From: Verrucomicrobiia bacterium
GTDB lineage: Bacteria; Verrucomicrobiota; Verrucomicrobiia; Palsa-1439
Reading direction: 5' to 3'
DNA length: 64,000 nucleotides
Assembly: GCA_022072455.1 (NCBI GenBank)
Contig: JAJVHY010000016.1
Span: forward strand, 6,032-70,031
Shown piece after piece: positions 1 through 64,000 of the stretch (within the stretch, counting starts at the first letter, position 1; the number at the start of each line of letters is the position of its first letter). A program made the translations under genes and the position numbers. Below the pieces are notes generated by a model. It saw only the letters and a program-made list of their open reading frames with translations, made no database searches and was not told where the DNA came from.

Positions 1-311
1 TTTTCCCCCCCCCCCCCCGTGTCACGCAAGAAAAAAACAGCGCGATAACTCAATATGCGGTTCGTTGGAAGGGATCGAAACTCATCCGCTTCCCACACTC
101 AAAATTCCCCCTGCCATCAAACACGCACAGCAATCACTCGTCGAGGCGAATGCCTAAGCGTCGCCGTTCACCGCGCGCTAGACAGATCGCAAAAACTCAT
201 TTCCGAATCCGGATTGTTGGTAGGGATCGTTGTCCCAACGAGCCGTAGTTTTCGGCGCGCTGGGGACAGCACGCCCTACCATTTCGGAAATACTTCTAGC
301 AACTGCTCTCG
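1..311. other. Gene-free edge region with a poly-C run and a palindromic element
   Basis: No credible coding region is visible here. The window opens with four T and then fourteen C in a row (5-18), which may be a contig-end or homopolymer artefact. The only organised structure is the inverted repeat listed at 199-291. The short ORFs crossing this stretch are Arg/Ser-rich and match no family I know, so I treat them as chance. Confidence 0.5.
199..291. repeat. Palindromic REP/MITE-like element, TGGTAGGG...CCCTACCA ends
   Basis: TGGTAGGG (218-225) and CCCTACCA (274-281) are perfect inverted ends. Outside them ATTTCCGAA (199-207) is matched by TTCGGAAAT (283-291), so the inverted symmetry extends further. 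The interior carries an imperfect GC-rich hairpin. The same type of end (TGGTAGGGG / TCCCTACCA) borders the 72-bp units inside the lipoprotein gene near 50 kb, so I group them as one dispersed family. Family membership is inferred from the ends, since the interiors differ. Confidence 0.6.
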
Positions 312-1475
312 TTAACGGGGTGCCGCCAGAAAGGGACGCAGACCGGCGACAACGGCGTCGGCGTATTCGCGGAAGATACTCCGGTAGGATTGGCCGGCCA
401 CGATTTTTTCGCCGTCGTAGTCGCCGAGCTGGATGCGTTGATAGACGGTTTTGTTGTTCATGTAATAGGGTTCGAGAAAGATGACGGGGCCGTTGATGAG
501 CCGGTTGGCGGCGAGGTTGCGGGCGTAGATGTAGGCGTTCGTGCCGACACGGGTGGCACCGGCACCGGGGGCGTATTGGACGGCCGGTAGTTTTGTGGCT
601 TGAGCGAGGGCCGTGGCAACGGATTCGGCCGCCGCCAATTCGACTGCATGGGAGCGTTCGAGGAGTTTGGCAAAGAGTCGCAATTTCTGGACGTCGTCGG
701 TCAGTTCGCCGGGGAGATAGTTGCCGTGGACGAAGACGACGAGCCGATTATCATCCACAAGCTCGTAGCGTTCATTCCATTCGACGGCGTTGAAGTGGAG
801 GCAAATGGTGAGGTCGGGTTCGTACCAGTCGTTGATCAGTTTGGCGCGGGCGATGATTTCGGCGCCGCGGTAGAAAAGCTGTTCGAGCAGCCGGCGCCGC
901 GTATCACCCAGCGCCGCTTCTTTTTCGAGCGGGGAATAGGAATCGTTAACCCGGACCGGGATCATGGTCGCGTCCACTTGGTCGCGAAAATCGTCGGGCC
1001 GTTTGGTGGTGACGGGCCGGAGGTCGTCCTTGGTCATGAAGACGGTCACCCCGGCAGCCTGGAGGCGTGAGCGGAGGAGCCGGGCGACGGTTAAGTTGAG
1101 AACGGCTTCTTGCACCGGCCGGTCCTTGCCGCGGACGAAGTACCGCTCTTCCATCCGCGCCCATTCGCCGCCAATGTGGCCGGGATCGAGAACGATTTTG
1201 CGGAGAAGGGTTGCCGGCTGCGGGCGGCCGGTTGTGCCGAACCGCAGGGTAAAGAGGGTATTTGTTTTCGCCGGAGTTGAAAAAACGGTGACTGCGTTGG
1301 TGGTGTAGGTCAGGTAATTGGTCAGCGCGCCACTGGGACAATAGACAGTGGTGAGAAGCGCGTCGAACTCCGCGCGGGTGATGGTTTCTTGAAAGCGGTT
1401 CAACACCGCCCAATTGGCGTGGGCTGTGGACACCACCAGCATAGCCACGATCAGGATTCCGAGGGATCTTCCCAT
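312..1475 (-). CDS. N-acetylmuramoyl-L-alanine amidase, Amidase_3 family, secreted
   Basis: This is a predicted zinc amidase that cuts the bond between MurNAc and L-Ala in peptidoglycan. A signal peptide is visible at residues 1-20 (LGILIVAMLVVSTAHA). The catalytic domain starts near residue 92 with 'IVLDPGH', which carries the first zinc His. A Glu lies in the 'MEERYF' segment, a second His in 'TICLHFNA' and a Glu in 'IFLEPYYMNN' near the C-terminus, the order expected for AmiC/CwlM-like enzymes. The roughly 90 residues before it match no domain I recognise. The ATG overlaps the 3' end of the upstream gene by 25 bases in another frame, so the pair is probably co-transcribed. The metal-site layout makes the family call good; the in vivo role (cell separation or recycling) is inferred. 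Confidence 0.85.
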   Translation of the reverse strand: MGRSLGILIVAMLVVSTAHANWAVLNRFQETITRAEFDALLTTVYCPSGALTNYLTYTTNAVTVFSTPAKTNTLFTLRFGTTGRPQPATLLRKIVLDPGHIGGEWARMEERYFVRGKDRPVQEAVLNLTVARLLRSRLQAAGVTVFMTKDDLRPVTTKRPDDFRDQVDATMIPVRVNDSYSPLEKEAALGDTRRRLLEQLFYRGAEIIARAKLINDWYEPDLTICLHFNAVEWNERYELVDDNRLVVFVHGNYLPGELTDDVQKLRLFAKLLERSHAVELAAAESVATALAQATKLPAVQYAPGAGATRVGTNAYIYARNLAANRLINGPVIFLEPYYMNNKTVYQRIQLGDYDGEKIVAGQSYRSIFREYADAVVAGLRPFLAAPR

Positions 1476-1984
1476 TCAGCCGGTTCCCACTCGAGGATCT
1501 CGTTGAGTTCGTCGAAACAGTGCCGGGACTCATCACTGAAGTAGCGGTCGACATCGAGCATTTCCAGTTCGGTTGTCAACTCGTCGGCAGTGCAATCGGT
1601 GAGGTAGCCGTGGGTCGCATTGAGCTTGCGGACGCGCGCGGACACGACGGCATCAAGGAAGTCGGAGTAGGGACTTTCGCCCTCCGGGTCAATGACCGGC
1701 AGGGCGAAGACCTCTGCAGTTTCGTCATCAGCCGGCACCAAGCGGACCTGACCTTCGGCAATTTCAGACTGCAGCGTGAAAAAAGTGAAGGCGCGCGCCC
1801 ATTGTTGCTGAGTCAGTCCATATTGCCGGTATTCCACCAAAATTTCGCGGAGGTGCGCGACTTGCCGGGGGTCAAGGATGGAGGATAAGCCGGGCGGGGT
1901 ACCGGTTGGCACACTGGTGGATTCGACCCACCAGTTGTAGTCGTCACCGAGACGCGCCACGATCCATTGGAGTTGGTTGCTCAT
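1451..1984 (-). CDS. Conserved-looking hypothetical protein, acidic, 177 aa
   Basis: I do not recognise a family. The protein is soluble and acidic, rich in Glu, Asp and Trp, with no signal peptide or membrane segment. It starts 'MSNQLQWIVARLGDD' and ends with an acidic tail (EWEPAEWEDPSES). I chose the ATG three codons into the longest frame, because the longer version needs a TTG. Its end overlaps the amidase start by 25 bases in a different frame, which argues for coupled translation and for both genes being real. It may be a cytoplasmic partner or simply an operon neighbour. Confidence 0.6.
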   Translation of the reverse strand: MSNQLQWIVARLGDDYNWWVESTSVPTGTPPGLSSILDPRQVAHLREILVEYRQYGLTQQQWARAFTFFTLQSEIAEGQVRLVPADDETAEVFALPVIDPEGESPYSDFLDAVVSARVRKLNATHGYLTDCTADELTTELEMLDVDRYFSDESRHCFDELNEILEWEPAEWEDPSES

Positions 1985-2035
1985 GCCCAAAATCAGCTTT
2001 GAATTTGGCGGGGATTGCGGACAAAATCAATCGCA

Positions 2036-2548
2036 ATGAGCATTCATTCTTATCAGAATAAGCAGCCACAACTGGGCCAGGGGGTCTATCGTGCCACCGG
2101 CGCGCAATTGATCGGAGACGTGACGGTGGGTGATCATTCGAGTATCTGGTTCAATACAGTATTGCGCGGGGACATCAATCGCGTCGTGATCGGGCATCAT
2201 ACGAATGTTCAAGATTTGGCGCTGTGTCATGTCGCGGATCATTTTGCGTGTGAGGTTGGAAATTACGTGACGGTGGGACACCGGGCGATCTTGCATGCTT
2301 GCACGGTTGGCGACGAAGTGCTCGTGGGGATGGGGGCGATTGTGATGGATGGCGTGGTCGTCGGCGCGCAGAGCATCATTGGCGCAGGCGCACTGGTGAC
2401 GAAGGGAATGCAGATACCGGCTGGTTCGCTGGTTTACGGTTCGCCGGCAAAAGTCATCAGTCAACTCGGCGCGAAGGAGCGCGGGGAGATCAAAGGCTGG
2501 GCGGAAAAGTACTGTCGGGTGGCGGGAAACTATTTGGCGGCGGGTTGA
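2036..2548 (+). CDS. Gamma-class carbonic anhydrase-like hexapeptide protein
   Basis: A 170-residue left-handed beta-helix protein of the gamma-carbonic anhydrase/YrdA family, a zinc enzyme or acyl-carrier-like homologue that interconverts CO2 and bicarbonate. Hexapeptide repeats run through residues 15-140 (for example 'GDVTVGDHSSIW', 'GDEVLVGMGAIV'). The three metal His expected for the family are present in 'LCHVADH' and 'VGHRAILHACTVG', and the conserved Arg-Asp of 'LRGDIN' is there. The ATG gives the normal family start (MSIHSYQ); a TTG 21 bases upstream would add an unconserved tail. It converges with the DUF192 gene, and the two coding ends overlap by 19 bases. Confidence 0.85.
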   Translation: MSIHSYQNKQPQLGQGVYRATGAQLIGDVTVGDHSSIWFNTVLRGDINRVVIGHHTNVQDLALCHVADHFACEVGNYVTVGHRAILHACTVGDEVLVGMGAIVMDGVVVGAQSIIGAGALVTKGMQIPAGSLVYGSPAKVISQLGAKERGEIKGWAEKYCRVAGNYLAAG

Positions 2549-2922
2549 GTTTTGAGGCCGGCGGTGGTGGTGTCGGTCCCCACGGTTCGCATCTGAATCT
2601 GGTCACCGGCTTCTGTCCGTGATTGGGCGATCGCCCCCACCGGCAATTCCAAGACATAAACCGCTTGCCGGACGACGCAGGTGCGATACGGGGGCAAAGC
2701 CGGCACCGCGCGCATCACATGCAGGTCGCGATCCAAGAACAGGACGTCAATGGCAAAGCGCATTCCGATTGTATGGATGCCATAGCAGCGGTCGAGCAAG
2801 AGTCCTTCTCCGGGGGCAAACGCGGCGCGGTTCAGGAGCCCGATCATTCGTTTGAAGACGGAGTTCGCAAACCGGCAGCGATCCGCGACGGTTGTTTTTT
2901 TGGTGGCATTAACCAAGACCAT
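2530..2922 (-). CDS. DUF192 family protein at the end of the tad operon
   Basis: A 130-residue DUF192 protein. Family hallmarks are the 'FKRMIGLL' stretch, the 'GIHTIGMRFAIDVLFLD' core and the 'VLELPVG' strand. The function of DUF192 is not established. Many members are exported, but this one has no clear signal peptide with the start used here. It begins 21 bases after the tadC stop on the same strand, so it is probably the last gene of the Tad operon, although a functional link to the pilus is only inferred. Its 3' end overlaps the convergent carbonic anhydrase gene. Confidence 0.8.
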   Translation of the reverse strand: MVLVNATKKTTVADRCRFANSVFKRMIGLLNRAAFAPGEGLLLDRCYGIHTIGMRFAIDVLFLDRDLHVMRAVPALPPYRTCVVRQAVYVLELPVGAIAQSRTEAGDQIQMRTVGTDTTTAGLKTQPAAK

Positions 2923-2943
2923 GAGTATGCACCGGGCGGCAGC

Positions 2944-3876
2944 TTATTGCATGAGCTGCTGGTAAATCGCCAGTCCCGCCGGCCCAAGAATAACAACAAA
3001 CAAGGCCGGGAAGATGAAGAGCACCAATGGGAATACCATTTTGACGGGCGCTTTCATGGCCTTTTCTTGGGCGCGTTGCCGCCGGCGAACGCGCATGGAG
3101 TCAGCTTGGATACGCAGGGTGTTGGTGATGCTGCCGCCCAACCGGCTGGCGTGAACAACCGCGGTGATGAACACTTTCAGTTCATCCACACCGGTGCGGT
3201 TGCCGAGGTCTTCCAAGGCTTCCAGGCGAGGCTTCCCGAGGCGAATTTCGTTGAGGGTTTTGGAAAACTCTTCTGCCAGCGGTCCCTTGATCTTCTTCAT
3301 GGTGTAGCCGACACCGGCATCGAATCCCATCCCGGCTTCGACGCTGATGGAAAGAATATCAATGGCGTAGGGTAAGGAAAGCAGGATGGCTTCCTGCCGC
3401 TCCTGGACGCGTTTGCCGAGGAAGAATTGGGGGATGATGTAGCCCGCGACGGGTGCCAAAATCAAATAGAGGAGGTTGAGTGGGTCGTTGGTTTGAATCG
3501 TGCCACCTTTGCCGCCCATCGAGATGAGGAGAAAAACAATCAAGAGGAAGCAGCCGGCGGCGCTCAACCAGCACAATCCCAGCAGGTGCGCCGCAGTGAC
3601 GCGAGGATAGAGACCGGCCATGACGAGACGTTTGTGGGTACGGTCGGCGATTTCGGCCGGCGTGTATTTTCGGAACATGCCGGCGACGCTCTCACCGATC
3701 GGCAATGCAATGCGCTGAAAGAAGGGCTTACTAAGTTCCTCTTCGGTGGTTTGCTCGTCGACTTCCCGAATTTTTTCGAGCCGCTGCTCGACGGCATAGC
3801 GCGATGACCCACGGTACAAGCCGATCCCCAGCAGGATAAATGTGACGACCAATAAAATGAGGGCCAAAACAAGCAT
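2944..3876 (-). CDS. tadC: Tad pilus inner-membrane platform protein TadC
   Basis: Second GspF/T2SSF-type platform protein of the Flp pilus assembly machine, in the inner membrane, thought to work with TadB under the TadA motor. An N-terminal membrane helix (residues 2-22), a cytoplasmic linker and a central pair of helices near 95-165 lead to the T2SSF domain (about 175-300), with 'LPYAIDILSISVEAGMGFDAG' near its start (quoted here only partly conserved) and a final helix 'VFPLVLFIFPALFVVILGP'. Its length of 310 is normal for TadC. It begins 2 bases after the tadB stop, so translation is coupled. Confidence 0.92.
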   Translation of the reverse strand: MLVLALILLVVTFILLGIGLYRGSSRYAVEQRLEKIREVDEQTTEEELSKPFFQRIALPIGESVAGMFRKYTPAEIADRTHKRLVMAGLYPRVTAAHLLGLCWLSAAGCFLLIVFLLISMGGKGGTIQTNDPLNLLYLILAPVAGYIIPQFFLGKRVQERQEAILLSLPYAIDILSISVEAGMGFDAGVGYTMKKIKGPLAEEFSKTLNEIRLGKPRLEALEDLGNRTGVDELKVFITAVVHASRLGGSITNTLRIQADSMRVRRRQRAQEKAMKAPVKMVFPLVLFIFPALFVVILGPAGLAIYQQLMQ

Positions 3877-3878
3877 GG

Positions 3879-4892
3879 TTAAACCTTGATATCAATGATG
3901 CGGTAGATGATGTAACCGCCAATGCACTGCCAAATAAACGCTCCCAGCAACCACAGGACACCAAGCGGAAGTTCCACACGCGGTAGAATTTCCAATGTCG
4001 GCGGGCCAAACATCGGGGCAAAATAGTCGGGGGTGTTAAACAGGAAGATCAGAAACAAGGCGACCGGCAAGAGGCCGACGACCAAGCCGGACAAGCGCCC
4101 CTGCGCGGTCAGTACACGAATGTCGCCATGGATGCGGATGCGTTCGCGGATCGTTTCGGCCACTTTTTCCATGATTTCCGTCAGATTGCCGCCGACATCT
4201 TTTTGGATAAGGTAGGCGCTGATGACAATATCGAGGTCGGGGCTGTTGACGCGACGGCCCAAGTTAAGCAGGGCTTGGTCAACGGTCGCGCCGAGGTTGA
4301 TTTCGCGGAGGGTGCGATGAAGTTCCTTGGAAATCGGATCGCTCATTTCCTTGGCCACTAATTCCAGGCCCTTGAGGAAGCCGTAACCAGAGCGCAGCGA
4401 GTTCGTCAACAACATCAACGCGTCTGCGAGTTGGGAAACAAACTTGGCACGGCGGCGGCGCTGATGAAACTTTACGGAAATTGCGGGTGTGAAATAACCC
4501 AGCCCCGCAAAGGCCAGTAGACGCAACAAGGAAATGGAGGAATTGTTGGGATCCGGCAGGAGATACATACTGATAATCACGCCCAAGCCGGCCAACACCA
4601 ACCGCAAGAGTACATACTCCACAGCGCGCATGGGAACATCGGCTTGAACCAAGGAGTCTTCGATGCGTTGGAGGTAGCTGCGCCCAAAAAGACTGTTCAA
4701 CGCTTTCTGGAAGCCGCTGCCCTGACGCATTTCAACCTCTGTGGCGAGCGCGGCTTCTTCCTCGATGCCGGCATACGTCTCCAAACGCTCAGCGAGGATC
4801 GCACGGTTGCGGCCAAACATCGTCGAAAGCCCATAGATAAGCAACGCCACCGTTGCCGCACCAGCGATTACGATAAACCAAATCGTATCCAT
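3879..4892 (-). CDS. tadB: Tad pilus inner-membrane platform protein TadB
   Basis: First GspF-like platform protein of the Flp/Tad pilus. An N-terminal transmembrane helix (residues 4-25) is followed by a cytoplasmic segment, two helices near 95-140, and the T2SSF domain at about 150-280 with 'SLRSGYGFLKGLELVAKEM' at the start and 'QKDVGGNLTEIMEKVAETIR' in the middle. The last helices are near 265-335. Its length of 337 is typical. It sits between tadA (3-base gap) and tadC (2-base gap), in the canonical A-B-C order. Confidence 0.92.
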   Translation of the reverse strand: MDTIWFIVIAGAATVALLIYGLSTMFGRNRAILAERLETYAGIEEEAALATEVEMRQGSGFQKALNSLFGRSYLQRIEDSLVQADVPMRAVEYVLLRLVLAGLGVIISMYLLPDPNNSSISLLRLLAFAGLGYFTPAISVKFHQRRRRAKFVSQLADALMLLTNSLRSGYGFLKGLELVAKEMSDPISKELHRTLREINLGATVDQALLNLGRRVNSPDLDIVISAYLIQKDVGGNLTEIMEKVAETIRERIRIHGDIRVLTAQGRLSGLVVGLLPVALFLIFLFNTPDYFAPMFGPPTLEILPRVELPLGVLWLLGAFIWQCIGGYIIYRIIDIKV

Positions 4893-4895
4893 GAC

Positions 4896-6194
4896 TTACC
4901 GTGATTCTCCCGAGCGCTTGAACATTTCCGCCGGCAAATGACAGCCAGCCGAATTGAAGCGTTCCATGAATTTTGGCACCATGCCGGTGGCCTGCATGGA
5001 GCCAAGCACTTTGCCGCCTTCCCCAACCCCCTTTTGTTGGTAGGTAAACAAATCTTGTAAAACGATGACGTTGCCTTCCATCCCTTGAACTTCGCTGACA
5101 TTGATCACCTTGCGGCTGCCATCACTCATGCGGCCGATTTGAACAATCAAATGCACCGCCGCGGCCACTTGTTCACGAATCGCACGCGAGGGCAGATCCA
5201 TACCGGCCATCATCACCATTGTTTCCAACCGCGACAAGGCGTCGCGCGGCGTGTTGGCGTGGACCGTGGAGATCGAGCCTTCGTGGCCCGTGTTCATCGC
5301 CTGCAACATGTCCAAGGCCTCGCCGCCACGAACTTCGCCAACGATAATTCGGTCGGGACGCATCCGCAGACAGTTGCGGACGAGGTCGCGAATCTTGACT
5401 TCACCTTCGCCTTCGATGTTGGGGGGACGAGACTCCAAGCGGACGACATGTTGTTGATGCAACTTAAGTTCGGCGGCGTCCTCGACCGTTACGATGCGAT
5501 CACCTTCGGGAATGAAGGACGACAAGACGTTGAGCAATGTCGTTTTTCCCGAGCCGGTACCGCCGGAGACGATGATGTTCAGCTTAACCTTCACACACGC
5601 CGCCAGAAAAGCAGCCATTTGCTGGGTTAGCGAACCAAACCCAATCAGATCTTCCACAGTGTAGGGATCAACGGAGAATTTCCGGATCGTCAACACGGGG
5701 CCATTCAGGGACAATGGTGGGATGATGGCGTTGACGCGGGAGCCATCCGGTAATCGGGCGTCCACCATCGGACTGGATTCATCGACCCGGCGCCCCAAGG
5801 GAGTGACGATCTTGTCAATGACATGCCGGATATGGTCGTTGTCACGAAATTGGATGTCAGCCAACTCGATTTTACCAAACCGCTCGCAATAGACTTGATC
5901 AGCCCGGTTGACCATGACTTCCGTCACGGTCGGGTCGCGCAACAGCGGTTCGATGGGGCCGTACCCAAGGATTTCGTCCGCCATGTCAGAGACGAGCCGG
6001 TTGCGAATTTGCCGGGGATACGGCAGGCGTTCGGCACGGAGTTTTTCATCAACCAGTTCCTCGACCCGCCGGCGCAAGAGAGCCTCGTCGCCCTTTTCCA
6101 AGAGCTTCTGGTCAATATTCTGAACCAGATAGCCAAGGATCGCATTTTTTGATTCAAGATAAAGTTGCGAACTGATTTCAGGGGTAGCGGCCAT
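4896..6194 (-). CDS. tadA: Tad pilus assembly ATPase TadA/CpaF
   Basis: Secretion-type hexameric ATPase that powers Flp pilus extension from the cytoplasmic side. The N-terminal domain ends near residue 150. The Walker A motif is '[10 protein letters not shown]' near residue 210, the Asp box/Walker B region includes '[15 protein letters not shown]', and the His box is '[15 protein letters not shown]'. Its length of 432 is normal for CpaF. It lies 19 bases after tadZ on the same strand. Nothing is truncated or altered in the catalytic motifs. Confidence 0.95.
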
Positions 6195-6213
6195 AGCCTA
6201 ATGCTCCATTCCA

Positions 6214-7437
6214 TCATTGCATGAACGAAAACCAGCGACCACCGCTGCGCTTTTTACCCGCGGCCGCAGCCGCACTCGGCGCCAAGCCTTCGGCCAAATT
6301 TTGCAGTGCGCGCGACAAGGGCCGGTTAGGACTGTTGGTTACAAACGGCTGACCGAGGTTGACCGACGAGGCAACCAAGCCCTCATCGTTCGGCAATTGG
6401 GCCAAGACGGGGAATTCGAGGATGGACTCGACTTCCCCGGCCGGGATTTCGCGCGACCCTCCCGCCCGATTCACAACTACCCGAATTTTTTCTTTCGGAT
6501 AGTTGGCCGCAAGCAGGTTTTTCAAGTAAAGCTTGCCATCCCGCAACCGGGGCAAATCCATGCCCACAACCACCAAGATGACGTCGGAGTAATCCATCGC
6601 CGCCAAGGTCGATTCGAGGTTCGCATAGCCGGTATCCACAAGGGTGAATTCGTAATGTTCCCGCAAGGCTTCAAGGATGCCTTGCACCATGTAGCGCGAC
6701 AGCGTCGACCCATCAAATGTCCCGGTAAGTGGTGCGGCGAGCACCGAAACACCACAGCCGTGCTTCCCCATCACACTGTCCACCACGTCATAGTCAATCC
6801 CACCAAAACCCGGCAACAAATCCCCTAGTGACCGGCGCGGCGTCATGTCCAACAACATGGCAATGTCGCCCCCCCAGAGGTTGAGATCCACAATCGCAAC
6901 TTTATCGCTGCCCCCCGCCAGTGCGACAGCGAGATTCGTGGCAATGACTGTTTTTCCACAGCCACCCCGCGGCCCGGTCACCGTGATAATCTGGTGTTTC
7001 GGCCCTTCGGCGGGAGTGATGACGGATGGCGTGGCCCCCGTGCGGCGATTTTGTTTTTCCTGCAAGCGCGCCACTTTGCGAACTTCTTCGATGAGCCGGT
7101 CGGCAGCAATCGGGCGCGTCATGAATTCGCGAATGCCGGCCCGCAGCATTTTATGCCAGACTTCCTCACCTTCCGAGCCGGTAAGGATGAGGATGATGCC
7201 CACCTCCGGCATTTCGGTGGTCAATTGCTCGGCAACAGCCAAACCGTTCTGGACCGGGAGGTCTTCTTTGATCAACAAAATCCGCGGCCGCTCACGGCGC
7301 ACGAGATCGGCTGCTTCGCGTCCGTCCCGGGCCTCACCGACAATTTGGAAGTCCGCTTCATTGGCGAGCATGCTCTTGAGCTTCTCGCGCTCGGACAGTT
7401 CGTTGTCTGCGATGACGATGTTGATCGTGTCGGCCAT
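6214..7437 (-). CDS. tadZ: TadZ/CpaE localisation ATPase with a degenerate receiver domain
   Basis: MinD/ParA-like protein that places the Tad machine in the cell. Residues 5-125 form a receiver-like domain, but the residue at the usual phospho-acceptor position is Lys57 ('LLIKEDLP'), so it cannot be phosphorylated in the normal way. Such atypical receivers are known in TadZ. The ATPase follows from about residue 150, with a deviant Walker A 'GPRGGCGKTVIATNLA' in which the usual first Lys is Arg, and 'VDLNLWGGDIAMLLD' as the A' region. The C-terminal tail is Ala/Lys-rich. It lies 3 bases after the secretin gene. Confidence 0.9.
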   Translation of the reverse strand: MADTINIVIADNELSEREKLKSMLANEADFQIVGEARDGREAADLVRRERPRILLIKEDLPVQNGLAVAEQLTTEMPEVGIILILTGSEGEEVWHKMLRAGIREFMTRPIAADRLIEEVRKVARLQEKQNRRTGATPSVITPAEGPKHQIITVTGPRGGCGKTVIATNLAVALAGGSDKVAIVDLNLWGGDIAMLLDMTPRRSLGDLLPGFGGIDYDVVDSVMGKHGCGVSVLAAPLTGTFDGSTLSRYMVQGILEALREHYEFTLVDTGYANLESTLAAMDYSDVILVVVGMDLPRLRDGKLYLKNLLAANYPKEKIRVVVNRAGGSREIPAGEVESILEFPVLAQLPNDEGLVASSVNLGQPFVTNSPNRPLSRALQNLAEGLAPSAAAAAGKKRSGGRWFSFMQ

Positions 7438-7440
7438 GAC

Positions 7441-8889
7441 TTATTGGCCGGCTGGTCGAGCCGGAGTGAAGTTGCTGGTCGTTTCACTGGCTGGCGCAGC
7501 AGCGGGTTGAACAACCGGGGCCGCTGCAGCTTTCTTGGCGGGCGCCGCTGCTTTACCTTCAGACCGCGGGAAACCCAGTGTGCCGGGGTCATGCACGCCC
7601 CAGTCATAGCCCTTTTTCGGCTTTTCGAGAATCTCAAGGGTGTTCTTTTCATTCCAGTCTTTCATATAGGGCGTCTTGGAAGCATTCGCGACGTCCGCAT
7701 CAACATCTTTGACAATTTCGGGAGTCATGAAGAACAAGACTTCGCGCTGAGCGGCTTGGTATTGCTTGTTACGGAAAAGCGCGCCAATGACCGGGATGTC
7801 AGCTACCCACGGAACCTTCCGGAGAAAATCTTTGTCGACATTGTTTTCGAGCAGGCCACCAATCACGATAGTTTGGCCGTCACGCACTTGGAGGGTCGTT
7901 TCTGCTTTCTTTGAACCGATGATTGGCAACCCGAGTTGGCCGGTGCCGACAATCTGGCTGACTTCGGCATGAATCACGGTGTTGATCTGGTTCTGACTGT
8001 CGGCTGTCGGCTTGATTTTCATCCGCACACCGATTTCCTTAAACTCGACGGTGAACGATTGGGGAAGCTGTTGAACAATCGGCACTTCTTGGCCGACCAG
8101 GAAGCTGGCTTCCTTACCGCTCAAAGTGGTCAAGGTTGGCTCAGACAACAAGCGCGCGTAGCTCTTCGTGACCAGCAGTTGCAGGAGCACATCCACGCCA
8201 ATGTCCAAGGCCACCGGGCTGCTGGGTGTGGTGCCCGAACTCGCCGGTTGCAAAAGGCCGTGAATGATCGAACCACCACCGGCATAATCAAGTGCATATT
8301 GTACCTCCCCGCCGGCGCCAAACCACCGGAAACCGATGTTTTTGACCGCGTCGGTGTTGACTTCCGCAACCCGCGTACGAATGCGGACCTGACGCGGTTT
8401 TCGCACTTCGATGAGATTGACGACTTGCTGACCTTTGACCGCCCCGGCGATCTGCGCGGCCCGGCTCGCTTCGATTTCGTCATTGACGTAACCATCAAGG
8501 ATGATGGTTTCACCAACATTGCGGACCACAATGCTCGACGACCCCACCATCTTGCGAATCAGGGAAGCTGTCTGATCGTTGCCCACTTCGATCTTGTAGA
8601 TTTGCGTCGGCTTGTCCTGCCGCACAATCGTCAAGGTCGTCGTCCCGACTTTTTTGCCGATGACGCTGATTTCCTTGTCTGACAGCGCCACAACGTCAGC
8701 GACCGATGGATCGGAGATTGCCAGCTTGGCAACATTTTCGGCTGCCAAGGTGACGGCTTCGCCTGAATTCACGCGAATCGCGTTGTCAGATTGCGCGAAA
8801 ACATTTGACCCCAAAAACCAAGCGACCATCACGGCCATGATGCTGGTCACCATCCCACGGCAACCCGTGGATTTATTTGTCTGGTTCAT
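7441..8889 (-). CDS. rcpA: Tad/Flp pilus outer-membrane secretin RcpA/CpaC
   Basis: Outer-membrane channel through which the Flp pilus exits. Signal peptide at about 15-33 (MVTSIMAVMVAWFLGSNVFA). The N-terminal pilus/secretion domain is at 38-110 ('VNSGEAVTLAAENVAKLAIS'), followed by a BON-like segment at about 110-165. The secretin core spans about 230-405, with 'ARLLSEPTLTTLSGKEASFL', 'GQEVPIV' and the closing 'VPWVADIPVIGALFR' motif. The C-terminal 60 residues are an Ala/Pro/Lys-rich tail not needed for the fold. It starts 49 bases after rcpC. Confidence 0.93.
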   Translation of the reverse strand: MNQTNKSTGCRGMVTSIMAVMVAWFLGSNVFAQSDNAIRVNSGEAVTLAAENVAKLAISDPSVADVVALSDKEISVIGKKVGTTTLTIVRQDKPTQIYKIEVGNDQTASLIRKMVGSSSIVVRNVGETIILDGYVNDEIEASRAAQIAGAVKGQQVVNLIEVRKPRQVRIRTRVAEVNTDAVKNIGFRWFGAGGEVQYALDYAGGGSIIHGLLQPASSGTTPSSPVALDIGVDVLLQLLVTKSYARLLSEPTLTTLSGKEASFLVGQEVPIVQQLPQSFTVEFKEIGVRMKIKPTADSQNQINTVIHAEVSQIVGTGQLGLPIIGSKKAETTLQVRDGQTIVIGGLLENNVDKDFLRKVPWVADIPVIGALFRNKQYQAAQREVLFFMTPEIVKDVDADVANASKTPYMKDWNEKNTLEILEKPKKGYDWGVHDPGTLGFPRSEGKAAAPAKKAAAAPVVQPAAAPASETTSNFTPARPAGQ

Positions 8890-8938
8890 ACTTTTTTCGT
8901 CCTTTCGATCGTCTGGCGTTAGGTTGGGCAGAATTGGG

Positions 8939-9814
8939 TTATTTGCCGATTACGGTGGAACGTTCGTCAGCCCCACGGAAAATTTTAATCTCCGTCTCTT
9001 TCGGCGTCGCGCGATTTTGCGGATTGACGAAAATGACCGGGGTCGACCGGTTGTCGGTGGCTTCGGGACCGGTGGCCTCGGGAGAAGTTGGCTCTTCACC
9101 TTGAACCGCCCCGGCAGCCAAGTCACGCGGGGTGATGCCGACCGGCTGAATAATTTCCTTATCCTTGAAGGAACGCAACGTCACGGACATTGTGCCGGAG
9201 CGTTCAGCCGCCTTGAGTAATTCCGTCTGTTCAGGTTTCACGGCCAAGGTCATGGAACTCTGCGCGCCACCACCTTTGCCACCGGCTTCGGTTTCGCCGC
9301 GATTAACGGCCAATACGAGCAAGTTCTGCAGGATAATCTTCGTCACATCCTGCTTGGTTCGCGGATCGAAATAAGTGGCAATAATGTCGACGCGATCCCC
9401 TGGTTGAACGCTGGTGCCCACAAACCGCACTTCATCACCGGCAATTGCCACAGCGCGCATGCCATCCGGAACTTTGAGAGCCAAGCCAAAACTTTGCCCA
9501 GGCGCCAGCAAACTCGTGGAGCGGACTTGATCTTTTATCGCAATATCTGTCTGCGTCGTCCGATCCAAAGCATCCTCGATCCGGAGAATCGCTGTTTCCG
9601 CAACCAGTTCTTTGGGGAATGACTCAAAGCGCACCATTTCCCGGGTAATCTTGGTGCGCGACTTGATATCCATCGCCGCCACCACGACGGGGACCCAGTT
9701 GGCTTTTTCTTTGGCCGCCATCTTATCCAACTGCTTGTAAATCAAAATAGCCGTCACGATACCCAAGACGACTGCCACTAATATGATTCCGCTTGCCCCT
9801 GGTTTTCTAGCCAT
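8939..9814 (-). CDS. rcpC: Flp pilus assembly protein RcpC/CpaB
   Basis: Periplasmic SAF-domain protein of the Tad machine, believed to modulate the secretin. An N-terminal membrane anchor is at residues 9-26 (GIILVAVVLGIVTAILIYK). The SAF domain follows at about 40-110, with 'VVAAMDIKSRTKITREMV', and the RcpC/CpaB domain at 115-230 contains 'GMRAVAIAGDEVRFVGTSVQ' and 'VQPGDRVDIIATY'. The ATG has a strong AGGAGG-type ribosome-binding site (complement of 'ctcctcc' just upstream). It is the first gene of the main tad operon and has a sigma-54-like promoter about 110 bases upstream. Confidence 0.92.
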   Translation of the reverse strand: MARKPGASGIILVAVVLGIVTAILIYKQLDKMAAKEKANWVPVVVAAMDIKSRTKITREMVRFESFPKELVAETAILRIEDALDRTTQTDIAIKDQVRSTSLLAPGQSFGLALKVPDGMRAVAIAGDEVRFVGTSVQPGDRVDIIATYFDPRTKQDVTKIILQNLLVLAVNRGETEAGGKGGGAQSSMTLAVKPEQTELLKAAERSGTMSVTLRSFKDKEIIQPVGITPRDLAAGAVQGEEPTSPEATGPEATDNRSTPVIFVNPQNRATPKETEIKIFRGADERSTVIGK

Positions 9815-9923
9815 TTACTCCTCCTTGATTCAACATGATGAATATCCGATCTCCAAAATAACTGCTTCTTAAAATTTCCCGCTTATAAATACCCTTAATA
9901 ATGATGAGCACAATTTGGTAGAT

Positions 9924-9939
9924 AGCAATCAGCGTACCT
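9924..9939 (-). promoter_or_regulatory. Sigma-54 (-24/-12) promoter candidate for the rcpC-tad operon
   Basis: On the minus strand the sequence is AGGTACGCTGATTGCT. Against TGGCACGNNNNTTGCW it matches at 10 of 12 defined positions, and the invariant GG and GC are at exactly the right spacing. The predicted start point near 9914 gives a leader of about 100 bases before rcpC. No convincing sigma-70 pair was seen nearby. Confidence 0.5.
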
Positions 9940-10092
9940 TCCAACCATCGGCTTGACCTGATTCCAGCCTTCATTTCAAGGACCATGAGAACAAGCTCAT
10001 AATACGGTCATGGATGTGACACCGTCCAGCTAGAACTTCCTCCTTGCAATAACCATGAGTAACGACTCCACTGCATCTGCATCCCCAGCGCG

Positions 10093-10129
10093 CCGAGGAG
10101 GATGAAGCCTTAAACCCCACCCTCCTCGG
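10093..10129 (-). terminator. Hairpin downstream of flp, possible attenuator/terminator
   Basis: CCGAGGAGG and CCTCCTCGG form a perfect 9-bp stem with a 19-base loop, starting about 20 bases after the flp stop. There is no T-run after it, so it is more likely an mRNA-stabilising or partly terminating structure than a strong intrinsic terminator. Confidence 0.4.
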
Positions 10130-10149
10130 TTACACTGGTATACGGCCGA

Positions 10150-10323
10150 CTAGTTCAGGTTGGCATTGACGTTCGTCAACTTGTTATTGACGCTCGACCC
10201 AATACCACGAAGAACCAGAATCGCCACGACGGAGATCAGCGCGAGAATCAACGCATACTCCACCAAGCTCTGGCCCGACCGTTTCGAAAAACGGCGCAAG
10301 ACTTTTTGAAAACGCTTTGTCAT
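10150..10323 (-). CDS. flp: Flp-type pilin (57 aa)
   Basis: The major structural subunit of the Tad pilus. The 57-residue product begins MTKRFQKVLRRFSKRSG, a basic leader ending in Gly17. The mature part starts 'QSLVEYALILALISVVAI', with Glu at mature position 5 and Tyr at 6, exactly the class IVb (Flp) prepilin processing signature, and a hydrophobic helix. The tail is polar and Asn-rich (SSVNNKLTNVNANLN). A strong GGGGGTGA ribosome-binding site precedes the ATG. It lies upstream of rcpC on the same strand, as in other Tad loci. The prepilin peptidase that would cut it (TadV type) is not in this window. Confidence 0.93.
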   Translation of the reverse strand: MTKRFQKVLRRFSKRSGQSLVEYALILALISVVAILVLRGIGSSVNNKLTNVNANLN

Positions 10324-10397
10324 CTATTTCTCACCCCCTTTATCGGATACAGTTGTTAAAACTTTACCTTTGGATTCTTTCAAGCAACAAACCTATT

Positions 10398-10413
10398 CGC
10401 AGTTTTAATGCCA
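10398..10413 (-). promoter_or_regulatory. Sigma-54 (-24/-12) promoter candidate for flp
   Basis: The minus strand reads TGGCATTAAAACTGCG: an exact TGGCA -24 half, a CTGC -12 half and the correct GG-to-GC spacing (8 of 12 defined positions match, including all four invariant bases). The predicted start near 10388 leaves a leader of about 65 bases that contains the strong ribosome-binding site of flp. Confidence 0.5.
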
Positions 10414-10569
10414 TCCCTTGGTAAGACCGCTCAACAAATTCTGCTGGGCGTCAGACAATAATTCACACCTAACTATTAATAAGATACTTGCGACTAAAAT
10501 GAATTTCCAAATTTCAGATCCAGCAAAACTCGAATTATGAATTCTGAGACGCAGAGTTGCCAGTCCATC

Positions 10570-10610
10570 TGAACATGTGTTCATGAGTTGTCCAGATACT
10601 GAACACTCTA
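10570..10610. promoter_or_regulatory. Putative activator-binding sites upstream of flp
   Basis: TGAACA-TG-TGTTCA (10570-10583) is an inverted repeat, and next to it TGTCCAG-ATA-CTGAACA is an inverted repeat with one mismatch. They lie about 155-190 bases upstream of the flp -24 element, the usual range for sigma-54 enhancer sites. The 9-mer TGAACATGT recurs upstream of the regulator gene (20931). The binding protein is inferred. Confidence 0.3.
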
Positions 10611-10616
10611 AGCACT

Positions 10617-12161
10617 CTATTCACTCGCACTCGTGTCGTATGCTGACCATCCTCTCAGAAACTCAGCACTGCCGGACATGACATATAAATCAATTTTCCC
10701 GAGCGCAATCTTTTCCGACACTTCTTCCAATGATCCGAATTTAGCTGATTCCATAGCACTCAAATGCGTCGGCACAACCACAACCACCTGCCGGTACCGC
10801 CGAAAATCCACACTGCGAACAAACTCAGTTCGCCCATTACTTGTGAACATGAAATCTCGCCCTGGCGGCTTGACCATCGCCAGATCGGGATCCAATCGCA
10901 AATTCTCATACTCGGGCAAACAAGCCTGAAAATGACGAATCCCAAACAACAAATCTCCATACCAATGGCACAAAATTGTTTCTCCCGGACGAAATTGTTC
11001 ACGAATCCGACTGGCCGCCTTACACAATTGTTGATCATGCTCCCGCAACTCCCGAGCTGTTCGGAGCGTCCCCCACAGAATTCCATCCCATTTTGCCGGC
11101 CACGCCCAGAACACGAAAATATTTCCCACTACCATCGCCACCAACCCCAAGATAGCCATCCTCCCCCAACGCCGGCCCACAAAGCTCGCGGCAAACAGGA
11201 CCAACGCCGGTAAATAGGTAAAAACATGACCAGGAGCCTCAGTGTACCCAACCATTGTCGCCAACAAAAACACCGGCAACCCCCACCAGACCAAAAATCG
11301 CTCCGACTCCCCCCAGTGCTCGCGAAGCTGACACACCACCGCAAGACTCCCCAGTAAAACTCCATTAAACGAATAGAGCCCCGCAAAAAACATATTCCAG
11401 CCAACCGCCCCCACTCCACCGCCGAGCAATGTCTTATGCGCGTGGAAACGCCCGATACTCTCCAACGGTTTCCAATAAACCTCCCACCCACCAATCTCCG
11501 CCAACATCCACCCCACCCACCCTGCCGTCACCGCACCGCACACCGCGACGGCAGTGCCGATCTTCGCCCACCGGCAGTCCCGCGCCTGCCCCAACGTCAC
11601 ACCGACCAACACGGCCATTCCTGGCACCGACTGTTGCCGGATTCCTCCCATCAAACCCAGCCACGCCCCGATCAAAACCACCCACCCCCACGGCACCTCC
11701 CTCTCCCGCGCCCGCCAACAAAACAAAACCAAACTCACCACTAGCACCGCATCCACCACATACGTCAACGCCACACTGCTGTAAAACCACACCATCGGAC
11801 TCGTCAACGTCAACACCCCCGCCACCATCCCGGTAACCCGCCCCCACATCGCCGTCCCCAGCAAATACATCACCCCAACCAATCCCGCTCCGCCCACGAC
11901 ACTCATCCACGCTAAACTCGTGTGCGGACCTCCTACAAACTCATTCACCAAGCGACCCAACATCACATATAAAAAATACCCCGGCGCATGGGGCTGACTT
12001 ACCTCCACATTATAATCAGTCACCCCCAACGCAAACTCGACGCTGTCCCACAGATAGGGTTGCCGGGTCCGCGTCGATTGATAAAGTCCGATCGCCACGA
12101 TAAAAAACACCGCGGCCACCACCCAATCACGTCGTTCAAACCGTTTCACCCTGATATCCAT
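10617..12161 (-). CDS. Polytopic GT-C-like membrane protein (glycosyltransferase family 39/DUF2723 type)
   Basis: A 514-residue membrane protein with about ten hydrophobic helices. The first periplasmic loop has the GT-C hallmarks: an acidic 'LWDSVEFAL' followed by 'HAPGYFLYVMLGRLV', which resembles the D/E and 'HPPL/HAPG' motifs of dolichyl/undecaprenyl-phosphate sugar-dependent transferases. The last 120 residues are soluble and include 'LCHWYGDLLFGIRHF', probably a periplasmic domain. Donor and acceptor cannot be told from sequence. It ends 293 bases before flp and is divergent from the next GT-C-like gene. Confidence 0.65.
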   Translation of the reverse strand: MDIRVKRFERRDWVVAAVFFIVAIGLYQSTRTRQPYLWDSVEFALGVTDYNVEVSQPHAPGYFLYVMLGRLVNEFVGGPHTSLAWMSVVGGAGLVGVMYLLGTAMWGRVTGMVAGVLTLTSPMVWFYSSVALTYVVDAVLVVSLVLFCWRAREREVPWGWVVLIGAWLGLMGGIRQQSVPGMAVLVGVTLGQARDCRWAKIGTAVAVCGAVTAGWVGWMLAEIGGWEVYWKPLESIGRFHAHKTLLGGGVGAVGWNMFFAGLYSFNGVLLGSLAVVCQLREHWGESERFLVWWGLPVFLLATMVGYTEAPGHVFTYLPALVLFAASFVGRRWGRMAILGLVAMVVGNIFVFWAWPAKWDGILWGTLRTARELREHDQQLCKAASRIREQFRPGETILCHWYGDLLFGIRHFQACLPEYENLRLDPDLAMVKPPGRDFMFTSNGRTEFVRSVDFRRYRQVVVVVPTHLSAMESAKFGSLEEVSEKIALGKIDLYVMSGSAEFLRGWSAYDTSASE

Positions 12162-12195
12162 ACCGCAAACTCACCTCGCCTCGCGATGTGAAAAC

Positions 12196-13887
12196 TTGCC
12201 GGCTTGTGACGGCTTTGTCGGCGCGTTACTCTGCGCCTCCGTGAATTGGATTACCAATGCCGGCCTCGTGGTAGTGGTTCTTGCCATTGCATGGGCCAAA
12301 CCCAAACTCGGCCGGCAATGGATCATCCCACTTGAACGCCTGTGGCGCAAACTCACCCACCACACCGGCTGGTCACTCCTCATTCTGGCACTCGGTGGAT
12401 TCTTTCTCTGTGTCACGATCAACCTCCTCATCGGGCTCTATCCTCCGTGGGGGCACGACGCCTACGGCTACCTGCTGGCCGCTGACACATTCGCGCAAGG
12501 CCGACTCACCAATCCACCCCATCCACTCTGGCAACACTTCGAAACCTTCCACACCATTCATCAACCCACCTACGCCTCCAAATACCCGCCCCTCCAAGGG
12601 GCCATCCTCGCCCTCGGCCAAATCATCGGGCACCCGCACATCGGCGTCTGGCTGGCCACTGCCGGTGCTGCTCTTGCTGTCGTCTGGATGCTCCGCGCGT
12701 GGATACCGGCGCGCTGGGCTTGGTTGGGCGGGATGCTCGTTCTGCTCCACCCGGTCACACTCCTCTGGGGCACCTGGTACTTCGGCGGCACACTCGCCAT
12801 GACGGCCGGCGCGCTGGTGATTGGCGCGTGGCGACGACTCGTGGATCACCGGCACCCCAAACCAGCCGCCGCGTGGTGGTTGGGAATCGGCATCGCCTCG
12901 CTCGCCAATTGCCGGCCTTTTGAAGGGTTGGTCCTGACACTCGCGACCGGCTGTGTCTGGGTCTGGAGTTGCCGGTGGCGCGACTTGTGGCGCACCGCGC
13001 TCGTGCTCACTCTGGCCGGCCTCTGGATGGGCTATTACAACTGGCGAATTACGGGGACGCCGGGTCGACTGCCTTACCATGTCTACGAACAACAATACGG
13101 TGTCGCCCCGCTCTTGCTTTGGGAAAAACCCCAACCGATTCCCACATACCGGCACGCGGTCATGCGCGAGTTTCATCTGGGCTGGGATTGGCACCTCTAC
13201 CAAAAACAACAAACTCTGGCCGGCTGGCTGGAAGTCAGCCGGGACAAATTGCGGACGTATCTTGCCGGGGCGTTTCCAATGGACCTCTTCGGCACCCCGG
13301 TTTTGTACGCCCTCGCGCTCGCTGCCGCGATTTGCGCTGCCTGGCGCCGCGCGTGGATGCCGGCGGTGGTACTCGTCCTCATACTCTTCACCCTCGGTCT
13401 GCTGGCCAGCAGTTGGTACAACCTCCACTATGCCGCGCCCGGGTTTCCCCTCGTGGTTCTGATCGTCGTGCAAGGCCTGCGGTACCTCCGCGCCCTGCGG
13501 AAACGTGGGCGGCTCCTCGCCTTTCTGCTGATCATCAGCGCGGTCATAACGGGTGTGACTGCGGCGGGGTTGTTGGCGCGCTCGGAGCCGACCAAGTTCC
13601 AACGCGACCGGGCCGCCGTGATCGCGAAATTAAAGAAAACCGGCGGCAACCACCTCGTCATCGTCCGCTATTCGGCCACGCACAATCCTGACGATGAATG
13701 GGTCTTCAATGGCGCCGACATTGATCGCTCACCAATCATTTGGGCGCGGGAACTGGAACCGTCTGAGCTATTAAAATACTATTCTGACCGGCACATCTGG
13801 CTCTTGGAACCGGACGCCGAACCGTTCCGACTCAACTCGCTCACGAGCAACCCGCCGAGCAGCACCAATCCGTACAACGGGAAATAG
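12196..13887 (+). CDS. Polytopic GT-C-like membrane protein, 563 aa
   Basis: Membrane protein with about twelve helices. 'GHDAYGYLLAADTF' and 'YASKYPPLQGAILALGQ' in the first large loop fit the GT-C plan (an acidic residue followed by a Tyr/Pro-rich loop). The C-terminal 110 residues form a soluble tail with 'GNHLVIVRYSATHNPDDEWVFN' split by helices, a pattern common to membrane glycosyltransferases of this size. No in-frame ATG exists near the start; a TTG is used here and a GTG at 12241 is the alternative. Its last 109 bases overlap the end of the convergent gene, so both C-termini come from one DNA segment. Substrate unknown. Confidence 0.65.
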   Translation: MPACDGFVGALLCASVNWITNAGLVVVVLAIAWAKPKLGRQWIIPLERLWRKLTHHTGWSLLILALGGFFLCVTINLLIGLYPPWGHDAYGYLLAADTFAQGRLTNPPHPLWQHFETFHTIHQPTYASKYPPLQGAILALGQIIGHPHIGVWLATAGAALAVVWMLRAWIPARWAWLGGMLVLLHPVTLLWGTWYFGGTLAMTAGALVIGAWRRLVDHRHPKPAAAWWLGIGIASLANCRPFEGLVLTLATGCVWVWSCRWRDLWRTALVLTLAGLWMGYYNWRITGTPGRLPYHVYEQQYGVAPLLLWEKPQPIPTYRHAVMREFHLGWDWHLYQKQQTLAGWLEVSRDKLRTYLAGAFPMDLFGTPVLYALALAAAICAAWRRAWMPAVVLVLILFTLGLLASSWYNLHYAAPGFPLVVLIVVQGLRYLRALRKRGRLLAFLLIISAVITGVTAAGLLARSEPTKFQRDRAAVIAKLKKTGGNHLVIVRYSATHNPDDEWVFNGADIDRSPIIWARELEPSELLKYYSDRHIWLLEPDAEPFRLNSLTSNPPSSTNPYNGK

Positions 13888-15008
13888 TTCACCAAGACCT
13901 TCACCACCAAGTGTTGATCCAACCACGGCGACGTCATGGTCCCGGTCACATTCACCAACGCCACCGCACAGCCCACCCACAACACCCGCGGCACCGTCGG
14001 GCGCCCCCGTACGCTTTCCAGCGCCACCGCGATCGGAAAAATCAGCATCACCAAATAGTGTCCCCACGACCGGATACTCGCGATCAACATCACCAGACAC
14101 AACAACGCAAACTCCACCTCCCGGTCACCGTCGCGCCACCAACAAAACGCATACACCCCGGCCAGCAAAACCAACCCCGTCGCCGATCCCAGCATCAACC
14201 AGGTCTGCTGCGTCGCCGCCAGTTGCAGGTTCATCACGAACGACGGCACCGTGTAATTAAAACTCTGATTCAGCGACTGCTCAGCTACCAACGGCAACGA
14301 TTGCTGCCGGAATGAAACCCACAAATCCCAACCACTCGCCCAACTCACCCCGACAATAAACGCCCCGGTCACCATAGCCCGCTGCCACCGGCCCGGCCCG
14401 CGCCAGACAAACCACGGCAACAACACCCACGGAAAAATTTTCAACAACCCGGCCGTCGCCACCGCCACACACCCCGCCCCGGCCCAACCGCGCCGGTGCC
14501 ACGCGTACCCCACCAACACCAAGGCCGCCAAAATCAACCCCACTTGGCCGTACATGAAATGCCAATAAACCGGTGCCGCCGCGAGCACACCCATCACAAA
14601 AAAGTACCGGCCCCGCCGCGACCACCGGTCCTCCAGCAGCCGGCAACTCACCGTCACCACCACCACCAACGCCAGCAAACTCAACCCCATCCACGCCGCA
14701 TACGCCGCCCGCAACGGCAACCGGGCGAACGGACTGATCATCCACAAAAACGGCGGCGGATTCGGCGCGACATGCACCGGCAAGTGCTCGGAAAATTTCA
14801 CCCCAAATTCGGCCGCGACCGGATCCAACACCACATACGGGTCACGCCCGGCATTAAACAAACAGCCGGCCACATAGTAATGCGCGAAATCATCCCGGTC
14901 GGCCGGCCCCAGCAACACCATCACCAACCGCACCACTGCCCAGCCGGCAATTACTGCGGCCCCCACATCGAGCAACCGATTCCGGCCCAGCCGACGCAGC
15001 CAATTCAT
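13779..15008 (-). CDS. DUF2029/GT87-type membrane glycosyltransferase-like protein
   Basis: A 409-residue polytopic protein of the DUF2029/GT87 kind; known members are polyprenyl-phosphate-mannose mannosyltransferases. Recognisable features are the first loop 'DFAHYYVAGCLFNAGRDPYV', then 'PNPPPFLWMISPFARLPL', and the central 'GLLKIFPWVLLPWFVWR' seen in this family. About nine helices. It is convergent with the preceding plus-strand gene, overlapping it by 109 bases, and the ends of both proteins look genuine. The sugar and acceptor are not determined. Confidence 0.75.
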   Translation of the reverse strand: MNWLRRLGRNRLLDVGAAVIAGWAVVRLVMVLLGPADRDDFAHYYVAGCLFNAGRDPYVVLDPVAAEFGVKFSEHLPVHVAPNPPPFLWMISPFARLPLRAAYAAWMGLSLLALVVVVTVSCRLLEDRWSRRGRYFFVMGVLAAAPVYWHFMYGQVGLILAALVLVGYAWHRRGWAGAGCVAVATAGLLKIFPWVLLPWFVWRGPGRWQRAMVTGAFIVGVSWASGWDLWVSFRQQSLPLVAEQSLNQSFNYTVPSFVMNLQLAATQQTWLMLGSATGLVLLAGVYAFCWWRDGDREVEFALLCLVMLIASIRSWGHYLVMLIFPIAVALESVRGRPTVPRVLWVGCAVALVNVTGTMTSPWLDQHLVVKVLVNYFPLYGLVLLGGLLVSELSRNGSASGSKSQMCRSE

Positions 15009-15082
15009 TCGGCGTGCATATCAGACCGCCCGGCGTAGTTCGAGATTGAAGATTGCCCCCCGGCTTCCTACTCTCCCGCCCC

Positions 15083-16516
15083 ATGGCCAAACCGCTGCAC
15101 CGCTTGCTCCCCACTTTGCCGCAATGGTTCGGCCTCCTTCTCCTGCTCACGCTGACCTCCGCCGCCTGGCGCACCGCGTTGGTCGCCAGCGACGGCGACG
15201 CTTGCATGCATTGGCGCGTCGGCGAGTGGATGCTCGAAAACCGGCAACTCATCCAACACGACGACTTCTCCCACTCCCGGCAAGGCACACCGATCATCTC
15301 GAAAGAATGGCTCGCCCAACTGATCTTTGCCGGCGCGGGCCGACTGGCCGGTTTTTACGGTTTGGTTTTGGTGGCCGCCAGCGTGATCGCCCTGACGTTC
15401 GCCCTGCTCTTCCGGCAACTCCTGCGCGCCGGCAACAACCTGCTCGTGGCCGGCGGACTCACCGTGTTGGCGACATGGGCGGCGTGCAGTCATTGGTTGG
15501 CGCGCCCGCACGTGTTCAGTTTTCTGATGATGGTCTTGTGGCACGATGCCCTCCTCCGCTTGCAAGGACGGCGGCTCATCCTGACGCTCGGGCTGCTGAC
15601 CGGCTTGTGGGTCAATTTGCACGGCGGTTTTCTGGCTGGCTTTCTCGTGCTCGGCGCGTACTGGCTCGGCGCCGTGCTGGAGCGCGACTGGACAAAATTC
15701 CGGTATCTGACTCTGGCCGGCGTCGTCAGCGGCGCGGCGTCCTTCATCAATCCCAGCGGCTACCGGCTGCATTTGAACAATCTGGAATTTCTCCAATCGA
15801 AATTCCTGACCGGCTGGCTCGCGGAATACGCGTCCACCGATTTTCACTCGGCCGGCGCGTTGGGATTCACCATCTGGCTGGCGGTAATCTTTTTCACACT
15901 CGTGCTCGTCCGCCCCAAATTGTCGGCAAGTTCCGGCGTGCTGTTGCTCTCGTGGATTTATTTTGCGTTGTACGCCGGGCGGAATGTGCCGTTGCTGGTG
16001 TTGTTGAGTGCGCCGGTCTTGGCCGGCGCGCTGACGCCGGTCGTGCCGGAGCGGTGGCGCGCGTTGTCGCAACGGGTTTTGGCCGTCAGCGAAGCCGGTC
16101 ACGGGTGGTGGTTGGTGGCGGCGGTCGGCGTGGCGCTCGCGGTGACGCCGCACCCGATTTCGTTTCCCAAGGAAAACTGGCCGGTCGAGGCCGTGCAGTA
16201 CATCCGCGACCACCCGCACCAATTCACCGGCAAGATGTTCAATCAATACATGTGGGGCGGCTACTTGCTGAAGGAATTGCCGGAGCACAAGACGTTTGTG
16301 GATGGACGGACGGATGTGTTCGGCGAGGAGCTCATCAAAGATTTTTCGGTGACGACCGGCTTGCTGCCCGGCTGGACGAATTCGTTTGTTAAATACGACA
16401 TCGGCTGGGTGTTGATGCCGCAAGATCACCGGCTGAATCTAGCGCTGGCCAAGTTGCCGGAGTGGAGCTGCGTTCACTCGGATGCGACGGCAATGGTCTG
16501 GAGCAAGACACCATGA
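15083..16516 (+). CDS. Polytopic membrane protein, GT-C-like, first of a tandem pair
   Basis: A 477-residue membrane protein with about ten helices. Signature blocks are 'SDGDACMHWRVGEWML' after the first helix, 'ISKEWLAQLIF', 'HGGFLAGF', and a C-terminal soluble block with 'MFNQYMWGGYLLKELP' and 'TFVDGRTDVFGEEL'. The same blocks occur in the next gene, so the two are paralogues. The WGGYL/DGR block is widespread in bacterial membrane proteins thought to be lipid-linked-sugar transferases, but the reaction is not established. The ATG at 15083 replaces a TTG ten codons upstream. Its stop overlaps the next start as ATGA. Confidence 0.65.
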   Translation: MAKPLHRLLPTLPQWFGLLLLLTLTSAAWRTALVASDGDACMHWRVGEWMLENRQLIQHDDFSHSRQGTPIISKEWLAQLIFAGAGRLAGFYGLVLVAASVIALTFALLFRQLLRAGNNLLVAGGLTVLATWAACSHWLARPHVFSFLMMVLWHDALLRLQGRRLILTLGLLTGLWVNLHGGFLAGFLVLGAYWLGAVLERDWTKFRYLTLAGVVSGAASFINPSGYRLHLNNLEFLQSKFLTGWLAEYASTDFHSAGALGFTIWLAVIFFTLVLVRPKLSASSGVLLLSWIYFALYAGRNVPLLVLLSAPVLAGALTPVVPERWRALSQRVLAVSEAGHGWWLVAAVGVALAVTPHPISFPKENWPVEAVQYIRDHPHQFTGKMFNQYMWGGYLLKELPEHKTFVDGRTDVFGEELIKDFSVTTGLLPGWTNSFVKYDIGWVLMPQDHRLNLALAKLPEWSCVHSDATAMVWSKTP

Positions 16517-17985
16517 ACTTGCGCCGGTTATTGTTACCCAATCTGAGCGTGACGATCTGGTTGATCTTCTTTGTCGCCCTCAATGTTTCCAACTGGCGGT
16601 TGGTGATGATCAGCGCCGACGGCGACCCGGCGCTCCACCGGCGCATCGGTGAATGGATGATTGAAAATCGCGAGGTGATCCGGACGGAACAGTTTTCGCA
16701 CACCCGCTTCGGGGCCGAGTTGATCTCGAAGGAATGGTTGAGCGAAGTCATTTTCAGCGTGATGTCGCTGGCGTTTGGTTGGAACGGCGTCATCCTGCTG
16801 GCGGCATTTCTGATCGCGACCACGCTCTGGCTGTTGCACCGGCAACTGCTGGTCAATGGTGCGGAACCGCTGTTGGCGACTCTTCTCGTACTGATGACCG
16901 CGTTTGCGGCGACGACGCATTGGTTGGCGCGGCCGCATCTGGTGACGCATTTGTTGGTGGTGGTGTTCGGCTGGTTGCTGCACGATTACCGGAATGACCG
17001 TTGTTCGGCGCGGCGGTTGTGGGCCACGTTGCCGGCGTTGATGTGCTTGTGGACGAATCTGCACGGGGCGTTTTTTACCGGGTTCATTTTGATCGGGTTG
17101 TTTTTTGTCGGGGCGATTTTTGAGAAGCGCCGTGACCGGGCGGTCACCCTGGCCGGAGTGCTGACCGCGTGCTTGGCAGCATCACTGGTCAACCCGAACG
17201 GCTGGAATCTTCATCTTCAAGTGATCGGATTTCTGCGGACACCGGAGTTGTCTGGTATGGTTAACGAGTTCCGGTCGCCGAATTTTCATAGCGGTGGCGC
17301 CAAGGGATTGTTGTTTGAGTTGTTCGCGATCGCGCTGTTGCTGCTGGTCGTGCGGCCGGTGTTGGCGCCGACGGAAATCCTGTTACTCGGCGTGTGGGGG
17401 TATTTCGCGTTACATTCGGTGCGCAACGTGCCCGTCTTCGCGCTGGTGGCGGCCCCGATCCTGGCCCGTCATTACCAACCATTTTTGCGGCACCCGTTGT
17501 GGCTGCGCTTGAGTGCGCGGGCCAATAACATGCACACCACAACCGGCGGTTACGTGCTCGCCGCACTGGCCGGTATCGGATTGCTCGTGGTGGTTTCCAA
17601 GCCGAGCATCGTGGGCGGTTGGGAGACGGAGATTTTGACTAATCGCGTCCCGGTCGCCGCGCTGGAGTTTGTCCGGCAAAACCCGACCGCCGTTCAAGGC
17701 GAGATGTTCAATGAGTACGGCTGGGGCGGTTATTTGCTGTGGGCGATGCCGGAACGGAAAGTATTCATCGATGGCCGCAATGATTTTTTTGGAAAAGAAC
17801 TTTGCGAGGAATTCAATACGGTGGACCGGACGAAACCCGGCTGGGAGGCCGTGTTGGAGAAATACAAAGTCGGCTGGACGCTGCTGCCGCCGAAACATCC
17901 GTTGAATGCTTTACTGTCTCTCGATACCGGCGGTTGGACGAACAACTACCACGACGAAGTTGCCGTCATTTATTCGCGCCGGTAA
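16513..17985 (+). CDS. Polytopic membrane protein, GT-C-like, second of a tandem pair
   Basis: A 490-residue paralogue of the preceding gene, with the same order of blocks: 'SADGDPALHRRIGEWMI', 'LISKEWLSEVIF', 'LHGAFFTGF', then 'MFNEYGWGGYLLWAMP' and 'VFIDGRNDFFGKEL'. It starts at the ATG of an ATGA overlap, so translation is coupled and the two proteins are probably made in equal amounts. Codon use shifts toward G-ending codons compared with its partner. The 3' end overlaps the convergent membrane-protein gene by 16 bases. Substrate unknown. Confidence 0.65.
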   Translation: MNLRRLLLPNLSVTIWLIFFVALNVSNWRLVMISADGDPALHRRIGEWMIENREVIRTEQFSHTRFGAELISKEWLSEVIFSVMSLAFGWNGVILLAAFLIATTLWLLHRQLLVNGAEPLLATLLVLMTAFAATTHWLARPHLVTHLLVVVFGWLLHDYRNDRCSARRLWATLPALMCLWTNLHGAFFTGFILIGLFFVGAIFEKRRDRAVTLAGVLTACLAASLVNPNGWNLHLQVIGFLRTPELSGMVNEFRSPNFHSGGAKGLLFELFAIALLLLVVRPVLAPTEILLLGVWGYFALHSVRNVPVFALVAAPILARHYQPFLRHPLWLRLSARANNMHTTTGGYVLAALAGIGLLVVVSKPSIVGGWETEILTNRVPVAALEFVRQNPTAVQGEMFNEYGWGGYLLWAMPERKVFIDGRNDFFGKELCEEFNTVDRTKPGWEAVLEKYKVGWTLLPPKHPLNALLSLDTGGWTNNYHDEVAVIYSRR

Positions 17986-19382
17986 ATGTGGTACAGCCCG
18001 ACTTGTTCCTGCAACACATACCGGCCGCGCATCGCCCCCAACCATTCCGCCGCGAAGTGTCGGTAGCCGCCGGGAGATTCCATTGGAGCAGTGAGGACGA
18101 TGACCGGCCACTTCCCGCGTTCGATGCCTTGCCGGATGTGGCTGTCATCGAAGCGACCGGCGCGTTGCAAGGTCAGCAGCCCACTGGCGTTCAGCAAAAC
18201 CGGCTCACGGTCGCGACGTAAGGCAAGAGCGGGATCTTCAATCAACACCGCCTGATCAGGGACGCCAATCCGGTTCAGCAAATCCGTCCACGCCGCGGCT
18301 TCTTGCGCACGAACTTGGGCGCGCATTGTCAGACGCCTCCACCAATCGGCGGCGGTAGTTGCGCGGATGGTGGTCACGGCGGTCAAGAACACCAGCAACC
18401 CGCCCAGCACAATGTTCCGGCCCCGCCCGGTGCTCACCGCGAACGCCGTCAATAAACACGCCAGCGCATACGGCTCCAAAAAGTAATTATCGCCGGCCCC
18501 AGTCCCACCGGAACTTATCACCGCCCACGCCAACGCGAATCCGAAGTACCAGCGCCAGGCCGCCGGCGCGGTGGCGGCACCCCAGAAACCAGTCAACCAC
18601 ACAACCCCGCCGCCGAGCAGGGTCAACCAAAGAACCACTCCCAGCCGGTCAAAACTATATTGCCGCGCCAACCCCTGCACGGGATTCAGCCAAAACAAAT
18701 CGCCCCAGGCGAATTGGGCGGCCATCAAGCCCAACCCCCCGACCACGATAAACCCGCCGCCGAGTTTCCCCACATTCTGCCAACGCCGGCCGGCGAGTTC
18801 CGCCGCGAGCAACGCGAGCCAGACGAGACCGCCGTTTTGTTTGTGAAACGCAGCGCCCACCGCGAGGATCGCCGCCGTCACCAACCACCCCCGCCGGTAT
18901 GCCCAGAGCGCGGCCAGCGAGAATAAGATCAGCAGCGCATCTGGGCGGGCCGCGTGGGCGCTGTGAATCGAGATCGCACCAGCCAACCACAATAATCCCG
19001 CCATGGCCGCCGTGTCCCATGTTCCGCCGGCTTGCCGGAGGAGCGCCACGAGGCAAACCGCCACGCCGATCCATGCGAGATAGACATAGACCCGTGTGAT
19101 GAAAATTGTTTGGTCGTCAGTGGCGGACAGCCACCGGCTCAACGTTCCCGGCACGAGGTAGAAGGCCGGCATGTATAACGCAAGCACATGTGGCGGTTGC
19201 CGGTAATCTCGATAGAGGGTTTCGCCGCGTTGCACTCGCAACATGCTGCAGAGCATCTCCGCTTCGTCGCCCATGTTGCCGCCGTTCTTGTTCAAGTCCG
19301 CCAGCAACCGGATCTGCAACAAACCCGCCGCCACCGCGGCCAGCAGGAAGACGGTCCAGAAGGTTGGTCGCCCCCAGCGCAA
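17970..19382 (-). CDS. GT39-like membrane glycosyltransferase, co-directional with the sigma-54 regulator
   Basis: A 470-residue polytopic protein with the clearest GT-C motif of the cluster: 'NMGDEAEMLCSMLRVQRGE' in the first periplasmic loop (an acidic DE pair, as in ArnT/PMT proteins), followed by 'YRQPPHVLALYMPAFYL' and 'SAHAARPDALLILFSL'. The C-terminal 100 residues are soluble and include 'PVIVLTAPMESPGGYRHF'. It starts 7 bases after the stop of the sigma-54 response regulator and is almost certainly in its operon. A role in surface glycan or pilin glycosylation is inferred from context. Confidence 0.7.
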   Translation of the reverse strand: MRWGRPTFWTVFLLAAVAAGLLQIRLLADLNKNGGNMGDEAEMLCSMLRVQRGETLYRDYRQPPHVLALYMPAFYLVPGTLSRWLSATDDQTIFITRVYVYLAWIGVAVCLVALLRQAGGTWDTAAMAGLLWLAGAISIHSAHAARPDALLILFSLAALWAYRRGWLVTAAILAVGAAFHKQNGGLVWLALLAAELAGRRWQNVGKLGGGFIVVGGLGLMAAQFAWGDLFWLNPVQGLARQYSFDRLGVVLWLTLLGGGVVWLTGFWGAATAPAAWRWYFGFALAWAVISSGGTGAGDNYFLEPYALACLLTAFAVSTGRGRNIVLGGLLVFLTAVTTIRATTAADWWRRLTMRAQVRAQEAAAWTDLLNRIGVPDQAVLIEDPALALRRDREPVLLNASGLLTLQRAGRFDDSHIRQGIERGKWPVIVLTAPMESPGGYRHFAAEWLGAMRGRYVLQEQVGLYHIYRRE

Positions 19383-19389
19383 TCAAACC

Positions 19390-20781
19390 TCAGCGCACGG
19401 CATCGGGGTCAATGTCGTATTTTTTGAGCTTCGCGTAGAGGGTGGTGCGGCTGATGTCGAGCATCGCGGCGGCGCGCTTGATGTTGCCACCATGTTGCCG
19501 GAGGGCGTTGAGGACGATTTGTTTTTCCGGTTCGCCAAGTTGCCCCGCCAGAGTGACCGCCGGCGTTTCCTGCACAGGGGCATCGAGAATGCGTTTTGGT
19601 AGGTCACTCCGGTCAATCAATGCCGATTTGGCGAGGACAACCGCTTGGAGGATGACGTTTTCGAGTTCCCGAACATTGCCGGGCCAGTGGTAGCCATTCA
19701 AAGTCGCGATGGCGGTGTCGGTAAAACCGCGCATGTCTTTGGAGTTTTGCCGGGCAAACCGGCGGAGAAATTCCATCGCCAACAAGGGGATGTCTTCGCT
19801 GCGGTGGCGGAGGGGGGGGAGGTCGATCTGGACAACGTTGAGGCGGTGGTAGAGGTCTTCGCGAAAGTTGCCGGCACCGATGAGTTCTTCGAGGGGTTTG
19901 TTGGTCGCGGAGACAATCCGCACGTCCACGGAGATCGGTTTGGTTCCGCCGACACGCTCGAAATTGCGGGATTGGAGCACTCGAAGGAGTTTGGCTTGGA
20001 CGTTGAGGTCAATGTTGGCGACTTCGTCGAGGAAGAAGGTCCCCCCGTTGGCCCGTTCGAAACGCCCGATGTGCCGGTCGGTGGCGCCGGTAAAAGCACC
20101 TTTTTCATGACCAAACAGTTCGCTTTCGAGTAGTTCCCGCGCCAACGCGGAGCAGTCGAGGGTGACGAACGGTTTGCCATGCCGGACGCTGGCTTCGTGG
20201 ACGGCGCGGGCGACGAGCTCTTTGCCAGTGCCGGTTTCGCCATGGATGAGAACGTTAGCTGTGCTGTCGGCAATAGTTTGGATGAGTTCGAAGATGTCCC
20301 GCATTCGGTCATTTTGGCTTAAAATGCCGTAAAACCCTTGCACCGGTGACGCCAAGACGCCTCGACTGCGTGGATCAGCCGGCTGAGACGAACCGACGTA
20401 GGTGCCGTGTTGCTGGATGGTGCGGCGGATTTTATCCCGGAGGGTGGAGAGCGCGACCGCTTCGTGGCATTTCTCGATGTAATCCAAAACTCCGAGTCTG
20501 GTCGCATGCACAGCTTGGCTAATGGACGGCTTGGCGGTATGGATCAAAATTCCCGATTGAGGAAACATCTGACGGAGCTGCTCCAGCAAGGCCGTGCCAT
20601 CGACGCCGGGCAGATTGACCTCGGCGATGAGCAGGTCAATCGAGTGAACCTCAAGTAAGAGAAACGCGTCAGGAGCAGAGTTGGCGGAGAAAACTTCGTA
20701 GTTGTCGGGTATCAACAACTCGGAAAGCGTGAGCGTCCAAGTGGCGTCCGAGTCTATGACAAGAATTTTAGCTCTGGGCAT
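19390..20781 (-). CDS. NtrC-family sigma-54-dependent response regulator with Glu at the phospho-site
   Basis: A 463-residue regulator made of a receiver domain (1-120), an AAA+ sigma-54 activation domain (about 155-390) and a Fis-type HTH (about 420-460). Walker A is '[16 protein letters not shown]', the sigma-54 contact loop is a perfect 'GAFTGA', and 'GTFFLDEVANIDLN' is Walker B. The receiver has Glu54 ('LIAEVNLPG') where the phosphorylated Asp normally sits, which often mimics the active state. The HTH ends 'KRAAAMLDISRTTLYAKLKK'. It is followed in the same operon by a GT39-like gene and preceded by a sigma-54-like promoter. A role in controlling the nearby Tad genes is inferred. Confidence 0.93.
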   Translation of the reverse strand: MPRAKILVIDSDATWTLTLSELLIPDNYEVFSANSAPDAFLLLEVHSIDLLIAEVNLPGVDGTALLEQLRQMFPQSGILIHTAKPSISQAVHATRLGVLDYIEKCHEAVALSTLRDKIRRTIQQHGTYVGSSQPADPRSRGVLASPVQGFYGILSQNDRMRDIFELIQTIADSTANVLIHGETGTGKELVARAVHEASVRHGKPFVTLDCSALARELLESELFGHEKGAFTGATDRHIGRFERANGGTFFLDEVANIDLNVQAKLLRVLQSRNFERVGGTKPISVDVRIVSATNKPLEELIGAGNFREDLYHRLNVVQIDLPPLRHRSEDIPLLAMEFLRRFARQNSKDMRGFTDTAIATLNGYHWPGNVRELENVILQAVVLAKSALIDRSDLPKRILDAPVQETPAVTLAGQLGEPEKQIVLNALRQHGGNIKRAAAMLDISRTTLYAKLKKYDIDPDAVR

Positions 20782-20817
20782 GTGCGGTGCGCCTTGATCG
20801 GGCTACACTACATGTCA

Positions 20818-20833
20818 AGCAACCTGTGCGCCA
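20818..20833 (-). promoter_or_regulatory. Sigma-54 (-24/-12) promoter candidate for the response-regulator operon
   Basis: The minus strand reads TGGCGCACAGGTTGCT, matching TGGCACGNNNNTTGCW at 10 of 12 defined positions with exact GG/GC spacing. The predicted start near 20808 is about 27 bases before the ATG. It suggests autoregulation or control by another sigma-54 activator. Confidence 0.5.
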
Positions 20834-20907
20834 CAACACAACTCGCTGATTTGCAGCAGGTCCGACTTGGGGGAGTTAATAAACCGCAGGGAGAGATGTG
20901 TCAAGGA

Positions 20908-20944
20908 TGTCAGTGCCCACTGGACACTATTGAACATGTCCTCA
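20908..20944. promoter_or_regulatory. Putative enhancer sites upstream of the regulator gene
   Basis: TGTCAGTGCCCACTGGACA (20908-20926) is an imperfect inverted repeat of TGTCcAGTG/CACTGGACA type. It is followed by TGAACATGTCCTCA (20931-20944), which shares TGAACATGT with the site upstream of flp. They lie 75-110 bases upstream of the -24 element. Confidence 0.3.
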
Positions 20945-20946
20945 CA

Positions 20947-21729
20947 TCACATTCCCATGATCTCGTAACCCGAATCAACGTAGAGGACCTGTCCCGTTGT
21001 GGCAGTGGACATATCACTGGCGAGAAAGAGTCCAGCGTCACCGAGTTCCCGGCCTTCGATGTTACGTTTTAAGGGGGCGTGCTCCTCGTAGTACTTCAAC
21101 ATCGAGGTGAACCCGGCAATCCCGCGGGCGGCCAAAGTGTTGACGGGGCCGGCACTGATGGCGTTACAGCGGATTTTCTTCGGGCCCAAATCATAGGCGA
21201 GGTAGCGGACTGATGCTTCAAGGGCCGCCTTGGCCACACCCATGACATTATAATGAGGAATGACTTTCACTGCGCCATAATAGCTCATCGCAATGATTGA
21301 TCCGCCATTCGGCATCAATGGCGCAGCCCCCCGGGCAAGAGCAACCAGAGAATACGCGCTGACATCATGAGCAACCCGGAAAGCTTCACGGCTGGTGTTG
21401 ATGAAAAGGCCTTCGAGCGCATCTTTCGGGGCAAACGCGACGGAATGCAGAACGATGTCGAGTGTTCCAAAATCCTTGCCCAAACTATCAAAGACGCGAG
21501 TTATGTCTTCATCCCGCGTCACATCACAAGGATAGAGGGGAGTACCCGGTCCAAATGTCCCTGTCAGTTCTTCGACATTCTCCTTGAGACGCTCCCCTTG
21601 GTAAGTGAACGCCAGTTGTGCTCCGGCGTCCGCCAACGCCTGGGCAATCGCCCAAGCAATCGAACGTTTATTGGCGACACCAAAAACCACACCTTTTTTG
21701 CCCGCAAGTATTTTGGGACTCGATTCCAT
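20947..21729 (-). CDS. fabI: Enoyl-[acyl-carrier-protein] reductase (NADH), FabI
   Basis: Final reductase of the fatty-acid elongation cycle, reducing trans-2-enoyl-ACP with NAD(P)H. A 260-residue SDR protein with the FabI-type nucleotide site 'GVANKRSIAWAIAQALADAGA', 'LHSVAFAPKDALEG' and the catalytic Tyr-x6-Lys in 'YNVMGVAKAAL' preceded by 'MSYYGAVKVIPH'. The C-terminus 'QVLYVDSGYEIMGM' is typical. The ATG at 21729 starts the conserved protein; the longer frame adds 67 unconserved residues. It lies upstream of the sigma-54 regulator on the same strand, 165 bases away, so it is probably a separate unit. Confidence 0.95.
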   Translation of the reverse strand: MESSPKILAGKKGVVFGVANKRSIAWAIAQALADAGAQLAFTYQGERLKENVEELTGTFGPGTPLYPCDVTRDEDITRVFDSLGKDFGTLDIVLHSVAFAPKDALEGLFINTSREAFRVAHDVSAYSLVALARGAAPLMPNGGSIIAMSYYGAVKVIPHYNVMGVAKAALEASVRYLAYDLGPKKIRCNAISAGPVNTLAARGIAGFTSMLKYYEEHAPLKRNIEGRELGDAGLFLASDMSTATTGQVLYVDSGYEIMGM

Positions 21730-22019
21730 GGGCGGGATTTTGTGGGAAAGCTCACACCCAGTCAAGCGCAACCACAAAAGGTAGCTGAATTTTCGGCGGC
21801 GGTTGCGGCGACAAATGTGAGGAAACCGCTGTGCCACAACGATAAGACGATGGGTTCTGGCACAAATGATAACATAACGTTGACCCAATCCCCCACCATC
21901 CATCGCACCAAACTGTGCCCAGTCGCCCAATCGTCAGAGCCACCCCGTTCACATACAGATTTGGCCGACAGCGCCAGTCCAGCGGCCAACTTCGCCGTTG
22001 GGCATGGGCCAATTTGTGC

Positions 22020-23423
22020 CTACCACTTCAGCTTCACCAACTCTGGCTTCACAACTTTGCCCATCGCATTTCGCGGAAGCGACTCCATAACGGCCAACCG
22101 CGACGGCACCTTGTACGTCGCCAAGCGCTGTTTTGCCCACTCACGCAATTCGTCGAGCTGCAAATTCCCGACAATCGCCACACACACGCGCTCGCCCCAC
22201 TCCGAATCGGGCACGCCAACGACCGCGCATTCCTTGATCGCGGGATGTTCGCGCAACGTCTCTTCGATCTCCAGCGCGGAAACCTTGTAACCGCCGGTCT
22301 TGATGATGTCGATCGAACTGCGCCCGAGCATCCGGTACATCCCGTTCTCGAACACCGCCACGTCGCCGGTCAGAAACCACCCATCGCAAAACGCCTTCGC
22401 CGTCGCCTCCGGTCGATTCCAGTATTCGCGGAACACCCCCGGCCCGCGCACCCAAATCTCCGCCGGTTCACCGACCAGTTTGACTTCGATGCCCGGCAAC
22501 GGCGTGCCGACGTAACCCGGTCGCCGTTCGCCATGCAGTGGGTTCGAGAGAATCATGCCGGTCTCGGTCATGCCATAACGTTCGAGCAACGTGTGGCCGG
22601 TCAGTTCGCGCCAACGTTCCAACGTCGAAACCGGCAACGCAGCCGAACCGCAGACCATCAACCGAATATGACTGTAATCGCCAGCCCGCGGTTTCGCGGC
22701 CAGCCGCGTATAAATTGTCGGTACGGCCATGAAAAGCGTAAGTTCGCGTGACGCCAGCCGGTCCCAAACTTTTTCCGCATCAAACTCCGGCAGCATCTCG
22801 CAGGTTGCGCCAACCGACAACGCACAAAGCAACACATTCACAATTCCGTGGACGTGATGCAGCGGCAGCACGTGCAAAATGTGGTCGTTCGCCGTCCACT
22901 CCCACGCGGTGACGAGGCTGGCGATCTGCGCTTCGAGATTCGCGTGCGTCGTGACGACGGCCTTGGGTTTGCTCGTGGTGCCGCTCGTGTAGACCAGCAT
23001 CGCCCGCCGGTCGAGTGTCAGCTCCGGCAAATTCCCCTGCCCTGTCTCGCCGGTCAGCAGAAACCGCAGCCCAAGCTTCTCCGCCAGCGGCCGCAAGCGG
23101 GTTGCGAACTGCGGATGCGCCACAACAATACTGGCTTGGGAATCGGTGAGCACATACTCCAACTCCGGCGCCGGATGATGCATGCACAACGGCACCGCTA
23201 TCCCCCCGGCCCGCCAGACGCCCCATTGCGTCGCGACGTAGTGGATCCCGGACGGAATCAGAAACGCCACGCGGCCGCCGCGCAAATCGTCCGCCCCGTC
23301 AAGCAACCGACCCGCAACACCGGCCGACAATTCAAGCAACTGCCGGTACGAGAATGTTCCTTCGGGCGCAATGATTGCGCGCCGGTCGCCGGCCTGCCGC
23401 GCTCGTTCGAAAAGTGGAATCAT
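22020..23423 (-). CDS. Acyl-CoA synthetase of the malonyl-CoA synthetase (MatB/ACSF3) type
   Basis: A 467-residue ANL-superfamily ligase that activates a carboxylate as an adenylate and passes it to CoA. Visible motifs are the P-loop 'VYTSGTTSKPKAVVTTH', 'PLHHVHGIVNVLLCALSVG', 'ERYGMTETGMILSNP', 'GWFLTGDVAVF' and the hinge/catalytic region 'GRSSIDIIKTGGYKVSALE', with the terminal Lys in 'NAMGKVVK'. The short length and the 'SSIDIIK(T/S)GGYK' and 'HVHG' wording fit malonyl-CoA synthetase better than long-chain ligases. The start overlaps the AraC stop (ATGA). Malonate as substrate is an inference; fabI lies 290 bases downstream. Confidence 0.8.
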   Translation of the reverse strand: MIPLFERARQAGDRRAIIAPEGTFSYRQLLELSAGVAGRLLDGADDLRGGRVAFLIPSGIHYVATQWGVWRAGGIAVPLCMHHPAPELEYVLTDSQASIVVAHPQFATRLRPLAEKLGLRFLLTGETGQGNLPELTLDRRAMLVYTSGTTSKPKAVVTTHANLEAQIASLVTAWEWTANDHILHVLPLHHVHGIVNVLLCALSVGATCEMLPEFDAEKVWDRLASRELTLFMAVPTIYTRLAAKPRAGDYSHIRLMVCGSAALPVSTLERWRELTGHTLLERYGMTETGMILSNPLHGERRPGYVGTPLPGIEVKLVGEPAEIWVRGPGVFREYWNRPEATAKAFCDGWFLTGDVAVFENGMYRMLGRSSIDIIKTGGYKVSALEIEETLREHPAIKECAVVGVPDSEWGERVCVAIVGNLQLDELREWAKQRLATYKVPSRLAVMESLPRNAMGKVVKPELVKLKW

Positions 23424-24169
23424 CCGCGCATCTTATCGGACGATGAACGTTGGCGCAATGCGCCGGGTGTGGTCTGGAAATATTGCCGGAAGAGCCGACA
23501 AAGCCGGTATTCATCCCCCAACCCAACGCGCGGAGCGATTTCCTTTAACGACAAAGCGGTCGTCAGCAGCAGATCGCGGGCGGTTTGGAGACGGATATGC
23601 CGGACATCCTCCAACGGGGTGCGACCGGTCAGCGCTTTGTACCGGCGGATGAGGTGGAACTTGCTCAGGCCGGCTTTGGCGGCGAGATGATCGAGCGTAA
23701 TGGAGTCGGCAAGATGTTGTCGGATGTGGGTGCGCAGTCCAGTCACTAGTGGATCATCCGGATGAGTCACGAGCCGGTTGAACTCCGTCAGAATCGCGTG
23801 GAGCAACGGTTGGCCGGGGCAGTGGACATCGCGGTCAGCCAGGAGCCAACGGGACATTTCGCCAATGCGGCCCAACGTGTCGCTGAGTTGGAGCGGCCAG
23901 TGCGCCGGCAATTCCTGCCAAGTCCAACTCATAAAGATCGTTTCGGCCGGGGCGCGGGAGTTGACCCATTCGCAATGGACAACGCCGGCGGGATACCAGA
24001 GCAGTTCACTGGCGCGGGCAGTGCGGATTTGGTCGCGAATCTCGACGTAAATCTGGCCGCGTTGAACGACGATCAACTCGTGGAACGCGTGCGAGTGATG
24101 CGCCATTTCCCAGCGGGGATCGGGGAGTAAATGGCCGACACCAAGATACCGGGCGGTGGTGAGGTTCAT
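23420..24169 (-). CDS. AraC-family transcriptional regulator
   Basis: A 249-residue regulator with an N-terminal cupin-like effector domain ('HSHAFHELIVVQRGQIYVEI', residues 25-45) and a C-terminal double HTH ('LDHLAAKAGLSKFHLIRRYK' and 'LKEIAPRVGLGDEYRLCRLF'). It starts at an ATG two codons into the longest frame. It is translationally coupled (ATGA) to the acyl-CoA synthetase and divergent from the sugar-oxidoreductase gene, with only 75 bases between the two starts. It could therefore control either unit. The cupin suggests a small-molecule or sugar ligand. Confidence 0.88.
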   Translation of the reverse strand: MNLTTARYLGVGHLLPDPRWEMAHHSHAFHELIVVQRGQIYVEIRDQIRTARASELLWYPAGVVHCEWVNSRAPAETIFMSWTWQELPAHWPLQLSDTLGRIGEMSRWLLADRDVHCPGQPLLHAILTEFNRLVTHPDDPLVTGLRTHIRQHLADSITLDHLAAKAGLSKFHLIRRYKALTGRTPLEDVRHIRLQTARDLLLTTALSLKEIAPRVGLGDEYRLCRLFRQYFQTTPGALRQRSSSDKMRG

Positions 24170-24244
24170 GGGCAATTTTCGACAAAACTAAGCAATCCGC
24201 ACCATTGCCGGCAAGCCGCGAGTTGCAGTAAGTGTGCGTCACCA

Positions 24245-25300
24245 ATGAGCACAAAAATCAAAATCGGATTTGTCGGAGTCGGGGCGATGGGGCAAGGCGC
24301 GCACTTGCGAAATTACCTGCTGGTGCCGGAGTGCGAAGTGGTCGCCCTCGCCGAAGTGAAACAGGAGCTGGCGCGCAAGGTCGCAGCCCGGTGGGGCATT
24401 GCGCATGTCTACGCGTCGCACGCCGAGATGTTGGCAAAGGAGCAGCTTGACGGCATCGTGGCGTCTCAGCCGTTTACCCGGCATGGGACGTTGATTCCCG
24501 AATTGCTGCAAGCCGGTAAGCCGGTCTTCACCGAAAAGCCGATTGCCGGGTCGGTTGAGATGGGTGAGAAAATCGTCGCCGCCACGCAGGCGAACCACAC
24601 GTGGATGATGATCGGCTATCACAAGCGCTCCGATCCCGCGACGATGTACGCCAAGGCCGAGATTAACCGGCTGAAGCAGTCCGGTGAGCTGGGCAAGTTA
24701 CGGTACATTCGCATCCTGATGCCGGCGGGCGACTGGGTGGCCAATGGCTTCAACCAAAACCTCGGCAGCACCGATCCCAACCCGGCACTGCAGTGGGACG
24801 CGCCGGCCAAGGACATGGACAAGGCCACGAATGATGCCTACACCGGGTTCGTGAATTATTACATTCACCAGGTGAACCTGATGCGCCACCTGCTCGGCGA
24901 GACGTGGCAGGCGACCTATGCCGACAAAGCGGGCGTCCTCCTGGCCGGTGAGAGCGCCAGCGGCGTGACTTGCACCATCGAAATGAGTCCGTACCAGACG
25001 ACGATTGACTGGCAGGAGTCGGCCTTGGTTTGTTTCGAACGCGGCTGGGTGAAACTTTCGTTACCGGCGCCATTGGCATTCACGCGGCCCGGTCAGGTCG
25101 AGATTTTCCGCGACCCCGGCAAGGGCGTGACGCCGAAGACGGAAATCCCGCAACTGCCGTGGGTCCACGCGATGTGGCAGCAAGCCACGAATTTTGTCGC
25201 CGCCGTCGCCGGCAAACAGCCGACGATGTGTTCAGCCGAGGACGCATTAGCCGACATCCAACTCGCCCGCGAATACATCCGGCTCAAGACCGGTAAGTGA
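24245..25300 (+). CDS. Gfo/Idh/MocA-family oxidoreductase
   Basis: A 351-residue NAD(P)-dependent sugar or inositol dehydrogenase-like protein. The Rossmann motif 'GFVGVGAMGQGAHLRNY' begins at residue 6, and the diagnostic 'TEKPIAGSVEMG' (the EKP motif) is near residue 98. The C-terminal domain includes 'NYYIHQVNLMRHLLGE', where the catalytic His is expected. The start used is the ATG that opens the Rossmann fold; a longer frame would add 38 unconserved residues. It is the first gene of a three-gene sugar unit, followed after 19 bases by the FG-GAP protein. Substrate not identifiable. Confidence 0.9.
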   Translation: MSTKIKIGFVGVGAMGQGAHLRNYLLVPECEVVALAEVKQELARKVAARWGIAHVYASHAEMLAKEQLDGIVASQPFTRHGTLIPELLQAGKPVFTEKPIAGSVEMGEKIVAATQANHTWMMIGYHKRSDPATMYAKAEINRLKQSGELGKLRYIRILMPAGDWVANGFNQNLGSTDPNPALQWDAPAKDMDKATNDAYTGFVNYYIHQVNLMRHLLGETWQATYADKAGVLLAGESASGVTCTIEMSPYQTTIDWQESALVCFERGWVKLSLPAPLAFTRPGQVEIFRDPGKGVTPKTEIPQLPWVHAMWQQATNFVAAVAGKQPTMCSAEDALADIQLAREYIRLKTGK

Positions 25301-25319
25301 GAATCAGGAGACCACAACA

Positions 25320-26399
25320 ATGCCTGTGAAATGGAAGAAGGTTTGGATCGCCGACGAAAATTACGAGTCGGCCGGGGTGTTCGACGTGAACAACGACGGC
25401 GTGCTCGACCTTGTTTCCGGCGCGTTCTGGTATCAGGGGCCGGACTTCCGCAAGAAACACAACGTCGGGCCGGTCAGCAAACACGGCGAGTACTACGACG
25501 ATTTCTCGACAATCGCGCTGGATGTGAATGGCGATGGCTACCTCGATTTCATTACCGGTGGCTGGTGGGGTAACACGCTCCGCTGGCGCGAAAATCCCAA
25601 GGGCGATCCGAAAAAGGAATGGCCGGTGCATGTGATCGCCGAAGTCGGCAACGTCGAAACGACGCGGGCGTGGGATTTGGATGGCGACGGGCAGATTGAG
25701 ATTGTGCCGAATACGCCGATGCGCCGGGAAGTGCGGGCATTCAAACTCGTCGCCCCCGGTAAGTTCGAGTGTCACACGTTATACACTTTCCCGGAAAAAC
25801 AAGGGCAAGGTCACGGCCTCGGCTGCGGCGACATCGCCGGCAACGGACGCCACGATATTGTGCTCTGCCGGGGTTGGTTGGAAGCGCCGGCCGATCCTTG
25901 GAAGGGACAGTGGATTTGGCACGAGGAATTCCCGAAGCCGCCGTGGGGTTGGTCGGCGAGTGTGCCGATGTTGGTGGTGGATGTGAATGGTGACGGTAAG
26001 AACGAACTAATCACCGGCAACGCGCACGGGTATGGGTTGTGGTGGAGCGAGCGGCGCGATGGAACATGGATTCATCATCCGATTGATTTGGACTGCGCGC
26101 AGTACCACGATTTGCAATGGGTGGATATTGACGGGGACGGAAAACCCGAACTGGTGACCGGCAAGCGGCACCGCGCGCATTGCGGCAACGAAGCCGGTGA
26201 GTGGGATGACCTGGGGATCTATTACTTCAAGTGGACCGGGAACGGCTTCACCAAGCAGGTGATCGAGTACGGCCCCATCGGCACCGGCAAAGGCTGCGGG
26301 ATTCATTTTGCCGTGGCGGATTTACGCGGGACAGGCCGGTTGGATTTGATCGCGCCCGGCAAGGGCGGGTTGTACGTGTTTTTCAACGAAGGGAAATAA
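25320..26399 (+). CDS. FG-GAP/VCBS-repeat beta-propeller protein
   Basis: A 359-residue protein built from repeated calcium-binding 'DxNxDGxxD' units: 'DVNNDGVLDLVSG', 'DVNGDGYLDFITG', 'DLDGDGQIEIVPN', 'DVNGDGKNELITG' and 'DIDGDGKPELVTG', plus a final 'DLRGTGRLDLIAPG'. It should form a seven-bladed propeller. No signal peptide is seen with this start, which is unusual because such proteins are mostly secreted, so either export is atypical or it works in the cytoplasm. It lies between the Gfo/Idh and GH4 genes (19- and 3-base gaps), which suggests a sugar-binding or lyase-like role. Not assignable to an enzyme class. Confidence 0.85.
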   Translation: MPVKWKKVWIADENYESAGVFDVNNDGVLDLVSGAFWYQGPDFRKKHNVGPVSKHGEYYDDFSTIALDVNGDGYLDFITGGWWGNTLRWRENPKGDPKKEWPVHVIAEVGNVETTRAWDLDGDGQIEIVPNTPMRREVRAFKLVAPGKFECHTLYTFPEKQGQGHGLGCGDIAGNGRHDIVLCRGWLEAPADPWKGQWIWHEEFPKPPWGWSASVPMLVVDVNGDGKNELITGNAHGYGLWWSERRDGTWIHHPIDLDCAQYHDLQWVDIDGDGKPELVTGKRHRAHCGNEAGEWDDLGIYYFKWTGNGFTKQVIEYGPIGTGKGCGIHFAVADLRGTGRLDLIAPGKGGLYVFFNEGK

Positions 26400-26402
26400 G
26401 TC

Positions 26403-27821
26403 ATGGCGAAAATCGCAATGATCGGCGCTGGTAGTTTGGTGTTCTGCAAAACGTTGATGGCGGATTTTCTCGCCACCCCCGCGCTCGCCGGTAGCGAGTA
26501 TCGCTTGATGGCGTTGACCCACACGCGGCTCGACAAGATGCACGCGTTCGTGAAACGCATGATCAAGGACAACGGCATCAATGCCACCGTCACGGCGACG
26601 ACCGACCGGCGCGAGGCGCTCAAAGGGGCGGATTATGTCGTGGTGATGATCCAGTCCGGCGGCGTCGAGGAATTCCGGCAGGATTACGAAATCCCACTGA
26701 AATACGGCGTGGATCAGTGCATCGGCGACACTATGGGGCCGGGCGGAATCTTCCGCGCGCTGCGGCATATCCCCAACCTGCTCGATATCGCGCGCGACAT
26801 GCAGGAATTGTGTCCGAACGCGATCTTGTTCAACTACGCCAACCCGATGGCGATGTGTTGTTGGGCGCTGGGACGCGTGCCGGGGTTGCAATTCGTCGGT
26901 CTCTGTCACGGCGTCCAGACGACGATGGATTTGATCGGCAGCTTTGTCGGCCTGCCGAAGGAGGAGATAGATTTCGTCGCCGCCGGCATCAATCACATGG
27001 GCTGGTTTCTCAAGCTGGAGCACAAGGGCAAAGACCTCTACCCGACTCTGAAAAAGAACTTCGAGAAACCCGGCTACTACGTGAACGAGAAAGTCCGCGC
27101 GGAAGTGATGCGGCACTTCGGTTATTTCATGACCGAGAGCACCGGTCATCTCAGCGAATACCTCCCCTACTTCCGGAAGAATAAAAAAGCGCTCGATCTG
27201 TACTGCGACGAACCGGCCTTCGGCGGCGAGACCGGTGCGTACTACAAATACTGCGCGATGCTCGCGGAGAAATTCGCCAAGACCGATCCGCTTTCGATGG
27301 AGGCGACAAAACTCGGACCGCGGAGTGCCGAGTATTGTTCGCACATCATCGAAGCCAAAGAAACCGGCAACGTCTTCCGCCTCAACGGCAACGTCCGTAA
27401 CGACGGCTACATCACCAATCTCCCGAACGGCTGCTGCGTCGAAGTCCCCATGTTCGTCGACCGGCTCGGACTGCATCCGACGGTCGTCGGCAACTTACCG
27501 GTTCAATGTGCGGCGTTAAACATGACGAACATCCTCGTCCAAGGCTTGACCGTCGAAGCCAGTTTTACCGGCGATCCGGAGTTGGTGATGAACGCCGTGG
27601 CAATGGATCCGTTGACGGCGTCCGTGCTGACGTTGAAAGAAATCCGCGACATGACGGCCGAGATGCTGCAAGCTGAGGCGAAGTACCTGCCGCAATTCGC
27701 CGGTAAGAAGCTCCGCGCAGTACCGACCATCAGCATCCCGAAGAACGTCAAGCGCGCTGAAGTCCCACTCGACCCCGCGTTGGCCATTGCCAATCGATTC
27801 GGCAAGCTCGCGTCGGCCTGA
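26403..27821 (+). CDS. Glycoside hydrolase family 4 enzyme (alpha-galactosidase/alpha-glucosidase-like)
   Basis: GH4 enzymes cleave glycosides by an NAD- and Mn-dependent oxidation-elimination mechanism. This 472-residue protein has the N-terminal Rossmann start 'KIAMIGAGSLVFCKTLMADF', 'ADYVVVMIQSGG', 'NYANPMAMCCWAL', the metal Cys-His in 'VGLCHGVQTTMDL' and a metal His in 'GINHMGWFLKL', in the order seen in MelA-type enzymes. The YGV...IGDTMGPGGIFRALR segment (part quoted) fits the alpha-galactosidase/galacturonidase side of the family. It is the last gene of the sugar unit. The exact glycoside cannot be fixed by eye. Confidence 0.92.
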   Translation: MAKIAMIGAGSLVFCKTLMADFLATPALAGSEYRLMALTHTRLDKMHAFVKRMIKDNGINATVTATTDRREALKGADYVVVMIQSGGVEEFRQDYEIPLKYGVDQCIGDTMGPGGIFRALRHIPNLLDIARDMQELCPNAILFNYANPMAMCCWALGRVPGLQFVGLCHGVQTTMDLIGSFVGLPKEEIDFVAAGINHMGWFLKLEHKGKDLYPTLKKNFEKPGYYVNEKVRAEVMRHFGYFMTESTGHLSEYLPYFRKNKKALDLYCDEPAFGGETGAYYKYCAMLAEKFAKTDPLSMEATKLGPRSAEYCSHIIEAKETGNVFRLNGNVRNDGYITNLPNGCCVEVPMFVDRLGLHPTVVGNLPVQCAALNMTNILVQGLTVEASFTGDPELVMNAVAMDPLTASVLTLKEIRDMTAEMLQAEAKYLPQFAGKKLRAVPTISIPKNVKRAEVPLDPALAIANRFGKLASA

Positions 27822-27856
27822 TACCGCAGCGTTGAGTTTGAGCCCGCGGGCGTGAT

Positions 27857-28555
27857 TCAGCGGGGCTTGGCAGGGATGCGCCGGGCACTCCGCAACACGC
27901 CGGGCTCCGGGTCAACCACCGTCAGAGCATCAAGCTCAATGAATAGTTCGTCCATGTTCGTCTCGTCAGACAACGCCCGGATGCCGCGCACCTCGCCGCC
28001 GGCAATTTTCCGTTGCACATTCTCGATCTGCTTCTTGTTGGGATCGAGCGACAAGAGATAAAACCGTGCCGCCGGGAAGAGGCCGCGCAACGCCAACGCT
28101 TCGAGGTCGGCCTGTTTGTAACGTTCACGCAAGCTGGTTTTGGGACTGAGCACCACCGGGCCATATTCCTTGGTGAAGATCACGACATCGTAAAAATTTT
28201 TGGGGATTCCCTTGAACTCCGCCTGCCAGTAGACCGGTTTCTTCCCGCGCTCCAACAACGCCGCAATCAAGCTGTATTCCATCCACGTGCCGGCATAATT
28301 GGCGATGGAATTCGGCGATTTACCGAGCTTGGCCGCGTGCTCGCGCCCGCGCCGGTCTGTCTCGAACACAAAATGACCGACACCCTTCTTCAAATCCGCC
28401 GGTTGCACGACCTCGTCATACAACTGCGTGGTGAGTTTGTTTTCGTTCGGTTCAATCCCCAGTTGCACCAACCACCCGGGCGCAGTCCCCGCAGTCACGA
28501 CCTCCCCACCGATGAGTAAAACACCGCTGACGATGAGGATGTGGATTGCTTTCAT
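27857..28555 (-). CDS. Secreted hypothetical protein with a nuclease-like motif
   Basis: A 232-residue protein with a signal peptide at 1-22 (HILIVSGVLLIGGEVVTAG). I do not recognise the family. The centre has 'SIANYAGTWMEYSLIAALL' and then 'FYDVVIFTKEYGPVVLSPKTSLRERYKQAD' in two parts (about residues 120-150). An Asp followed after a loop by a Lys in 'SPKTS' and then 'RERYKQ' resembles the PD-(D/E)xK core of some type II restriction enzymes, but the acidic residue before the Lys is replaced, so catalysis is doubtful. The ATG chosen gives a clean signal peptide. It lies 32 bases downstream of the MFS gene and may be part of that operon. Confidence 0.55.
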   Translation of the reverse strand: MKAIHILIVSGVLLIGGEVVTAGTAPGWLVQLGIEPNENKLTTQLYDEVVQPADLKKGVGHFVFETDRRGREHAAKLGKSPNSIANYAGTWMEYSLIAALLERGKKPVYWQAEFKGIPKNFYDVVIFTKEYGPVVLSPKTSLRERYKQADLEALALRGLFPAARFYLLSLDPNKKQIENVQRKIAGGEVRGIRALSDETNMDELFIELDALTVVDPEPGVLRSARRIPAKPR

Positions 28556-28587
28556 GCCGCACATTTTCCGCCGCGCGCTTTGGATTG

Positions 28588-29769
28588 TCAAACCTTCCGG
28601 CCACTTCGCCAAATCAACCACGCCCCGGCACTGAACAGCACCGTGCTATACGCGAAGGCCACCGCCGTCCCGAACGCCGTCCACAACACCCCCACCACCA
28701 CGCTGCTCAGAAAATCACCCACGCCGTTGACCGTCGCCAAGACCCCGAACCCCATGCCGTGATGTTCCTTGTCCACTAGCTCCGCCGCCAGCGAATCCTC
28801 CAACGCCTCCTCGGTCGCCACAAAGATCCCGGCCAACACAAACACCAGCCCCAGCACCGGCAAGTTCAGCGGTGCAAAAACCAGGATCAATCCGGTCACC
28901 GCCGCAAGCCCATACCCACCGGCCAGCACCGCGCGCTTGTCATACCGGTCCGCCAACCACCCGGCCACAAACGCAAACCCGGCATAGAGCACGTTGTGCA
29001 ACACATAAAGCGACACGGCAATCGTCGCCGCCTTGCCGGCGCCGTGCAAAGGCGTGAGCTGCTGTGTCGCCAGCAAAATCAACAGCGTGTGCGCAAAATC
29101 ACCGGCGCCAAATAATCCGACCGCCAGCAAGAACCGTTGAAACGATTTCGGCAACGCCGTCAGCCGCGCCCGAAACGAAATGTACTTCACATGGACGCGT
29201 TCCTGTTCCTTGACCAGACACCCAATCGCCGTCGCCGCCAGCAATCCCGGGACAAGCGTCACCAGTAACACGCGCGAGAAATTTCCGCCGAACGCCGCGA
29301 GCAACAGCGTGGCCGTGATTGGCCCGACGATCGCGCCGCACGTATCCATCATCCGCTCAAACCCAAACGCGCGCCCATACGTTGCCGGCGTCACCGCCGC
29401 CGCCAACAGCGCCTTGCGCACCGGCGTCCGCACCCCGCGCCCCAACCACGCGCCCGCCCGGCATACCAAAATGTGCCACGCCTGCGTCGCCAGTCCGATG
29501 CATGCCGTGCCGGTTGCCGTCACGAGATAGCCGGCCACCGCGATCGGTTTCCGCCGGCGCAGTTGGTCAGTAAAATACCCTGACCCCATCTTTGCAAAAC
29601 TCGCCAACCCATCCGACACGCCTTCGATGATGCCGAGCCACGCCGCCGCCACGCCCATCGTCGCCAAGAACGCCGGCATCACCGCCGTCGCGATCTCATG
29701 CGACCAATCACTGAGCAACGACGCCAACCCGATCCCGAGCACCGTGCGATTGAGCCAGCGGGCCTTCAT
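28588..29769 (-). CDS. Major facilitator superfamily transporter
   Basis: A 393-residue MFS protein with about twelve helices. The first-loop signature is 'GVSDGLASFAKMGSGYFTDQLRRRKPIAVAG' read in parts: an MFS 'G-x-x-x-D-x-x-x-R-R' pattern. A second, similar loop is 'FVAGWLADRYDKRAVLAGGYG', and 'GRGVRTPVRKALLAAAVTP' is typical of the YqgE/bacterial drug- or metabolite-exporter branch. Its ATG overlaps the stop of the MOT1-like gene (ATGA), so it is translated with it. Substrate not predictable from sequence. Confidence 0.85.
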   Translation of the reverse strand: MKARWLNRTVLGIGLASLLSDWSHEIATAVMPAFLATMGVAAAWLGIIEGVSDGLASFAKMGSGYFTDQLRRRKPIAVAGYLVTATGTACIGLATQAWHILVCRAGAWLGRGVRTPVRKALLAAAVTPATYGRAFGFERMMDTCGAIVGPITATLLLAAFGGNFSRVLLVTLVPGLLAATAIGCLVKEQERVHVKYISFRARLTALPKSFQRFLLAVGLFGAGDFAHTLLILLATQQLTPLHGAGKAATIAVSLYVLHNVLYAGFAFVAGWLADRYDKRAVLAGGYGLAAVTGLILVFAPLNLPVLGLVFVLAGIFVATEEALEDSLAAELVDKEHHGMGFGVLATVNGVGDFLSSVVVGVLWTAFGTAVAFAYSTVLFSAGAWLIWRSGRKV

Positions 29770-30911
29770 TCCGTCGTCACCTTGATCCAGCCGGACCGCA
29801 CCGCGTAGACCAACGCCGAGCCGGCCACCAACGCAATGACGTAGCCATACGGCAACCCGCCGGCAATCAACCCGATCAACAACGCCATCACGAAATCGGG
29901 TTTGCTGTCGGTCAGATCCCGCACCAGAGCCAACAGCGTCAGCCCCTCAAACAACAAAATCACGCCAAGCACTGACAAGGGAAACACCTTCGTCAATGCC
30001 CCAAAGCCATCGCTGAAAAACAACCCGAGCGCCAAGTACAAGCCGCCGTAAATCACCACCGACCCGCCGGTGCGACCACCAAACGCGTAATGCCCGGCCA
30101 TCCCGCCTGACCCGTGACAGACCGGGACACCGCCGAACCACGGAGCGACGAGATTCATCAGCGAATACGTCAACCCGATCCGCCGCACGGACAGCGGTTG
30201 GTCCGGGAAGAAATCGTGCGCGACTTGCCGGGTCGCGAGAATCGAGTTGCCGAGCGACAGCGGAATTTGCGGTAACGCGAGCACGAGAAAACCGGTCACA
30301 ATGTCCGGCCACTCCGGCACGCGCCATTGCGGCAGATGCACCGCAACCGCCGGCAACGCGGTGATCTCATTCCAGCGAAACACAACCGCATAACCGATGC
30401 CGAGCGCAATCAACGCCAACGCCGCCGGCAATTTGTGGTTCCCGAGCAACACAACGGCGATGACAAACCCGATCCCCGCCAGCGCATAACTGACCGGGCC
30501 GTCACTCGGGATGTATTGGCGCAAGGCAAGTTGGACGAGTTGCACGCCGAGGCCGAACTGGATGCCGCGCACAACGGTTTTCGGAATCACCCGCGCCAAC
30601 CAATCGAGCGCCCGCGTCGCCGTCAGCACAAGCATCACCACGCCGATGGCCAACCCGGCACCGTAAATGACATTGCCGGTCAACTTCTGTGATATGACCA
30701 ACACCGCGACCGCCTTCAATGGCTGCACCGGCATTGGCAGCCGGTACGTCAGCGCCGTCAGCACCTGCATCGCGCCGAACATGAACAGCACGCTCGCCGG
30801 ATCCAACCCACTGGCGAGAATCATCCCGACGAGCAACGGAAAATCCGTCCCAATGTCGCCCAGCGCCCCCGCCCACTCGTGCCGGTTAAAGCGTAGGGGA
30901 AATTTCATCAC
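29766..30911 (-). CDS. MOT1-family molybdate/sulfate transporter-like protein
   Basis: A 381-residue polytopic protein close in pattern to the plant/bacterial MOT1 molybdate transporters. The two signature blocks are 'GALGDIGTDFPLLVGMILAS' near the N-terminus and 'MPVQPLKAVAVLVI', with the second-half counterpart 'GGVPVCHGSGGMAGHYAFGG'. About ten helices. The transported anion (molybdate, sulfate or another oxyanion) is not certain. It starts 6 bases after DUF190 and overlaps the MFS gene, so it belongs to the crcB-DUF190-MOT1-MFS operon. Confidence 0.85.
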   Translation of the reverse strand: MMKFPLRFNRHEWAGALGDIGTDFPLLVGMILASGLDPASVLFMFGAMQVLTALTYRLPMPVQPLKAVAVLVISQKLTGNVIYGAGLAIGVVMLVLTATRALDWLARVIPKTVVRGIQFGLGVQLVQLALRQYIPSDGPVSYALAGIGFVIAVVLLGNHKLPAALALIALGIGYAVVFRWNEITALPAVAVHLPQWRVPEWPDIVTGFLVLALPQIPLSLGNSILATRQVAHDFFPDQPLSVRRIGLTYSLMNLVAPWFGGVPVCHGSGGMAGHYAFGGRTGGSVVIYGGLYLALGLFFSDGFGALTKVFPLSVLGVILLFEGLTLLALVRDLTDSKPDFVMALLIGLIAGGLPYGYVIALVAGSALVYAVRSGWIKVTTE

Positions 30912-30917
30912 GCCCGA

Positions 30918-31262
30918 TCACAACTTCGCCGGGTTGCCAGCGTATTTGATGACGTGAACTTTTTCCAGTGTGACCAGGCCATCGCGAACCATCTCGTCGA
31001 GTTCGGGGAGGAAGGCGGCGATTTTTTCTTCCTTGTCCACGATCTCGATGAGTACCGGCAGGTCCTCGCTGAGGCGGAGAATTTTTGCGGTGTGCAAATG
31101 GGAATGCGCGCCGAACCCCATCGAGCCGCGCCAGACAGTTGCGCCGGCGAGACTACGTTCGCGCGCTTTGAGGACGATGGCCTCGTAGAGCGGCGTGTGC
31201 TGCCATTTGTCGAGTTCGCCGATGTAAATGCGCAACAAGGTGCCTTCGCCTTCGAGTTTCAT
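30918..31262 (-). CDS. DUF190 family protein
   Basis: A 114-residue ferredoxin-like-fold protein of DUF190 ('TLLRIYIGELDKWQHTPLYE', 'KARERSLAGATVWRGSMGFG', 'LPVLIEIVDKEEKIAAFLP'). The family resembles PII signalling proteins and is repeatedly found next to crcB, so it is thought to support fluoride resistance, though its biochemical role is unknown. Its ATG overlaps the crcB stop as ATGA, which fixes the start 80 codons inside the longest frame. Confidence 0.9.
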   Translation of the reverse strand: MKLEGEGTLLRIYIGELDKWQHTPLYEAIVLKARERSLAGATVWRGSMGFGAHSHLHTAKILRLSEDLPVLIEIVDKEEKIAAFLPELDEMVRDGLVTLEKVHVIKYAGNPAKL

Positions 31263-31639
31263 GAGGTGCCTCCGTGAAGTAAGCGGCCGCAGACCACGCC
31301 GAGATAGACGCCCAGCAAACACAGCACATTCGTGCCGATGACATTCACCGCAACGGCCAACCATTCGCCGTCCCGTGCCAAGTCGAAGGTTTGCAGGCTG
31401 AAACTGGAAAAAGTCGTGTAGCCCCCACAAAAGCCAACCATCAGAAACAACCGCCATTCCGGCCGCAACGCCAGCGGGGCCAGCAGACCAATCAGAAAAC
31501 AACCGGAAAAGTTGACGACCAATGTACCAAGGGGAAACGTCGGCATCCGCTGGGCGACCAACCCGTTTAACCCATACCGGGCGACCGTGCCCAAGGCCCC
31601 GCCAAGCGCCAGCAACAATAACCGTTTGGTCAATTCCAT
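31259..31639 (-). CDS. crcB: Fluoride ion channel CrcB/Fluc
   Basis: A 126-residue, four-helix dual-topology fluoride channel that lets fluoride leave the cell. Landmarks are 'LGGALGTVARYGLNGL' in helix 1, 'GTLVVNFSGCFLIGLL' in helix 2 and the Phe-box/Na+-site region 'GFCGGYTTFSSFSLQT' in helix 3. The start is the ATG that opens helix 1 (MELTKRLL); the longer frame adds an unrelated 32 residues. First gene of a four- or five-gene operon. The 43 bases between it and the end of the giant gene show no fluoride-riboswitch pattern. Confidence 0.93.
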   Translation of the reverse strand: MELTKRLLLLALGGALGTVARYGLNGLVAQRMPTFPLGTLVVNFSGCFLIGLLAPLALRPEWRLFLMVGFCGGYTTFSSFSLQTFDLARDGEWLAVAVNVIGTNVLCLLGVYLGVVCGRLLHGGTS

Positions 31640-31682
31640 CCGCACCGATGAAAACACGATTAGCGGTAGAGTAAAGGCATTT

Positions 31683-34600
31683 TCACGGAGCGCTGACGAC
31701 GATGCGATAGAAACGCTTGGCCGCTGTAAACCCACCGGGGTCAGTGAACGTCAGCACTCCGCAATCACCGCCCTGCACCGCGCCAACCGGCGTCCAGACC
31801 GTTCCGGTCAGGTCGCCGATATACTCCAGCCGGTAGTTCAATCCAAACGTCCCGCGGACGCGCACCACCGCATCGTTGCCGGCGCGTTCGATCGCCAGGA
31901 TCGGTGGCGCGCTCGGGGGCGCACCGGCGTGCGGCTGAATCGTGATCGTCGCGGTGCCGACACCCCCGTCGTCATCGGTCACGGTCACGACGACGACCTG
32001 CGGCGTGTTGTCGCCATACTGCGTCCCGATGGTGAACGTCTTGTCAGCGTTCAACGTCAGCGCTTGCGGGCCGGTGCCGTAATCCACCGTCGCCGCCCAC
32101 GTGTCCGCGCCGGGATCGGTGAAGCTGCCCGTCAGACAGAACCCATTGCCGGCATTGCGGACGATGTTCGTCGCGATCTGAATCGCCGGCGCGAGGTTCG
32201 TGACCGTGACCGTCAATGAATCGTTACCGGTCGTGCCGCCATCGCTGACGCTGACCGCCACTGCGTACACGCCGTCATCCGCATACATCCGCGACAACGC
32301 AAATGTCTTATTTGTCATCAAACTCAATGCCTGCGTCCCGGCGCCGTCGCCGTAATTCACCGTGGCCGTCCACGTGTTCAAGTCCGGGTCCACAAATGAG
32401 CCGTTACCGGTGAACGTGCTGCCCTCGGCGATCGTCGCATTGGGTCCAGCGTCCACCTGCGGCGTCGAGCCGGTAATCTGGAGCGTGAGCGTGACCGGAC
32501 CGAACAACGGGTTACCGGCGAGGTCGGTGAAGGTGCCCGGTTGCACGGTGAACTCATACGTCCCGGCCAAGCCGGTCGGGCCGGTCAGATTGCTCACCCG
32601 GTAGCTGTTGCCGCCGAGTGGCGTGACAGGGAAGTCGCCGCTGACCGGGCTGCCGTCGCGGGTGAGTGTGACCGGTATCGTGCCGGTAACAGATTCCGAA
32701 ACCGTAAAATCAATCGCACTGACCGGCGTGGCGCGCGGATTTGGCGCGATGGGCACGATGCTGGCCGTCGGTTGCGTTTCATCAATGAAGATGTCGAGGA
32801 ACGCCTCGGGCGACACATTGCCGGCGGCGTCCACGGCGCGGGCGCGGAGTTTGTGGCTGCCCGGTGCGGCCAATGTGAACGGCGCGCCGCTTTCGCCGAG
32901 ATCGGAGCCGGTGGTGACGTTGAAAACGCGGACGGGGACGTTGGCGCTGAACGTCAGGTCGCGCGTGTTCGTGAGGGCGTCGGTGCCGGAAACGCCGCGG
33001 TCGGGCGCGATGGCGAGATTCGTCGGCGTGGCCGGGGCGGTTGTGTCCATGGTCCACGTCCGCGCGACGGTGCCGGTGCCGGGGTTGCCGGCGAGGTCGG
33101 TGAGGCCGGCGCCGTAAACGGTGAGTGCGTATTCGCCTTCGGTGCCGCTGACCCAGTTGAAGTTTGCGATTCGGTACGTCGTCGGCGTGAGCGGCGTGAT
33201 GATGAATGTGGCGGCAACCGGGTTGCCGTCGCGCGTGAGGGTGACCGGGATTGTGCCGGTGACTGGCTCCGAGAACGTCACGTCGAGCGACGGGACGACG
33301 ATGTTGCGCGGGCTGTTGACCGGGCTGAGGGCGACCGGCTGCGGCGGGGTGAGGTCAAGCGTCCACGTTCTCGTCAGCGAACCGAGACCGGCTTGGAAAT
33401 CGGTGTCCTCAACGCCGGTGGCGAACACGGTGAGCGCGTAGTTGCCGGCGACGGTGGTGAGATTGCTCAGGCTGAGGGCAAACGTCGTTTCCGATACCGG
33501 TGTGATGGTGAACGCGCCGGCGACAGGGTTGCCGTCGCGCGTGAGCAACACATCGTTCGTGCCGAAACTGCCGGGGAGGATTGGTTTAGTGAAGACGACC
33601 GGCACCTCGACGACCGGGAAGGTGATCGGGCCGATGCTGGCGACGACCGCAACGGCGTCGCCCTTGGCCCATTCGAGGCTGAGACTGTTGGCGACCGGAT
33701 TGCCGCCGAAATCTTCGATGCCGTCGCCAGTGACAGTCAGCGTGTAATTTCCATCTGGAGTCGCGAAGCCGGTCAGCCCGTTGATCCGGTAGGTGGTATT
33801 CGAGAGCAACGCAATGGTGACACTGCCATCCAGTGTGTTGGTGGTGCCGTTGCGCGTGAGCGTGAGGTCGTTGAAATCGAATGTCGCGAGATCAATCGGT
33901 TCCGAGAACGTCACATCCGCGAGGCCGGTAATCTCCAGCATCGTCGGCGCGACTGAATCTTCCACCCGGTAATGCAGCGTGTAACTGCCGGTCCCGTTGT
34001 GGTCGAACAAATGGAACAACCATTCGCGCACCGCACCCGTGCCGGCACTCGGGAAACTCCGGTCGGTCGTCCACGCATTGAGCCCGACGAGAATTTCTTT
34101 CGCGTCGGAACGCACCACGCGATGCAGCCGGTAGCCAACGCCGGGATCGGGAATCGTGAGGTAACTCCAGCCGCTCGGCTGTGTCGCGGTCAACGTCATG
34201 CTCAACGCACCGGGCGAAGCTGAGCCGGTGGCTTCGTTCACGACGGCAACGGTGCCGTCGCTCATGTGGACCGCGCCGGCCACCAGAAAATCCGGCAAGG
34301 CATCGTCGCCAACCCGGTCAGCTTGCACTTGGTGGATGAGTTCGTGAATCTCGACGCTGTCAATGAGCGAAGTCTGGTCGCCGCCGAGGTCGTCGGAATG
34401 CGCGAACGTCGCAGTGTATTCGAGGAACTTGCCCTGGAGCGTCAAGGTGAGTTGCCAACTGCCGACTTGTGACGTGCCGGGGGCGATGTCGCCGAGGTTG
34501 ACGGTGAGCGAGGGGTCGACGGCATTCGTGCCGACGGTGGTGCCGATGATCTGGAAATCAATGAGCAAACCTTTTTCGTTTTCGATTATCTCCGGTTGCG

Positions 34601-37600
34601 CGGAGGTGATGGTGAGATTGCGAGCAGCGCCCGCGCCGGTGTTTTTCACGAGCAGCCCGAGCGTGAACGGCTCGGTCGGTTCGACTTCGCTGGTGAACGG
34701 GTCGTCGCTGTAGACGTCGCGTTGCTGGAAGTAGACGAGTTGCAGGCGGGCATCGGGGTAGACTTTGATCGTGGCGCCGAGCAATGGCACGACGACTTCG
34801 TCGCCGCCGTCGAAGTAGCGGAGCGTGCCGCCGATGGTGTAGGTGCGGGGCTGGTCGGGCGCGGCGTCCTTCGTCGGGATGAAGAGGTAGCGCGCAGAGC
34901 CGCTGAGGCCGGGGTTGAGCGTGCCGGTGCCGGTCACATCGCCGAGTCCGGTGACGACAGGCGGGGTGAAGAAGAATTTATCGCTGGCCGGTTCGCCGGC
35001 CGCGTCGCGGAAATCGAGTGTGACTTGCAGTCCCGTGAGCGCATCGGCCCCGTTGTTCTCCAACTCAAACGCGCCTTGGAACGCGGTGCGCGTGGTGACC
35101 GCTTCCTGTTCGAGCCGGATGCGGACGCGGGCGCAGACGCCGGCCGTGGTCGAGTTGAGTGTCTGCAAATCGCCGGCGGTGGCGATGGCGTCGGCGAAGC
35201 GCTTGGTGGCCGGCAACGCGACCAGGTTTTGGCCGGTCACTTCACTGCAATTGCGGTTGCGGAGAAAATCCGGGCCGGTGATGTCGATCGGCACGCCCCA
35301 AACAATGTTCCAGCCGGAACCGAACCCGTAGCCGCTGGTGATGAAGTTGTACGCGGAATAACCACCACCGCACAGCCCGCAGCCGCCCGGCACCCGACTC
35401 GCGCCATAGGCGAGGATGCGTTGGCCAATGGCCTCGAAGACCGGCTGGAGCAGATCGCACAAACAACCGAGGCTGTCACCGAGCGCGTCTTTCGCGCCGG
35501 CCAAGGCACCACCCGCGCCGCCGGTCAGGCCGCCGACGATGGTCTGGCAGCCGGTCTTGAGCGCGGCTTCCTGGCAAGGCGACAATTCCGCGCCGGTACA
35601 CTGGAGCAATGCGTCGAGCGCATCGCAGCCGGCTTCAACAAGGTTGCCGCGATTTTCGAGCGCGGATTCGCCGGCTTCCTTCAGCGAATCGAGACAATCC
35701 TTCGTAGCTTGCGCGGTGCAGAGCGGCCGGAAATCGGCTTGGCGTTGCTGCATCACGTCGTTGCCACCGCACCGGTAGTAATAGAGGACGCCGACCGGCA
35801 AGCCGGGGGCGCAGTCGGGACCTTCGAGTTCGCAGGATTGCGGGGCGGGCTCTTCATCGAGCGTCACCAACCGCTTGTCCATCACGCTCGCCGCGGCCTG
35901 CATTTCGCCCACCAGCCGGCGGCGAATCAGAATCGGGACGCTGACCGTGCTCCGGGCCGGAATCAAACCGATGTCGCGCGTCAAGGGCGTCACCACATAC
36001 CGGTCGTTGCTGGGGATGACGACTTCGACGCCGTTGGCGGCGATCAAGCCTTCGTTGCGGAGGCGGAGTTCCATCTGCGTTTCTTCGCCGGGAATGACGA
36101 GTGGAATCTGGAACGGATTTTCGACGATGACATTCGGCACCGGCACTTCGGTTTCAAAAACTGATTCGAGGACGATGGTGTACTTGTCCTCCAAATCGAC
36201 CGGCACCACTGACCAGCGATACGTGACAAGTTGCCGGGAGATGAAGATTTCGGTGACATTCGTGATGCCAGGAACGATCCGGTAGAGCCGGCGGCCGGTC
36301 TGATGGCGGTCGGCGTTGACATCGATCGTGTAATCACCAGCCGTGATGTTGGGCAGGAAGACCGTGCCGTTCGTGCCGGTTACGCCGGACGCGATGGGTG
36401 CGCCATCGAGCGCGTCGCGGACAGTGACGGTCGCGTTGCTGACGAGCGGGGCACCGGCGACGTAGAACGTGTATTCGTCCGTGACCGACAAAAGCAGATC
36501 CCCGACGGCCTGCGACATGGCGCGAAACTGGAACGGTACGCTGACCCCGGTCAGCGCGCCGCCGATGGACAGGCTGCCGGGATACAACGCGAGCGGCAGA
36601 TCTGCCGGTGGGTTCAGTAACAACGTCACGATGGTTTCCGCGCCCGGTAGGAGCGACGGAATCGTTCGCGACGAAACGAGCGACAACCACGAATACACCG
36701 GCAAGTTCACGGTCAGCTCGCCGCTGGGCGCGCCGCCGTTGTTGCGGAGGGTGAATTGAACCTGCGCTTGTTGGCCCGGGATCATGCCGCGTTCGAGGAA
36801 GGCGGGCGTGGCCGCGAGTTGCGCGGCGGCGGGAACGACGGTGACGTTGAGCGGAATAACGACCACCGCGCCTTCCGTCGAAGTGACGCGGAAGAAGATC
36901 TGCGTACCCAGCGCGCTTGTGGCTGTGGTTTCGAGTGTGTACGTGAACGCCGCCGTCGAGCCGGCCGCGATGCTGGCGGGGCCGGTAAGGTTCGCGGTGA
37001 GCATAGCCGGGGCGTTGGACGTGGTAACGGCGATACCGGTGAGTGAGCGTTCGCTGAGATTGTTCAATTCAATCGTGCCGGTCACTGGCGTGCCGGTCGC
37101 AACGCGGAGCGTGAGATTATCGGGCGTGGCGGTGAAGCCGATGAGTTCAAACGAATCTTGCACCGTGTCGGCGGCAACTTTCGGGTGGTCGGCGGCGAGG
37201 TCGTAGTCACCGGCTTCATTGCCGAGCGGCTGGAACGTCGTGGCGAAATTACCGGTGGCGTCGGTGGTCACGGTCATCACCCGGCGCGTGCCGCGGACGA
37301 GGACGCGGACGGTGACCGGGACATTCGGGACGAGGTTGGTGGTGGCGGGGATGTACGCGGTGCCGGTCAGCGGAATCGCCGTGCCTTTGCCGGCGACGTT
37401 GACGGTGGTGGCGACGGTGGCGCGGTAGGCGGGGTCAACGATGATCGTCAGCGCACCGACACCGATGTTGTTCAACTCGGCACCCTCGTCAACGGCGTTG
37501 CCGGCGTCGGTGGTGACGATGAGCCAGTATTCGCCCGGCGTCTCCGGCAGCATGATCGTCGGGGATTGCGTGTACGCCTCGCCAATGGCCAGCGCCGGGG

Positions 37601-40600
37601 AGTTGGTGAACGTGGCGACGAGGGTAGCGCTGCCGTCGAACTGATTGTTGCGCGAGAGGTAAACGCGATCCACCCACGGGCCAGACGCGGGGCCGCGGCC
37701 GGCGTTGGTGACGGTCCAATTGATCGGTGCGGTGCCGCCGGTGGTGCCGTTCGGGGTGATGGTGATGGCGGACAACTGCAAATCCGGCAGGTCAATGTCG
37801 GTGACGCTCAACCCGCGCGCGGCGCCGGCATAGTCGGGTGCGCTGGCCGTGATCGTAACATGTTGGACGCCGTCGGGGGTGACATCGGTGACGCCGATGA
37901 TCGAGAAATTTGTCGTCGTCTGGTTCGCGGCAATGGTGACGGTGGCCGGGACGGCAACCTGACCGGGTTGACTGCTCGCGAGAGTGACGAGGAGGCTGGC
38001 GTTGGTGGTGACGTTGCGGGTGACAGTGGCGGTATTGGTTTCGCCTTCAGCGACGACGGCGGGGAATTGGAGCGCCAGAGTCGGTCCGTCGTTGTCGAGG
38101 ACTTCGAGCGGCGCGTTGGTCTGGCCGGCAAGGAGTTGCTGGCCGGAATTGCTGAGCGGAATGGCGGTGAGCGTGACGGTGCGCGGTCCGTTGACGAGGT
38201 TGTCGTCGCGGACGAGGACGTTGAAGGAGACACTGGCTTCGTTGGCCGGGATTTCAACTTGCGCCGGGATAGTGATGGCGGTCGTGTCGCTGTTGCGAAG
38301 GGTGACCGGCAGCAACGCTGTGCCGGGAGCGCCGCGACTGACGGTGGCAACCGTGGCGGGGGTACCGGCGCTTTCGCTGACGACGGTGTCGGCCAGCGTG
38401 AGTGTGAGTTGCGGCACGTCGTTGTCACCGACCTCGGCCGGGACGGAGGCTGGAGTAAAACCGGTGGCGGCGGCGGTCAGCGTGACGTTGAGCGAGCCGT
38501 CCACGATGTCGTTGTCGACGACGGTAACGGGGACGTTGGTGGATTGAGAGTTGGCGGGGACGATGATGGAGGCCGGGATGGTGAGTTTCGCGGGGTTGCC
38601 GGATTGGAGGGTGACGGTGAGCGGGTTGGCGAGTTGGGCGTTGCGGGTGACGGTGAGTGTGGCGGCGGGGTTCGAGTTGGATTCGTTGAGGGAGGCGTTC
38701 GAGATGGCGAGTTGGAGTGTGGGCGTGTCGTCGTCGGCAATGGTGAGCAGCGCACTGCCGGGAGCTTGGCCGGCGGCCGACGCGGTGATGTTGGCGAGGC
38801 GCGAGCCGGTGACAAGCGTGTCAGGGACGCCGGTAATCGTGAAGGTGGCGCTGGTTTGATTGGAGAGAATCGTCACGTCGGCCGGAACGGTCGCGGCGGC
38901 GGTGTTGCTGCTGGTGAGGGTGACGAAGAGTGCGCCGGTGGTGTCGCCGTTGCGGGTGACAGTGGCGGAGCCGGTACCGGCTTCGCCGATAGTGGCCGGA
39001 GAGAGCGCGACGGTGAGGGCGGTCGGGATGTTGAGCGGCGCGGTGGCGAGGCCGGTATTGTTGGCTTCGCTCAGTTCGAAGACGGAGTTGCCGACGTCGG
39101 TCTTGATCAGGAAATACCGGTCACCGCTGCCGGTCAACGGGAGGGTGATTTGTTCGGAGCGATTAGCGGTGGCACCGGCGGCGAGCGGGGTGTTGTAGTT
39201 GAATGTGGCGAGGTAGACGCCGTTGGAGAAGAAGATTTGTTCGGTCCACGCGTTGGTGGCAGTGGCGTTGCCTTGATTTTTCGTCGTCCAAGAAACGGTG
39301 ACGGTCTGCCCCGGCAATCCGCTGGCGGGGGCGGTGATGTTGGTGACGATGAGGTCGGGATACGCGGCGAGCGTGCTGGTGATGATGTTGGTGGCGGAGT
39401 TGTTGGAGTTCGTGAGTTCGAAGATCTGATTGTAGAAGTCGGCGGTGAGGGCGATTTCAATATGGCCGGTGCCGAGGTTGCCGTCGGGGAGTTTATAGAT
39501 GTATTGCCGGGCGGAGGATTGGCCGGCGGCGATGATATTGGTGTTTAGGACGGTGGTGCTGAGGAGGAGATTGGTGGTGGTGAGATTGCGGATGATGAGG
39601 TGGTCTTGGAACGCGCCGGTGGTGGGCGCATCGCCGGCATTGGTGTCGTTCCAGTTGATGGTGATGTTTTGGCCGGAGAATGGCGTTGGCTCGGCGACAT
39701 TGAGGCCGGTGATTTGGAGGTCGGGATACGGGGCGAGTGTGACGGCGGCAATGACGCCGTTGGAGTTGTTTAGTTCCGCGGTGCCACCGGCGTTGCCTTC
39801 GGGGACGGAATTGTTGATGTCGGCGGTGACAGTGAAACGAACGTCGCCGACGGCGTCGGTGCCGTCGGGGAGGCTGAAGGTGTATTGCCGGGCGGCGAGA
39901 GCGCCGCTGACGATGGAGCCGGAATTGTAGATAAGGTTGGCGGTGTAGAGGGTTTGGGTGGTGTTGGTGTTGACGGCGGTGATGCGGTCGCTCCAGGTGC
40001 CGCCGGCGTCGCCGGTGCCGGTGTTGCGGGTGTTCCATTGCAGGGTAACACTTGCGCCGGAACGAAGGGAGGGATTACCGGTGACGACGAGATTGGTGAC
40101 TTGGAGGTCGGGCAGGGTCGTGTTGAAACTTTGGGCGGTGATCCGGTAGGTGGTGGCGAGGTATTGCGGGTTCCAGTTGATGGCCGCCGGCAAGTCGGTC
40201 GTGGCATAGGTGTCGGCGAGCGAGCCGTAACTGATGAGGTTGAAGAAGTTGCCGGGCGTGGGCAGGTAGCCGTCGTAAAGTTCCACGATCAGCGGCCCGG
40301 CCAACGGCGAGGGGCCGGTGAAAGAGACGCGGCCATAATTGCCGGAACTGTTGATGCGGAGCCGGGTCGCGCCGCCGGTTTGGGTGTAAGCGCCGGAAAA
40401 ATCCAGGATGCCGGTTTGTGAATCGAGCGTGCCGGTATTGGTGACAGACCAACCAATCGTGGTGGTGCTGATGCCGGCGCTTTTGCGAAGTGTGCCGGCA
40501 TTCGTGAATTGGTTGGTACCGTGCCCGTTCTGCAGCGAGGTGTTGGCTATGCTATTCCAGAGGCCGGCATTGTGGATCTGGGCGTTGCCGTAGCCGACGA

Positions 40601-42530
40601 TCGCGCCGCTGGACCAGACGACGGCGCCAAGGTTGGTGAGGGAGCCGCCGGCGTTGCGGAGGTTGTTGTTGTAGCCGAGCGAGACGCTACCGCCGATGGT
40701 GAGGGTGCCGCCGGGCGCGACGGTCACGCCGCCGAGGATGTCGCCGCCGGTCAACGTCGCCGCCCCACCGCTTTGGACCGTGAGTGTTTGGTTGGAGCGC
40801 AGAGTTGTGATGGCAAAGGTGGACGCGCCGTTGAGTGCGCTGGCGCCGTTGAATTCGTTGATCTGGAAATTACCGGCGGAGGTGGTGAGCGTGCCGGTGG
40901 TGGTGAAAAACCAGCCGAGCGTGGCGGTGCTGACGCCGGCGGTTTTGGTCAAGGTGCCGACATTGGTGAAATAATTGGTGCCATCGCTGTTGCTGAGGTT
41001 GAGGTTGGCGGCGATTTGCCAAAGCCCGGCGTTGTGGATGCGGGCGTTGCCGAACCCTTGGATCAAGCCGGAGTTCCAGACCACGGTGCCGAGGTTGGTG
41101 AGGGAGCCGCCGGCGTTGCGGAGGTTGTTGTTGTAGCCGAGTGAGACGCTGCCGCCGATGGTGAGGGTGCCGCCAGACGCGACAGTGAATCCGCCGAGCA
41201 GGTCGCCACTGATCCAGGTGACGGACGCGCCATTGGCAATGGTGGCGGTGGCGTTGGATCGGGTGGTGGCAAGCCCGAAGGTGAAGGCGCCGTTGAGCGT
41301 GCTGGCGCCGTTGAATTCGTTGATCTGGAAATTACCGACGGAGGTGGTGAGCGTGCCGGTGGTGGTGAAAAACCAGCCGAGCGTGGCGGTGCTGACGCCG
41401 GCAGTTTTAGTCAAGGTGCCGACGTTGGTGAAATAATTGGTGCCGTCGCTGTTGCTGAGGTTGAGGTTGGCGGCGATTTGCCAGAGCCCGGCGTTGTGGA
41501 TGCGGGCGTTGCCGAACCCTTGGATCAAGCCGGAGTTCCAGACCACGGTGCCGAGGTTGGTGAGGGAGCCGCCGGCGTTGCGGAGGTTGTTGTTGTAGCC
41601 GAGCGAGACGCTGCCGCCGATGGTGAGGGTGGCGTTGTCGGACACGAGCAGGGTGCCGAGGACGTCGCCCGAGTTCCAGGCGAGCGTAGCGCCACTGGCG
41701 ACGGTGACGGTGCTGTTGGAGTTGAGCGGGTTGAAATCGATGGTGCAAGTTCCGTTGAGCGTGCTGTTGTTTGTCCAGCTTCCGATGGAGAAGGCGCCGG
41801 TGGGAGTGTTGATTGTCCCGGTATTTTGAAACCGCCATTGAATGGAGCTCGTGCCCGTGCCGCTGGTTTTAGTGAGCGTGCCGACGTTGGTGAAATAATT
41901 GGTACCATCCACGAGGGACATGGTGTGACTCCCCGCCACTTCCCACAGACCGACATTGTGCAGCCGGGCATTGCCGTAGCCTTGGATAAAGCCGGAGTTC
42001 CAGACCACGGTGCCGAAGTTGGTGACCGAGCCACCGCCGTGGCGGAGGTTGTTGTTGTAGCCGAGTGTGACGCTGCCGTTGATCGTCAGCGTGCCGCCGG
42101 GCGCGATGGTGAGCGTGTTCAACAGGTCGGTGCCCGTCCAGGTGGCGGTCGCATTGCTGGCGATCAGCACGGCAGCTTTCAATGCGCCGCCGGGCAGGAG
42201 CAACGCGCCGTTGTTGGTGATGACGCACGGGACCGCGGAGCTCAACGTGCTGCTGGAAACAGAGAAAGTCTGGACACCACTGCCGCCGCCAACGGTGAGG
42301 CTGTTGATGGTGGCGCTGGTGTTGAGGGTAACGGTGTAGGTGCCGGCCAAGGCGATCTGCACATCGTCACCGGGGCCGGGGACGGCGGCCGGACTCCAGT
42401 TGGTGGCGGTGTTCCAGTTACCACCGGCGGGATTGTTCCACGCAATGGTGTCGGCAAAAGCCGGCCCTGACGAAAAGGAGAAAACGCCCCAAACCAAAAA
42501 AAGAAATCGCCACATCCAATACTCGCCCAT
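31683..42530 (-). CDS. Giant secreted multi-domain protein (about 3615 aa), CARDB/Calx-beta/Ig-like/PKD
   Basis: Very large extracellular or surface protein with a signal peptide at 1-24 (FLFLVWGVFSFSSGPAFA). Order along the protein: a beta-helical N-terminus ('GNWNTATNWSPAAVPGPGDD'); four 154-residue repeats (about 95-710); three CARDB-like domains near 808, 935 and 1056 ('LPDLQVTNLVV', 'YPDLQITGLNV', 'YPDLIVTNITA'); four Calx-beta-like units (about 1170-1575); another CARDB; a carboxypeptidase-regulatory-like unit; a Cys-rich block (about 2229-2468); SbsA-type Ig-like units (from about 2863); two PKD-like domains; and a C-terminus ending 'RFYRIVVSAP'. An adhesin or matrix role is inferred. 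The ATG at 42530 follows AAAGGG; a second ATG at 42515 is possible. Confidence 0.88.
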   Translation of the reverse strand: MGEYWMWRFLFLVWGVFSFSSGPAFADTIAWNNPAGGNWNTATNWSPAAVPGPGDDVQIALAGTYTVTLNTSATINSLTVGGGSGVQTFSVSSSTLSSAVPCVITNNGALLLPGGALKAAVLIASNATATWTGTDLLNTLTIAPGGTLTINGSVTLGYNNNLRHGGGSVTNFGTVVWNSGFIQGYGNARLHNVGLWEVAGSHTMSLVDGTNYFTNVGTLTKTSGTGTSSIQWRFQNTGTINTPTGAFSIGSWTNNSTLNGTCTIDFNPLNSNSTVTVASGATLAWNSGDVLGTLLVSDNATLTIGGSVSLGYNNNLRNAGGSLTNLGTVVWNSGLIQGFGNARIHNAGLWQIAANLNLSNSDGTNYFTNVGTLTKTAGVSTATLGWFFTTTGTLTTSVGNFQINEFNGASTLNGAFTFGLATTRSNATATIANGASVTWISGDLLGGFTVASGGTLTIGGSVSLGYNNNLRNAGGSLTNLGTVVWNSGLIQGFGNARIHNAGLWQIAANLNLSNSDGTNYFTNVGTLTKTAGVSTATLGWFFTTTGTLTTSAGNFQINEFNGASALNGASTFAITTLRSNQTLTVQSGGAATLTGGDILGGVTVAPGGTLTIGGSVSLGYNNNLRNAGGSLTNLGAVVWSSGAIVGYGNAQIHNAGLWNSIANTSLQNGHGTNQFTNAGTLRKSAGISTTTIGWSVTNTGTLDSQTGILDFSGAYTQTGGATRLRINSSGNYGRVSFTGPSPLAGPLIVELYDGYLPTPGNFFNLISYGSLADTYATTDLPAAINWNPQYLATTYRITAQSFNTTLPDLQVTNLVVTGNPSLRSGASVTLQWNTRNTGTGDAGGTWSDRITAVNTNTTQTLYTANLIYNSGSIVSGALAARQYTFSLPDGTDAVGDVRFTVTADINNSVPEGNAGGTAELNNSNGVIAAVTLAPYPDLQITGLNVAEPTPFSGQNITINWNDTNAGDAPTTGAFQDHLIIRNLTTTNLLLSTTVLNTNIIAAGQSSARQYIYKLPDGNLGTGHIEIALTADFYNQIFELTNSNNSATNIITSTLAAYPDLIVTNITAPASGLPGQTVTVSWTTKNQGNATATNAWTEQIFFSNGVYLATFNYNTPLAAGATANRSEQITLPLTGSGDRYFLIKTDVGNSVFELSEANNTGLATAPLNIPTALTVALSPATIGEAGTGSATVTRNGDTTGALFVTLTSSNTAAATVPADVTILSNQTSATFTITGVPDTLVTGSRLANITASAAGQAPGSALLTIADDDTPTLQLAISNASLNESNSNPAATLTVTRNAQLANPLTVTLQSGNPAKLTIPASIIVPANSQSTNVPVTVVDNDIVDGSLNVTLTAAATGFTPASVPAEVGDNDVPQLTLTLADTVVSESAGTPATVATVSRGAPGTALLPVTLRNSDTTAITIPAQVEIPANEASVSFNVLVRDDNLVNGPRTVTLTAIPLSNSGQQLLAGQTNAPLEVLDNDGPTLALQFPAVVAEGETNTATVTRNVTTNASLLVTLASSQPGQVAVPATVTIAANQTTTNFSIIGVTDVTPDGVQHVTITASAPDYAGAARGLSVTDIDLPDLQLSAITITPNGTTGGTAPINWTVTNAGRGPASGPWVDRVYLSRNNQFDGSATLVATFTNSPALAIGEAYTQSPTIMLPETPGEYWLIVTTDAGNAVDEGAELNNIGVGALTIIVDPAYRATVATTVNVAGKGTAIPLTGTAYIPATTNLVPNVPVTVRVLVRGTRRVMTVTTDATGNFATTFQPLGNEAGDYDLAADHPKVAADTVQDSFELIGFTATPDNLTLRVATGTPVTGTIELNNLSERSLTGIAVTTSNAPAMLTANLTGPASIAAGSTAAFTYTLETTATSALGTQIFFRVTSTEGAVVVIPLNVTVVPAAAQLAATPAFLERGMIPGQQAQVQFTLRNNGGAPSGELTVNLPVYSWLSLVSSRTIPSLLPGAETIVTLLLNPPADLPLALYPGSLSIGGALTGVSVPFQFRAMSQAVGDLLLSVTDEYTFYVAGAPLVSNATVTVRDALDGAPIASGVTGTNGTVFLPNITAGDYTIDVNADRHQTGRRLYRIVPGITNVTEIFISRQLVTYRWSVVPVDLEDKYTIVLESVFETEVPVPNVIVENPFQIPLVIPGEETQMELRLRNEGLIAANGVEVVIPSNDRYVVTPLTRDIGLIPARSTVSVPILIRRRLVGEMQAAASVMDKRLVTLDEEPAPQSCELEGPDCAPGLPVGVLYYYRCGGNDVMQQRQADFRPLCTAQATKDCLDSLKEAGESALENRGNLVEAGCDALDALLQCTGAELSPCQEAALKTGCQTIVGGLTGGAGGALAGAKDALGDSLGCLCDLLQPVFEAIGQRILAYGASRVPGGCGLCGGGYSAYNFITSGYGFGSGWNIVWGVPIDITGPDFLRNRNCSEVTGQNLVALPATKRFADAIATAGDLQTLNSTTAGVCARVRIRLEQEAVTTRTAFQGAFELENNGADALTGLQVTLDFRDAAGEPASDKFFFTPPVVTGLGDVTGTGTLNPGLSGSARYLFIPTKDAAPDQPRTYTIGGTLRYFDGGDEVVVPLLGATIKVYPDARLQLVYFQQRDVYSDDPFTSEVEPTEPFTLGLLVKNTGAGAARNLTITSAQPEIIENEKGLLIDFQIIGTTVGTNAVDPSLTVNLGDIAPGTSQVGSWQLTLTLQGKFLEYTATFAHSDDLGGDQTSLIDSVEIHELIHQVQADRVGDDALPDFLVAGAVHMSDGTVAVVNEATGSASPGALSMTLTATQPSGWSYLTIPDPGVGYRLHRVVRSDAKEILVGLNAWTTDRSFPSAGTGAVREWLFHLFDHNGTGSYTLHYRVEDSVAPTMLEITGLADVTFSEPIDLATFDFNDLTLTRNGTTNTLDGSVTIALLSNTTYRINGLTGFATPDGNYTLTVTGDGIEDFGGNPVANSLSLEWAKGDAVAVVASIGPITFPVVEVPVVFTKPILPGSFGTNDVLLTRDGNPVAGAFTITPVSETTFALSLSNLTTVAGNYALTVFATGVEDTDFQAGLGSLTRTWTLDLTPPQPVALSPVNSPRNIVVPSLDVTFSEPVTGTIPVTLTRDGNPVAATFIITPLTPTTYRIANFNWVSGTEGEYALTVYGAGLTDLAGNPGTGTVARTWTMDTTAPATPTNLAIAPDRGVSGTDALTNTRDLTFSANVPVRVFNVTTGSDLGESGAPFTLAAPGSHKLRARAVDAAGNVSPEAFLDIFIDETQPTASIVPIAPNPRATPVSAIDFTVSESVTGTIPVTLTRDGSPVSGDFPVTPLGGNSYRVSNLTGPTGLAGTYEFTVQPGTFTDLAGNPLFGPVTLTLQITGSTPQVDAGPNATIAEGSTFTGNGSFVDPDLNTWTATVNYGDGAGTQALSLMTNKTFALSRMYADDGVYAVAVSVSDGGTTGNDSLTVTVTNLAPAIQIATNIVRNAGNGFCLTGSFTDPGADTWAATVDYGTGPQALTLNADKTFTIGTQYGDNTPQVVVVTVTDDDGGVGTATITIQPHAGAPPSAPPILAIERAGNDAVVRVRGTFGLNYRLEYIGDLTGTVWTPVGAVQGGDCGVLTFTDPGGFTAAKRFYRIVVSAP
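40400..42250 (-). repeat. Four tandem 462-bp repeats within the giant gene
   Basis: The same 20-base stretch (starting GGTTGTTGTTGTAGCC on the plus strand) begins at 40661, 41123, 41585 and 42047, exactly 462 bases apart each time, so each unit is 154 codons with no length change. The two middle copies are nearly identical over more than 250 bases and the outer two have diverged. Each unit encodes 'GGSVSLGYNNNLRN', 'GTVVWNSG', 'HNAGLW' and 'NYFTNVGTLTK'. Outer borders are approximate. Confidence 0.85.
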
Positions 42531-42641
42531 GAAGCACAACCCTTTCTCGACTGAGCGCCACCAATGGTTTCTGCGACCCGCGCTCTGGATTGAAACTACT
42601 GCATAACTACGGGGTGGGTCAATTTTGGTTTTGTGACGATT

Positions 42642-42671
42642 TTGACCTTGGCAGGTTTCATCTGGTATCTT
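42642..42671 (+). promoter_or_regulatory. Sigma-70-like promoter candidate for the ankyrin gene
   Basis: TTGACC and TATCTT are separated by 18 bases. The -10 ends only 7 bases before the ATG at 42679, so the transcript would be leaderless or the real promoter lies elsewhere. An alternative is the giant gene's own promoter on the other strand, in the 148-base divergent interval. Confidence 0.3.
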
Positions 42672-42678
42672 CGCAGGA

Positions 42679-43344
42679 ATGCTCGAACGCATCAGCGCGG
42701 GACGCACCGATTTGGTGTTTGACTACATTGCCGCCGGTCACCCCGCGACTGCGACGGACAATACCGGCTGTTCGCTCATCAAATGGTGCGCGTACTACGG
42801 CGATGTCAGCGCTATCCGTTTTCTGCTCGCGAACGGCGAATCGCTCCGGTTGCTTGGTGACAATCTCGATCTCAATGGCGCGGCGTTTCATGGCCATTGG
42901 CGGCTCTGTCAGTTCCTTATCGAGAGTGGCGCGGACGCCAATCACCCGTTGCCGGATACGGGCGAGACGCCGTTGCACGCGGCACTGTGCAAGGCCAACA
43001 GTCTCCCCCATCATCTCGTGATCAAAGTCTTGTTGGCCGCTGGCGCGAATCCGAACTGCGCCACCAAGCCCGGGGTTGAAACCGGCAGCTTCATGCGCGA
43101 CTGCCGGACGAAAGGCGAAACCCCGCTCCATCGCGCCGCCGCTTTTGCGTTGGAAGAAACCATTCAACTCCTCCTCGCTGCCGGCGCGCGGCGCGATGTC
43201 AAAGACGTCAACGGCGATTCTCCGCTGACGTGGGCCAGTTGGCATTTGCGGCCGGCAGCCGTTCTCCGGCAACTGTGCTACGGCGACTTCCACATCCACC
43301 CGAACTACGCCGGCATGGAAACCAATCTGCTCGGTCAGCCGTAA
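42679..43344 (+). CDS. Ankyrin-repeat protein
   Basis: A 221-residue cytoplasmic protein with about five ankyrin repeats. The best are 'GETPLHAALCKANSLPHHLV' (about 100), 'GETPLHRAAAFALEETIQLLL' (read in two parts, about 150) and 'NGDSPLTWASWHL' near 182. The N-terminal repeats ('GCSLIKWCAYYGDVSAIRFLL') are degenerate. Ankyrin repeats bind other proteins, and no enzymatic domain is attached. It is divergent from the giant gene, 148 bases away, and lies 39 bases upstream of clpS. No partner can be named. Confidence 0.85.
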   Translation: MLERISAGRTDLVFDYIAAGHPATATDNTGCSLIKWCAYYGDVSAIRFLLANGESLRLLGDNLDLNGAAFHGHWRLCQFLIESGADANHPLPDTGETPLHAALCKANSLPHHLVIKVLLAAGANPNCATKPGVETGSFMRDCRTKGETPLHRAAAFALEETIQLLLAAGARRDVKDVNGDSPLTWASWHLRPAAVLRQLCYGDFHIHPNYAGMETNLLGQP

Positions 43345-43383
43345 CTTTGACCCGTCTGCGCTTTCTGCTATCCTTCACTCGCC

Positions 43384-43671
43384 ATGCCCAACCCCGGCAC
43401 CATCCACATCGAAGAAACCGCGACCGACGCGGCGCTCGATCAACCGTGGAATGTCATTGTCCACAACGACCCCATCAATCTCATGAGCTACGTCACGCTG
43501 GTGTTCATGCGCGTGTTCGGTTACCCGCGCGAACGCGCTGAGCGCCACATGCTCGAAGTCCATCAGAAAGGCCGGTCGCTGGTCTGGTCCGGTGGCCGCG
43601 AACAAGCCGAACACTACGTCCACCAATTGCACAGCTACCAACTCCTCGCCCAGATGGAGCAAGCCTCGTGA
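43384..43671 (+). CDS. clpS: ATP-dependent Clp protease adaptor ClpS
   Basis: A 95-residue N-degron adaptor that hands proteins with bulky N-terminal residues to ClpA(C)P. Family marks: 'WNVIVHNDPINLMSYVTLVF' (the NDP/Met binding pocket), 'RVFGYPRERAERHMLEVHQK' and the C-terminal 'HSYQLLAQME'. It is followed by DUF2017 with a GTGA overlap, the same clpS-DUF2017 pairing known from Actinobacteria. Confidence 0.92.
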   Translation: MPNPGTIHIEETATDAALDQPWNVIVHNDPINLMSYVTLVFMRVFGYPRERAERHMLEVHQKGRSLVWSGGREQAEHYVHQLHSYQLLAQMEQAS

Positions 43672-44180
43672 TTCATCTGCGTGTTCAACCGGACGGCCCG
43701 AAAAACCTCCGCATCACCGGTATTGACCCGGTCGTGCTCGACAGTCTCTTCGCCTTGCCGGAAATCCTCGAACTCCGCGACAAACCGGCCGCGCGCGACC
43801 GTCTCTTGCCGGTGCCGACGGCGGACAACGAAGCCCTCAACGCCGATTGGCAACAAAACGTCACGCCCGACCTCCGGCATCTGTTCGTCACCGCCAGCGA
43901 AACCGTCCTGCGCGATCTGACGGGGGTCGAGCCGGACCCGCGCGCGAAACAGCTCCAACAACTCACCTTCCCGGCCGAGCATCTCAACGCGTGGCTGAGT
44001 GCCGTGAACCAAGCCCGGCTCATCCTCGGCGAACTCCACCACGTCACCGAAGCCGACATGGCCAACGCCGATTTCAACCTCGCCGAACCGCGCGACCTGG
44101 CATTGTTGCGCATCCATGTGCTTGGGTACCTGCTCGAATATCTCGTCAAAATCTCCGGCAGCGATGAAACATCTCTATAG
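43668..44180 (+). CDS. DUF2017 family protein
   Basis: A 170-residue soluble protein of the DUF2017 type, which accompanies clpS in many genomes and has no known activity. Visible: 'DLRHLFVTASETVLRDL', 'EHLNAWLSAVNQARLILGE' and 'NLAEPRDLALLRIHVLGYL'. It uses a GTG start in a GTGA overlap with clpS, so the two are coupled. Its last 17 bases overlap the next small gene. Confidence 0.75.
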   Translation: MIHLRVQPDGPKNLRITGIDPVVLDSLFALPEILELRDKPAARDRLLPVPTADNEALNADWQQNVTPDLRHLFVTASETVLRDLTGVEPDPRAKQLQQLTFPAEHLNAWLSAVNQARLILGELHHVTEADMANADFNLAEPRDLALLRIHVLGYLLEYLVKISGSDETSL

Positions 44181-44379
44181 CGCCCAAGCCGTTCGTTCGG
44201 AAATGGTGGTGCTTGTGTTGGAGAAATGGGGTCTGCACCCGGAGTTACGCGAGAAGTCAGAAGCTCCCGACCTCAACGATCTCGACCGCGACGCCGACGT
44301 GTTCATCCCGGAAGCCGAGTACGAACGCGCCAAGGAAATCCTTTTCGGCGAAAGCGAATTCGAGCGCGGCGGGTTTTAA
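44164..44379 (+). CDS. Small DUF2007-like protein
   Basis: A 71-residue protein with the DUF2007 plan: 'LYSAQAVRSEMVVLVLEKWG' followed by an acidic middle and 'ADVFIPEAEYERAKEILFG'. The family is described as putative signal-transducing or substrate-handling, without a proven role. The ATG lies inside the end of the DUF2017 gene (17-base overlap), so it is the third gene of the clpS unit. The family call is by pattern only. Confidence 0.6.
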   Translation: MKHLYSAQAVRSEMVVLVLEKWGLHPELREKSEAPDLNDLDRDADVFIPEAEYERAKEILFGESEFERGGF

Positions 44380-44386
44380 CGCAAAA

Positions 44387-44415
44387 CGGCGCGAAGCCGG
44401 TCAGACTCCGCGCCG
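44387..44415. terminator. Hairpin between convergent clpS and aldolase units
   Basis: CGGCGCG and CGCGCCG form a 7-bp GC stem with a 15-base loop in the 54-base gap between convergent genes. AAAA precedes it on the plus strand, which is a T-run for the minus-strand transcript. A bidirectional terminator is plausible but weak. Confidence 0.4.
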
Positions 44416-44433
44416 CTTGGTGAATCGGTAAGT

Positions 44434-45384
44434 TTACTTCTTCAGCTTCGCCCGCACTTCGTCCAACTGACCGGCGGAGCCGAGCAAGACGTTCCGGCTG
44501 GCGATGAACTTGGTGTACTCGTCCATGAACACTTTGCCGGGTGGGCGGAAGTCGAATTCGCCGGGTTTGTCGCGGAAGAATTCGCGGTGCACGCGCGTCC
44601 AGACGAGGCGACCATCGGTGTCAATGTTCACCTTGGTAACGCCGAGCTTGGCGGCGGGGAGGTATTCCTTCGGGTCCACGCCCATCGAGTCTTTGATCTT
44701 GCCGCCGGCCGCGTTGATGCGATCCACTTCGTCCTTCGGGACGCTGGAGCTGCCGTGCATGACGAGCGGGAAGCCGGGCAGGCGGGCTTTGATCTTTTCC
44801 ATCACGTCGAAATGGAGGGATTGCCGGCCCTTGAATTTGAACGCGCCGTGCGAGGTCCCGATCGCGCACGCGAGGGAATCGCAGCCGGTCTTCTTCACGA
44901 ATTGCTCCGCTTCGGCCGGGTCGGTCAAGCAGGCGTTGCCTTCCTCGACCTTGATGTCTTCTTCGACGCCACCGAGCATGCCGAGTTCGGCTTCGACGGA
45001 GATGCCTTTGGCATGGGCCGCGTCCACGACGCGCTTGGTGATCGCGACGTTCTTGTCGAACGGATCGTGCGACGCGTCAATCATGACCGAGCTGTAGAAA
45101 CCGGACTTGATGCAGTCGTAGCAGGTTTCCTCGTCGCCATGGTCGAGATGCACCGCGAACACTGCTTCGGGGAAAATCTCGCTGGCGGAGCGGATGATCG
45201 CCTCGAGCATCCGTTTGTCGGTGTATTTGCGCGCGCCCTTGGAAATCTGGATGATGAACGGGGCTTTCGATTCGACGCAGCCACGGAACAAGCCCATGGC
45301 CTGCTCGGCGTTATTGATGTTGTAGGCGCCGATGGCGTACTTGCCATAGGCGAGTTTGAATAATTGGGCGGTGGTAACGATCAT
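44434..45384 (-). CDS. Class II fructose-bisphosphate aldolase
   Basis: Zinc aldolase that splits fructose-1,6-bisphosphate into dihydroxyacetone phosphate and glyceraldehyde 3-phosphate in glycolysis/gluconeogenesis. A 316-residue TIM-barrel with the zinc ligands in 'AVHLDHGDEE', 'EAELGMLGG', 'IGTSHGAFK' and 'LVMHGSSSVP', and the phosphate site 'VTKVNIDTDGRLVWTRVHRE' read in part. The GSSSVP form is the class IIB type. The ATG gives the normal N-terminus. It is followed upstream by 174 bases without features. Tagatose-bisphosphate aldolase is the usual alternative for this fold. Confidence 0.93.
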   Translation of the reverse strand: MIVTTAQLFKLAYGKYAIGAYNINNAEQAMGLFRGCVESKAPFIIQISKGARKYTDKRMLEAIIRSASEIFPEAVFAVHLDHGDEETCYDCIKSGFYSSVMIDASHDPFDKNVAITKRVVDAAHAKGISVEAELGMLGGVEEDIKVEEGNACLTDPAEAEQFVKKTGCDSLACAIGTSHGAFKFKGRQSLHFDVMEKIKARLPGFPLVMHGSSSVPKDEVDRINAAGGKIKDSMGVDPKEYLPAAKLGVTKVNIDTDGRLVWTRVHREFFRDKPGEFDFRPPGKVFMDEYTKFIASRNVLLGSAGQLDEVRAKLKK

Positions 45385-45558
45385 TTCTTATCTCCGGTTG
45401 AACAACGGGGCGCTTCGACACTCCGTCGAAACGTCGCGACACTAACTAGCGGCGAAGCGACTGTCAAACTTTTGGATTACAGTTTTGAACCAAACGGTTG
45501 GCCGGCGTGACATTGCCAACTGCTTACCGGACAATACCCAACTGTGATCTCCATAACC

Positions 45559-46344
45559 TCAAGACTTACCCCTCCGGCGCACGAGGAGCCAAGCAACTAA
45601 TCCCCCGAGGACTACTCCAATGATGATCAGGGGATACAGCCAAGACGCTGACGGCGCGGCTGATTCGCTGGCGGGGGATTGCGGTGTTCGTGGCGGAGAA
45701 ACGGGATTCGATTGGGTTTTGGGCGCACTGGTTGGAGCCGGGAATTCTCGTGGCGGCAGCGGTTTCCCAAACTCCACTTTCTCGTAGTAGTCCTTGTGCT
45801 CCTCCCACCAGCGTTGCCAAATTTCGATTTCTTTCTGACGAGCGTGAATGATAGGTCGCTTAAATTGTGGGGCATCGGGGAGATGCAAGCGCGAGAGCAC
45901 AAATATGGCACTTTGTGGTGGCGACGGATCACCCGGTTTTGTAATCGGGCTCTCGTAGAGCATCGGTGCTAATACCTTTACGGCAGCGGGATCTTGAAGG
46001 TAGATAATATCGTCCAACGCTTGCCCCAGCTTGTTTTCGTTGGGGCGCAGAATGTCACGAACGATGTCATCATAGTATAATTTTACACCCAATTTGGCGA
46101 GCGCTTTGCGCGCCCAAATCCGGCTTGGCTCTTCCGCCAAAATCGGGGCATTTGCAACAAGTTCCAGCGCGGGAATCAGATTCGTACGCCCCTCATTGAC
46201 AATCATCTTAATGGCGGCGACATCGTAAAGCTCCAAGCGGCGTGTCAGCTCAGCATCAGTGTAATTTGTCTCCGCAATAATCACTTGACTGGAAAGAAGG
46301 AGAAAGGCCACAGCAGAACCACTAGAAAGTGCGGTCTTCATCAT
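45559..46344 (-). CDS. Exported hypothetical protein with C-terminal membrane anchor
   Basis: A 261-residue protein with a signal peptide (SAVAFLLLSSQVIIAE), an alpha-helical HEAT-like middle ('LIPALELVANAPILAEEP', 'IWARKALAKLGVKLYYDD', 'PAAVKVLAPMLYESP'), a Pro/Ser-rich linker and one final transmembrane helix (WLYPLIIIGVVLGGLVAWLL) followed by basic residues. It would be periplasmic and anchored at the C-terminus. No family recognised. It starts in an ATGA overlap with the metalloprotease fragment, so the two were once one operon. Codon use is less GC-biased than its neighbours. Confidence 0.6.
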   Translation of the reverse strand: MMKTALSSGSAVAFLLLSSQVIIAETNYTDAELTRRLELYDVAAIKMIVNEGRTNLIPALELVANAPILAEEPSRIWARKALAKLGVKLYYDDIVRDILRPNENKLGQALDDIIYLQDPAAVKVLAPMLYESPITKPGDPSPPQSAIFVLSRLHLPDAPQFKRPIIHARQKEIEIWQRWWEEHKDYYEKVEFGKPLPPREFPAPTSAPKTQSNPVSPPRTPQSPASESAAPSASWLYPLIIIGVVLGGLVAWLLVRRRGKS

Positions 46345-46916
46345 GGCTCTCCACGTGCGCGCCGATTAAATTTTCTCCACTCATCACGAACAAGTCTGCA
46401 TGGATCACCCTCTTGTGCTGAATGCCACATCAAGCGAGTGTTGTCGCCGAGGGCGGCGGTCTCTAAATCTTTTAAGAAGCCAAGGGCATGGCCGATCTCG
46501 TGTGTGTCAATGTAGGCTGCGCCACCGGGATGATCATCTTGGACGAATGACACGGGCAAGAAAGTGTTGGGGGCGTTCCCCTTCGGTGTCCATCCGCCGG
46601 GCTGGATTGTTGAGCAGATGTTGGCCAGTGCTTTCACGTGGAACACTTGTAAATCCGCATTGGTGATTGTCCCCGAATACAAGTTTTGCCACTCGTCGCT
46701 CGACGTATTTTGATCACAAGGTGTCGTCATCGTATCCAATTTGTCGTTCGGCAGATCAAAATCATAGGGGAAATCCATCGCGATTTCATTCCAGACTGAG
46801 AAGAACACATTCGCCTGCTTCCCAAAGACTGCATTTAACTTCGTCTCGAGTTGAGCCGCTGTTGGCACCGTGACCGGTGTTGAGCCCACGTTTCCGGTTT
46901 CCGTGACATGATACAA
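46341..46916 (-). pseudogene. Truncated metzincin-like metalloprotease fragment
   Basis: A 191-residue reading frame with 'DTHEIGHALGF', the HExxH zinc motif, but the third ligand position of the metzincin HExxHxxGxxH pattern is Lys ('HEIGHALGFLK'). 'TRLMWHSAQ' looks like the Met-turn region of matrixins. The frame has no ATG before residue 47 and a stop codon lies directly upstream of the TTG used, so the 5' end is missing. The C-terminus overlaps the downstream gene by ATGA. I read it as the tail of a larger secreted protease cut off by a rearrangement. It may still be expressed. Confidence 0.6.
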
Positions 46917-47078
46917 TCATTGGGGTCAGATCTCCACACATGACAAATCCTCCTGAATCCGCTGAATTTGCTCCCATAACTCACGATTCGTCCTCTGTTC
47001 TTTTCGGTGCTCCATACCACCCAACTAACTCCGGTTCCGGCTTAGCCGAGTCGGAAGCGAAAGAGACTCCGACACCTG

Positions 47079-47280
47079 TCAAGCTGGTGATGATACGACG
47101 GAAGCCAGACGGTTTAGATTATCTGGGTTTTCATCGTGGTCATCTTCGTGACATCCCAAGTCTGGAACGCGATGTTACTCACAAGCGGGGAATTAACAAG
47201 GTGGGAATAGATCATAAGCTGCGCGTCATTGCTGACCGTCGTCAGCCGCGAGTCTGCGTCATACCCGAACTGGACGGCTG
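47079..47280 (-). pseudogene. RHS/YD-repeat protein fragment, frameshifted
   Basis: Reading the minus strand from 47280 gives 'VQFGYDADSRLTTVSND', then 'YSHLVNSPLVSNIAFQ' and 'TKMTTMK', a classic YD repeat, until a stop. After a one- or two-base indel the other frame continues 'DNLNRLASVVSSPA' and stops. C/G-ending codons show that it was once translated. The RHS core is missing on both sides. The plus-strand ORF over the same bases (46940-47281) has AT-ending codons and is chance. Confidence 0.75.
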
Positions 47281-47397
47281 AGCCACCCCAATTACGACCG
47301 CGAAGTCGAGCGGGGTGAGACGAACATTTCAGTGGATGGCTTGGTGCGGATCGCCAAAACGATCAAGGTGCACCTCCGCGATCTTGTGATCGACTGA
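47281..47397 (+). pseudogene. XRE-family regulator C-terminal fragment
   Basis: The frame gives 'SHPNYDREVERGETNISVD' followed by 'GLVRIAKTIKVHLRDLVID' and a stop. This is the second half of an XRE (Cro/CI) helix-turn-helix domain, where 'NY(I/V)xxVERGExNIS(V/L)xxLVRIAKAL' is typical. The first half is absent because the frame meets the RHS fragment at about 47281, and no start codon remains. It is a recombination remnant, too short to function. Confidence 0.7.
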
Positions 47398-47507
47398 TAA
47401 AGCCAATTGCCACTCCGTCCGCTTCCGCGGTGAGCTGTCAAATCCGATTCGAGGTTTGACTTGCTCGGCTCATTCTGCTACTTACCGCCCAACAAGGAGG
47501 TCGTTCT

Positions 47508-49952
47508 ATGCAGTCTTTGGGGAATCCCCGTGGGGGAGATGAAGCCACATCTCTGCCGTCGGGTTTTAAGTACTTGGTTGGCGCCGCCGCTCTCTTCATT
47601 GCCGGTTGCTCGGCATTCTTCTCGGTCAAAGGTCTCGGTTTGCTCTTCATCGGCTCGGCCACGGCCGTCATGATCATGGCCGCCAGCCTCGAAGTCGGCA
47701 AACTCGTGGCCGCCTCGTTCCTCTACCGGTATTGGAACGTCATCAGCCGGTCGCTCCGCACCTACCTCTTCATCGCCGTCATCCTGCTCATCGGCATCAC
47801 CTCGCTGGGCAACTACGGCTACCTCGCCCGCGCCTACGAGAAAACCCACACCCGCGTCACCCAGCTCGAAGACCAGATCGTGATGCTGGAAAAGGAAAAC
47901 GCCGACACGCAACGCCAGATTGACGCCGCGCGTGGTCAACTCAACAAGACCACCGACACCGGCAAAGAAAGCCTCGCCAGTCTCCAGGCCCGCATCGCCA
48001 CCGGCACCGCCTCGCTCGACCAAGCCCTCACGCGCCTCCAGGAAAAACGCACCACCGCCCAAGCCCGCCGCGATGCCGACATCACCGCGCTCACGCAACA
48101 ACTGGCCGGCCGCAACGACGCGTTGACCAAAGCGCTCGCCACCGAAGACGCCCTCATTGCCGGCTTCAACGACCAACTCGCCGTCCTCGACCGCGCGGTG
48201 GACGCCTACACCAAACAAGGCGGCCCCGGCTTCTTCAAAGTGGACAGCATCAAAAAAGGCGAAGACCTCCGTGACCGGCAAGCCAAACAACGCGCCAGCT
48301 TGACCGCCCAAATCGCCGAGCACCGCGAACTCCAGGAAAAACTCCGCCTCGAACTCACCGCCAACGTCGCCGCCGCCGACAAAGAAATCGCCGCCGTCCG
48401 GCAACAATTCGACACCAGCCTCGCCGCCCTCGACCTCGAAGAAAAAGAACTCCGCCAAGCCACCAAGGATTCCCTGGCCGGCGTTGAACAACAAGTCGCC
48501 GCCCTTCAAGCCCTCGGCCAGACCACGACCGTTTCCGGCAGCACTGCCATCGAGGCTCTCTACCAACGCATCCGCGCTCGCAACGACGAAATCCGCCACC
48601 TCAAAGATCAAATCGCCGCCACCGACATCGGCTCCTACCGGTTTGTGGCGCGGGCGTTCGACGCCTCGTCCGACAACGTCGTCAAATGGCTGACGCTCGC
48701 GCTCGTGCTCGTGTTCGATCCGCTGGCCGTCTGCCTCGCCGTCGGCTTCAACGTCGCCTTGATGCGCGACTTCGGCGGTAACCGCCGCTCCCCCCTCAGT
48801 GCGCCGGTCACCGAAACCAACGGCAACGGCTCCCGCCGGCCGCGCATGGCGACCATCGGCTTGAGCATCGTCCTCCTCGCTGCCGGCACGGGTGGCATTG
48901 CCGTCGCCGCGCACTACGGTATCGGCTCCTTTCGGCAAGCCGCCCAAAGCAAACACGCCAACCTCGTTCCCGGTAACAGCTTCGCCGTCGTCACGCTCCG
49001 GCCCGACGCCAAACCGGAAATGTTCGCGAACTACATCGGCGCGTTACCGGGCCAGTTGTTCAGCGAATTGCTCAAGAGCGGCTTTGACCAGCACGCCGAC
49101 GTCTACGCCTTTGCCAAATTCCCGGAAAAGAAAACTGACCAGCCCGTCATGCTGGCCGGCCTCGTCGCGCGGGTCACTGACCCGGTCGCCGCCGAAGCCG
49201 CGCTCGCCCGCATGGCCGACCAAATCAGCGCCGCCCTCCGCCCCGGCAACGCCCCCGCCCCGGCCAAAGGCCGCGCGATGATCCGCTTCGGACGCGGCCG
49301 GTATCTCGATTCCGAAGGTGGGTTCTTCACGTTTGGTTTGGTGGATCATTCCGCCGTGCTCCTCGTCGAACTCGAAGGCGATGCCGCCGCGCCCATTGTG
49401 GAAAACGAAATCCAAGCGTGTCTCACCACGCGCATCGACACCACGAGTGATACCGCCGCCAAACTCCCGGCCCGCGCACTGGCTCGCGAAGGTGTGGCCG
49501 GCGTTTGGCTTGATGCCGCGCGGTTCTTCGCCGGTCTGCCCAAGAATGCCGCCGCCGAAGTCCGCTATCAACAACTCCAACGCTTTGTGGATTTTGATCT
49601 CGTCCTGCAACTCAAGCCGGCCGGCGCCGATCACCTCGCCATTACCGCCGACTACGCGTACAAAGCCGACCGGTTCAAAGACCGGCTTCAACCGACCGCT
49701 CTCCAAACGCTCGCCACACTCGGCACCGGCACCGAAGCCGGCCTCGGCGGCCAACTGCTCGACCGGTGCGCCGACACGCTCGACTACGATTCGCTCATCG
49801 AACGCCTGCGCACGATGCTGGGCAGCGCGACTCCGACCGGCGCGCAAGAAGTACTCGTCGAAAAATCGTTCGCATCCGACCGCGAAGCGCAATTCATCGT
49901 CAGCGCCCGTGCCGCGACCCCGACCGGCGCACCTGTCGCTTCGGTGAAGTGA
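47508..49952 (+). CDS. Large membrane protein with phage-like N-terminus, coiled coil and periplasmic domain
   Basis: An 814-residue protein. Residues 20-110 have four hydrophobic segments ('FFSVKGLGLLFIGSATAVMI', 'ASLEVGKLVAASFLYRYW', 'SLRTYLFIAVILLIGITSLG'), a pattern I know from membrane proteins of T4-like phages and cyanophages. A long coiled coil follows (about 115-345), then two helices (about 375-400 and 430-455). The C-terminal 350 residues look periplasmic ('GNSFAVVTLRPDAKPEM') and resemble DUF3352-type proteins. No function assigned. AAGGAGG precedes the ATG, and TTGACT lies upstream. The next gene overlaps as GTGA. Confidence 0.75.
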   Translation: MQSLGNPRGGDEATSLPSGFKYLVGAAALFIAGCSAFFSVKGLGLLFIGSATAVMIMAASLEVGKLVAASFLYRYWNVISRSLRTYLFIAVILLIGITSLGNYGYLARAYEKTHTRVTQLEDQIVMLEKENADTQRQIDAARGQLNKTTDTGKESLASLQARIATGTASLDQALTRLQEKRTTAQARRDADITALTQQLAGRNDALTKALATEDALIAGFNDQLAVLDRAVDAYTKQGGPGFFKVDSIKKGEDLRDRQAKQRASLTAQIAEHRELQEKLRLELTANVAAADKEIAAVRQQFDTSLAALDLEEKELRQATKDSLAGVEQQVAALQALGQTTTVSGSTAIEALYQRIRARNDEIRHLKDQIAATDIGSYRFVARAFDASSDNVVKWLTLALVLVFDPLAVCLAVGFNVALMRDFGGNRRSPLSAPVTETNGNGSRRPRMATIGLSIVLLAAGTGGIAVAAHYGIGSFRQAAQSKHANLVPGNSFAVVTLRPDAKPEMFANYIGALPGQLFSELLKSGFDQHADVYAFAKFPEKKTDQPVMLAGLVARVTDPVAAEAALARMADQISAALRPGNAPAPAKGRAMIRFGRGRYLDSEGGFFTFGLVDHSAVLLVELEGDAAAPIVENEIQACLTTRIDTTSDTAAKLPARALAREGVAGVWLDAARFFAGLPKNAAAEVRYQQLQRFVDFDLVLQLKPAGADHLAITADYAYKADRFKDRLQPTALQTLATLGTGTEAGLGGQLLDRCADTLDYDSLIERLRTMLGSATPTGAQEVLVEKSFASDREAQFIVSARAATPTGAPVASVK

Positions 49953-50875
49953 ACTGGCGCTGGCCCAGCGTGATTCTGGCTGGCGTGTTGGTCATCGGTT
50001 GCCGCACGCCGAGGAAAAATGTGTCCGTCCAGCTGGTGGATGATTATCCCGCAGGCCGGTCTTCTGGCGTAGCTGGTAGGGGCGGCCCGCCGGGCCGCCC
50101 GTTTGGTCCCAGCGCAACGGACGAGTCGACGGCTCGTCCCAACCAAGCAAATTCCACTCCTGCGCCAACAAAAAATAATAATGTCGGAGCGGCCTCGGCG
50201 CCGGCCAGCCTCTCTACCGGTCGGGGCGACCCGCCGGGTCGCCCGTCTGTCTCCAGCGTGACGGACGAGCCGGCGGCTCTTCCCAACCAAGCCAGTTCCA
50301 CTCCTGCGCCAACAAAAAATAATAATGTCGGAGCGGCCTCGGCGCCGGCCAGCCTCTCTACCGGTCGGGGCGACCCGCCGGGTCGCCCGTCTGTCTCCAG
50401 CGTGACGGACGAGCCAGCGGCTCGTCCCTACCACGCGGACCCCGCGTTTGCACCGCCAAGCCCGCCGGCCGATCAAAGGCCCAAACCAATCATGCTCTCC
50501 GCTCTCGGCGGCCCCTTCAGCGCTACCAACCAAACACCATCTTCACTTTCAGTTCCCGGCATCACCCCGGCCACTCGCGCCGGTTCCCCGTCGATCGCCA
50601 ACATCCGACTTCGCATCCCCGACCAACGCAACGGCGCCGAGTCGCTCCTCCATTTCCGGCCCATCGCATTACCGGAAGCTGATGGCAAGCCGCTGGCCTT
50701 GCCGGAGTTGGCCGCGCAACCGATCTACGTCGAACCGCTCTTCGCCACGGAAGCCGAATGGCGCGACTGGCAACTCGCCCGGCAACGCGCCACCACCAAA
50801 ACCCGACAGGCCGAACGCGACAATCTCACCGATGGCCTCCAACGCTTCCTGCAACAAGGGGCGCGCGTTCCGTAA
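49949..50875 (+). CDS. Predicted lipoprotein containing palindromic-element-derived repeats
   Basis: A 308-residue protein starting at the GTG of a GTGA overlap. The N-terminus is a type II signal ('VILAGVLVIGCRTPR', Cys after VIG), so it should be lipidated. Residues 40-165 are low-complexity Gly/Pro/Arg/Ala and consist of three 24-residue segments translated from 72-bp palindromic DNA units, separated by 24-residue spacers ('STPAPTKNNNVGAASAPAS'). The C-terminal third is a compact domain ('ESLLHFRPIALPEADGKPL', 'EAEWRDWQLARQRATT'). No family recognised. It lies between the coiled-coil membrane protein and the porin, and may link them at the envelope. Confidence 0.7.
   Translation: MNWRWPSVILAGVLVIGCRTPRKNVSVQLVDDYPAGRSSGVAGRGGPPGRPFGPSATDESTARPNQANSTPAPTKNNNVGAASAPASLSTGRGDPPGRPSVSSVTDEPAALPNQASSTPAPTKNNNVGAASAPASLSTGRGDPPGRPSVSSVTDEPAARPYHADPAFAPPSPPADQRPKPIMLSALGGPFSATNQTPSSLSVPGITPATRAGSPSIANIRLRIPDQRNGAESLLHFRPIALPEADGKPLALPELAAQPIYVEPLFATEAEWRDWQLARQRATTKTRQAERDNLTDGLQRFLQQGARVP
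50074..50433 (+). repeat. Three 72-bp palindromic elements at a 144-bp spacing inside a coding frame
   Basis: Elements at 50074-50145, 50218-50289 and 50362-50433 are each exactly 72 bp and are separated by exactly 72 bp. Each has two hairpins: a GC-rich one (GGGCGGCCCG/CGGGCCGCCC in copy 1) and one with GACGAGCC/GGCTCGTC arms. The ends are TGGTAGGGGC (or CGGTCGGGGC) and TCCCAACCA/TCCCTACCA, the same ends as the element at 199-291. Copies 2 and 3 with their spacers are almost identical, so one 144-bp unit was tandemly duplicated. All lengths are multiples of three. Confidence 0.8.
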
Positions 50876-50950
50876 TTGCGCCGCCGGTTTCACGGCTTGA
50901 CAATTTTTCGGCGGAAGCAGACTCTTTCGGCATCCAACCGGAGGAGACAC

Positions 50951-52267
50951 ATGCGAAAACATACTGTGACGGTCGTCGGTTTGGCAGTTTTGTTAGCGGG
51001 ATTCGCGCACGCCGACGAGGCGGTGGATTACAAGAAGCTTTACGAAGAGCAAAAACAGCGCAACGATGATCTCGAAAAGCGCATCACCCTGATCGAAGAA
51101 CGCGGCAAAGAAGACCTCTACCTTGCCAAAGAAACCGTTCCCGAGACCACCGTTGGTTTCCTCGAAAAAGTTGAGTTGAGCGGCTTCGCGTCCGCCTCCT
51201 ACTTCTACAACTTCAACCGCCCCCTCGACCACGCCAATACCGGGCGCGGCTTTGACGTGAAACACAACGAGTTCATGATCAACAAAGCCGTCCTCACGCT
51301 TGAGAAACCGGTCGAGTACAACGCCTTCGACTGGCAGGCCGGCTTCGCCGCGCAACTCGTCTTCGGTCAGGACGTGGAATACATGCAAGCGTCAGGCCTC
51401 GACTTGGGCAGCAACGGCGACCTCTTCCTCGCCAACGTCACCCTCAACATTCCCATCGGCAATGGCTTGAAGGTCACGTTTGGCAAATACGGCACGATGC
51501 TCGGCTACGAAGCCAGTCTTACCGAAAACAACTACAACTGGTCCGGCGGCAATCAATGGACACTCATCGAACCATTCACCCACACCGGCCTCGCGCTCGC
51601 TTACAAAATCTCCGACGAAGCCGAAGTCCAACTCCTCATCAACAACGGTTGGGACAACGTCACCGACGACAACGGCAGCAAATCGTTCATGGGCTACTTC
51701 AACTACGCCCCCAACGACAACACCAGCTTCACCCTCGTCGGCTACGGCGGCCCCGAAGCCAATAACGATTCCGATTGGCGGCGCGATGCCGAAATTATCG
51801 TCAGCCATAAACTAACCCCGCACCTGACCGGCGTCGTCCAACTCGATTACGGCACCGAATCCGGCGCCCGGGTGATCGGGACCACCTTAACGACGAATTT
51901 CGTTGATCTCGCACAGACAATTCCCGGCAGCGTGGACGCCGAGCCGACTTTGGGCGGTCGCGCTGAATGGTACGCCGCCGGCCTCTGGCTGACTTACGAG
52001 AAGTCGGAAAAGTGGAACGCTACCCTGCGCACCGACTACCTGAACGACAACGACGGCGCGCGCACCTCCCAAGCGCCTTACCGGACCGAGTTCCCAATAA
52101 ACACCGGCCAGGAACTTTACAGCGTCACGCTCACACTCAACTACAAACCGATTCCCGAAATCCGCATCTCGCCCGAACTGCGCTGGGATCGTTCGTCGCT
52201 CCGCACCGCCTTTGACGGCCACCGGGATCAGGTGACTATTGGCGTCGGCGCGGCGTATTTCTACTAG
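50951..52267 (+). CDS. Outer-membrane beta-barrel porin (BBP2/OmpL-like)
   Basis: A 438-residue outer-membrane protein. Signal peptide 1-21 (TVTVVGLAVLLAGFAHA), a short coiled coil (about 25-50, 'KKLYEEQKQRNDDLEKRI'), then a beta-barrel of alternating strands ('VELSGFASASYFYNFNRPLD', 'LKVTFGKYGTMLGYEASL', 'LTLNYKPIPEIRISPELRWD') ending in a C-terminal aromatic (AAYFY), the usual Omp signature. The pattern fits the putative beta-barrel porin-2 family. The ATG follows GGAGGAGACAC. It lies 75 bases after the lipoprotein and just upstream of the aminotransferase, so it may admit amines or amino acids. Substrate inferred. Confidence 0.85.
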   Translation: MRKHTVTVVGLAVLLAGFAHADEAVDYKKLYEEQKQRNDDLEKRITLIEERGKEDLYLAKETVPETTVGFLEKVELSGFASASYFYNFNRPLDHANTGRGFDVKHNEFMINKAVLTLEKPVEYNAFDWQAGFAAQLVFGQDVEYMQASGLDLGSNGDLFLANVTLNIPIGNGLKVTFGKYGTMLGYEASLTENNYNWSGGNQWTLIEPFTHTGLALAYKISDEAEVQLLINNGWDNVTDDNGSKSFMGYFNYAPNDNTSFTLVGYGGPEANNDSDWRRDAEIIVSHKLTPHLTGVVQLDYGTESGARVIGTTLTTNFVDLAQTIPGSVDAEPTLGGRAEWYAAGLWLTYEKSEKWNATLRTDYLNDNDGARTSQAPYRTEFPINTGQELYSVTLTLNYKPIPEIRISPELRWDRSSLRTAFDGHRDQVTIGVGAAYFY

Positions 52268-52356
52268 CCTACCGGCCAACGACATCGGACTCGTGACCTA
52301 GCCCGGTTTGGGGGGCTGTGCTAGGGTAGTTTACCTCTCAGGAAAGGAGGTGTGAT

Positions 52357-53817
52357 ATGGACGAAAAACTCCAAACTCAAATCGAACCACACACCCAAGC
52401 CGTCATCCCGGAATCCATTCCGACCACCGCTCCAAAACCGCACAAAACGGTCGAAATCCTCCGCAAATCCGTCGAGTACCTTGACGTAGTCAGCGCCGGC
52501 AAGAAACTCGATCCCGACGACAAAAACCACATCATCAAACACACCCTCGAAAACTTCGATGACTACTTCAACAAGGGCTTCCTCCAATACCGGAAATCGG
52601 TCGCGGAAGCCGAGGACATCGCCGCCATCGAATGGACCGGCCAAGGCTCGATCATCGAAGACATCATGGGCCGCAAGTTCATCGACTGCCTCGGTGGCTT
52701 CGGCGTTTACAACATGGGCATCCGGCATCCCAAGATCATCGCCGCCGTCAAAGCCCAACTCGAACGCATGCCGCTCTCTTCACAGGAACTTCTCGACCCG
52801 CTGCGTGGTTTCCTCGCCGAACTCCTCGGCGAACTCGCCCCCGGCGACCTGCAGGAATGCTTCTTCATCAGCAACGGCACCGACGCCGTCGAAGGCGCGC
52901 TCAAGCTCGCCCGTCTCTACACCAAGAAAACCGGCTTCATCAGCACGACCGGCGGATTCCACGGCAAATCCATGGGCTCGCTCAGCGTCATGGGCCGCGC
53001 CGTTTACCGGAAACCGTTCCATCCGCTCCTGCCAGACATCTTCTTCGTGGACTACGGCGACATCAAAGACATGGAGCGCGAACTCCGCAAACTCCACGAC
53101 CTCGGCGAAGACATCGCCGCCATCATTCTTGAACCGGTGCAAGGCGAAGCCGGCGCCGTCGTCCCCCCCGAAGGCTACCTCCGCCGCCTCCGGCAACTCT
53201 GCGACGAATACGGCATCCTGCTGATCCTCGACGAAGTCCAAACCGGCATGGGCCGGACCGGCCGCGTCTTCGCCTGCGAACACGAAGGCGTCACGCCCGA
53301 CATCATCTGTCTCGGCAAAGCCCTCGGCGGCGGCGTCATGCCGCTCAGCGCGTTCATGAGCACGCCCAAAATCTGGAAAGTTTTGGAAGATAATCCCTTC
53401 CTCCACAGCTCGACGTTTGGCGGCAACCCCCTCGCCTGCGCCGCCGGTATCGCCGCGATCAACGTCATGCTCGAAGAAGAACTGCCAAAGCAAGCCGCTG
53501 AAAAAGGCGCATACCTGATGAAACGGCTCCGCTCCCTCCACGCGCTCTACCCGGAGATTCTCAAAGAAGTTCGCGGCAAAGGTCTGCTCATCGGCCTCGA
53601 ATTCTCCGACCGGTTCATCGGTTACCGGGTCGCCGCTGGTTTGTTCAAACGCGGCGTCCTCGTCGCCGGCACGTTGCTCAGCGCGCGCACCATCCGCATC
53701 GAACCGGCGCTGAACATCAGCTACGAACTGCTCGATAACATGCTCGACAAACTCAACGACACATTGAAGCAAGTCGAGAAGGAAACCAAAGACAAACCCG
53801 CCAAGCCGGCTCCATGA
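52357..53817 (+). CDS. Class III aminotransferase, putrescine aminotransferase-like
   Basis: PLP-dependent omega-aminotransferase of 486 residues. The cofactor region is 'LDEVQTGMGRTGRVFACEHE' and the Schiff-base Lys is in 'LGKALGGGVMPLSAF' (about residue 321). The 'LDEVQTGMGRTG' and 'PDIICLGKALGGGVMP' wording matches E. coli PatA (YgjG), and a 75-residue N-terminal extension is also seen there. Expected reaction: a diamine such as putrescine plus 2-oxoglutarate to 4-aminobutanal and glutamate. A GGAAAGGAGG ribosome-binding site gives the ATG. It overlaps the aldehyde dehydrogenase as ATGA, so the aldehyde is probably oxidised straight away. Other omega-amino acids remain possible. Confidence 0.85.
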   Translation: MDEKLQTQIEPHTQAVIPESIPTTAPKPHKTVEILRKSVEYLDVVSAGKKLDPDDKNHIIKHTLENFDDYFNKGFLQYRKSVAEAEDIAAIEWTGQGSIIEDIMGRKFIDCLGGFGVYNMGIRHPKIIAAVKAQLERMPLSSQELLDPLRGFLAELLGELAPGDLQECFFISNGTDAVEGALKLARLYTKKTGFISTTGGFHGKSMGSLSVMGRAVYRKPFHPLLPDIFFVDYGDIKDMERELRKLHDLGEDIAAIILEPVQGEAGAVVPPEGYLRRLRQLCDEYGILLILDEVQTGMGRTGRVFACEHEGVTPDIICLGKALGGGVMPLSAFMSTPKIWKVLEDNPFLHSSTFGGNPLACAAGIAAINVMLEEELPKQAAEKGAYLMKRLRSLHALYPEILKEVRGKGLLIGLEFSDRFIGYRVAAGLFKRGVLVAGTLLSARTIRIEPALNISYELLDNMLDKLNDTLKQVEKETKDKPAKPAP

Positions 53818-55292
53818 AAGCCCAATGGATTGCCGGCCAGTGGCACAAGCCGGCGCGCGCCAAAATTCCCGTGGTCAACCCGGCCACCGAGGAAATCCTC
53901 GATTACATCCCGCGCGGCACTGCCGCCGATGCCGACCTCGCCGTCCGCGCCGCCCGGCAAGCCTTCGAGACTTGGCGGTGGATTCCGGCACTCGAAAAAG
54001 CGCAGATGCTCCACCGCCTTGCCGGCGACCTGCGCGCCCGACAAAAGAAACTCGCGACGCTCATGACGCAGGAAGGCGGCAAGCCCTTCTGCGAAAACCG
54101 CGACGAAGTCGAATGGGTGGCCGCCTGCTTCCAGTACTACGCCGAAGTCGGCCGCAATTCGCGCGGTAATTCCATTCCGCCCACGTTTCATCACCAAGTC
54201 AATTTCACCATCAAAGAACCCTACGGCGTGGTCGTTGGCATCATCCCGTGGAACTACCCGCTGCTCCTGATGGTCTGGAAAGTCGCCCCCGCCCTCATGG
54301 CCGGCAACACCGTCATCCTCAAACCGAGCAACGAAACGCCGCTCTCACTTCTCTCCATCGCCGACCTCTTCGGAAAGCATTTGCCGGCTGGCGTCGTGAA
54401 CATCGTAACCGGTCGCGGCGCGGAAATCGGCGAAGCGCTCATCCAACATCCCGGCACCGATCTCATCGCCATTACCGGCTCGACGGAGACCGGCAAACGC
54501 GTCGGCCAACTTTGCGCGGCGCAAGTCAAGAAGTTCCACGGCGAACTCGGCGGCAACGACCCGTTCATCGTCTGCGAAGATGCCGACCTCGACATCGCCA
54601 GCCGCGCCGCCTGCTGGGCCGCCTTCCTCAATACCGGCCAAGTCTGCACCAGTTGCAAACGCCTCTATGTCTTCGAGTCCGTTGCCGACGAGTTCACCAA
54701 ACTCGCCGTCAAACACGCCAAATCGCTCAAACTCGGCAACGGTCTCAAACCCGATACCGACCTCGGCCCCATGATCAACCTCCGGCAACTCGAAGACGTC
54801 CACCACCGCGTCCGGCAAGCCGTCAACGATGGCGCGCGCATCCTCTGCGGCGGACGCCGGTCACCGAAATTCAAGAAAGGATTTTTCTACGAACCGACCG
54901 TGCTGACGGATGTCGAACACGACATGAACTTGGTGCAGACGGAAACGTTCGGCCCGGTCTTGCCGATCATGCGCGTCAAAGATATTGATCACGCCATCTG
55001 GCTCGCGAACGACAGCGCTTACGGCCTCGGCGCGAACATCTACACCAACAACATGGAATGGGCGATGAAAGCGATGGAGCGGATCACGGCCGGCACGTTC
55101 TGGATCAACGACCCGCTTACCGACAACGATGCCGGCCCCTTCGGCGGTATGCGTCAAACCGGCCACAGCCGCGAGCTCGGCGAAGAAGGCCTCGACGAAT
55201 TCCGCGAAACCAAACACGTCCACCTCGACTACAAAGCCGAGCGCAAGACATACTGGTACCCGTACGCGAAGTACAACAAGCTGACTTCGTAG
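53814..55292 (+). CDS. Aldehyde dehydrogenase coupled to the aminotransferase
   Basis: A 492-residue NAD(P)-dependent aldehyde dehydrogenase. The active-site Cys is in 'NTGQVCTSCKRLY' and the general-base Glu in 'HGELGGNDP'; cofactor-site 'GIIPWNYPLLLMVWKVAPAL' and 'ITGSTETGKRVG' are normal. The start overlaps the aminotransferase stop. In this setting the likely substrate is 4-aminobutanal or a similar amino-aldehyde, giving GABA or a related acid. Succinate-semialdehyde is the main alternative. Confidence 0.9.
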   Translation: MKAQWIAGQWHKPARAKIPVVNPATEEILDYIPRGTAADADLAVRAARQAFETWRWIPALEKAQMLHRLAGDLRARQKKLATLMTQEGGKPFCENRDEVEWVAACFQYYAEVGRNSRGNSIPPTFHHQVNFTIKEPYGVVVGIIPWNYPLLLMVWKVAPALMAGNTVILKPSNETPLSLLSIADLFGKHLPAGVVNIVTGRGAEIGEALIQHPGTDLIAITGSTETGKRVGQLCAAQVKKFHGELGGNDPFIVCEDADLDIASRAACWAAFLNTGQVCTSCKRLYVFESVADEFTKLAVKHAKSLKLGNGLKPDTDLGPMINLRQLEDVHHRVRQAVNDGARILCGGRRSPKFKKGFFYEPTVLTDVEHDMNLVQTETFGPVLPIMRVKDIDHAIWLANDSAYGLGANIYTNNMEWAMKAMERITAGTFWINDPLTDNDAGPFGGMRQTGHSRELGEEGLDEFRETKHVHLDYKAERKTYWYPYAKYNKLTS

Positions 55293-55395
55293 CCGCGAGC
55301 GCCAGTGAGCGGACGCCGGACCCAATTCGCATCGGGCGCGCCCGGATTGTACTGGTGCTTGACAAGCCGTCCTACGCCCGGTCATCTACTCAACT

Positions 55396-56982
55396 ATGAG
55401 TCAGTTATTGCATGAAGGGTATTTCGCGGTCTTCCTGATCGTTGCGGTCGGAATTCTGTTGGGGAATCTCCAGTTTCGCGGGTTGTCGCTGGATGTGTCG
55501 GCGGTGATTTTTGCCGCCTTGGTTTTTGGTCACTTCGGCGTCACCGTGCCGGCCGACTTCCAGAAGATCGGCCTCGTCCTCTTCATCTACACGGTCGGGT
55601 TGCAGGCGGGTCCGGGTTTTTTCGAGTCCTTCCGCAAATACGGCCGGCAACTGATTGTGTTGACGATTATCATGGTCGGCACCGGGGCGGTGCTGACGGT
55701 CGTGCTGGCGCGAAGTTTGGACATTGATGCCAAGCTCGGTGTCGGCTTGTTTGCCGGCGCGTTGACGAGCACCCCCGGCTTGGCGGCGGCCATCGAGAGC
55801 GCGAAATCGCCGTTGGCTTCCATCGGGTATGGCGTGGCGTATCCGTTTGGCGTGATTGGCGTGATTTTGTTTGTCCGGTTGCTGCCGCGAGTGTTGCGGG
55901 TCAATCTGCGGCAGAGCGAAACTGATTACCACCGCGAGACCCGCGCGGATTTCCCGGAAATGTCGAACCAGAACTTCGTCGTCGAAAACGCCAACATCGC
56001 CGGCAAGACGATCGGCCAGGTCGGAATCGGCACCATGACCGGCGCGACCATCTCCCGCGTGATGCACGCCGGCTCCGCCATTACTCCGACCAAAGACACC
56101 CCGCTGCAACTGGGCGACTTGATCAAAGCCGTCGGGACCGCCAAAGCGCTGGAAAACGTCCGTTTGCTGGTCGGGCCAGTAACCGACCGCGACATCCCCC
56201 TCGCTCAAGGTCACGAAGTCCGCTGGATTCTGGTCACCCGCAAAGAGGCGGTCGGTCGGTCGTTGGCTGAGTTAAACCTTTGGGCGCTCTACGGCGCGAC
56301 TGTCACACGGATTCGCCGCAGCGGCATTGACATCGCGCCGACCGGCTCCAGCGTGCTCCGGTTCGGTGACAAATTAATGGTCGCTGGCCGGCAAGAGAGC
56401 ATGGAGCAAGTCGCTAAGATTCTCGGGAACGACAACAAGCGGCTCTCCGAAACCGATTTCCTTCCCATCGCGCTCGGCATCGTGTTGGGTGTTGTCCTCG
56501 GCAAACTCACGCTGCCAGTCAGCTCGTTCCAACTTTCGCTCGGGATGACCGGGGGCGTCCTGGTGGTCGGTCTGCTTTTGAGCCGGCTCGGCAAGACCGG
56601 GCCAATCATCTGGAGCATGTCCGGCTACGCCAATACGCTCTTGCGCGAGTTGGGTCTCCTCTTCTTTCTGGCCTCCGTCGGCACCGAAGCCGGCGCGCAT
56701 TTGGTCGAGACTCTGGCCGGCTCTGGGCTGAAACTATTTGCCGTCGGCGCAGTCTTGACTTTGCTGCCCATGATCGTCGGCGCGATCGTGGGCCATTATT
56801 TTTTTCGGATCAACTTCCTGACGTTGCTCGGCGTGACCACCGGCGCCATGACGAGCACTCCCGGGTTGGTGGCGGTAACACCCCTGACAGAATCCAACGC
56901 GCCGGCCGTTGGCTATGCCACCGTCTATCCTGCGGCGTTGGTCTGCATGATCATCTTCAGTCAGATCATTGCGCGCCTCTGA
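55396..56982 (+). CDS. AspT/YidE-family transporter with RCK_C domains
   Basis: A 528-residue transporter of the aspartate:alanine exchanger (AspT/YidE/YbjL) family. Two homologous membrane halves (about 1-165 and 355-528) each contain the 'GAxTSTPGLAA' motif ('FAGALTSTPGLAAAIE' and 'TTGAMTSTPGLVAVTP'). Between them lie two RCK_C/TrkA_C domains (about 195-345, 'PTGSSVLRFGDKLMVAGRQE'). Transport of an amino acid or dicarboxylate is expected, and exchange is possible. It lies 103 bases after the aldehyde dehydrogenase. TTGACA lies upstream but the -10 match is poor. Confidence 0.85.
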   Translation: MSQLLHEGYFAVFLIVAVGILLGNLQFRGLSLDVSAVIFAALVFGHFGVTVPADFQKIGLVLFIYTVGLQAGPGFFESFRKYGRQLIVLTIIMVGTGAVLTVVLARSLDIDAKLGVGLFAGALTSTPGLAAAIESAKSPLASIGYGVAYPFGVIGVILFVRLLPRVLRVNLRQSETDYHRETRADFPEMSNQNFVVENANIAGKTIGQVGIGTMTGATISRVMHAGSAITPTKDTPLQLGDLIKAVGTAKALENVRLLVGPVTDRDIPLAQGHEVRWILVTRKEAVGRSLAELNLWALYGATVTRIRRSGIDIAPTGSSVLRFGDKLMVAGRQESMEQVAKILGNDNKRLSETDFLPIALGIVLGVVLGKLTLPVSSFQLSLGMTGGVLVVGLLLSRLGKTGPIIWSMSGYANTLLRELGLLFFLASVGTEAGAHLVETLAGSGLKLFAVGAVLTLLPMIVGAIVGHYFFRINFLTLLGVTTGAMTSTPGLVAVTPLTESNAPAVGYATVYPAALVCMIIFSQIIARL

Positions 56983-56991
56983 TCATCGCGT

Positions 56992-58449
56992 TCAATACCA
57001 CCCAATTGGCGCTTCGCTCAGATTGATGTGGACCTGTTTGGTTTCAAGGAATTCATCAATTCCGTGTAACGAAAGTTCTCGGCCTTGGCCACTTTGCTTG
57101 TAACCGCCCCACGGGCTTTCAACGTAACATGGTTGCATCGTGTTGACCCAGACGATGCCGGCGCGGAGGGCTTTGACCATGCGCAGACACTTGAAAATGT
57201 CGCGCGACCAGACGGCGGCGGCGAGGCCATAGGGAGTGTCGTGGGCGATCTTGAGCGCGTCGGTTTCGTCCTTGAACGGGATGACGGCGACGACCGGGCC
57301 GAAGATTTCTTCGCGGGCAATGCGCGTGGTGTTGTCGGTCTCAAAGATCGTCGGTTCGACATAGAACCCCTTCTTGAAGGCTTTGGCCGGGCCGCCGCCC
57401 ATCACCAACCTGGCTTCTTTCTTGCCGATTTCGAGATAGTTGGTGACGCGCTCAAAATGTTCTTGGCTGACGACCGGCCCCATCTTCGTCTCGCGCTTCA
57501 GTGGGTCGCCGAGCTTGATGCGCTTGGTCTTCTTTTTCATCACGCCAAGAAACTTTTTGTAGATGTCCTGCTGAACGAGAACTCGCGAGCCGGCACTGCA
57601 CACTTCACCTTGATTGATGAACACCCCAAACAGCGCGCCATCCGTCGCGGCGTTGAGGTCGGCGTCGGCGAAGAAGATGTTGGGCGACTTGCCGCCGAGT
57701 TCGAGCGAGACTTTCTTGAGGTTCGACCCGGCCACGCCGCGCAGAATGTGCCGGCCAACTTCCGCACTGCCGGTAAACGCCACTTTGTCCACCTGCATCG
57801 AATCGACGAGCGCCTTGCCGGCTTCGGCGGCGCCGGTGACGACATTGAAAATGCCGGCCGGAAGTTCCGGGATGTTTTTCTGCACGAGCTTGGCGAATTC
57901 GAGCGCGGTGAGCGGCGTTTGCTCGGCGGGCTTGAGGATGACGGCGCAGCCGGCGGCGAGCGCCGGCCCCAGTTTCCACGCGGCCATGAGCAACGGGTAG
58001 TTCCAAGGGATGATGAGCGCGGCGACTCCAACTGGCTCGCGCAACGTGAAGTTGAGCGCGTTGTCCGGTACGTTGAGTGTCTCGCCGTGGACTTTCGTTG
58101 CCATGCCGCCGAAGTACTCAAAGCAGGTGGCGACATCGTTCATGTCGAAGTCGCTTTCGACGATCGGTTTGCCGGCGTTGCGGGTTTCCAACTCGGCGAG
58201 CTTCGCGGCGTTCTTGCGGACAAGTTCCGCCATCTTGAAGAGCACCCGGCCCCGCGCCATCGCGTTGGCGGAATCTTTCCAGTTGGAGGTGTCGAAGGCC
58301 GCACGCGCCGCGGCGACGGCCTTGTCCACGTCCGCCTTGCCGGCTTCGGGGACGATGGCGATCACCTCGCCGGTGGCGGGGTTGATGATCTCGCGGGTAT
58401 CGGCTGCACTGACGAACTCGTTGTTCACATACATGTTGTAGGTTTTCAT
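56992..58449 (-). CDS. Aldehyde dehydrogenase, betaine-aldehyde/amino-aldehyde type
   Basis: A 485-residue aldehyde dehydrogenase. Catalytic Cys in 'NQGEVCSAGSRVLVQ', catalytic Glu in 'SLELGGKSPN', cofactor loop 'PWNYPLLMAAWKLGPALAAG' and 'FTGSAEVGRHI'. 'NQGEVCSAGSR' and 'WGGYKQSGQGREL' are like BetB and other amino-aldehyde dehydrogenases. It is convergent with the AspT-type transporter (9 bases apart) and on the opposite strand from the first aldehyde dehydrogenase. It may act on a related aldehyde, but glycine-betaine formation is equally possible since no choline dehydrogenase is near. Confidence 0.88.
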   Translation of the reverse strand: MKTYNMYVNNEFVSAADTREIINPATGEVIAIVPEAGKADVDKAVAAARAAFDTSNWKDSANAMARGRVLFKMAELVRKNAAKLAELETRNAGKPIVESDFDMNDVATCFEYFGGMATKVHGETLNVPDNALNFTLREPVGVAALIIPWNYPLLMAAWKLGPALAAGCAVILKPAEQTPLTALEFAKLVQKNIPELPAGIFNVVTGAAEAGKALVDSMQVDKVAFTGSAEVGRHILRGVAGSNLKKVSLELGGKSPNIFFADADLNAATDGALFGVFINQGEVCSAGSRVLVQQDIYKKFLGVMKKKTKRIKLGDPLKRETKMGPVVSQEHFERVTNYLEIGKKEARLVMGGGPAKAFKKGFYVEPTIFETDNTTRIAREEIFGPVVAVIPFKDETDALKIAHDTPYGLAAAVWSRDIFKCLRMVKALRAGIVWVNTMQPCYVESPWGGYKQSGQGRELSLHGIDEFLETKQVHINLSEAPIGWY

Positions 58450-58484
58450 GGTTCGCCTCCGTTCACTGGTATTAAGCCACGGGT

Positions 58485-59354
58485 TCAGTTCTTGGTCAAT
58501 TCGACCTTGACCGGTCCTTGAAGATGCAGGTCGCGCTGGGGAAAAGGAATTTCAACGCCGGCTTCCTTCAGTTTATCCCAGATGGCGAAGTAGAGTTCGC
58601 TTTTGAAAACACCCGGCCGATGGGTCATGTCGCTCGTCCAGACGCGGAGTTCGAAGTTCAGGGCGCTGTCGCCGAAGCCGTCAAAGACAACGACCGGCGC
58701 TGGTTCTTTCAAGACGTGCGGATTCGTGCCGGCTACGGCGAGGAGGAGTTTTTCCACTTGGCGCGGTTCGCTGTTGTACGCAACGCCGACCGGGACGCGC
58801 ATCCGGACGCGTTGATCGCCCTGCAGACTCCAGTTCACGACGCGGTGCGCGATGAATTCGGAGTTGGGGACGATGATGCTGATGTTGTCGTTGGTCTGAA
58901 TGGATGTCGCGCGCGCGCCGATCCGCGTCACCCGGCCGAGCGTGCCGTTGACGTCCACGCGGTCGCCAATTTGAATGGCGCGTTCGCCCATGAGGATCAA
59001 GCCGCTGACGAAGTTGCTGACAATGTTCTGGAGGCCAAATCCGATCCCGACGCCCAACGCGCCCGCCAAGACGGTCAGCGAACTCAGATTCAACCCGGCC
59101 GTCTGCAGCGCGACCAACAACCCCAACGCCAGCACGCCATAGCCGGCCATCCGCGCAATGAGGTATTGCAGACCGGGATCGAGCTTGGTGCGCACCAGAA
59201 CGCGGGTTCGTAAGAACCGCCGCGTGAAACGCGACACCACAAAAACCGCCAGCACCGACACAATAAACCAGACCAACGTGGCGATGGACACTTCGGTTTG
59301 CCCCAACTTGATCATTGGGGAAGTCAACCATTCATCAATCTCCGTCCATTTCAT
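58485..59354 (-). CDS. MscS-family mechanosensitive channel
   Basis: A 289-residue small-conductance channel that opens under osmotic down-shock. Three helices: about 22-45 ('ATLVWFIVSVLAVFVVSRF'), 70-95, and the pore helix with 'LGVGIGFGLQNIVSNFVSG'. The beta domain follows ('GDRVDVNGTLGRVTRIGARA', 'IIVPNSEFI') and a cytoplasmic alpha/beta vestibule ends at 'FPQRDLHL'. The ATG used begins 'MKWTEIDEW'; the upstream frame is unconserved. It lies downstream of rtcB on the same strand. Confidence 0.9.
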   Translation of the reverse strand: MKWTEIDEWLTSPMIKLGQTEVSIATLVWFIVSVLAVFVVSRFTRRFLRTRVLVRTKLDPGLQYLIARMAGYGVLALGLLVALQTAGLNLSSLTVLAGALGVGIGFGLQNIVSNFVSGLILMGERAIQIGDRVDVNGTLGRVTRIGARATSIQTNDNISIIVPNSEFIAHRVVNWSLQGDQRVRMRVPVGVAYNSEPRQVEKLLLAVAGTNPHVLKEPAPVVVFDGFGDSALNFELRVWTSDMTHRPGVFKSELYFAIWDKLKEAGVEIPFPQRDLHLQGPVKVELTKN

Positions 59355-59442
59355 CGCAGCCTCCCGTCGTTGTCGGTACCATTGCCGGCATCTGGCAGCG
59401 ATGCAACTATTGATTGCGCGGCGCGCGATTGCGTCCGCGGCG

Positions 59443-59473
59443 GACATGCCGGCGGCTCGTCCCAACCACGCGG
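59443..59473 (+). repeat. Half-copy of the palindromic element
   Basis: CGGCTCGTCCCAACCACGCGG and the bases just before it match the right half of the 72-bp element in the lipoprotein gene (copy 3) with about four differences in 31. The left half is missing. It lies in the intergenic space between rtcB and the mscS gene. Confidence 0.5.
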
Positions 59474-59477
59474 AGGG

Positions 59478-60623
59478 TCAGTCCTTGTACGGATCCACGA
59501 TATCGCGGCCGGCCATGGCGACGCCAAGCGGGCGCAAGGTGTGCAGGACGCGGATCGTGCCGGCGTGCGCGGCCAGCACATCGGGCAAACGCCGGTACGC
59601 TTGCGGGGCTTCGTCGAGGTCGCCGCCGCGCAGAACGACGCCTTTGCGCTGTAACCACTGTTTCATTTCGTCGGGACGAACCAAACCCGGCTTGCCATGC
59701 TTCCCCTTCGCCGCGGTGCGCGACATGATGCGGCCGGCGCCGTGGACGGTGGAGAACAAGGCGACGCGCGCGGCCGGCGAGTCCACGCCTTCGATAATCA
59801 CCGCGTCATCGCCCATGCTGCCGCCGACGAAACCTTTCTGACCCGGAAACGCCGGCGTCGCCCCTTTGCGCACGACCCAGAGCTTCTCGCCTTGATGCAC
59901 TTCCTCCCAGGCGAAGTTGTGATGGTTGTGAACTTCTTCCATGATCTGCGCCTTGAGAATCTCGCGAACAACGTACCGGGCGACGTACTCGCGCCCGGCG
60001 TACGCGTACCGGCCAGCGAGTTTCATGGCGGCGAGGTAATCTTGCCCGACCGCTGCGTTGAGCGGGACGACGGTCGGCGGCACGTCCATCCCGTCCTTGC
60101 CGCCGGCCACCTTCAGGAAATGCGTGGCCGATCTGTGGCCAAGTCCACGCGAACCGAAGTGCACACCGACCCAGACGCGGCCGGCTTCGTCTGAAAAGAC
60201 GTCCACGTAATGGTTGCCGGAGCCGACGGTGCCGAGTTGTTCCTGCGCGGTCTGTTTGAGGTGGCCGATTTCGCGGATGCTCCACGCCGGATCATCAAAC
60301 AGCGGGTGATCCACCCTTTGCCTATTCGTGCGCCCGATGCCGAAGGAGATGTTGCGCACGACATCATCCATGATGTTTTCGATTTTTGGTTTGATGTCGG
60401 CTTCTGTGGCGTCAGTGCGGATGGCGAGGTTGCCGCAGGCGATGTCGAAGCCGACGCCGGAGATGGAAACCTGATTCTTGTAAGCGACCACGCCGCCGAT
60501 CGGCTGAGCGTATCCCTTGTGGCCGTCGGCGCACAAGACCGCCCGCTCGCCGCCCGCGGCCAGACACGTCTCGATCTGCCGGACCGTGGCGCCATCGTGC
60601 TGCCCAAAGATGACCGGTTTCAT
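59478..60623 (-). CDS. rtcB: RNA-splicing ligase RtcB
   Basis: A 381-residue GTP- and Mn-dependent ligase that joins 2',3'-cyclic phosphate or 3'-phosphate ends to 5'-OH RNA, in RNA repair. The metal Cys is in 'GVGFDIACGN', metal His residues in 'GTVGSGNHYVDV', 'VGVHFGSRGLGH' and 'HNHHNFAWEE', and the guanylylated His in 'STVHGAGRIMSR'. At 381 residues it matches the shorter bacterial form. No archease or RtcA gene is near, and the window shows no RtcR-type regulator beside it. Confidence 0.93.
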   Translation of the reverse strand: MKPVIFGQHDGATVRQIETCLAAGGERAVLCADGHKGYAQPIGGVVAYKNQVSISGVGFDIACGNLAIRTDATEADIKPKIENIMDDVVRNISFGIGRTNRQRVDHPLFDDPAWSIREIGHLKQTAQEQLGTVGSGNHYVDVFSDEAGRVWVGVHFGSRGLGHRSATHFLKVAGGKDGMDVPPTVVPLNAAVGQDYLAAMKLAGRYAYAGREYVARYVVREILKAQIMEEVHNHHNFAWEEVHQGEKLWVVRKGATPAFPGQKGFVGGSMGDDAVIIEGVDSPAARVALFSTVHGAGRIMSRTAAKGKHGKPGLVRPDEMKQWLQRKGVVLRGGDLDEAPQAYRRLPDVLAAHAGTIRVLHTLRPLGVAMAGRDIVDPYKD

Positions 60624-60666
60624 CCGGTAAAGCTAACATACAGTTTCAGCCGGTGCGCTAGTTAAT

Positions 60667-60713
60667 CCCCCGCTCTCGCCCTCTCCCCGCGAACGAGGAG
60701 AGAGCGACCGGGG
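60667..60713. terminator. GC-rich cruciform between osmC and rtcB
   Basis: An inverted repeat with CCCCGCTCTC/GAGAGCG-type outer arms and CTCTCC/GGAGAG inner arms, loop CCGCGAACGA. It lies immediately after the osmC stop on the same strand. It could stop transcription or be an intergenic REP-like element. No T-run follows. Confidence 0.4.
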
Positions 60714-60721
60714 CGTGGTGG

Positions 60722-61276
60722 TTACTTCGTCACATTGACCGTGACGGCAACTGGATTGCGGATCGTGTCGAACACTGGCGAGAACTCTGCGAGTTCCTTC
60801 AACTTCTCCACCGGCGCATCGCTCTTGACGGTGAAGCTGACCCGGATGTTCTGATACCCTTTCCGCACGTCGGGGGCGATGCCCATGAAACCACGAACAT
60901 CGAGGTCACCCTCCAGTTGCGATTCCAACTCTTCGATTTCGATCCCCCGCACAGCCGCATGGTAGACCATCGAGGTTGTCAGGCACGCGGCCAACGCGTG
61001 CAACACATGCTCAACCGGATTCGCCCCCTTATCCTCGCCGACGAGGATGGCGGGTTCATCGGCATCCAGCACATGCGGCCGCAGGCGCGTCGCATCTTCC
61101 CGGCCTGCGGTGTAGAAGCCCTGGATCGTCGAGCGGTTGTGCGCGCCATTGATCCATTTGTTGCTGGCGCGAAACTTTGACGCCCCCAGTGAGGGTTCGC
61201 TTTTCACGGTCTTGATCGTCTCCATCAACTGCTCGACGTTCACGCCGTTCACTGTTTTTTCGATTGTGGTTTGCAT
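60722..61276 (-). CDS. OsmC-family protein with only one of the two usual Cys
   Basis: A 184-residue OsmC/Ohr-fold protein. The peroxidatic Cys is in 'HALAACLTTSMVYHAA', preceded by 'GANPVEHVLHAL'. The region where the second Cys would sit reads 'LAEFSPVFDTIRNPVAV', with Ser instead of Cys, so it may not be a classical hydroperoxide reductase. AAGGAG precedes the ATG. It sits between rtcB and the GNAT gene on the same strand. Confidence 0.85.
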   Translation of the reverse strand: MQTTIEKTVNGVNVEQLMETIKTVKSEPSLGASKFRASNKWINGAHNRSTIQGFYTAGREDATRLRPHVLDADEPAILVGEDKGANPVEHVLHALAACLTTSMVYHAAVRGIEIEELESQLEGDLDVRGFMGIAPDVRKGYQNIRVSFTVKSDAPVEKLKELAEFSPVFDTIRNPVAVTVNVTK

Positions 61277-61321
61277 GACTACTTTCTCCTTCTGGTTTGG
61301 TTGTTGTCCTTCGTGATTTGT

Positions 61322-61900
61322 TTATTGAGCCGGCCGCAGCATCGGGATCAGGAACGGCGAGTTACCGGCTTGGATCTGGCCGATGGGGCGGAAACCGTGC
61401 CGTTCGTACAACGCCATGTTGCGCGGGTTCGTCGCTTCGAGATACGCCGGCAAGCCATCGTGGTCGCATCGGCGCAATGACTCCGCCAACAACGCCGCGC
61501 CCAATCCCCGCCCCTGCAACCGCGGATCAACACCAATCAACGGCAAATACCAGTGCGACTCCGTCGGATGAAACGCGCCCATTTGGGCGAACAATTCCAG
61601 CAAGGCCGCCTGCCGGGATTCCGCGACACTGGCCAACAAATGCGCGACGAGCGGTTCTTCCGCCGGTTGCACCCCGGGCGGCAACCACAACGCCACGCCG
61701 CCGCCCTCCGCGATTGTGTCGGCTGTCCCCCACGTGAACGCCCCGCCGGCAAACAACCGGACAAACTCCGGAAAGTGCGCGCGATACTGGGCGTCGTTCG
61801 GATACATCCACCGCACGGCGGGATCGTGCGCGAACGCGGCAGTCAGAGTTTGGATGGCAACCTGTTCATTCGTCTCAACGAGAAGCGTGTTTGTATTCAT
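61322..61900 (-). CDS. GNAT-family N-acetyltransferase
   Basis: A 192-residue GNAT enzyme. The acetyl-CoA loop 'LQGRGLGAALLAESL' follows the usual Q/R-x-x-G-x-G/A pattern near residue 130, with 'WYLPLIGVDP' before it and 'YERHGFRPIGQIQAG' at the C-terminal end. Acceptor unknown. AAAGGAG lies 6 bases before the ATG used. It is 45 bases upstream of osmC and may be co-transcribed with it. Confidence 0.85.
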   Translation of the reverse strand: MNTNTLLVETNEQVAIQTLTAAFAHDPAVRWMYPNDAQYRAHFPEFVRLFAGGAFTWGTADTIAEGGGVALWLPPGVQPAEEPLVAHLLASVAESRQAALLELFAQMGAFHPTESHWYLPLIGVDPRLQGRGLGAALLAESLRRCDHDGLPAYLEATNPRNMALYERHGFRPIGQIQAGNSPFLIPMLRPAQ

Positions 61901-62012
61901 GAAAAACTCCTTTAACACGCCGCGTGCCAGTCCATCCCAAGGTGCGTTTTATCCAATAAACACAAGGGTTTTGACAAGTTGAGCAACCGGGATGGCGCGT
62001 GAGATTTCGCGA

Positions 62013-62030
62013 GTCACGAGATCTCGTGAC
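62013..62030. promoter_or_regulatory. 18-bp perfect palindrome flanked by TTCGCGAGT direct repeats
   Basis: GTCACGAGATCTCGTGAC is perfectly self-complementary. TTCGCGAGT occurs at 62006-62014 and 62046-62054, 40 bases apart. The group lies between the end of the sigma-54 activator gene and the GNAT gene, 113-155 bases upstream of the GNAT start, and could be an operator. The protein that binds it is unknown. Confidence 0.35.
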
Positions 62031-62057
62031 GTGGAATGGCGAAACTTCGCGAGTGAA

Positions 62058-63947
62058 CTACTGCTTCTGAATCTTCAACGCCTTCATCCGCGAAGTCAGC
62101 GTGGACGGTTTCATCCCCAGCCGGGCCGCCGCGCCGTCCTTGCCGGCGACGCGCCACGCGGCGGCAGTCAGCGCGCGCTGGATGTTCTGGCGTTCGAGCT
62201 GCGCCAATTCGACGGCAGTGAGAATTGCGCCGGCCGGTGGCGCTGGTGACGCGACCGGCGAGTTTTCCGGCAGCGCGCGATCCAAATTCAACCGGCCGTC
62301 GCGCGCGGTGATGACGGCGCGTTCGATGACGTTCTGCAATTCGCGCACATTGCCGGGCCAATCGTAGGCGCGGAGTCTGCGGCGATCGTCCGCGGCAAGG
62401 CCGGTGACGTTTTGGCCGTGGCGCTTCGCGAAGCGTTTGACGAACGCTTCGGCCAGCAACACGACGTCGTCGCCCCGCTCGCGCAAGGCCGGCAGACTGA
62501 TCGGGAAAACGTTCAGCCGGTAGTAGAGGTCTTGCCGGAATTGGCCTTCGTGAACGGCTTTGCCGAGGTCGCGGTTGGTGGCGGCGACGACGCGGACGTT
62601 GACTTTGTGGGTGCGGGAACTGCCGACCGGCTCGAATTCACCCTCCTGCAACACGCGCAGGAGTTTGGCTTGGAGATCGAGCGAGAGATCGCCAATTTCG
62701 TCGAGGAAGATCGTGCCGCTATCCGCGAGGGCAAAGCGGCCATCGCGTTTGCCGGTGGCGCCGGTGAACGCGCCCTTTTCGTGACCAAAGAATTCGCTCT
62801 CCATCAAGGTCGCCGGGATGGCGGAACAGTTGACCTTGATGAGCGGCCGGTCGCGGCGCGGACTGCCGGCGTGGATGGCGCGGGCAATGAGTTCCTTGCC
62901 GGTGCCGGTCTCGCCGAGAATCAAGACAGTCGCGTCGGTCACGGCGACTTGTTGAATGTCTTTCAGGACCCGCAAGAGCGGCTCGCTGTGGCCGATGATT
63001 TCGTCGAACTGTTCGAGCGTGCGGATTTCTTCGCGGAGGTATTCGGCTTCGGCGGTGAGGGAGTGGATTTTGCGCTCGGCTTCGAGCCGGTCATTTACGT
63101 TGCGCAGCACAAGGGTGTAGAAGGCTTGCCGGTTTTGCTCGGAGCGCGCCAGCGATGCTTCCGCCGGGAAACCGCGGGTCTCGAGTCCGCCGGGAATCCA
63201 CATGAATTGCTGGCCGGCCGGCCGCGCGTCCAGTTCGCGCACGAGCGCTTTGAGTTTGCGACGCGAATCGGGCGCAAGGAACTGGCCGAAGTCCTGACCG
63301 GCGGCGGGCGCGAAAACTTTCTCGGCGGCCGGGTTGAACAAGGTGACCCGCAGGCCGGCATCGAGCTCGATGATGGCGTCCATGGCGCTGGTGATGAGGC
63401 GCCGGAGTTTTTCCTCGCGTTCGCGAACGGCTTTCTCGGCGCGCAGGCGGCGGAATTCAGCGGCGGCGCGGCTGGCGAAAATCTCAAACAACGCAAGCGC
63501 GCGCGGATTCGCCGGCATCGGTTTGTCGTCCAAGACGGCGAGATGCCCGAGAATGGCCTGGTCGGTATCGCGAAGGGCCAACCCGAGGTAACTGGCCGCC
63601 TGGCCAAACCGGGAATCGGTGTCGCCGGGGTAGAGTTGGAGGATGTTGTCAGGCACATGCACCCAGCGCATTTCTTCGATGCAGGTTTCGCAGGGCGTAC
63701 CGGTGATGTCGTAATCGAAGGGTTCTTGCCAATGATCCTTGATCCAGAACGAGAGGATGCGCAGGCGCCGCGTTTCCGGGACGAATTCGGTTACCCACGC
63801 GCCGTAGGTGCCGAGGACTTCGGCGAGGTTCTTGGTCAACGCCGCGAAAAACTTTTCGCCCGTTTCCGTGACCGTGCCTTCGACGATCCGGCGGAGCGCC
63901 ACGTCTTCACTGAGACCCGCAATGGGCAACGATTTGCCGTCTGCCAT
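62058..63947 (-). CDS. Sigma-54-dependent activator with GAF and PAS sensor domains
   Basis: A 629-residue regulator: a GAF-like domain (about 20-175, ending '[16 protein letters not shown]'), a PAS domain (about 185-295, '[20 protein letters not shown]'), an AAA+ domain (about 315-545) and a Fis-type HTH (about 590-629, '[19 protein letters not shown]'). Walker A is '[17 protein letters not shown]', the sigma-54 loop 'GAFTGA' is intact, and '[17 protein letters not shown]' is Walker B. It has no receiver domain, so it is an NtrC-like sensor type such as FhlA or NorR. The ATG at 63947 is preferred over a GTG three codons upstream. The sensed signal is unknown. Confidence 0.92.
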
Positions 63948-64000
63948 GAGTGCCACCAGCGAGAAAGACTACCGCCAATGCCGGTTTGGGCAAGCGCGGA

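Follow-up and report, generated by a model that had tools for sequence, protein, structure and literature searches.

Gene Layout at the Locus

The gene studied here is located at positions 47508..49952 of the window, i.e., of the whole stretch of 64,000 nucleotides that was analysed, and, like its parts and the lipoprotein gene described below, lies on the + strand. It starts with ATG, is preceded by a Shine-Dalgarno-like AAGGAGG read from the sequence (47494..47500) and encodes a protein of 814 aa. The open reading frame is real and has orthologs, the nearest of which, from the Verrucomicrobia assembly AM_0936, is 72–73% identical over the full length; this kinship assigns the genome to Verrucomicrobiota. 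The first five orthologs aligned (818–870 aa) repeat the layout of the window protein, which confirms the preliminary description of a reading frame that joins a membrane block, a coiled coil and a periplasmic domain.

The AF2 model of the 814-aa protein contains helices at residues 18–46, 51–74, 81–236, 245–371 and 388–421. Alignments, profiles and AF2 place TM1, TM2 and TM3 at residues 18–46, 51–74 and 81–108 (47559..47831), a block homologous to phage proteins. It is followed by a predicted coiled-coil hairpin, consisting in the AF2 model of an outgoing arm (residues 109–236; 47832..48215), a turn marked by conservation as well (residues 237–244; 48216..48239) and a returning arm (residues 245–371; 48240..48620). 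The coiled coil was thus found as first described, except that it covers about 260 residues (about 109–371) and not 230. TM4 (residues 388–421; 48669..48770), identified by alignments, profiles and AF2, is also phage-homologous and carries the invariant F403-D404-P405-x-A407. TM5 (about residues 447–470; 48846..48917) occurs in the bacterial form only and is predicted from the alignment and from hydropathy peaks at 455–461 and 463–464, the pLDDT of the AF2 model being below 50 over residues 441–519. The added C-terminal domain was present too, with about 320–330 residues after TM5 instead of the 350 claimed before. Profile searches and conservation delimit it to residues 483–800 (48954..49907); it was seen in the fusion only and is predicted to be periplasmic.

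The next gene (49949..50875) is translationally coupled, its start overlapping the stop of the hairpin-protein gene by 4 nt. It encodes a Pro-rich lipoprotein with the lipobox VIGC, Arg at +2 and a charged C-terminal tail. The gene after it, taken as 50951–52267, encodes a porin (PF07642 BBP2, E 3.5e-64).

The Pro-rich linker of the lipoprotein (50075–50459) is encoded by three 97-nt copies at a spacing of 144 nt (48 codons), and palindromes such as GGCGACCCGCCGGGTCGCC lie within these copies. When up to two mismatches were allowed, the genome contained the palindrome 9 times in forward and 7 times in reverse orientation, whereas its reversed control gave no match. Five of the matches fall inside the lipoprotein gene, and several represent the two strands of one place. 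By its sequence, the linker repeat looks like a REP-type element within a coding sequence.

Relation to Phage Membrane Proteins

The 814-aa protein matched 13 of 50,697 phage records in a tblastn search (E 1e-24 to 3e-8). In eight of them the match came in two pieces, running from the N-terminal helices through TM4, and in five the N-terminal block alone was matched. The records belonged to Xanthomonas phage XacN1, Stenotrophomonas phages RAS14 and CM1, Salicola phage SCTP-2, Pelagibacter phage Mosig (Kyanoviridae), a Microcystis phage, four Flavobacterium records and three uncultured phages. A profile built from phage proteins identified homologs in at least 589 confirmed stretches of IMG/VR. 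When a viral-only profile (63 sequences) was compared with a bacterial-only one (6 sequences), hhalign gave a probability of 100 and an E of 3.4e-52 over 254 columns, which, together with the tblastn values, bears out the proposed kinship to phage proteins. DUF4407 (PF14362), in which the order of helices and coil is similar by eye, was used as a control for this comparison. It had no profile match, the hhalign probability being 0.4 with a single protein and 6.4 with a thin two-sequence profile, and was not supported as a superfamily.

The homologous unit comprises TM1-TM2-TM3, the coiled coil and TM4. The phage likeness noticed earlier for the N-terminal block therefore holds for that block but does not end with it, and the label "T4-like" is too narrow because the genomes of several matching phages exceed 300 kb. 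Among 65 aligned sequences, S39, G42, L61, K65, W76, Y86, T98, S99, G101, G104 and L106, as well as F403, D404, P405 and A407 in TM4, are invariant, and E62 is nearly so. The window protein has the TM1–3 signature of the phage membrane-hairpin family (S39, G42, K65, T98/S99, G101 and G104, with E62) and, like all 69 of the 69 distinct complete viral proteins, D-P-x-A in TM4 beyond the coiled coil. Phage proteins such as Mosig_00157 (QOI69118.1), XacN1 ORF242 (BBA65390.1), immuto35A_85 (QQO92003.1) and SCTP-2 gp195 (ASV44210.1) share TM1–3, the coiled coil, TM4 and the invariant residues with it. In contrast to the bacterial form, the aligned phage proteins have neither TM5 nor the C-terminal domain, and their TM3–TM4 span is about half as long or shorter.

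None of the Pfam cut-offs was reached by the window protein or seven phage homologs, and none of the NCBIfam cut-offs, for which the scan covered window proteins only, by the window protein. PHROG gave weak matches on helix-plus-coil stretches (best E 0.00094); those to holin and Rz-like spanin were not counted as family membership. Foldseek returned 563 PDB matches at E ≤ 10, the best having an E of 9.5e-3 and none reaching 0.001. Of the 25 BFVD matches at E ≤ 0.001, the first six were uncharacterised or nameless, and tape-measure and SMC-like coiled-coil proteins were among those placed lower. In the titles and abstract openings that the literature searches listed, no description was recognised as this family. 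A further homolog lies on the Pseudoalteromonas plasmid NZ_CP072685.1 (L105 7992–9197), where it is annotated as "chloride channel protein". Judged by sequence, the hairpin protein belongs to an uncatalogued membrane-protein family shared with tailed phages.

Distribution and Phylogeny of the Bacterial Form

Across the phylum, profile searches detected the fusion protein in 5 of 387 genomes; the counts were 2 of 11 for the window's order and 1 of 144 for another order. In one family of the class it was found in 34 of 79 genomes, including all six of genus g84 and 28 of the 55 of genus g47 (the latter counted from the table). The loci examined came from 34 of the 37 matching genomes, the fragmentary f24 members G451, G471 and G473 being left out. 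One further protein, L163, was excluded from the conservation and tree counts, leaving 33. The bacterial proteins (33 without a run of N) are 814–878 aa long.

The distance between TM3 and TM4, measured from TSxG to DPxA, separates the two forms. It is 110–164 residues (median 147) in the phage type (n = 87, near-duplicates kept in) and 306–331 (median 331) in the bacterial type (n = 34), with no overlap. The window protein thus departs from the norm of the phage family, in which the span is 110–164 and the C-terminal domain is missing, by its longer span and by having this domain.

In a tree of 108 unique cores, the 30 unique bacterial sequences formed one clade (IQ-TREE support 100, FastTree 1.0); the sampled bacterial proteins are monophyletic. 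The median distance was 0.62 inside this clade versus 2.53 among viral cores (IQ-TREE, sampled pairs). The sister of the bacterial clade in IQ-TREE was one viral sequence, L027 (support 74), a grouping absent from FastTree. One acquisition by Verrucomicrobiota fits this tree. As the core tree is unrooted, we infer, rather than read from it, that the transfer was from phage to bacterium.

The C-terminal domain is conserved among the bacterial members. Searched alone, it was found in 2 of 240 genomes, both of which carry the fusion, and it was confirmed in none of the 20 IMG/VR stretches tested. Assignment to DUF4836 was not supported (best E 0.22, in one of six), and DUF3352 gave no profile match with the one sequence compared. 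The AF2 model of this domain alone, built from two sequences, had a mean pLDDT of 41.3 and was therefore kept out of the fold search.

Predicted Hairpin Fold and Topology

In the AF2 model (mean pLDDT 63.5, pTM 0.40), TM3 and the outgoing arm form one helix (81–236), which is followed by the turn (237–244) and the returning helix (245–371). By ten-residue blocks, the pLDDT was about 86–95 in the membrane part (70 in block 11–20), 67–93 in the arms and 52–60 in the turn. The alignment over the added coil length consisted of two sequences (P0001 and L003), so the arms are read mostly from the sequence pattern. A helix rises 1.5 Å per residue, and an arm of about 127 residues would accordingly measure about 19 nm.

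Among the 33 proteins, conservation was 0.79 at residues 221–262 around the turn versus 0.66 and 0.61 in the arms, which suggests a contact point at the hairpin tip. The short TM4–TM5 linker (residues 419–482) was poorly conserved (score 0.475).

The mean net charge of the TM2–TM3 loop was +1.8 in bacterial and +2.3 in viral proteins, and that of the stretch after TM4 was +1.8 and +0.7, respectively. At the hairpin ends it ranged from +0.1 to −1.6 (33 bacterial and 123 viral proteins, after 11 of 134 viral proteins without the search motifs had been dropped). These net charges agree with an N-terminus in the cytoplasm and a hairpin in the periplasm, although by Lys and Arg counted alone the bacterial hairpin ends are not depleted (5.6 over two 20-residue stretches). 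Together with the model, they lead us to infer an antiparallel coiled-coil hairpin placed in the periplasm.

The Lipoprotein Partner and Other Neighbours

In 33 of the 34 bacterial loci, the hairpin-protein gene is followed by a lipobox ORF whose start lies at −4 to +13 nt relative to that gene's stop; at the remaining locus the junction is hidden by a run of N, beyond which there is a lipobox stretch. A stricter signal-peptide filter was passed at 27 of the 34 loci. By the looser of these two lipobox tests, 31 of 32 hairpin genes were followed by such an ORF versus 9 of 220 other genes in the same loci (Fisher p 1.7e-30). The control genes, called as the longest ORFs by a simple routine, include spurious ORFs; two loci, L103 and L159, were lost in the calling, hence n = 32. 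The pairing of the hairpin gene with a lipoprotein is real, and the coupling proposed in the preliminary description is borne out.

The bacterial lipoproteins (204–520 aa where complete) are rich in Pro and Ala and weakly conserved, so that no binding surface can be named on them. Several end in a charged, helix-like tail, which is missing in L102. A regular expression found Asp at +2 in none of the 33 lipoproteins, the first of two possible Cys being taken for L003. Under the +2 sorting rule of E. coli, this points to the outer membrane as their predicted destination.

Meanwhile, the porin was present at the window locus only (1 of 34), so it was rejected as a partner, and the suggested co-occurrence of the porin with the other two genes did not hold. 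In most loci the lipoprotein gene is the one recurrent direct neighbour of the hairpin gene, and no lysis enzyme was detected at E 1e-5 among 10 neighbours of three bacterial loci. In the nearest relative (L003 4616–6532), where there is no porin, the pair is directly followed by mreB (PF06723, E 8.8e-153) and mreC (PF04085, E 6.9e-45). This neighbourhood places the pair, at that one locus, on the side of cell-wall growth.

Gene Context in Phages

This analysis covers the top 80 of 589 viral loci and the top 80 of 446, a non-random choice with short flanks. A glucosaminidase homolog was located close upstream of the hairpin gene in 16 of 134 distinct phage-type loci, in 15 of them at position −1. 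Two of these glucosaminidases match PF01832, and a third matches PHROG endolysins. An overlapping lipobox ORF lies directly 3′ of the hairpin gene in 7 of the 16 glucosaminidase loci versus 16 of 1596 control genes. It should be noted that the phage lipobox pattern was widened after a first look at these loci; the control genes were then counted again under the widened pattern. The stricter version had given 5 of 87 and, over all distinct loci, 4 of 134 versus 20 of 1582 control genes, which is not clearly above chance.

The order of glucosaminidase, hairpin protein and overlapping small lipoprotein ORF was seen in L021, L025, L038, L040, L054, L055 and L075. Of four such phage lipoproteins scanned, three had no PHROG match and one matched a family of unknown function (E 0.0076). 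We regard these seven loci as candidate lysis cassettes on the basis of gene order, which recalls the Rz/Rz1 spanin cassette as outlined in an excerpt of PMC6116005. An adjacent lipoprotein ORF was found in 7 of 133 phage loci overall and in 0 of the 117 without an upstream glucosaminidase found, so the phage core is perhaps independent of a lipoprotein. As most phage homologs lie outside the glucosaminidase context, the function of the core may be wider.

Discussion

Starting from what was computed here (kinship to phage proteins, jump in length, pairing with a lipoprotein and monophyly of the sampled bacterial proteins), we tentatively predict, at a shade below an even chance, that the hairpin protein is an inner-membrane strut acting together with an outer-membrane lipoprotein. 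In Verrucomicrobiota, an inner-membrane protein shared with phages would have gained length and a fused periplasmic domain. The anchor would consist of four helices, from which TM3 and TM4 would extend into the periplasm as paired arms of an antiparallel coiled-coil hairpin. Arms of about 19 nm would be roughly long enough for the tip to reach the outer membrane. TM5 would return the C-terminal domain to the periplasm, where it would provide a second contact. The lipoprotein, predicted to reside in the outer membrane, would bind either the tip or the C-terminal domain, and the pair would bridge or space the two membranes. The contact between the two proteins and their bridging role are deduced from these features, and the trans-envelope assembly predicted earlier appears plausible.

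One likeness among known systems is that to the two-component spanins. Rz is anchored by a single N-terminal TM and has its other end free in the periplasm. Like the bacterial pair, Rz/Rz1 combines an inner-membrane coiled-coil protein with an adjacent or overlapping lipoprotein gene, and some of the phage hairpin homologs likewise lie behind a glucosaminidase or endolysin gene. Unlike Rz, however, the hairpin protein has 4–5 predicted TM segments and a coil between TM3 and TM4 that returns to the inner membrane; because of this multi-TM anchor and returning coil, we do not count it as a spanin by membership. The bacterial form also differs from Rz/Rz1 in lying on the chromosome, and the scan of 10 neighbours at the three loci revealed no lysis gene. 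By analogy, it may nevertheless work in a spanin-like way as regards geometry. That Verrucomicrobiota once captured an envelope-breaching, spanin-like lysis hairpin of a phage, more than doubled it to the length of the periplasm, fused it to a new periplasmic domain and retained it beside an outer-membrane lipoprotein, a lytic bridge thereby becoming a lasting structural one, is a more specific history, which we consider rather unlikely.

An envelope transport or lipid-transfer route, in which the membrane Glu, Lys and Asp would serve as a transport or energy-coupling site, seems to us unlikely by a somewhat wider measure. In the 65 sequences, K65 (invariant) and E62 (nearly so) of TM2, together with D404-P405 of TM4, would suit such a site. 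The layout would suit it too: PqiABC, as presented in an excerpt of PMC10897342, consists of an inner-membrane part, a periplasm-crossing part and an outer-membrane lipoprotein, and bridges of this type share their three-part layout with the hairpin pair. However, the hairpin protein has no MCE domain match, no sequence relation to PqiABC was found, and the window protein stays below the cut-off of every transporter, MCE and ExbB/TolQ model (one amino-acid transporter model gave 14.9 bits against a cut-off of 284). The phage form, moreover, lacks the C-terminal domain, and the lipoprotein is the sole gene that recurs directly beside the hairpin gene in most loci.

The conserved tip, the conserved C-terminal domain and the lipoprotein pairing would also be expected of a periplasmic sensor, in which the tip and the C-terminal domain would monitor the envelope and the lipoprotein would act as an outer-membrane detector, by analogy with RcsF. 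RcsF is an outer-membrane detector lipoprotein. We hold a sensor to be improbable, as the protein has no cytoplasmic signalling domain and its TM4–TM5 linker is short and poorly conserved. Phage defence, i.e., superinfection exclusion by a captured phage membrane protein, would agree with the phage homology and the predicted envelope location, but is at least as improbable given the weak, coiled-coil-type PADLOC matches of the window protein (LeoC E 0.0023, LmuB E 0.059), the lack of any PADLOC match for 10 neighbours at three loci (window, L101 and L003) and how common the protein is in one family (34/79 genomes; 6/6 in genus g84).

What is new here is a bacterial variant of an uncatalogued phage membrane family. 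Environmental phages commonly carry this family, although the proteins scanned reached no Pfam cut-off and had no convincing PHROG match, and its cellular branch combines an almost uniform gain in length with a constant lipoprotein neighbour. If the pair does bridge the two membranes, cells would have put a viral envelope part to architectural use, and comparing the short and the long class would offer a ready test of a periplasmic ruler.

Follow-up and report, generated by a model that had tools for sequence, protein, structure and literature searches.

In-frame copies of a GTAG-type REPIN in a lipoprotein gene and other genes of a Verrucomicrobiia bacterium and its relatives

Three palindromic units predicted to be read through as protein in a lipoprotein gene of a Verrucomicrobiia bacterium are very probably copies of a GTAG-type REPIN that has inserted both within and between genes, with the lipoprotein array itself having grown by recombination. 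A REPIN of this family (hereafter family 1) would be a non-autonomous element made of two REP hairpins, a type mobilized by RAYT transposases. Where it enters an open reading frame, brings a net length that is a multiple of three and is read in the GGT-AGG frame, which has no stop, it would add 21-26 mostly hydrophilic residues, and the insert would survive where the protein tolerates extra residues, as in the linker of MutL.

The stretch of DNA we analyzed (64,000 nucleotides; the window) contains a lipoprotein gene on the + strand (49949-50875; 308 amino acids, lipobox LVIGC), whose GTG start at 49949 overlaps the stop of the upstream gene. Three REPIN units lie within it on the same strand and in one shared open frame, with a start-to-start spacing of 144: unit 1 (50075-50144), in which two inverted GTAG REPs enclose an 18-nt middle, unit 2 (50219-50288) and unit 3 (50363-50432), whose right end, CCCTACC, is intact. 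Every unit carries two 9-bp hairpins and measures 70 bp from GGTAGGG to CCCTACC or CCCAACC, or 72 bp if one flanking base per side is included, in agreement with the initial annotation, which had described three in-frame 72-bp units with two hairpins each. The covariance model of the family (R1) scored the units at 85.2 bits (E = 3e-20), 84.8 bits and 88.0 bits (E = 6e-21), scores that are in part built in, as the model's 13 sequences include the window units. Between the units lie spacer 1 (50146-50218, + strand), a 72-bp host-derived coding segment that is unmatched by R1 and has no hairpin excess (z = 0.37), and spacer 2 (50290-50362, + strand), a copy of spacer 1. Across the 64-kb window, we counted 6 and 8 occurrences of the two hairpin cores (with up to 3 mismatches), compared to 0.24 and 0.13 expected from shuffles.

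Units 2 and 3 are near identical and unit 1 is more diverged, and the informative sites divide unit 2 between its two neighbors. Over positions 4-52, which hold the first 10 informative sites, it matches unit 3; from position 67 on, it matches unit 1 at all shared informative sites, and positions 54 and 55 bring one match to each; its left flank is identical to that of unit 3 and its right flank to that of unit 1. This mosaic structure indicates that the array grew through unequal recombination between REPINs. In the probable order of events, one 72-bp coding segment would have lain between two REPINs, which would then have recombined unequally to give the REPIN-spacer-REPIN-spacer-REPIN array; as the middles of units 1 and 3 are related, one of these two units is possibly an older local copy of the other. 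The tandem duplication of a 144-bp unit that had been proposed for this protein therefore stands as a later 144-bp event, but not as the copying of one simple unit, since unit 2 arose by recombination of units 3 and 1.

Further copies support the proposal that this is a dispersed, palindromic, REP-like mobile element. On the basis of pattern, BLAST and covariance model searches, the host genome (4.82 Mb, 36 contigs) contains approximately 12 full-length family-1 loci plus single REPs. A BLAST search of the whole genome with unit 1 gave 15 matches, about half of them near full length; the genome-wide search for paired ends suggested in the initial annotation returned 10 GGTAGGG..CCCTACC pairs, mostly of family 1, versus 2 in a reversed control; and the half-site pattern occurred 37 times, versus 0 in the reversed control. 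Among 93 relative genomes, R1 found copies in 24, many of these genomes being from the same bacterial family as the host, with tens of matches in several relatives and each locus usually matched on both strands.

The layout of the element is GGTAGGGRCGASCCGSCGGSTCGYCCG, approximately 18 variable bases and an inverted REP ending in CCCTACC. Aligned copies are conserved at their ends, form two 9-bp stems and vary in the middle, and in nearly all of them GGTAGGG adjoins a 9-bp stem with a 3-nt loop. Family 1 thus has GTAG at the foot of a short stem-loop, which defines the GTAG REP superfamily, and it has the inverted REPs, conserved ends, variable middle and repetition in the genome that define a REPIN. 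Its stems also show the compensatory change expected of REPINs: in 5 pairs, 20 cells were changed on both sides (G-C/A-T and C-G/G-C swaps), an outcome seen in 0 of 500 shuffles that ignore the relatedness of the copies, and 98.3% of stem cells were paired, compared to 33-50% for slid structures. Family 1 is not mostly extragenic and high in copy number, as REPINs usually are. Because REPINs commonly show this trait without being strictly defined by it, and because intragenic REP doublets are already known, we classify family 1 as a REPIN by structure. No constant flanking duplication of the kind that marks MITEs was seen at the inspected family-1 loci, where the insert ends are approximate.

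The balance of copies inside and outside genes, a count the initial annotation had called for, was obtained from 44 full-length loci of six same-family genomes that we checked for an open frame. Fifteen of these 44 lie inside genes and are open in frame (the lipoprotein array being counted once) in a sample that comprises the best-scoring loci rather than all of them and is not fully independent, as eight G006 copies sit in one composite repeat and those on contigs C16 and C25 of the host genome (G000) have similar flanks. The genes that carry these copies encode the lipoprotein, MutL, a PD-(D/E)XK AddB-like protein, an NmrA-like protein with a DUF2867 domain, a HEAT-repeat protein, HsdM (N6_Mtase), a TolC-like protein (OEP), MetH, alpha-2-macroglobulin (A2M, two copies), a sulfatase, FeoB, a photolyase-related DPRP protein, a DUF7226 protein and a membrane protein without a Pfam match. 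Codon-score gene calling separated coding from antisense frames poorly in this GC-rich genome, so the in-gene assignments rest on the open frame together with Pfam matches or orthologs; nearly all 15 copies have same-strand Pfam domains or an ortholog, with no frameshift and no stop. Additional family-1 copies fall in N-terminal regions, where the true starts are uncertain.

Relatives that lack the inserts supply a view of the insertion sites. In the photolyase-related DPRP protein, ITVHYRELC-DSTFGAEL of G002 corresponds to ITVHYTELDV-[REPIN]-TTFGEAL of G006, which has 23 extra codons with nothing lost, so that the G002 gene reads as a clean empty site; an AlphaFold model of this protein, built on an alignment of four sequences, reached a pLDDT of only 40. 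A syntenic ortholog of the lipoprotein, located via the upstream gene (L072:3876-4541, 221 amino acids), has the lipobox region in common and is 50% identical over the C-terminal 50 amino acids, and it contains no repeat, as expected of an insertion. A protein search for lipoprotein orthologs in the 93 relatives returned REPIN matches only. No clean empty site was found for FeoB among the relatives, in which the linker is too variable.

In MutL, the REPIN adds 25 residues and lies between the DNA_mis_repair and MutL_C domains, and its peptide falls within a modeled stretch (residues 322-375) with pLDDT < 50 and no secondary structure. No REPIN palindrome was found in the MutL linker of the congener G001. 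This linker nevertheless aligns gap-free to the REPIN, with 39 of 73 residues identical at the syntenic offset (mean over offsets 18.9, sd 4.4), and a codon-shuffle test of the whole linker against G001 gave 1/2000. When only the REPIN was aligned locally to the G001 linker, the match was not significant (720/2000 shuffles), so that significance is confined to the position-fixed comparisons. The simplest reading is that the MutL insert predates the split of the two species and has eroded in G001, with the extra length probably kept since before that split.

Retention of this length is one of two observations that would fit domestication, in which the REPIN peptide serves as a useful flexible or surface-exposed segment kept by selection. 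The other is the reading frame: 13 of the 15 in-gene copies are read as GGT-AGG, yielding the peptide GRxEPxARP...DEPAARPY, 2 are read in the next frame and none in the frame that contains the TAG stop (13:2, binomial p = 0.007), a bias to be taken with caution as target preference is an alternative cause. Against this, palindrome and peptide have both eroded in G001 MutL, as neutral decay would give, the proteins hit are unrelated to one another, and the lipoprotein ortholog does without the insert. We therefore regard domestication as quite unlikely and the inserted peptides as probably neutral; the earlier description of the lipoprotein insert as domesticated lacks support, since no benefit is evident.

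It is less likely still that the REPIN acts mainly as DNA or RNA (as a terminator, an mRNA stabilizer or a gyrase site) and that its coding copies reflect misannotated starts or pseudogenes. Several copies do lie at gene starts or between genes, and Di Nocera et al. (PMC3733652) regarded such 5'-end copies as probably non-coding, but the 15 in-gene copies have long open frames on both sides, as well as the domain and ortholog support described above. Finally, the high GC content, the Gly/Pro/Arg-rich reading and the exact 144-bp period might suggest ordinary proline-rich tandem repeats made by slippage, with the palindromes a by-product of GC-rich codon choice, but this origin has almost no probability left and is refuted by the dispersed end pairs, the half-sites and the covarying stems of a GGTAGGG/CCCTACC palindrome that is also present, on one strand or the other, in intergenic DNA and within unrelated genes.

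Several family-1 loci have unusual surroundings. On contig C2 of G000, neighboring lipoprotein and DUF4139 genes carry a single REP and a full family-1 REPIN (L101:2703-2733 and 4051-4120), which in both genes are located just before the signal-peptide core and after similar upstream sequences. The eight G006 REPINs noted above (L121, L123, L125-L128, L130) belong to one larger composite repeat, CACACCAGACGGTGTGC-[REPIN]-CACAACAGGTTCAAC, and a section of this repeat is similar to a further palindromic repeat, GGACGCGACGGAGCGCGTCC. On contig C13 of G002 (L133:3003-3150), a family-1 REPIN is directly followed by a second palindromic repeat (GGAGGGACGCGCTCCGTCGCGTCC...), which keeps the same N-terminal reading frame of an FAD oxidoreductase open (EGRAPSRPFAQGGHDGAWPS).

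Two other elements in the window had been matched to the ends of the lipoprotein units. The intergenic palindrome at 199-291 does have GGTAGGG and CCCTACC ends, but its stems differ; as the ends are all that it has in common with the units, we place this REP doublet (219-280) in a second GTAG family. The half-copy noted at 59443 is real: one recognizable REP half (59441-59467) forms part of a degenerate REPIN at 59411-59467 (R1 28.5 bits, E = 2e-5).

The host genome has six Y1_Tnp genes, one of which (L032:1396-2106, contig C9) is a clear RAYT (NF047646, E = 5.5e-54). An inverted-repeat search found a perfect GTAGGG REPIN (GTAGGGTGCGCTATTGCGCACC) on each side of it, as in a canonical REPtron. 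A REP-associated transposase of the kind the initial annotation had proposed to look for is thus present, but the REPINs that flank it belong to a different, third family. A strict GGTAGGG search found no family-1 copy around any of the six Y1_Tnp genes, and the sole transposase linkage of family 1 that we saw is a weak family-1-like pair (37 bits) just upstream of a Y1_Tnp gene in the relative G010 (L168). Because no Y1_Tnp gene of this genome is flanked by family 1, we only infer that a RAYT drives its mobility; this absence, along with a copy number that is low for a REPIN, counts against our preferred explanation. The third family has 28 half-sites, most of them identical, and for this reason appears recently active. 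None of its REPINs was clearly internal to a conserved gene, and a few touch gene ends.

Coding associations were also seen around these other REPs and transposases. A third-family REPIN lies in frame in the signal-peptide region of a putative lipoprotein on contig C4 of G000 (L251:1483-2754; MKIN[VGCAIAHH...AHPT]LAVLLLAGCGKKP). On contig C12 of G000, an in-frame fusion (L033:1138-3054, - strand) joins 8-amino-7-oxononanoate synthase (BioF) to a RAYT, with an inverted GTGGGAGC-type repeat pair in the linker (1756-1846) and another pair in frame in the RAYT part (1439-1513). On contig C69 of G003, CinA is fused in frame to a RAYT (L182:1258-3114, - strand), and this RAYT has REPs of the second GTAG family (GGTAGGGCGGGCTGCCCCAGCCCGCC) on either side.

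In-frame insertion of GTAG elements has precedents. GTAG REPs are found in the PVC superphylum, and intragenic doublets coding for 20-30 amino acids, with targets that include uvrA, ligase, recB and photoreactivating enzyme, are most numerous in Opitutus terrae (Di Nocera et al. 2013, PMC3733652). As in that species, also of the phylum Verrucomicrobia, family 1 has a GTAG tag by a short stem and short loop, forms spaced dimers, is read in frame and has DNA-repair targets (mutL, the AddB-like nuclease and the photolyase-related gene), a likeness drawn from traits other than stem sequence. It differs in its low copy number, mosaic lipoprotein array and one dominant frame. The REPINs of Pseudomonas fluorescens SBW25 share with family 1 the inverted doublet, conserved ends, variable middle and compensatory hairpin changes, with a spacing of 71 bp for GI (Bertels and Rainey 2011, PMC3116915). 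SBW25 REPs, however, number in the hundreds and are almost all extragenic (the most abundant 16-mers have 1,067 occurrences, 14 of which overlap genes; PMC3116915), whereas approximately a third of the inspected family-1 loci are in genes. The parallel drawn earlier with Rickettsia palindromic elements holds as an analogy, as in both cases a mobile palindromic repeat is read in frame as part of proteins unrelated to one another. The CGTC superfamily includes RPE-4 and RPE-6, and RPE-1 is a longer element (PMC3733652); family 1, being GTAG-tagged with different stems, is set apart from these elements by description and is not a member of them.

A coding REP-like family is thus not new as a concept, since in-frame GTAG REP doublets were described in 2013 (PMC3733652), and family 1 is a fresh case of this known kind of element in another lineage of the same phylum. 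This case adds a high share of coding copies, a dominant frame, an empty site, a mosaic array and, in the same genome, a sister family outside gene interiors. It is conceivable, though we consider it unlikely, that family 1 has adapted to life within genes, its usual 70-bp size (probably a 72-bp net insert) and stop-free, hydrophilic, disordered peptide having been selected; if so, the REPIN would insert without breaking the protein and act as a mobile linker module, first lengthening protein segments and then amplifying them. The lipoprotein array illustrates how recombination between two inserted REPINs can start a tandem repeat in a protein. More broadly, one bacterial family here yields many natural insertions that keep the frame of conserved proteins (MutL, MetH, FeoB and HsdM among others), and the RAYT-linked third family, with near-identical copies outside gene interiors in the same genome, provides a built-in control. 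Together with relatives that lack the inserts, these insertions make it directly testable whether such an element is a harmless passenger or a source of new protein segments.
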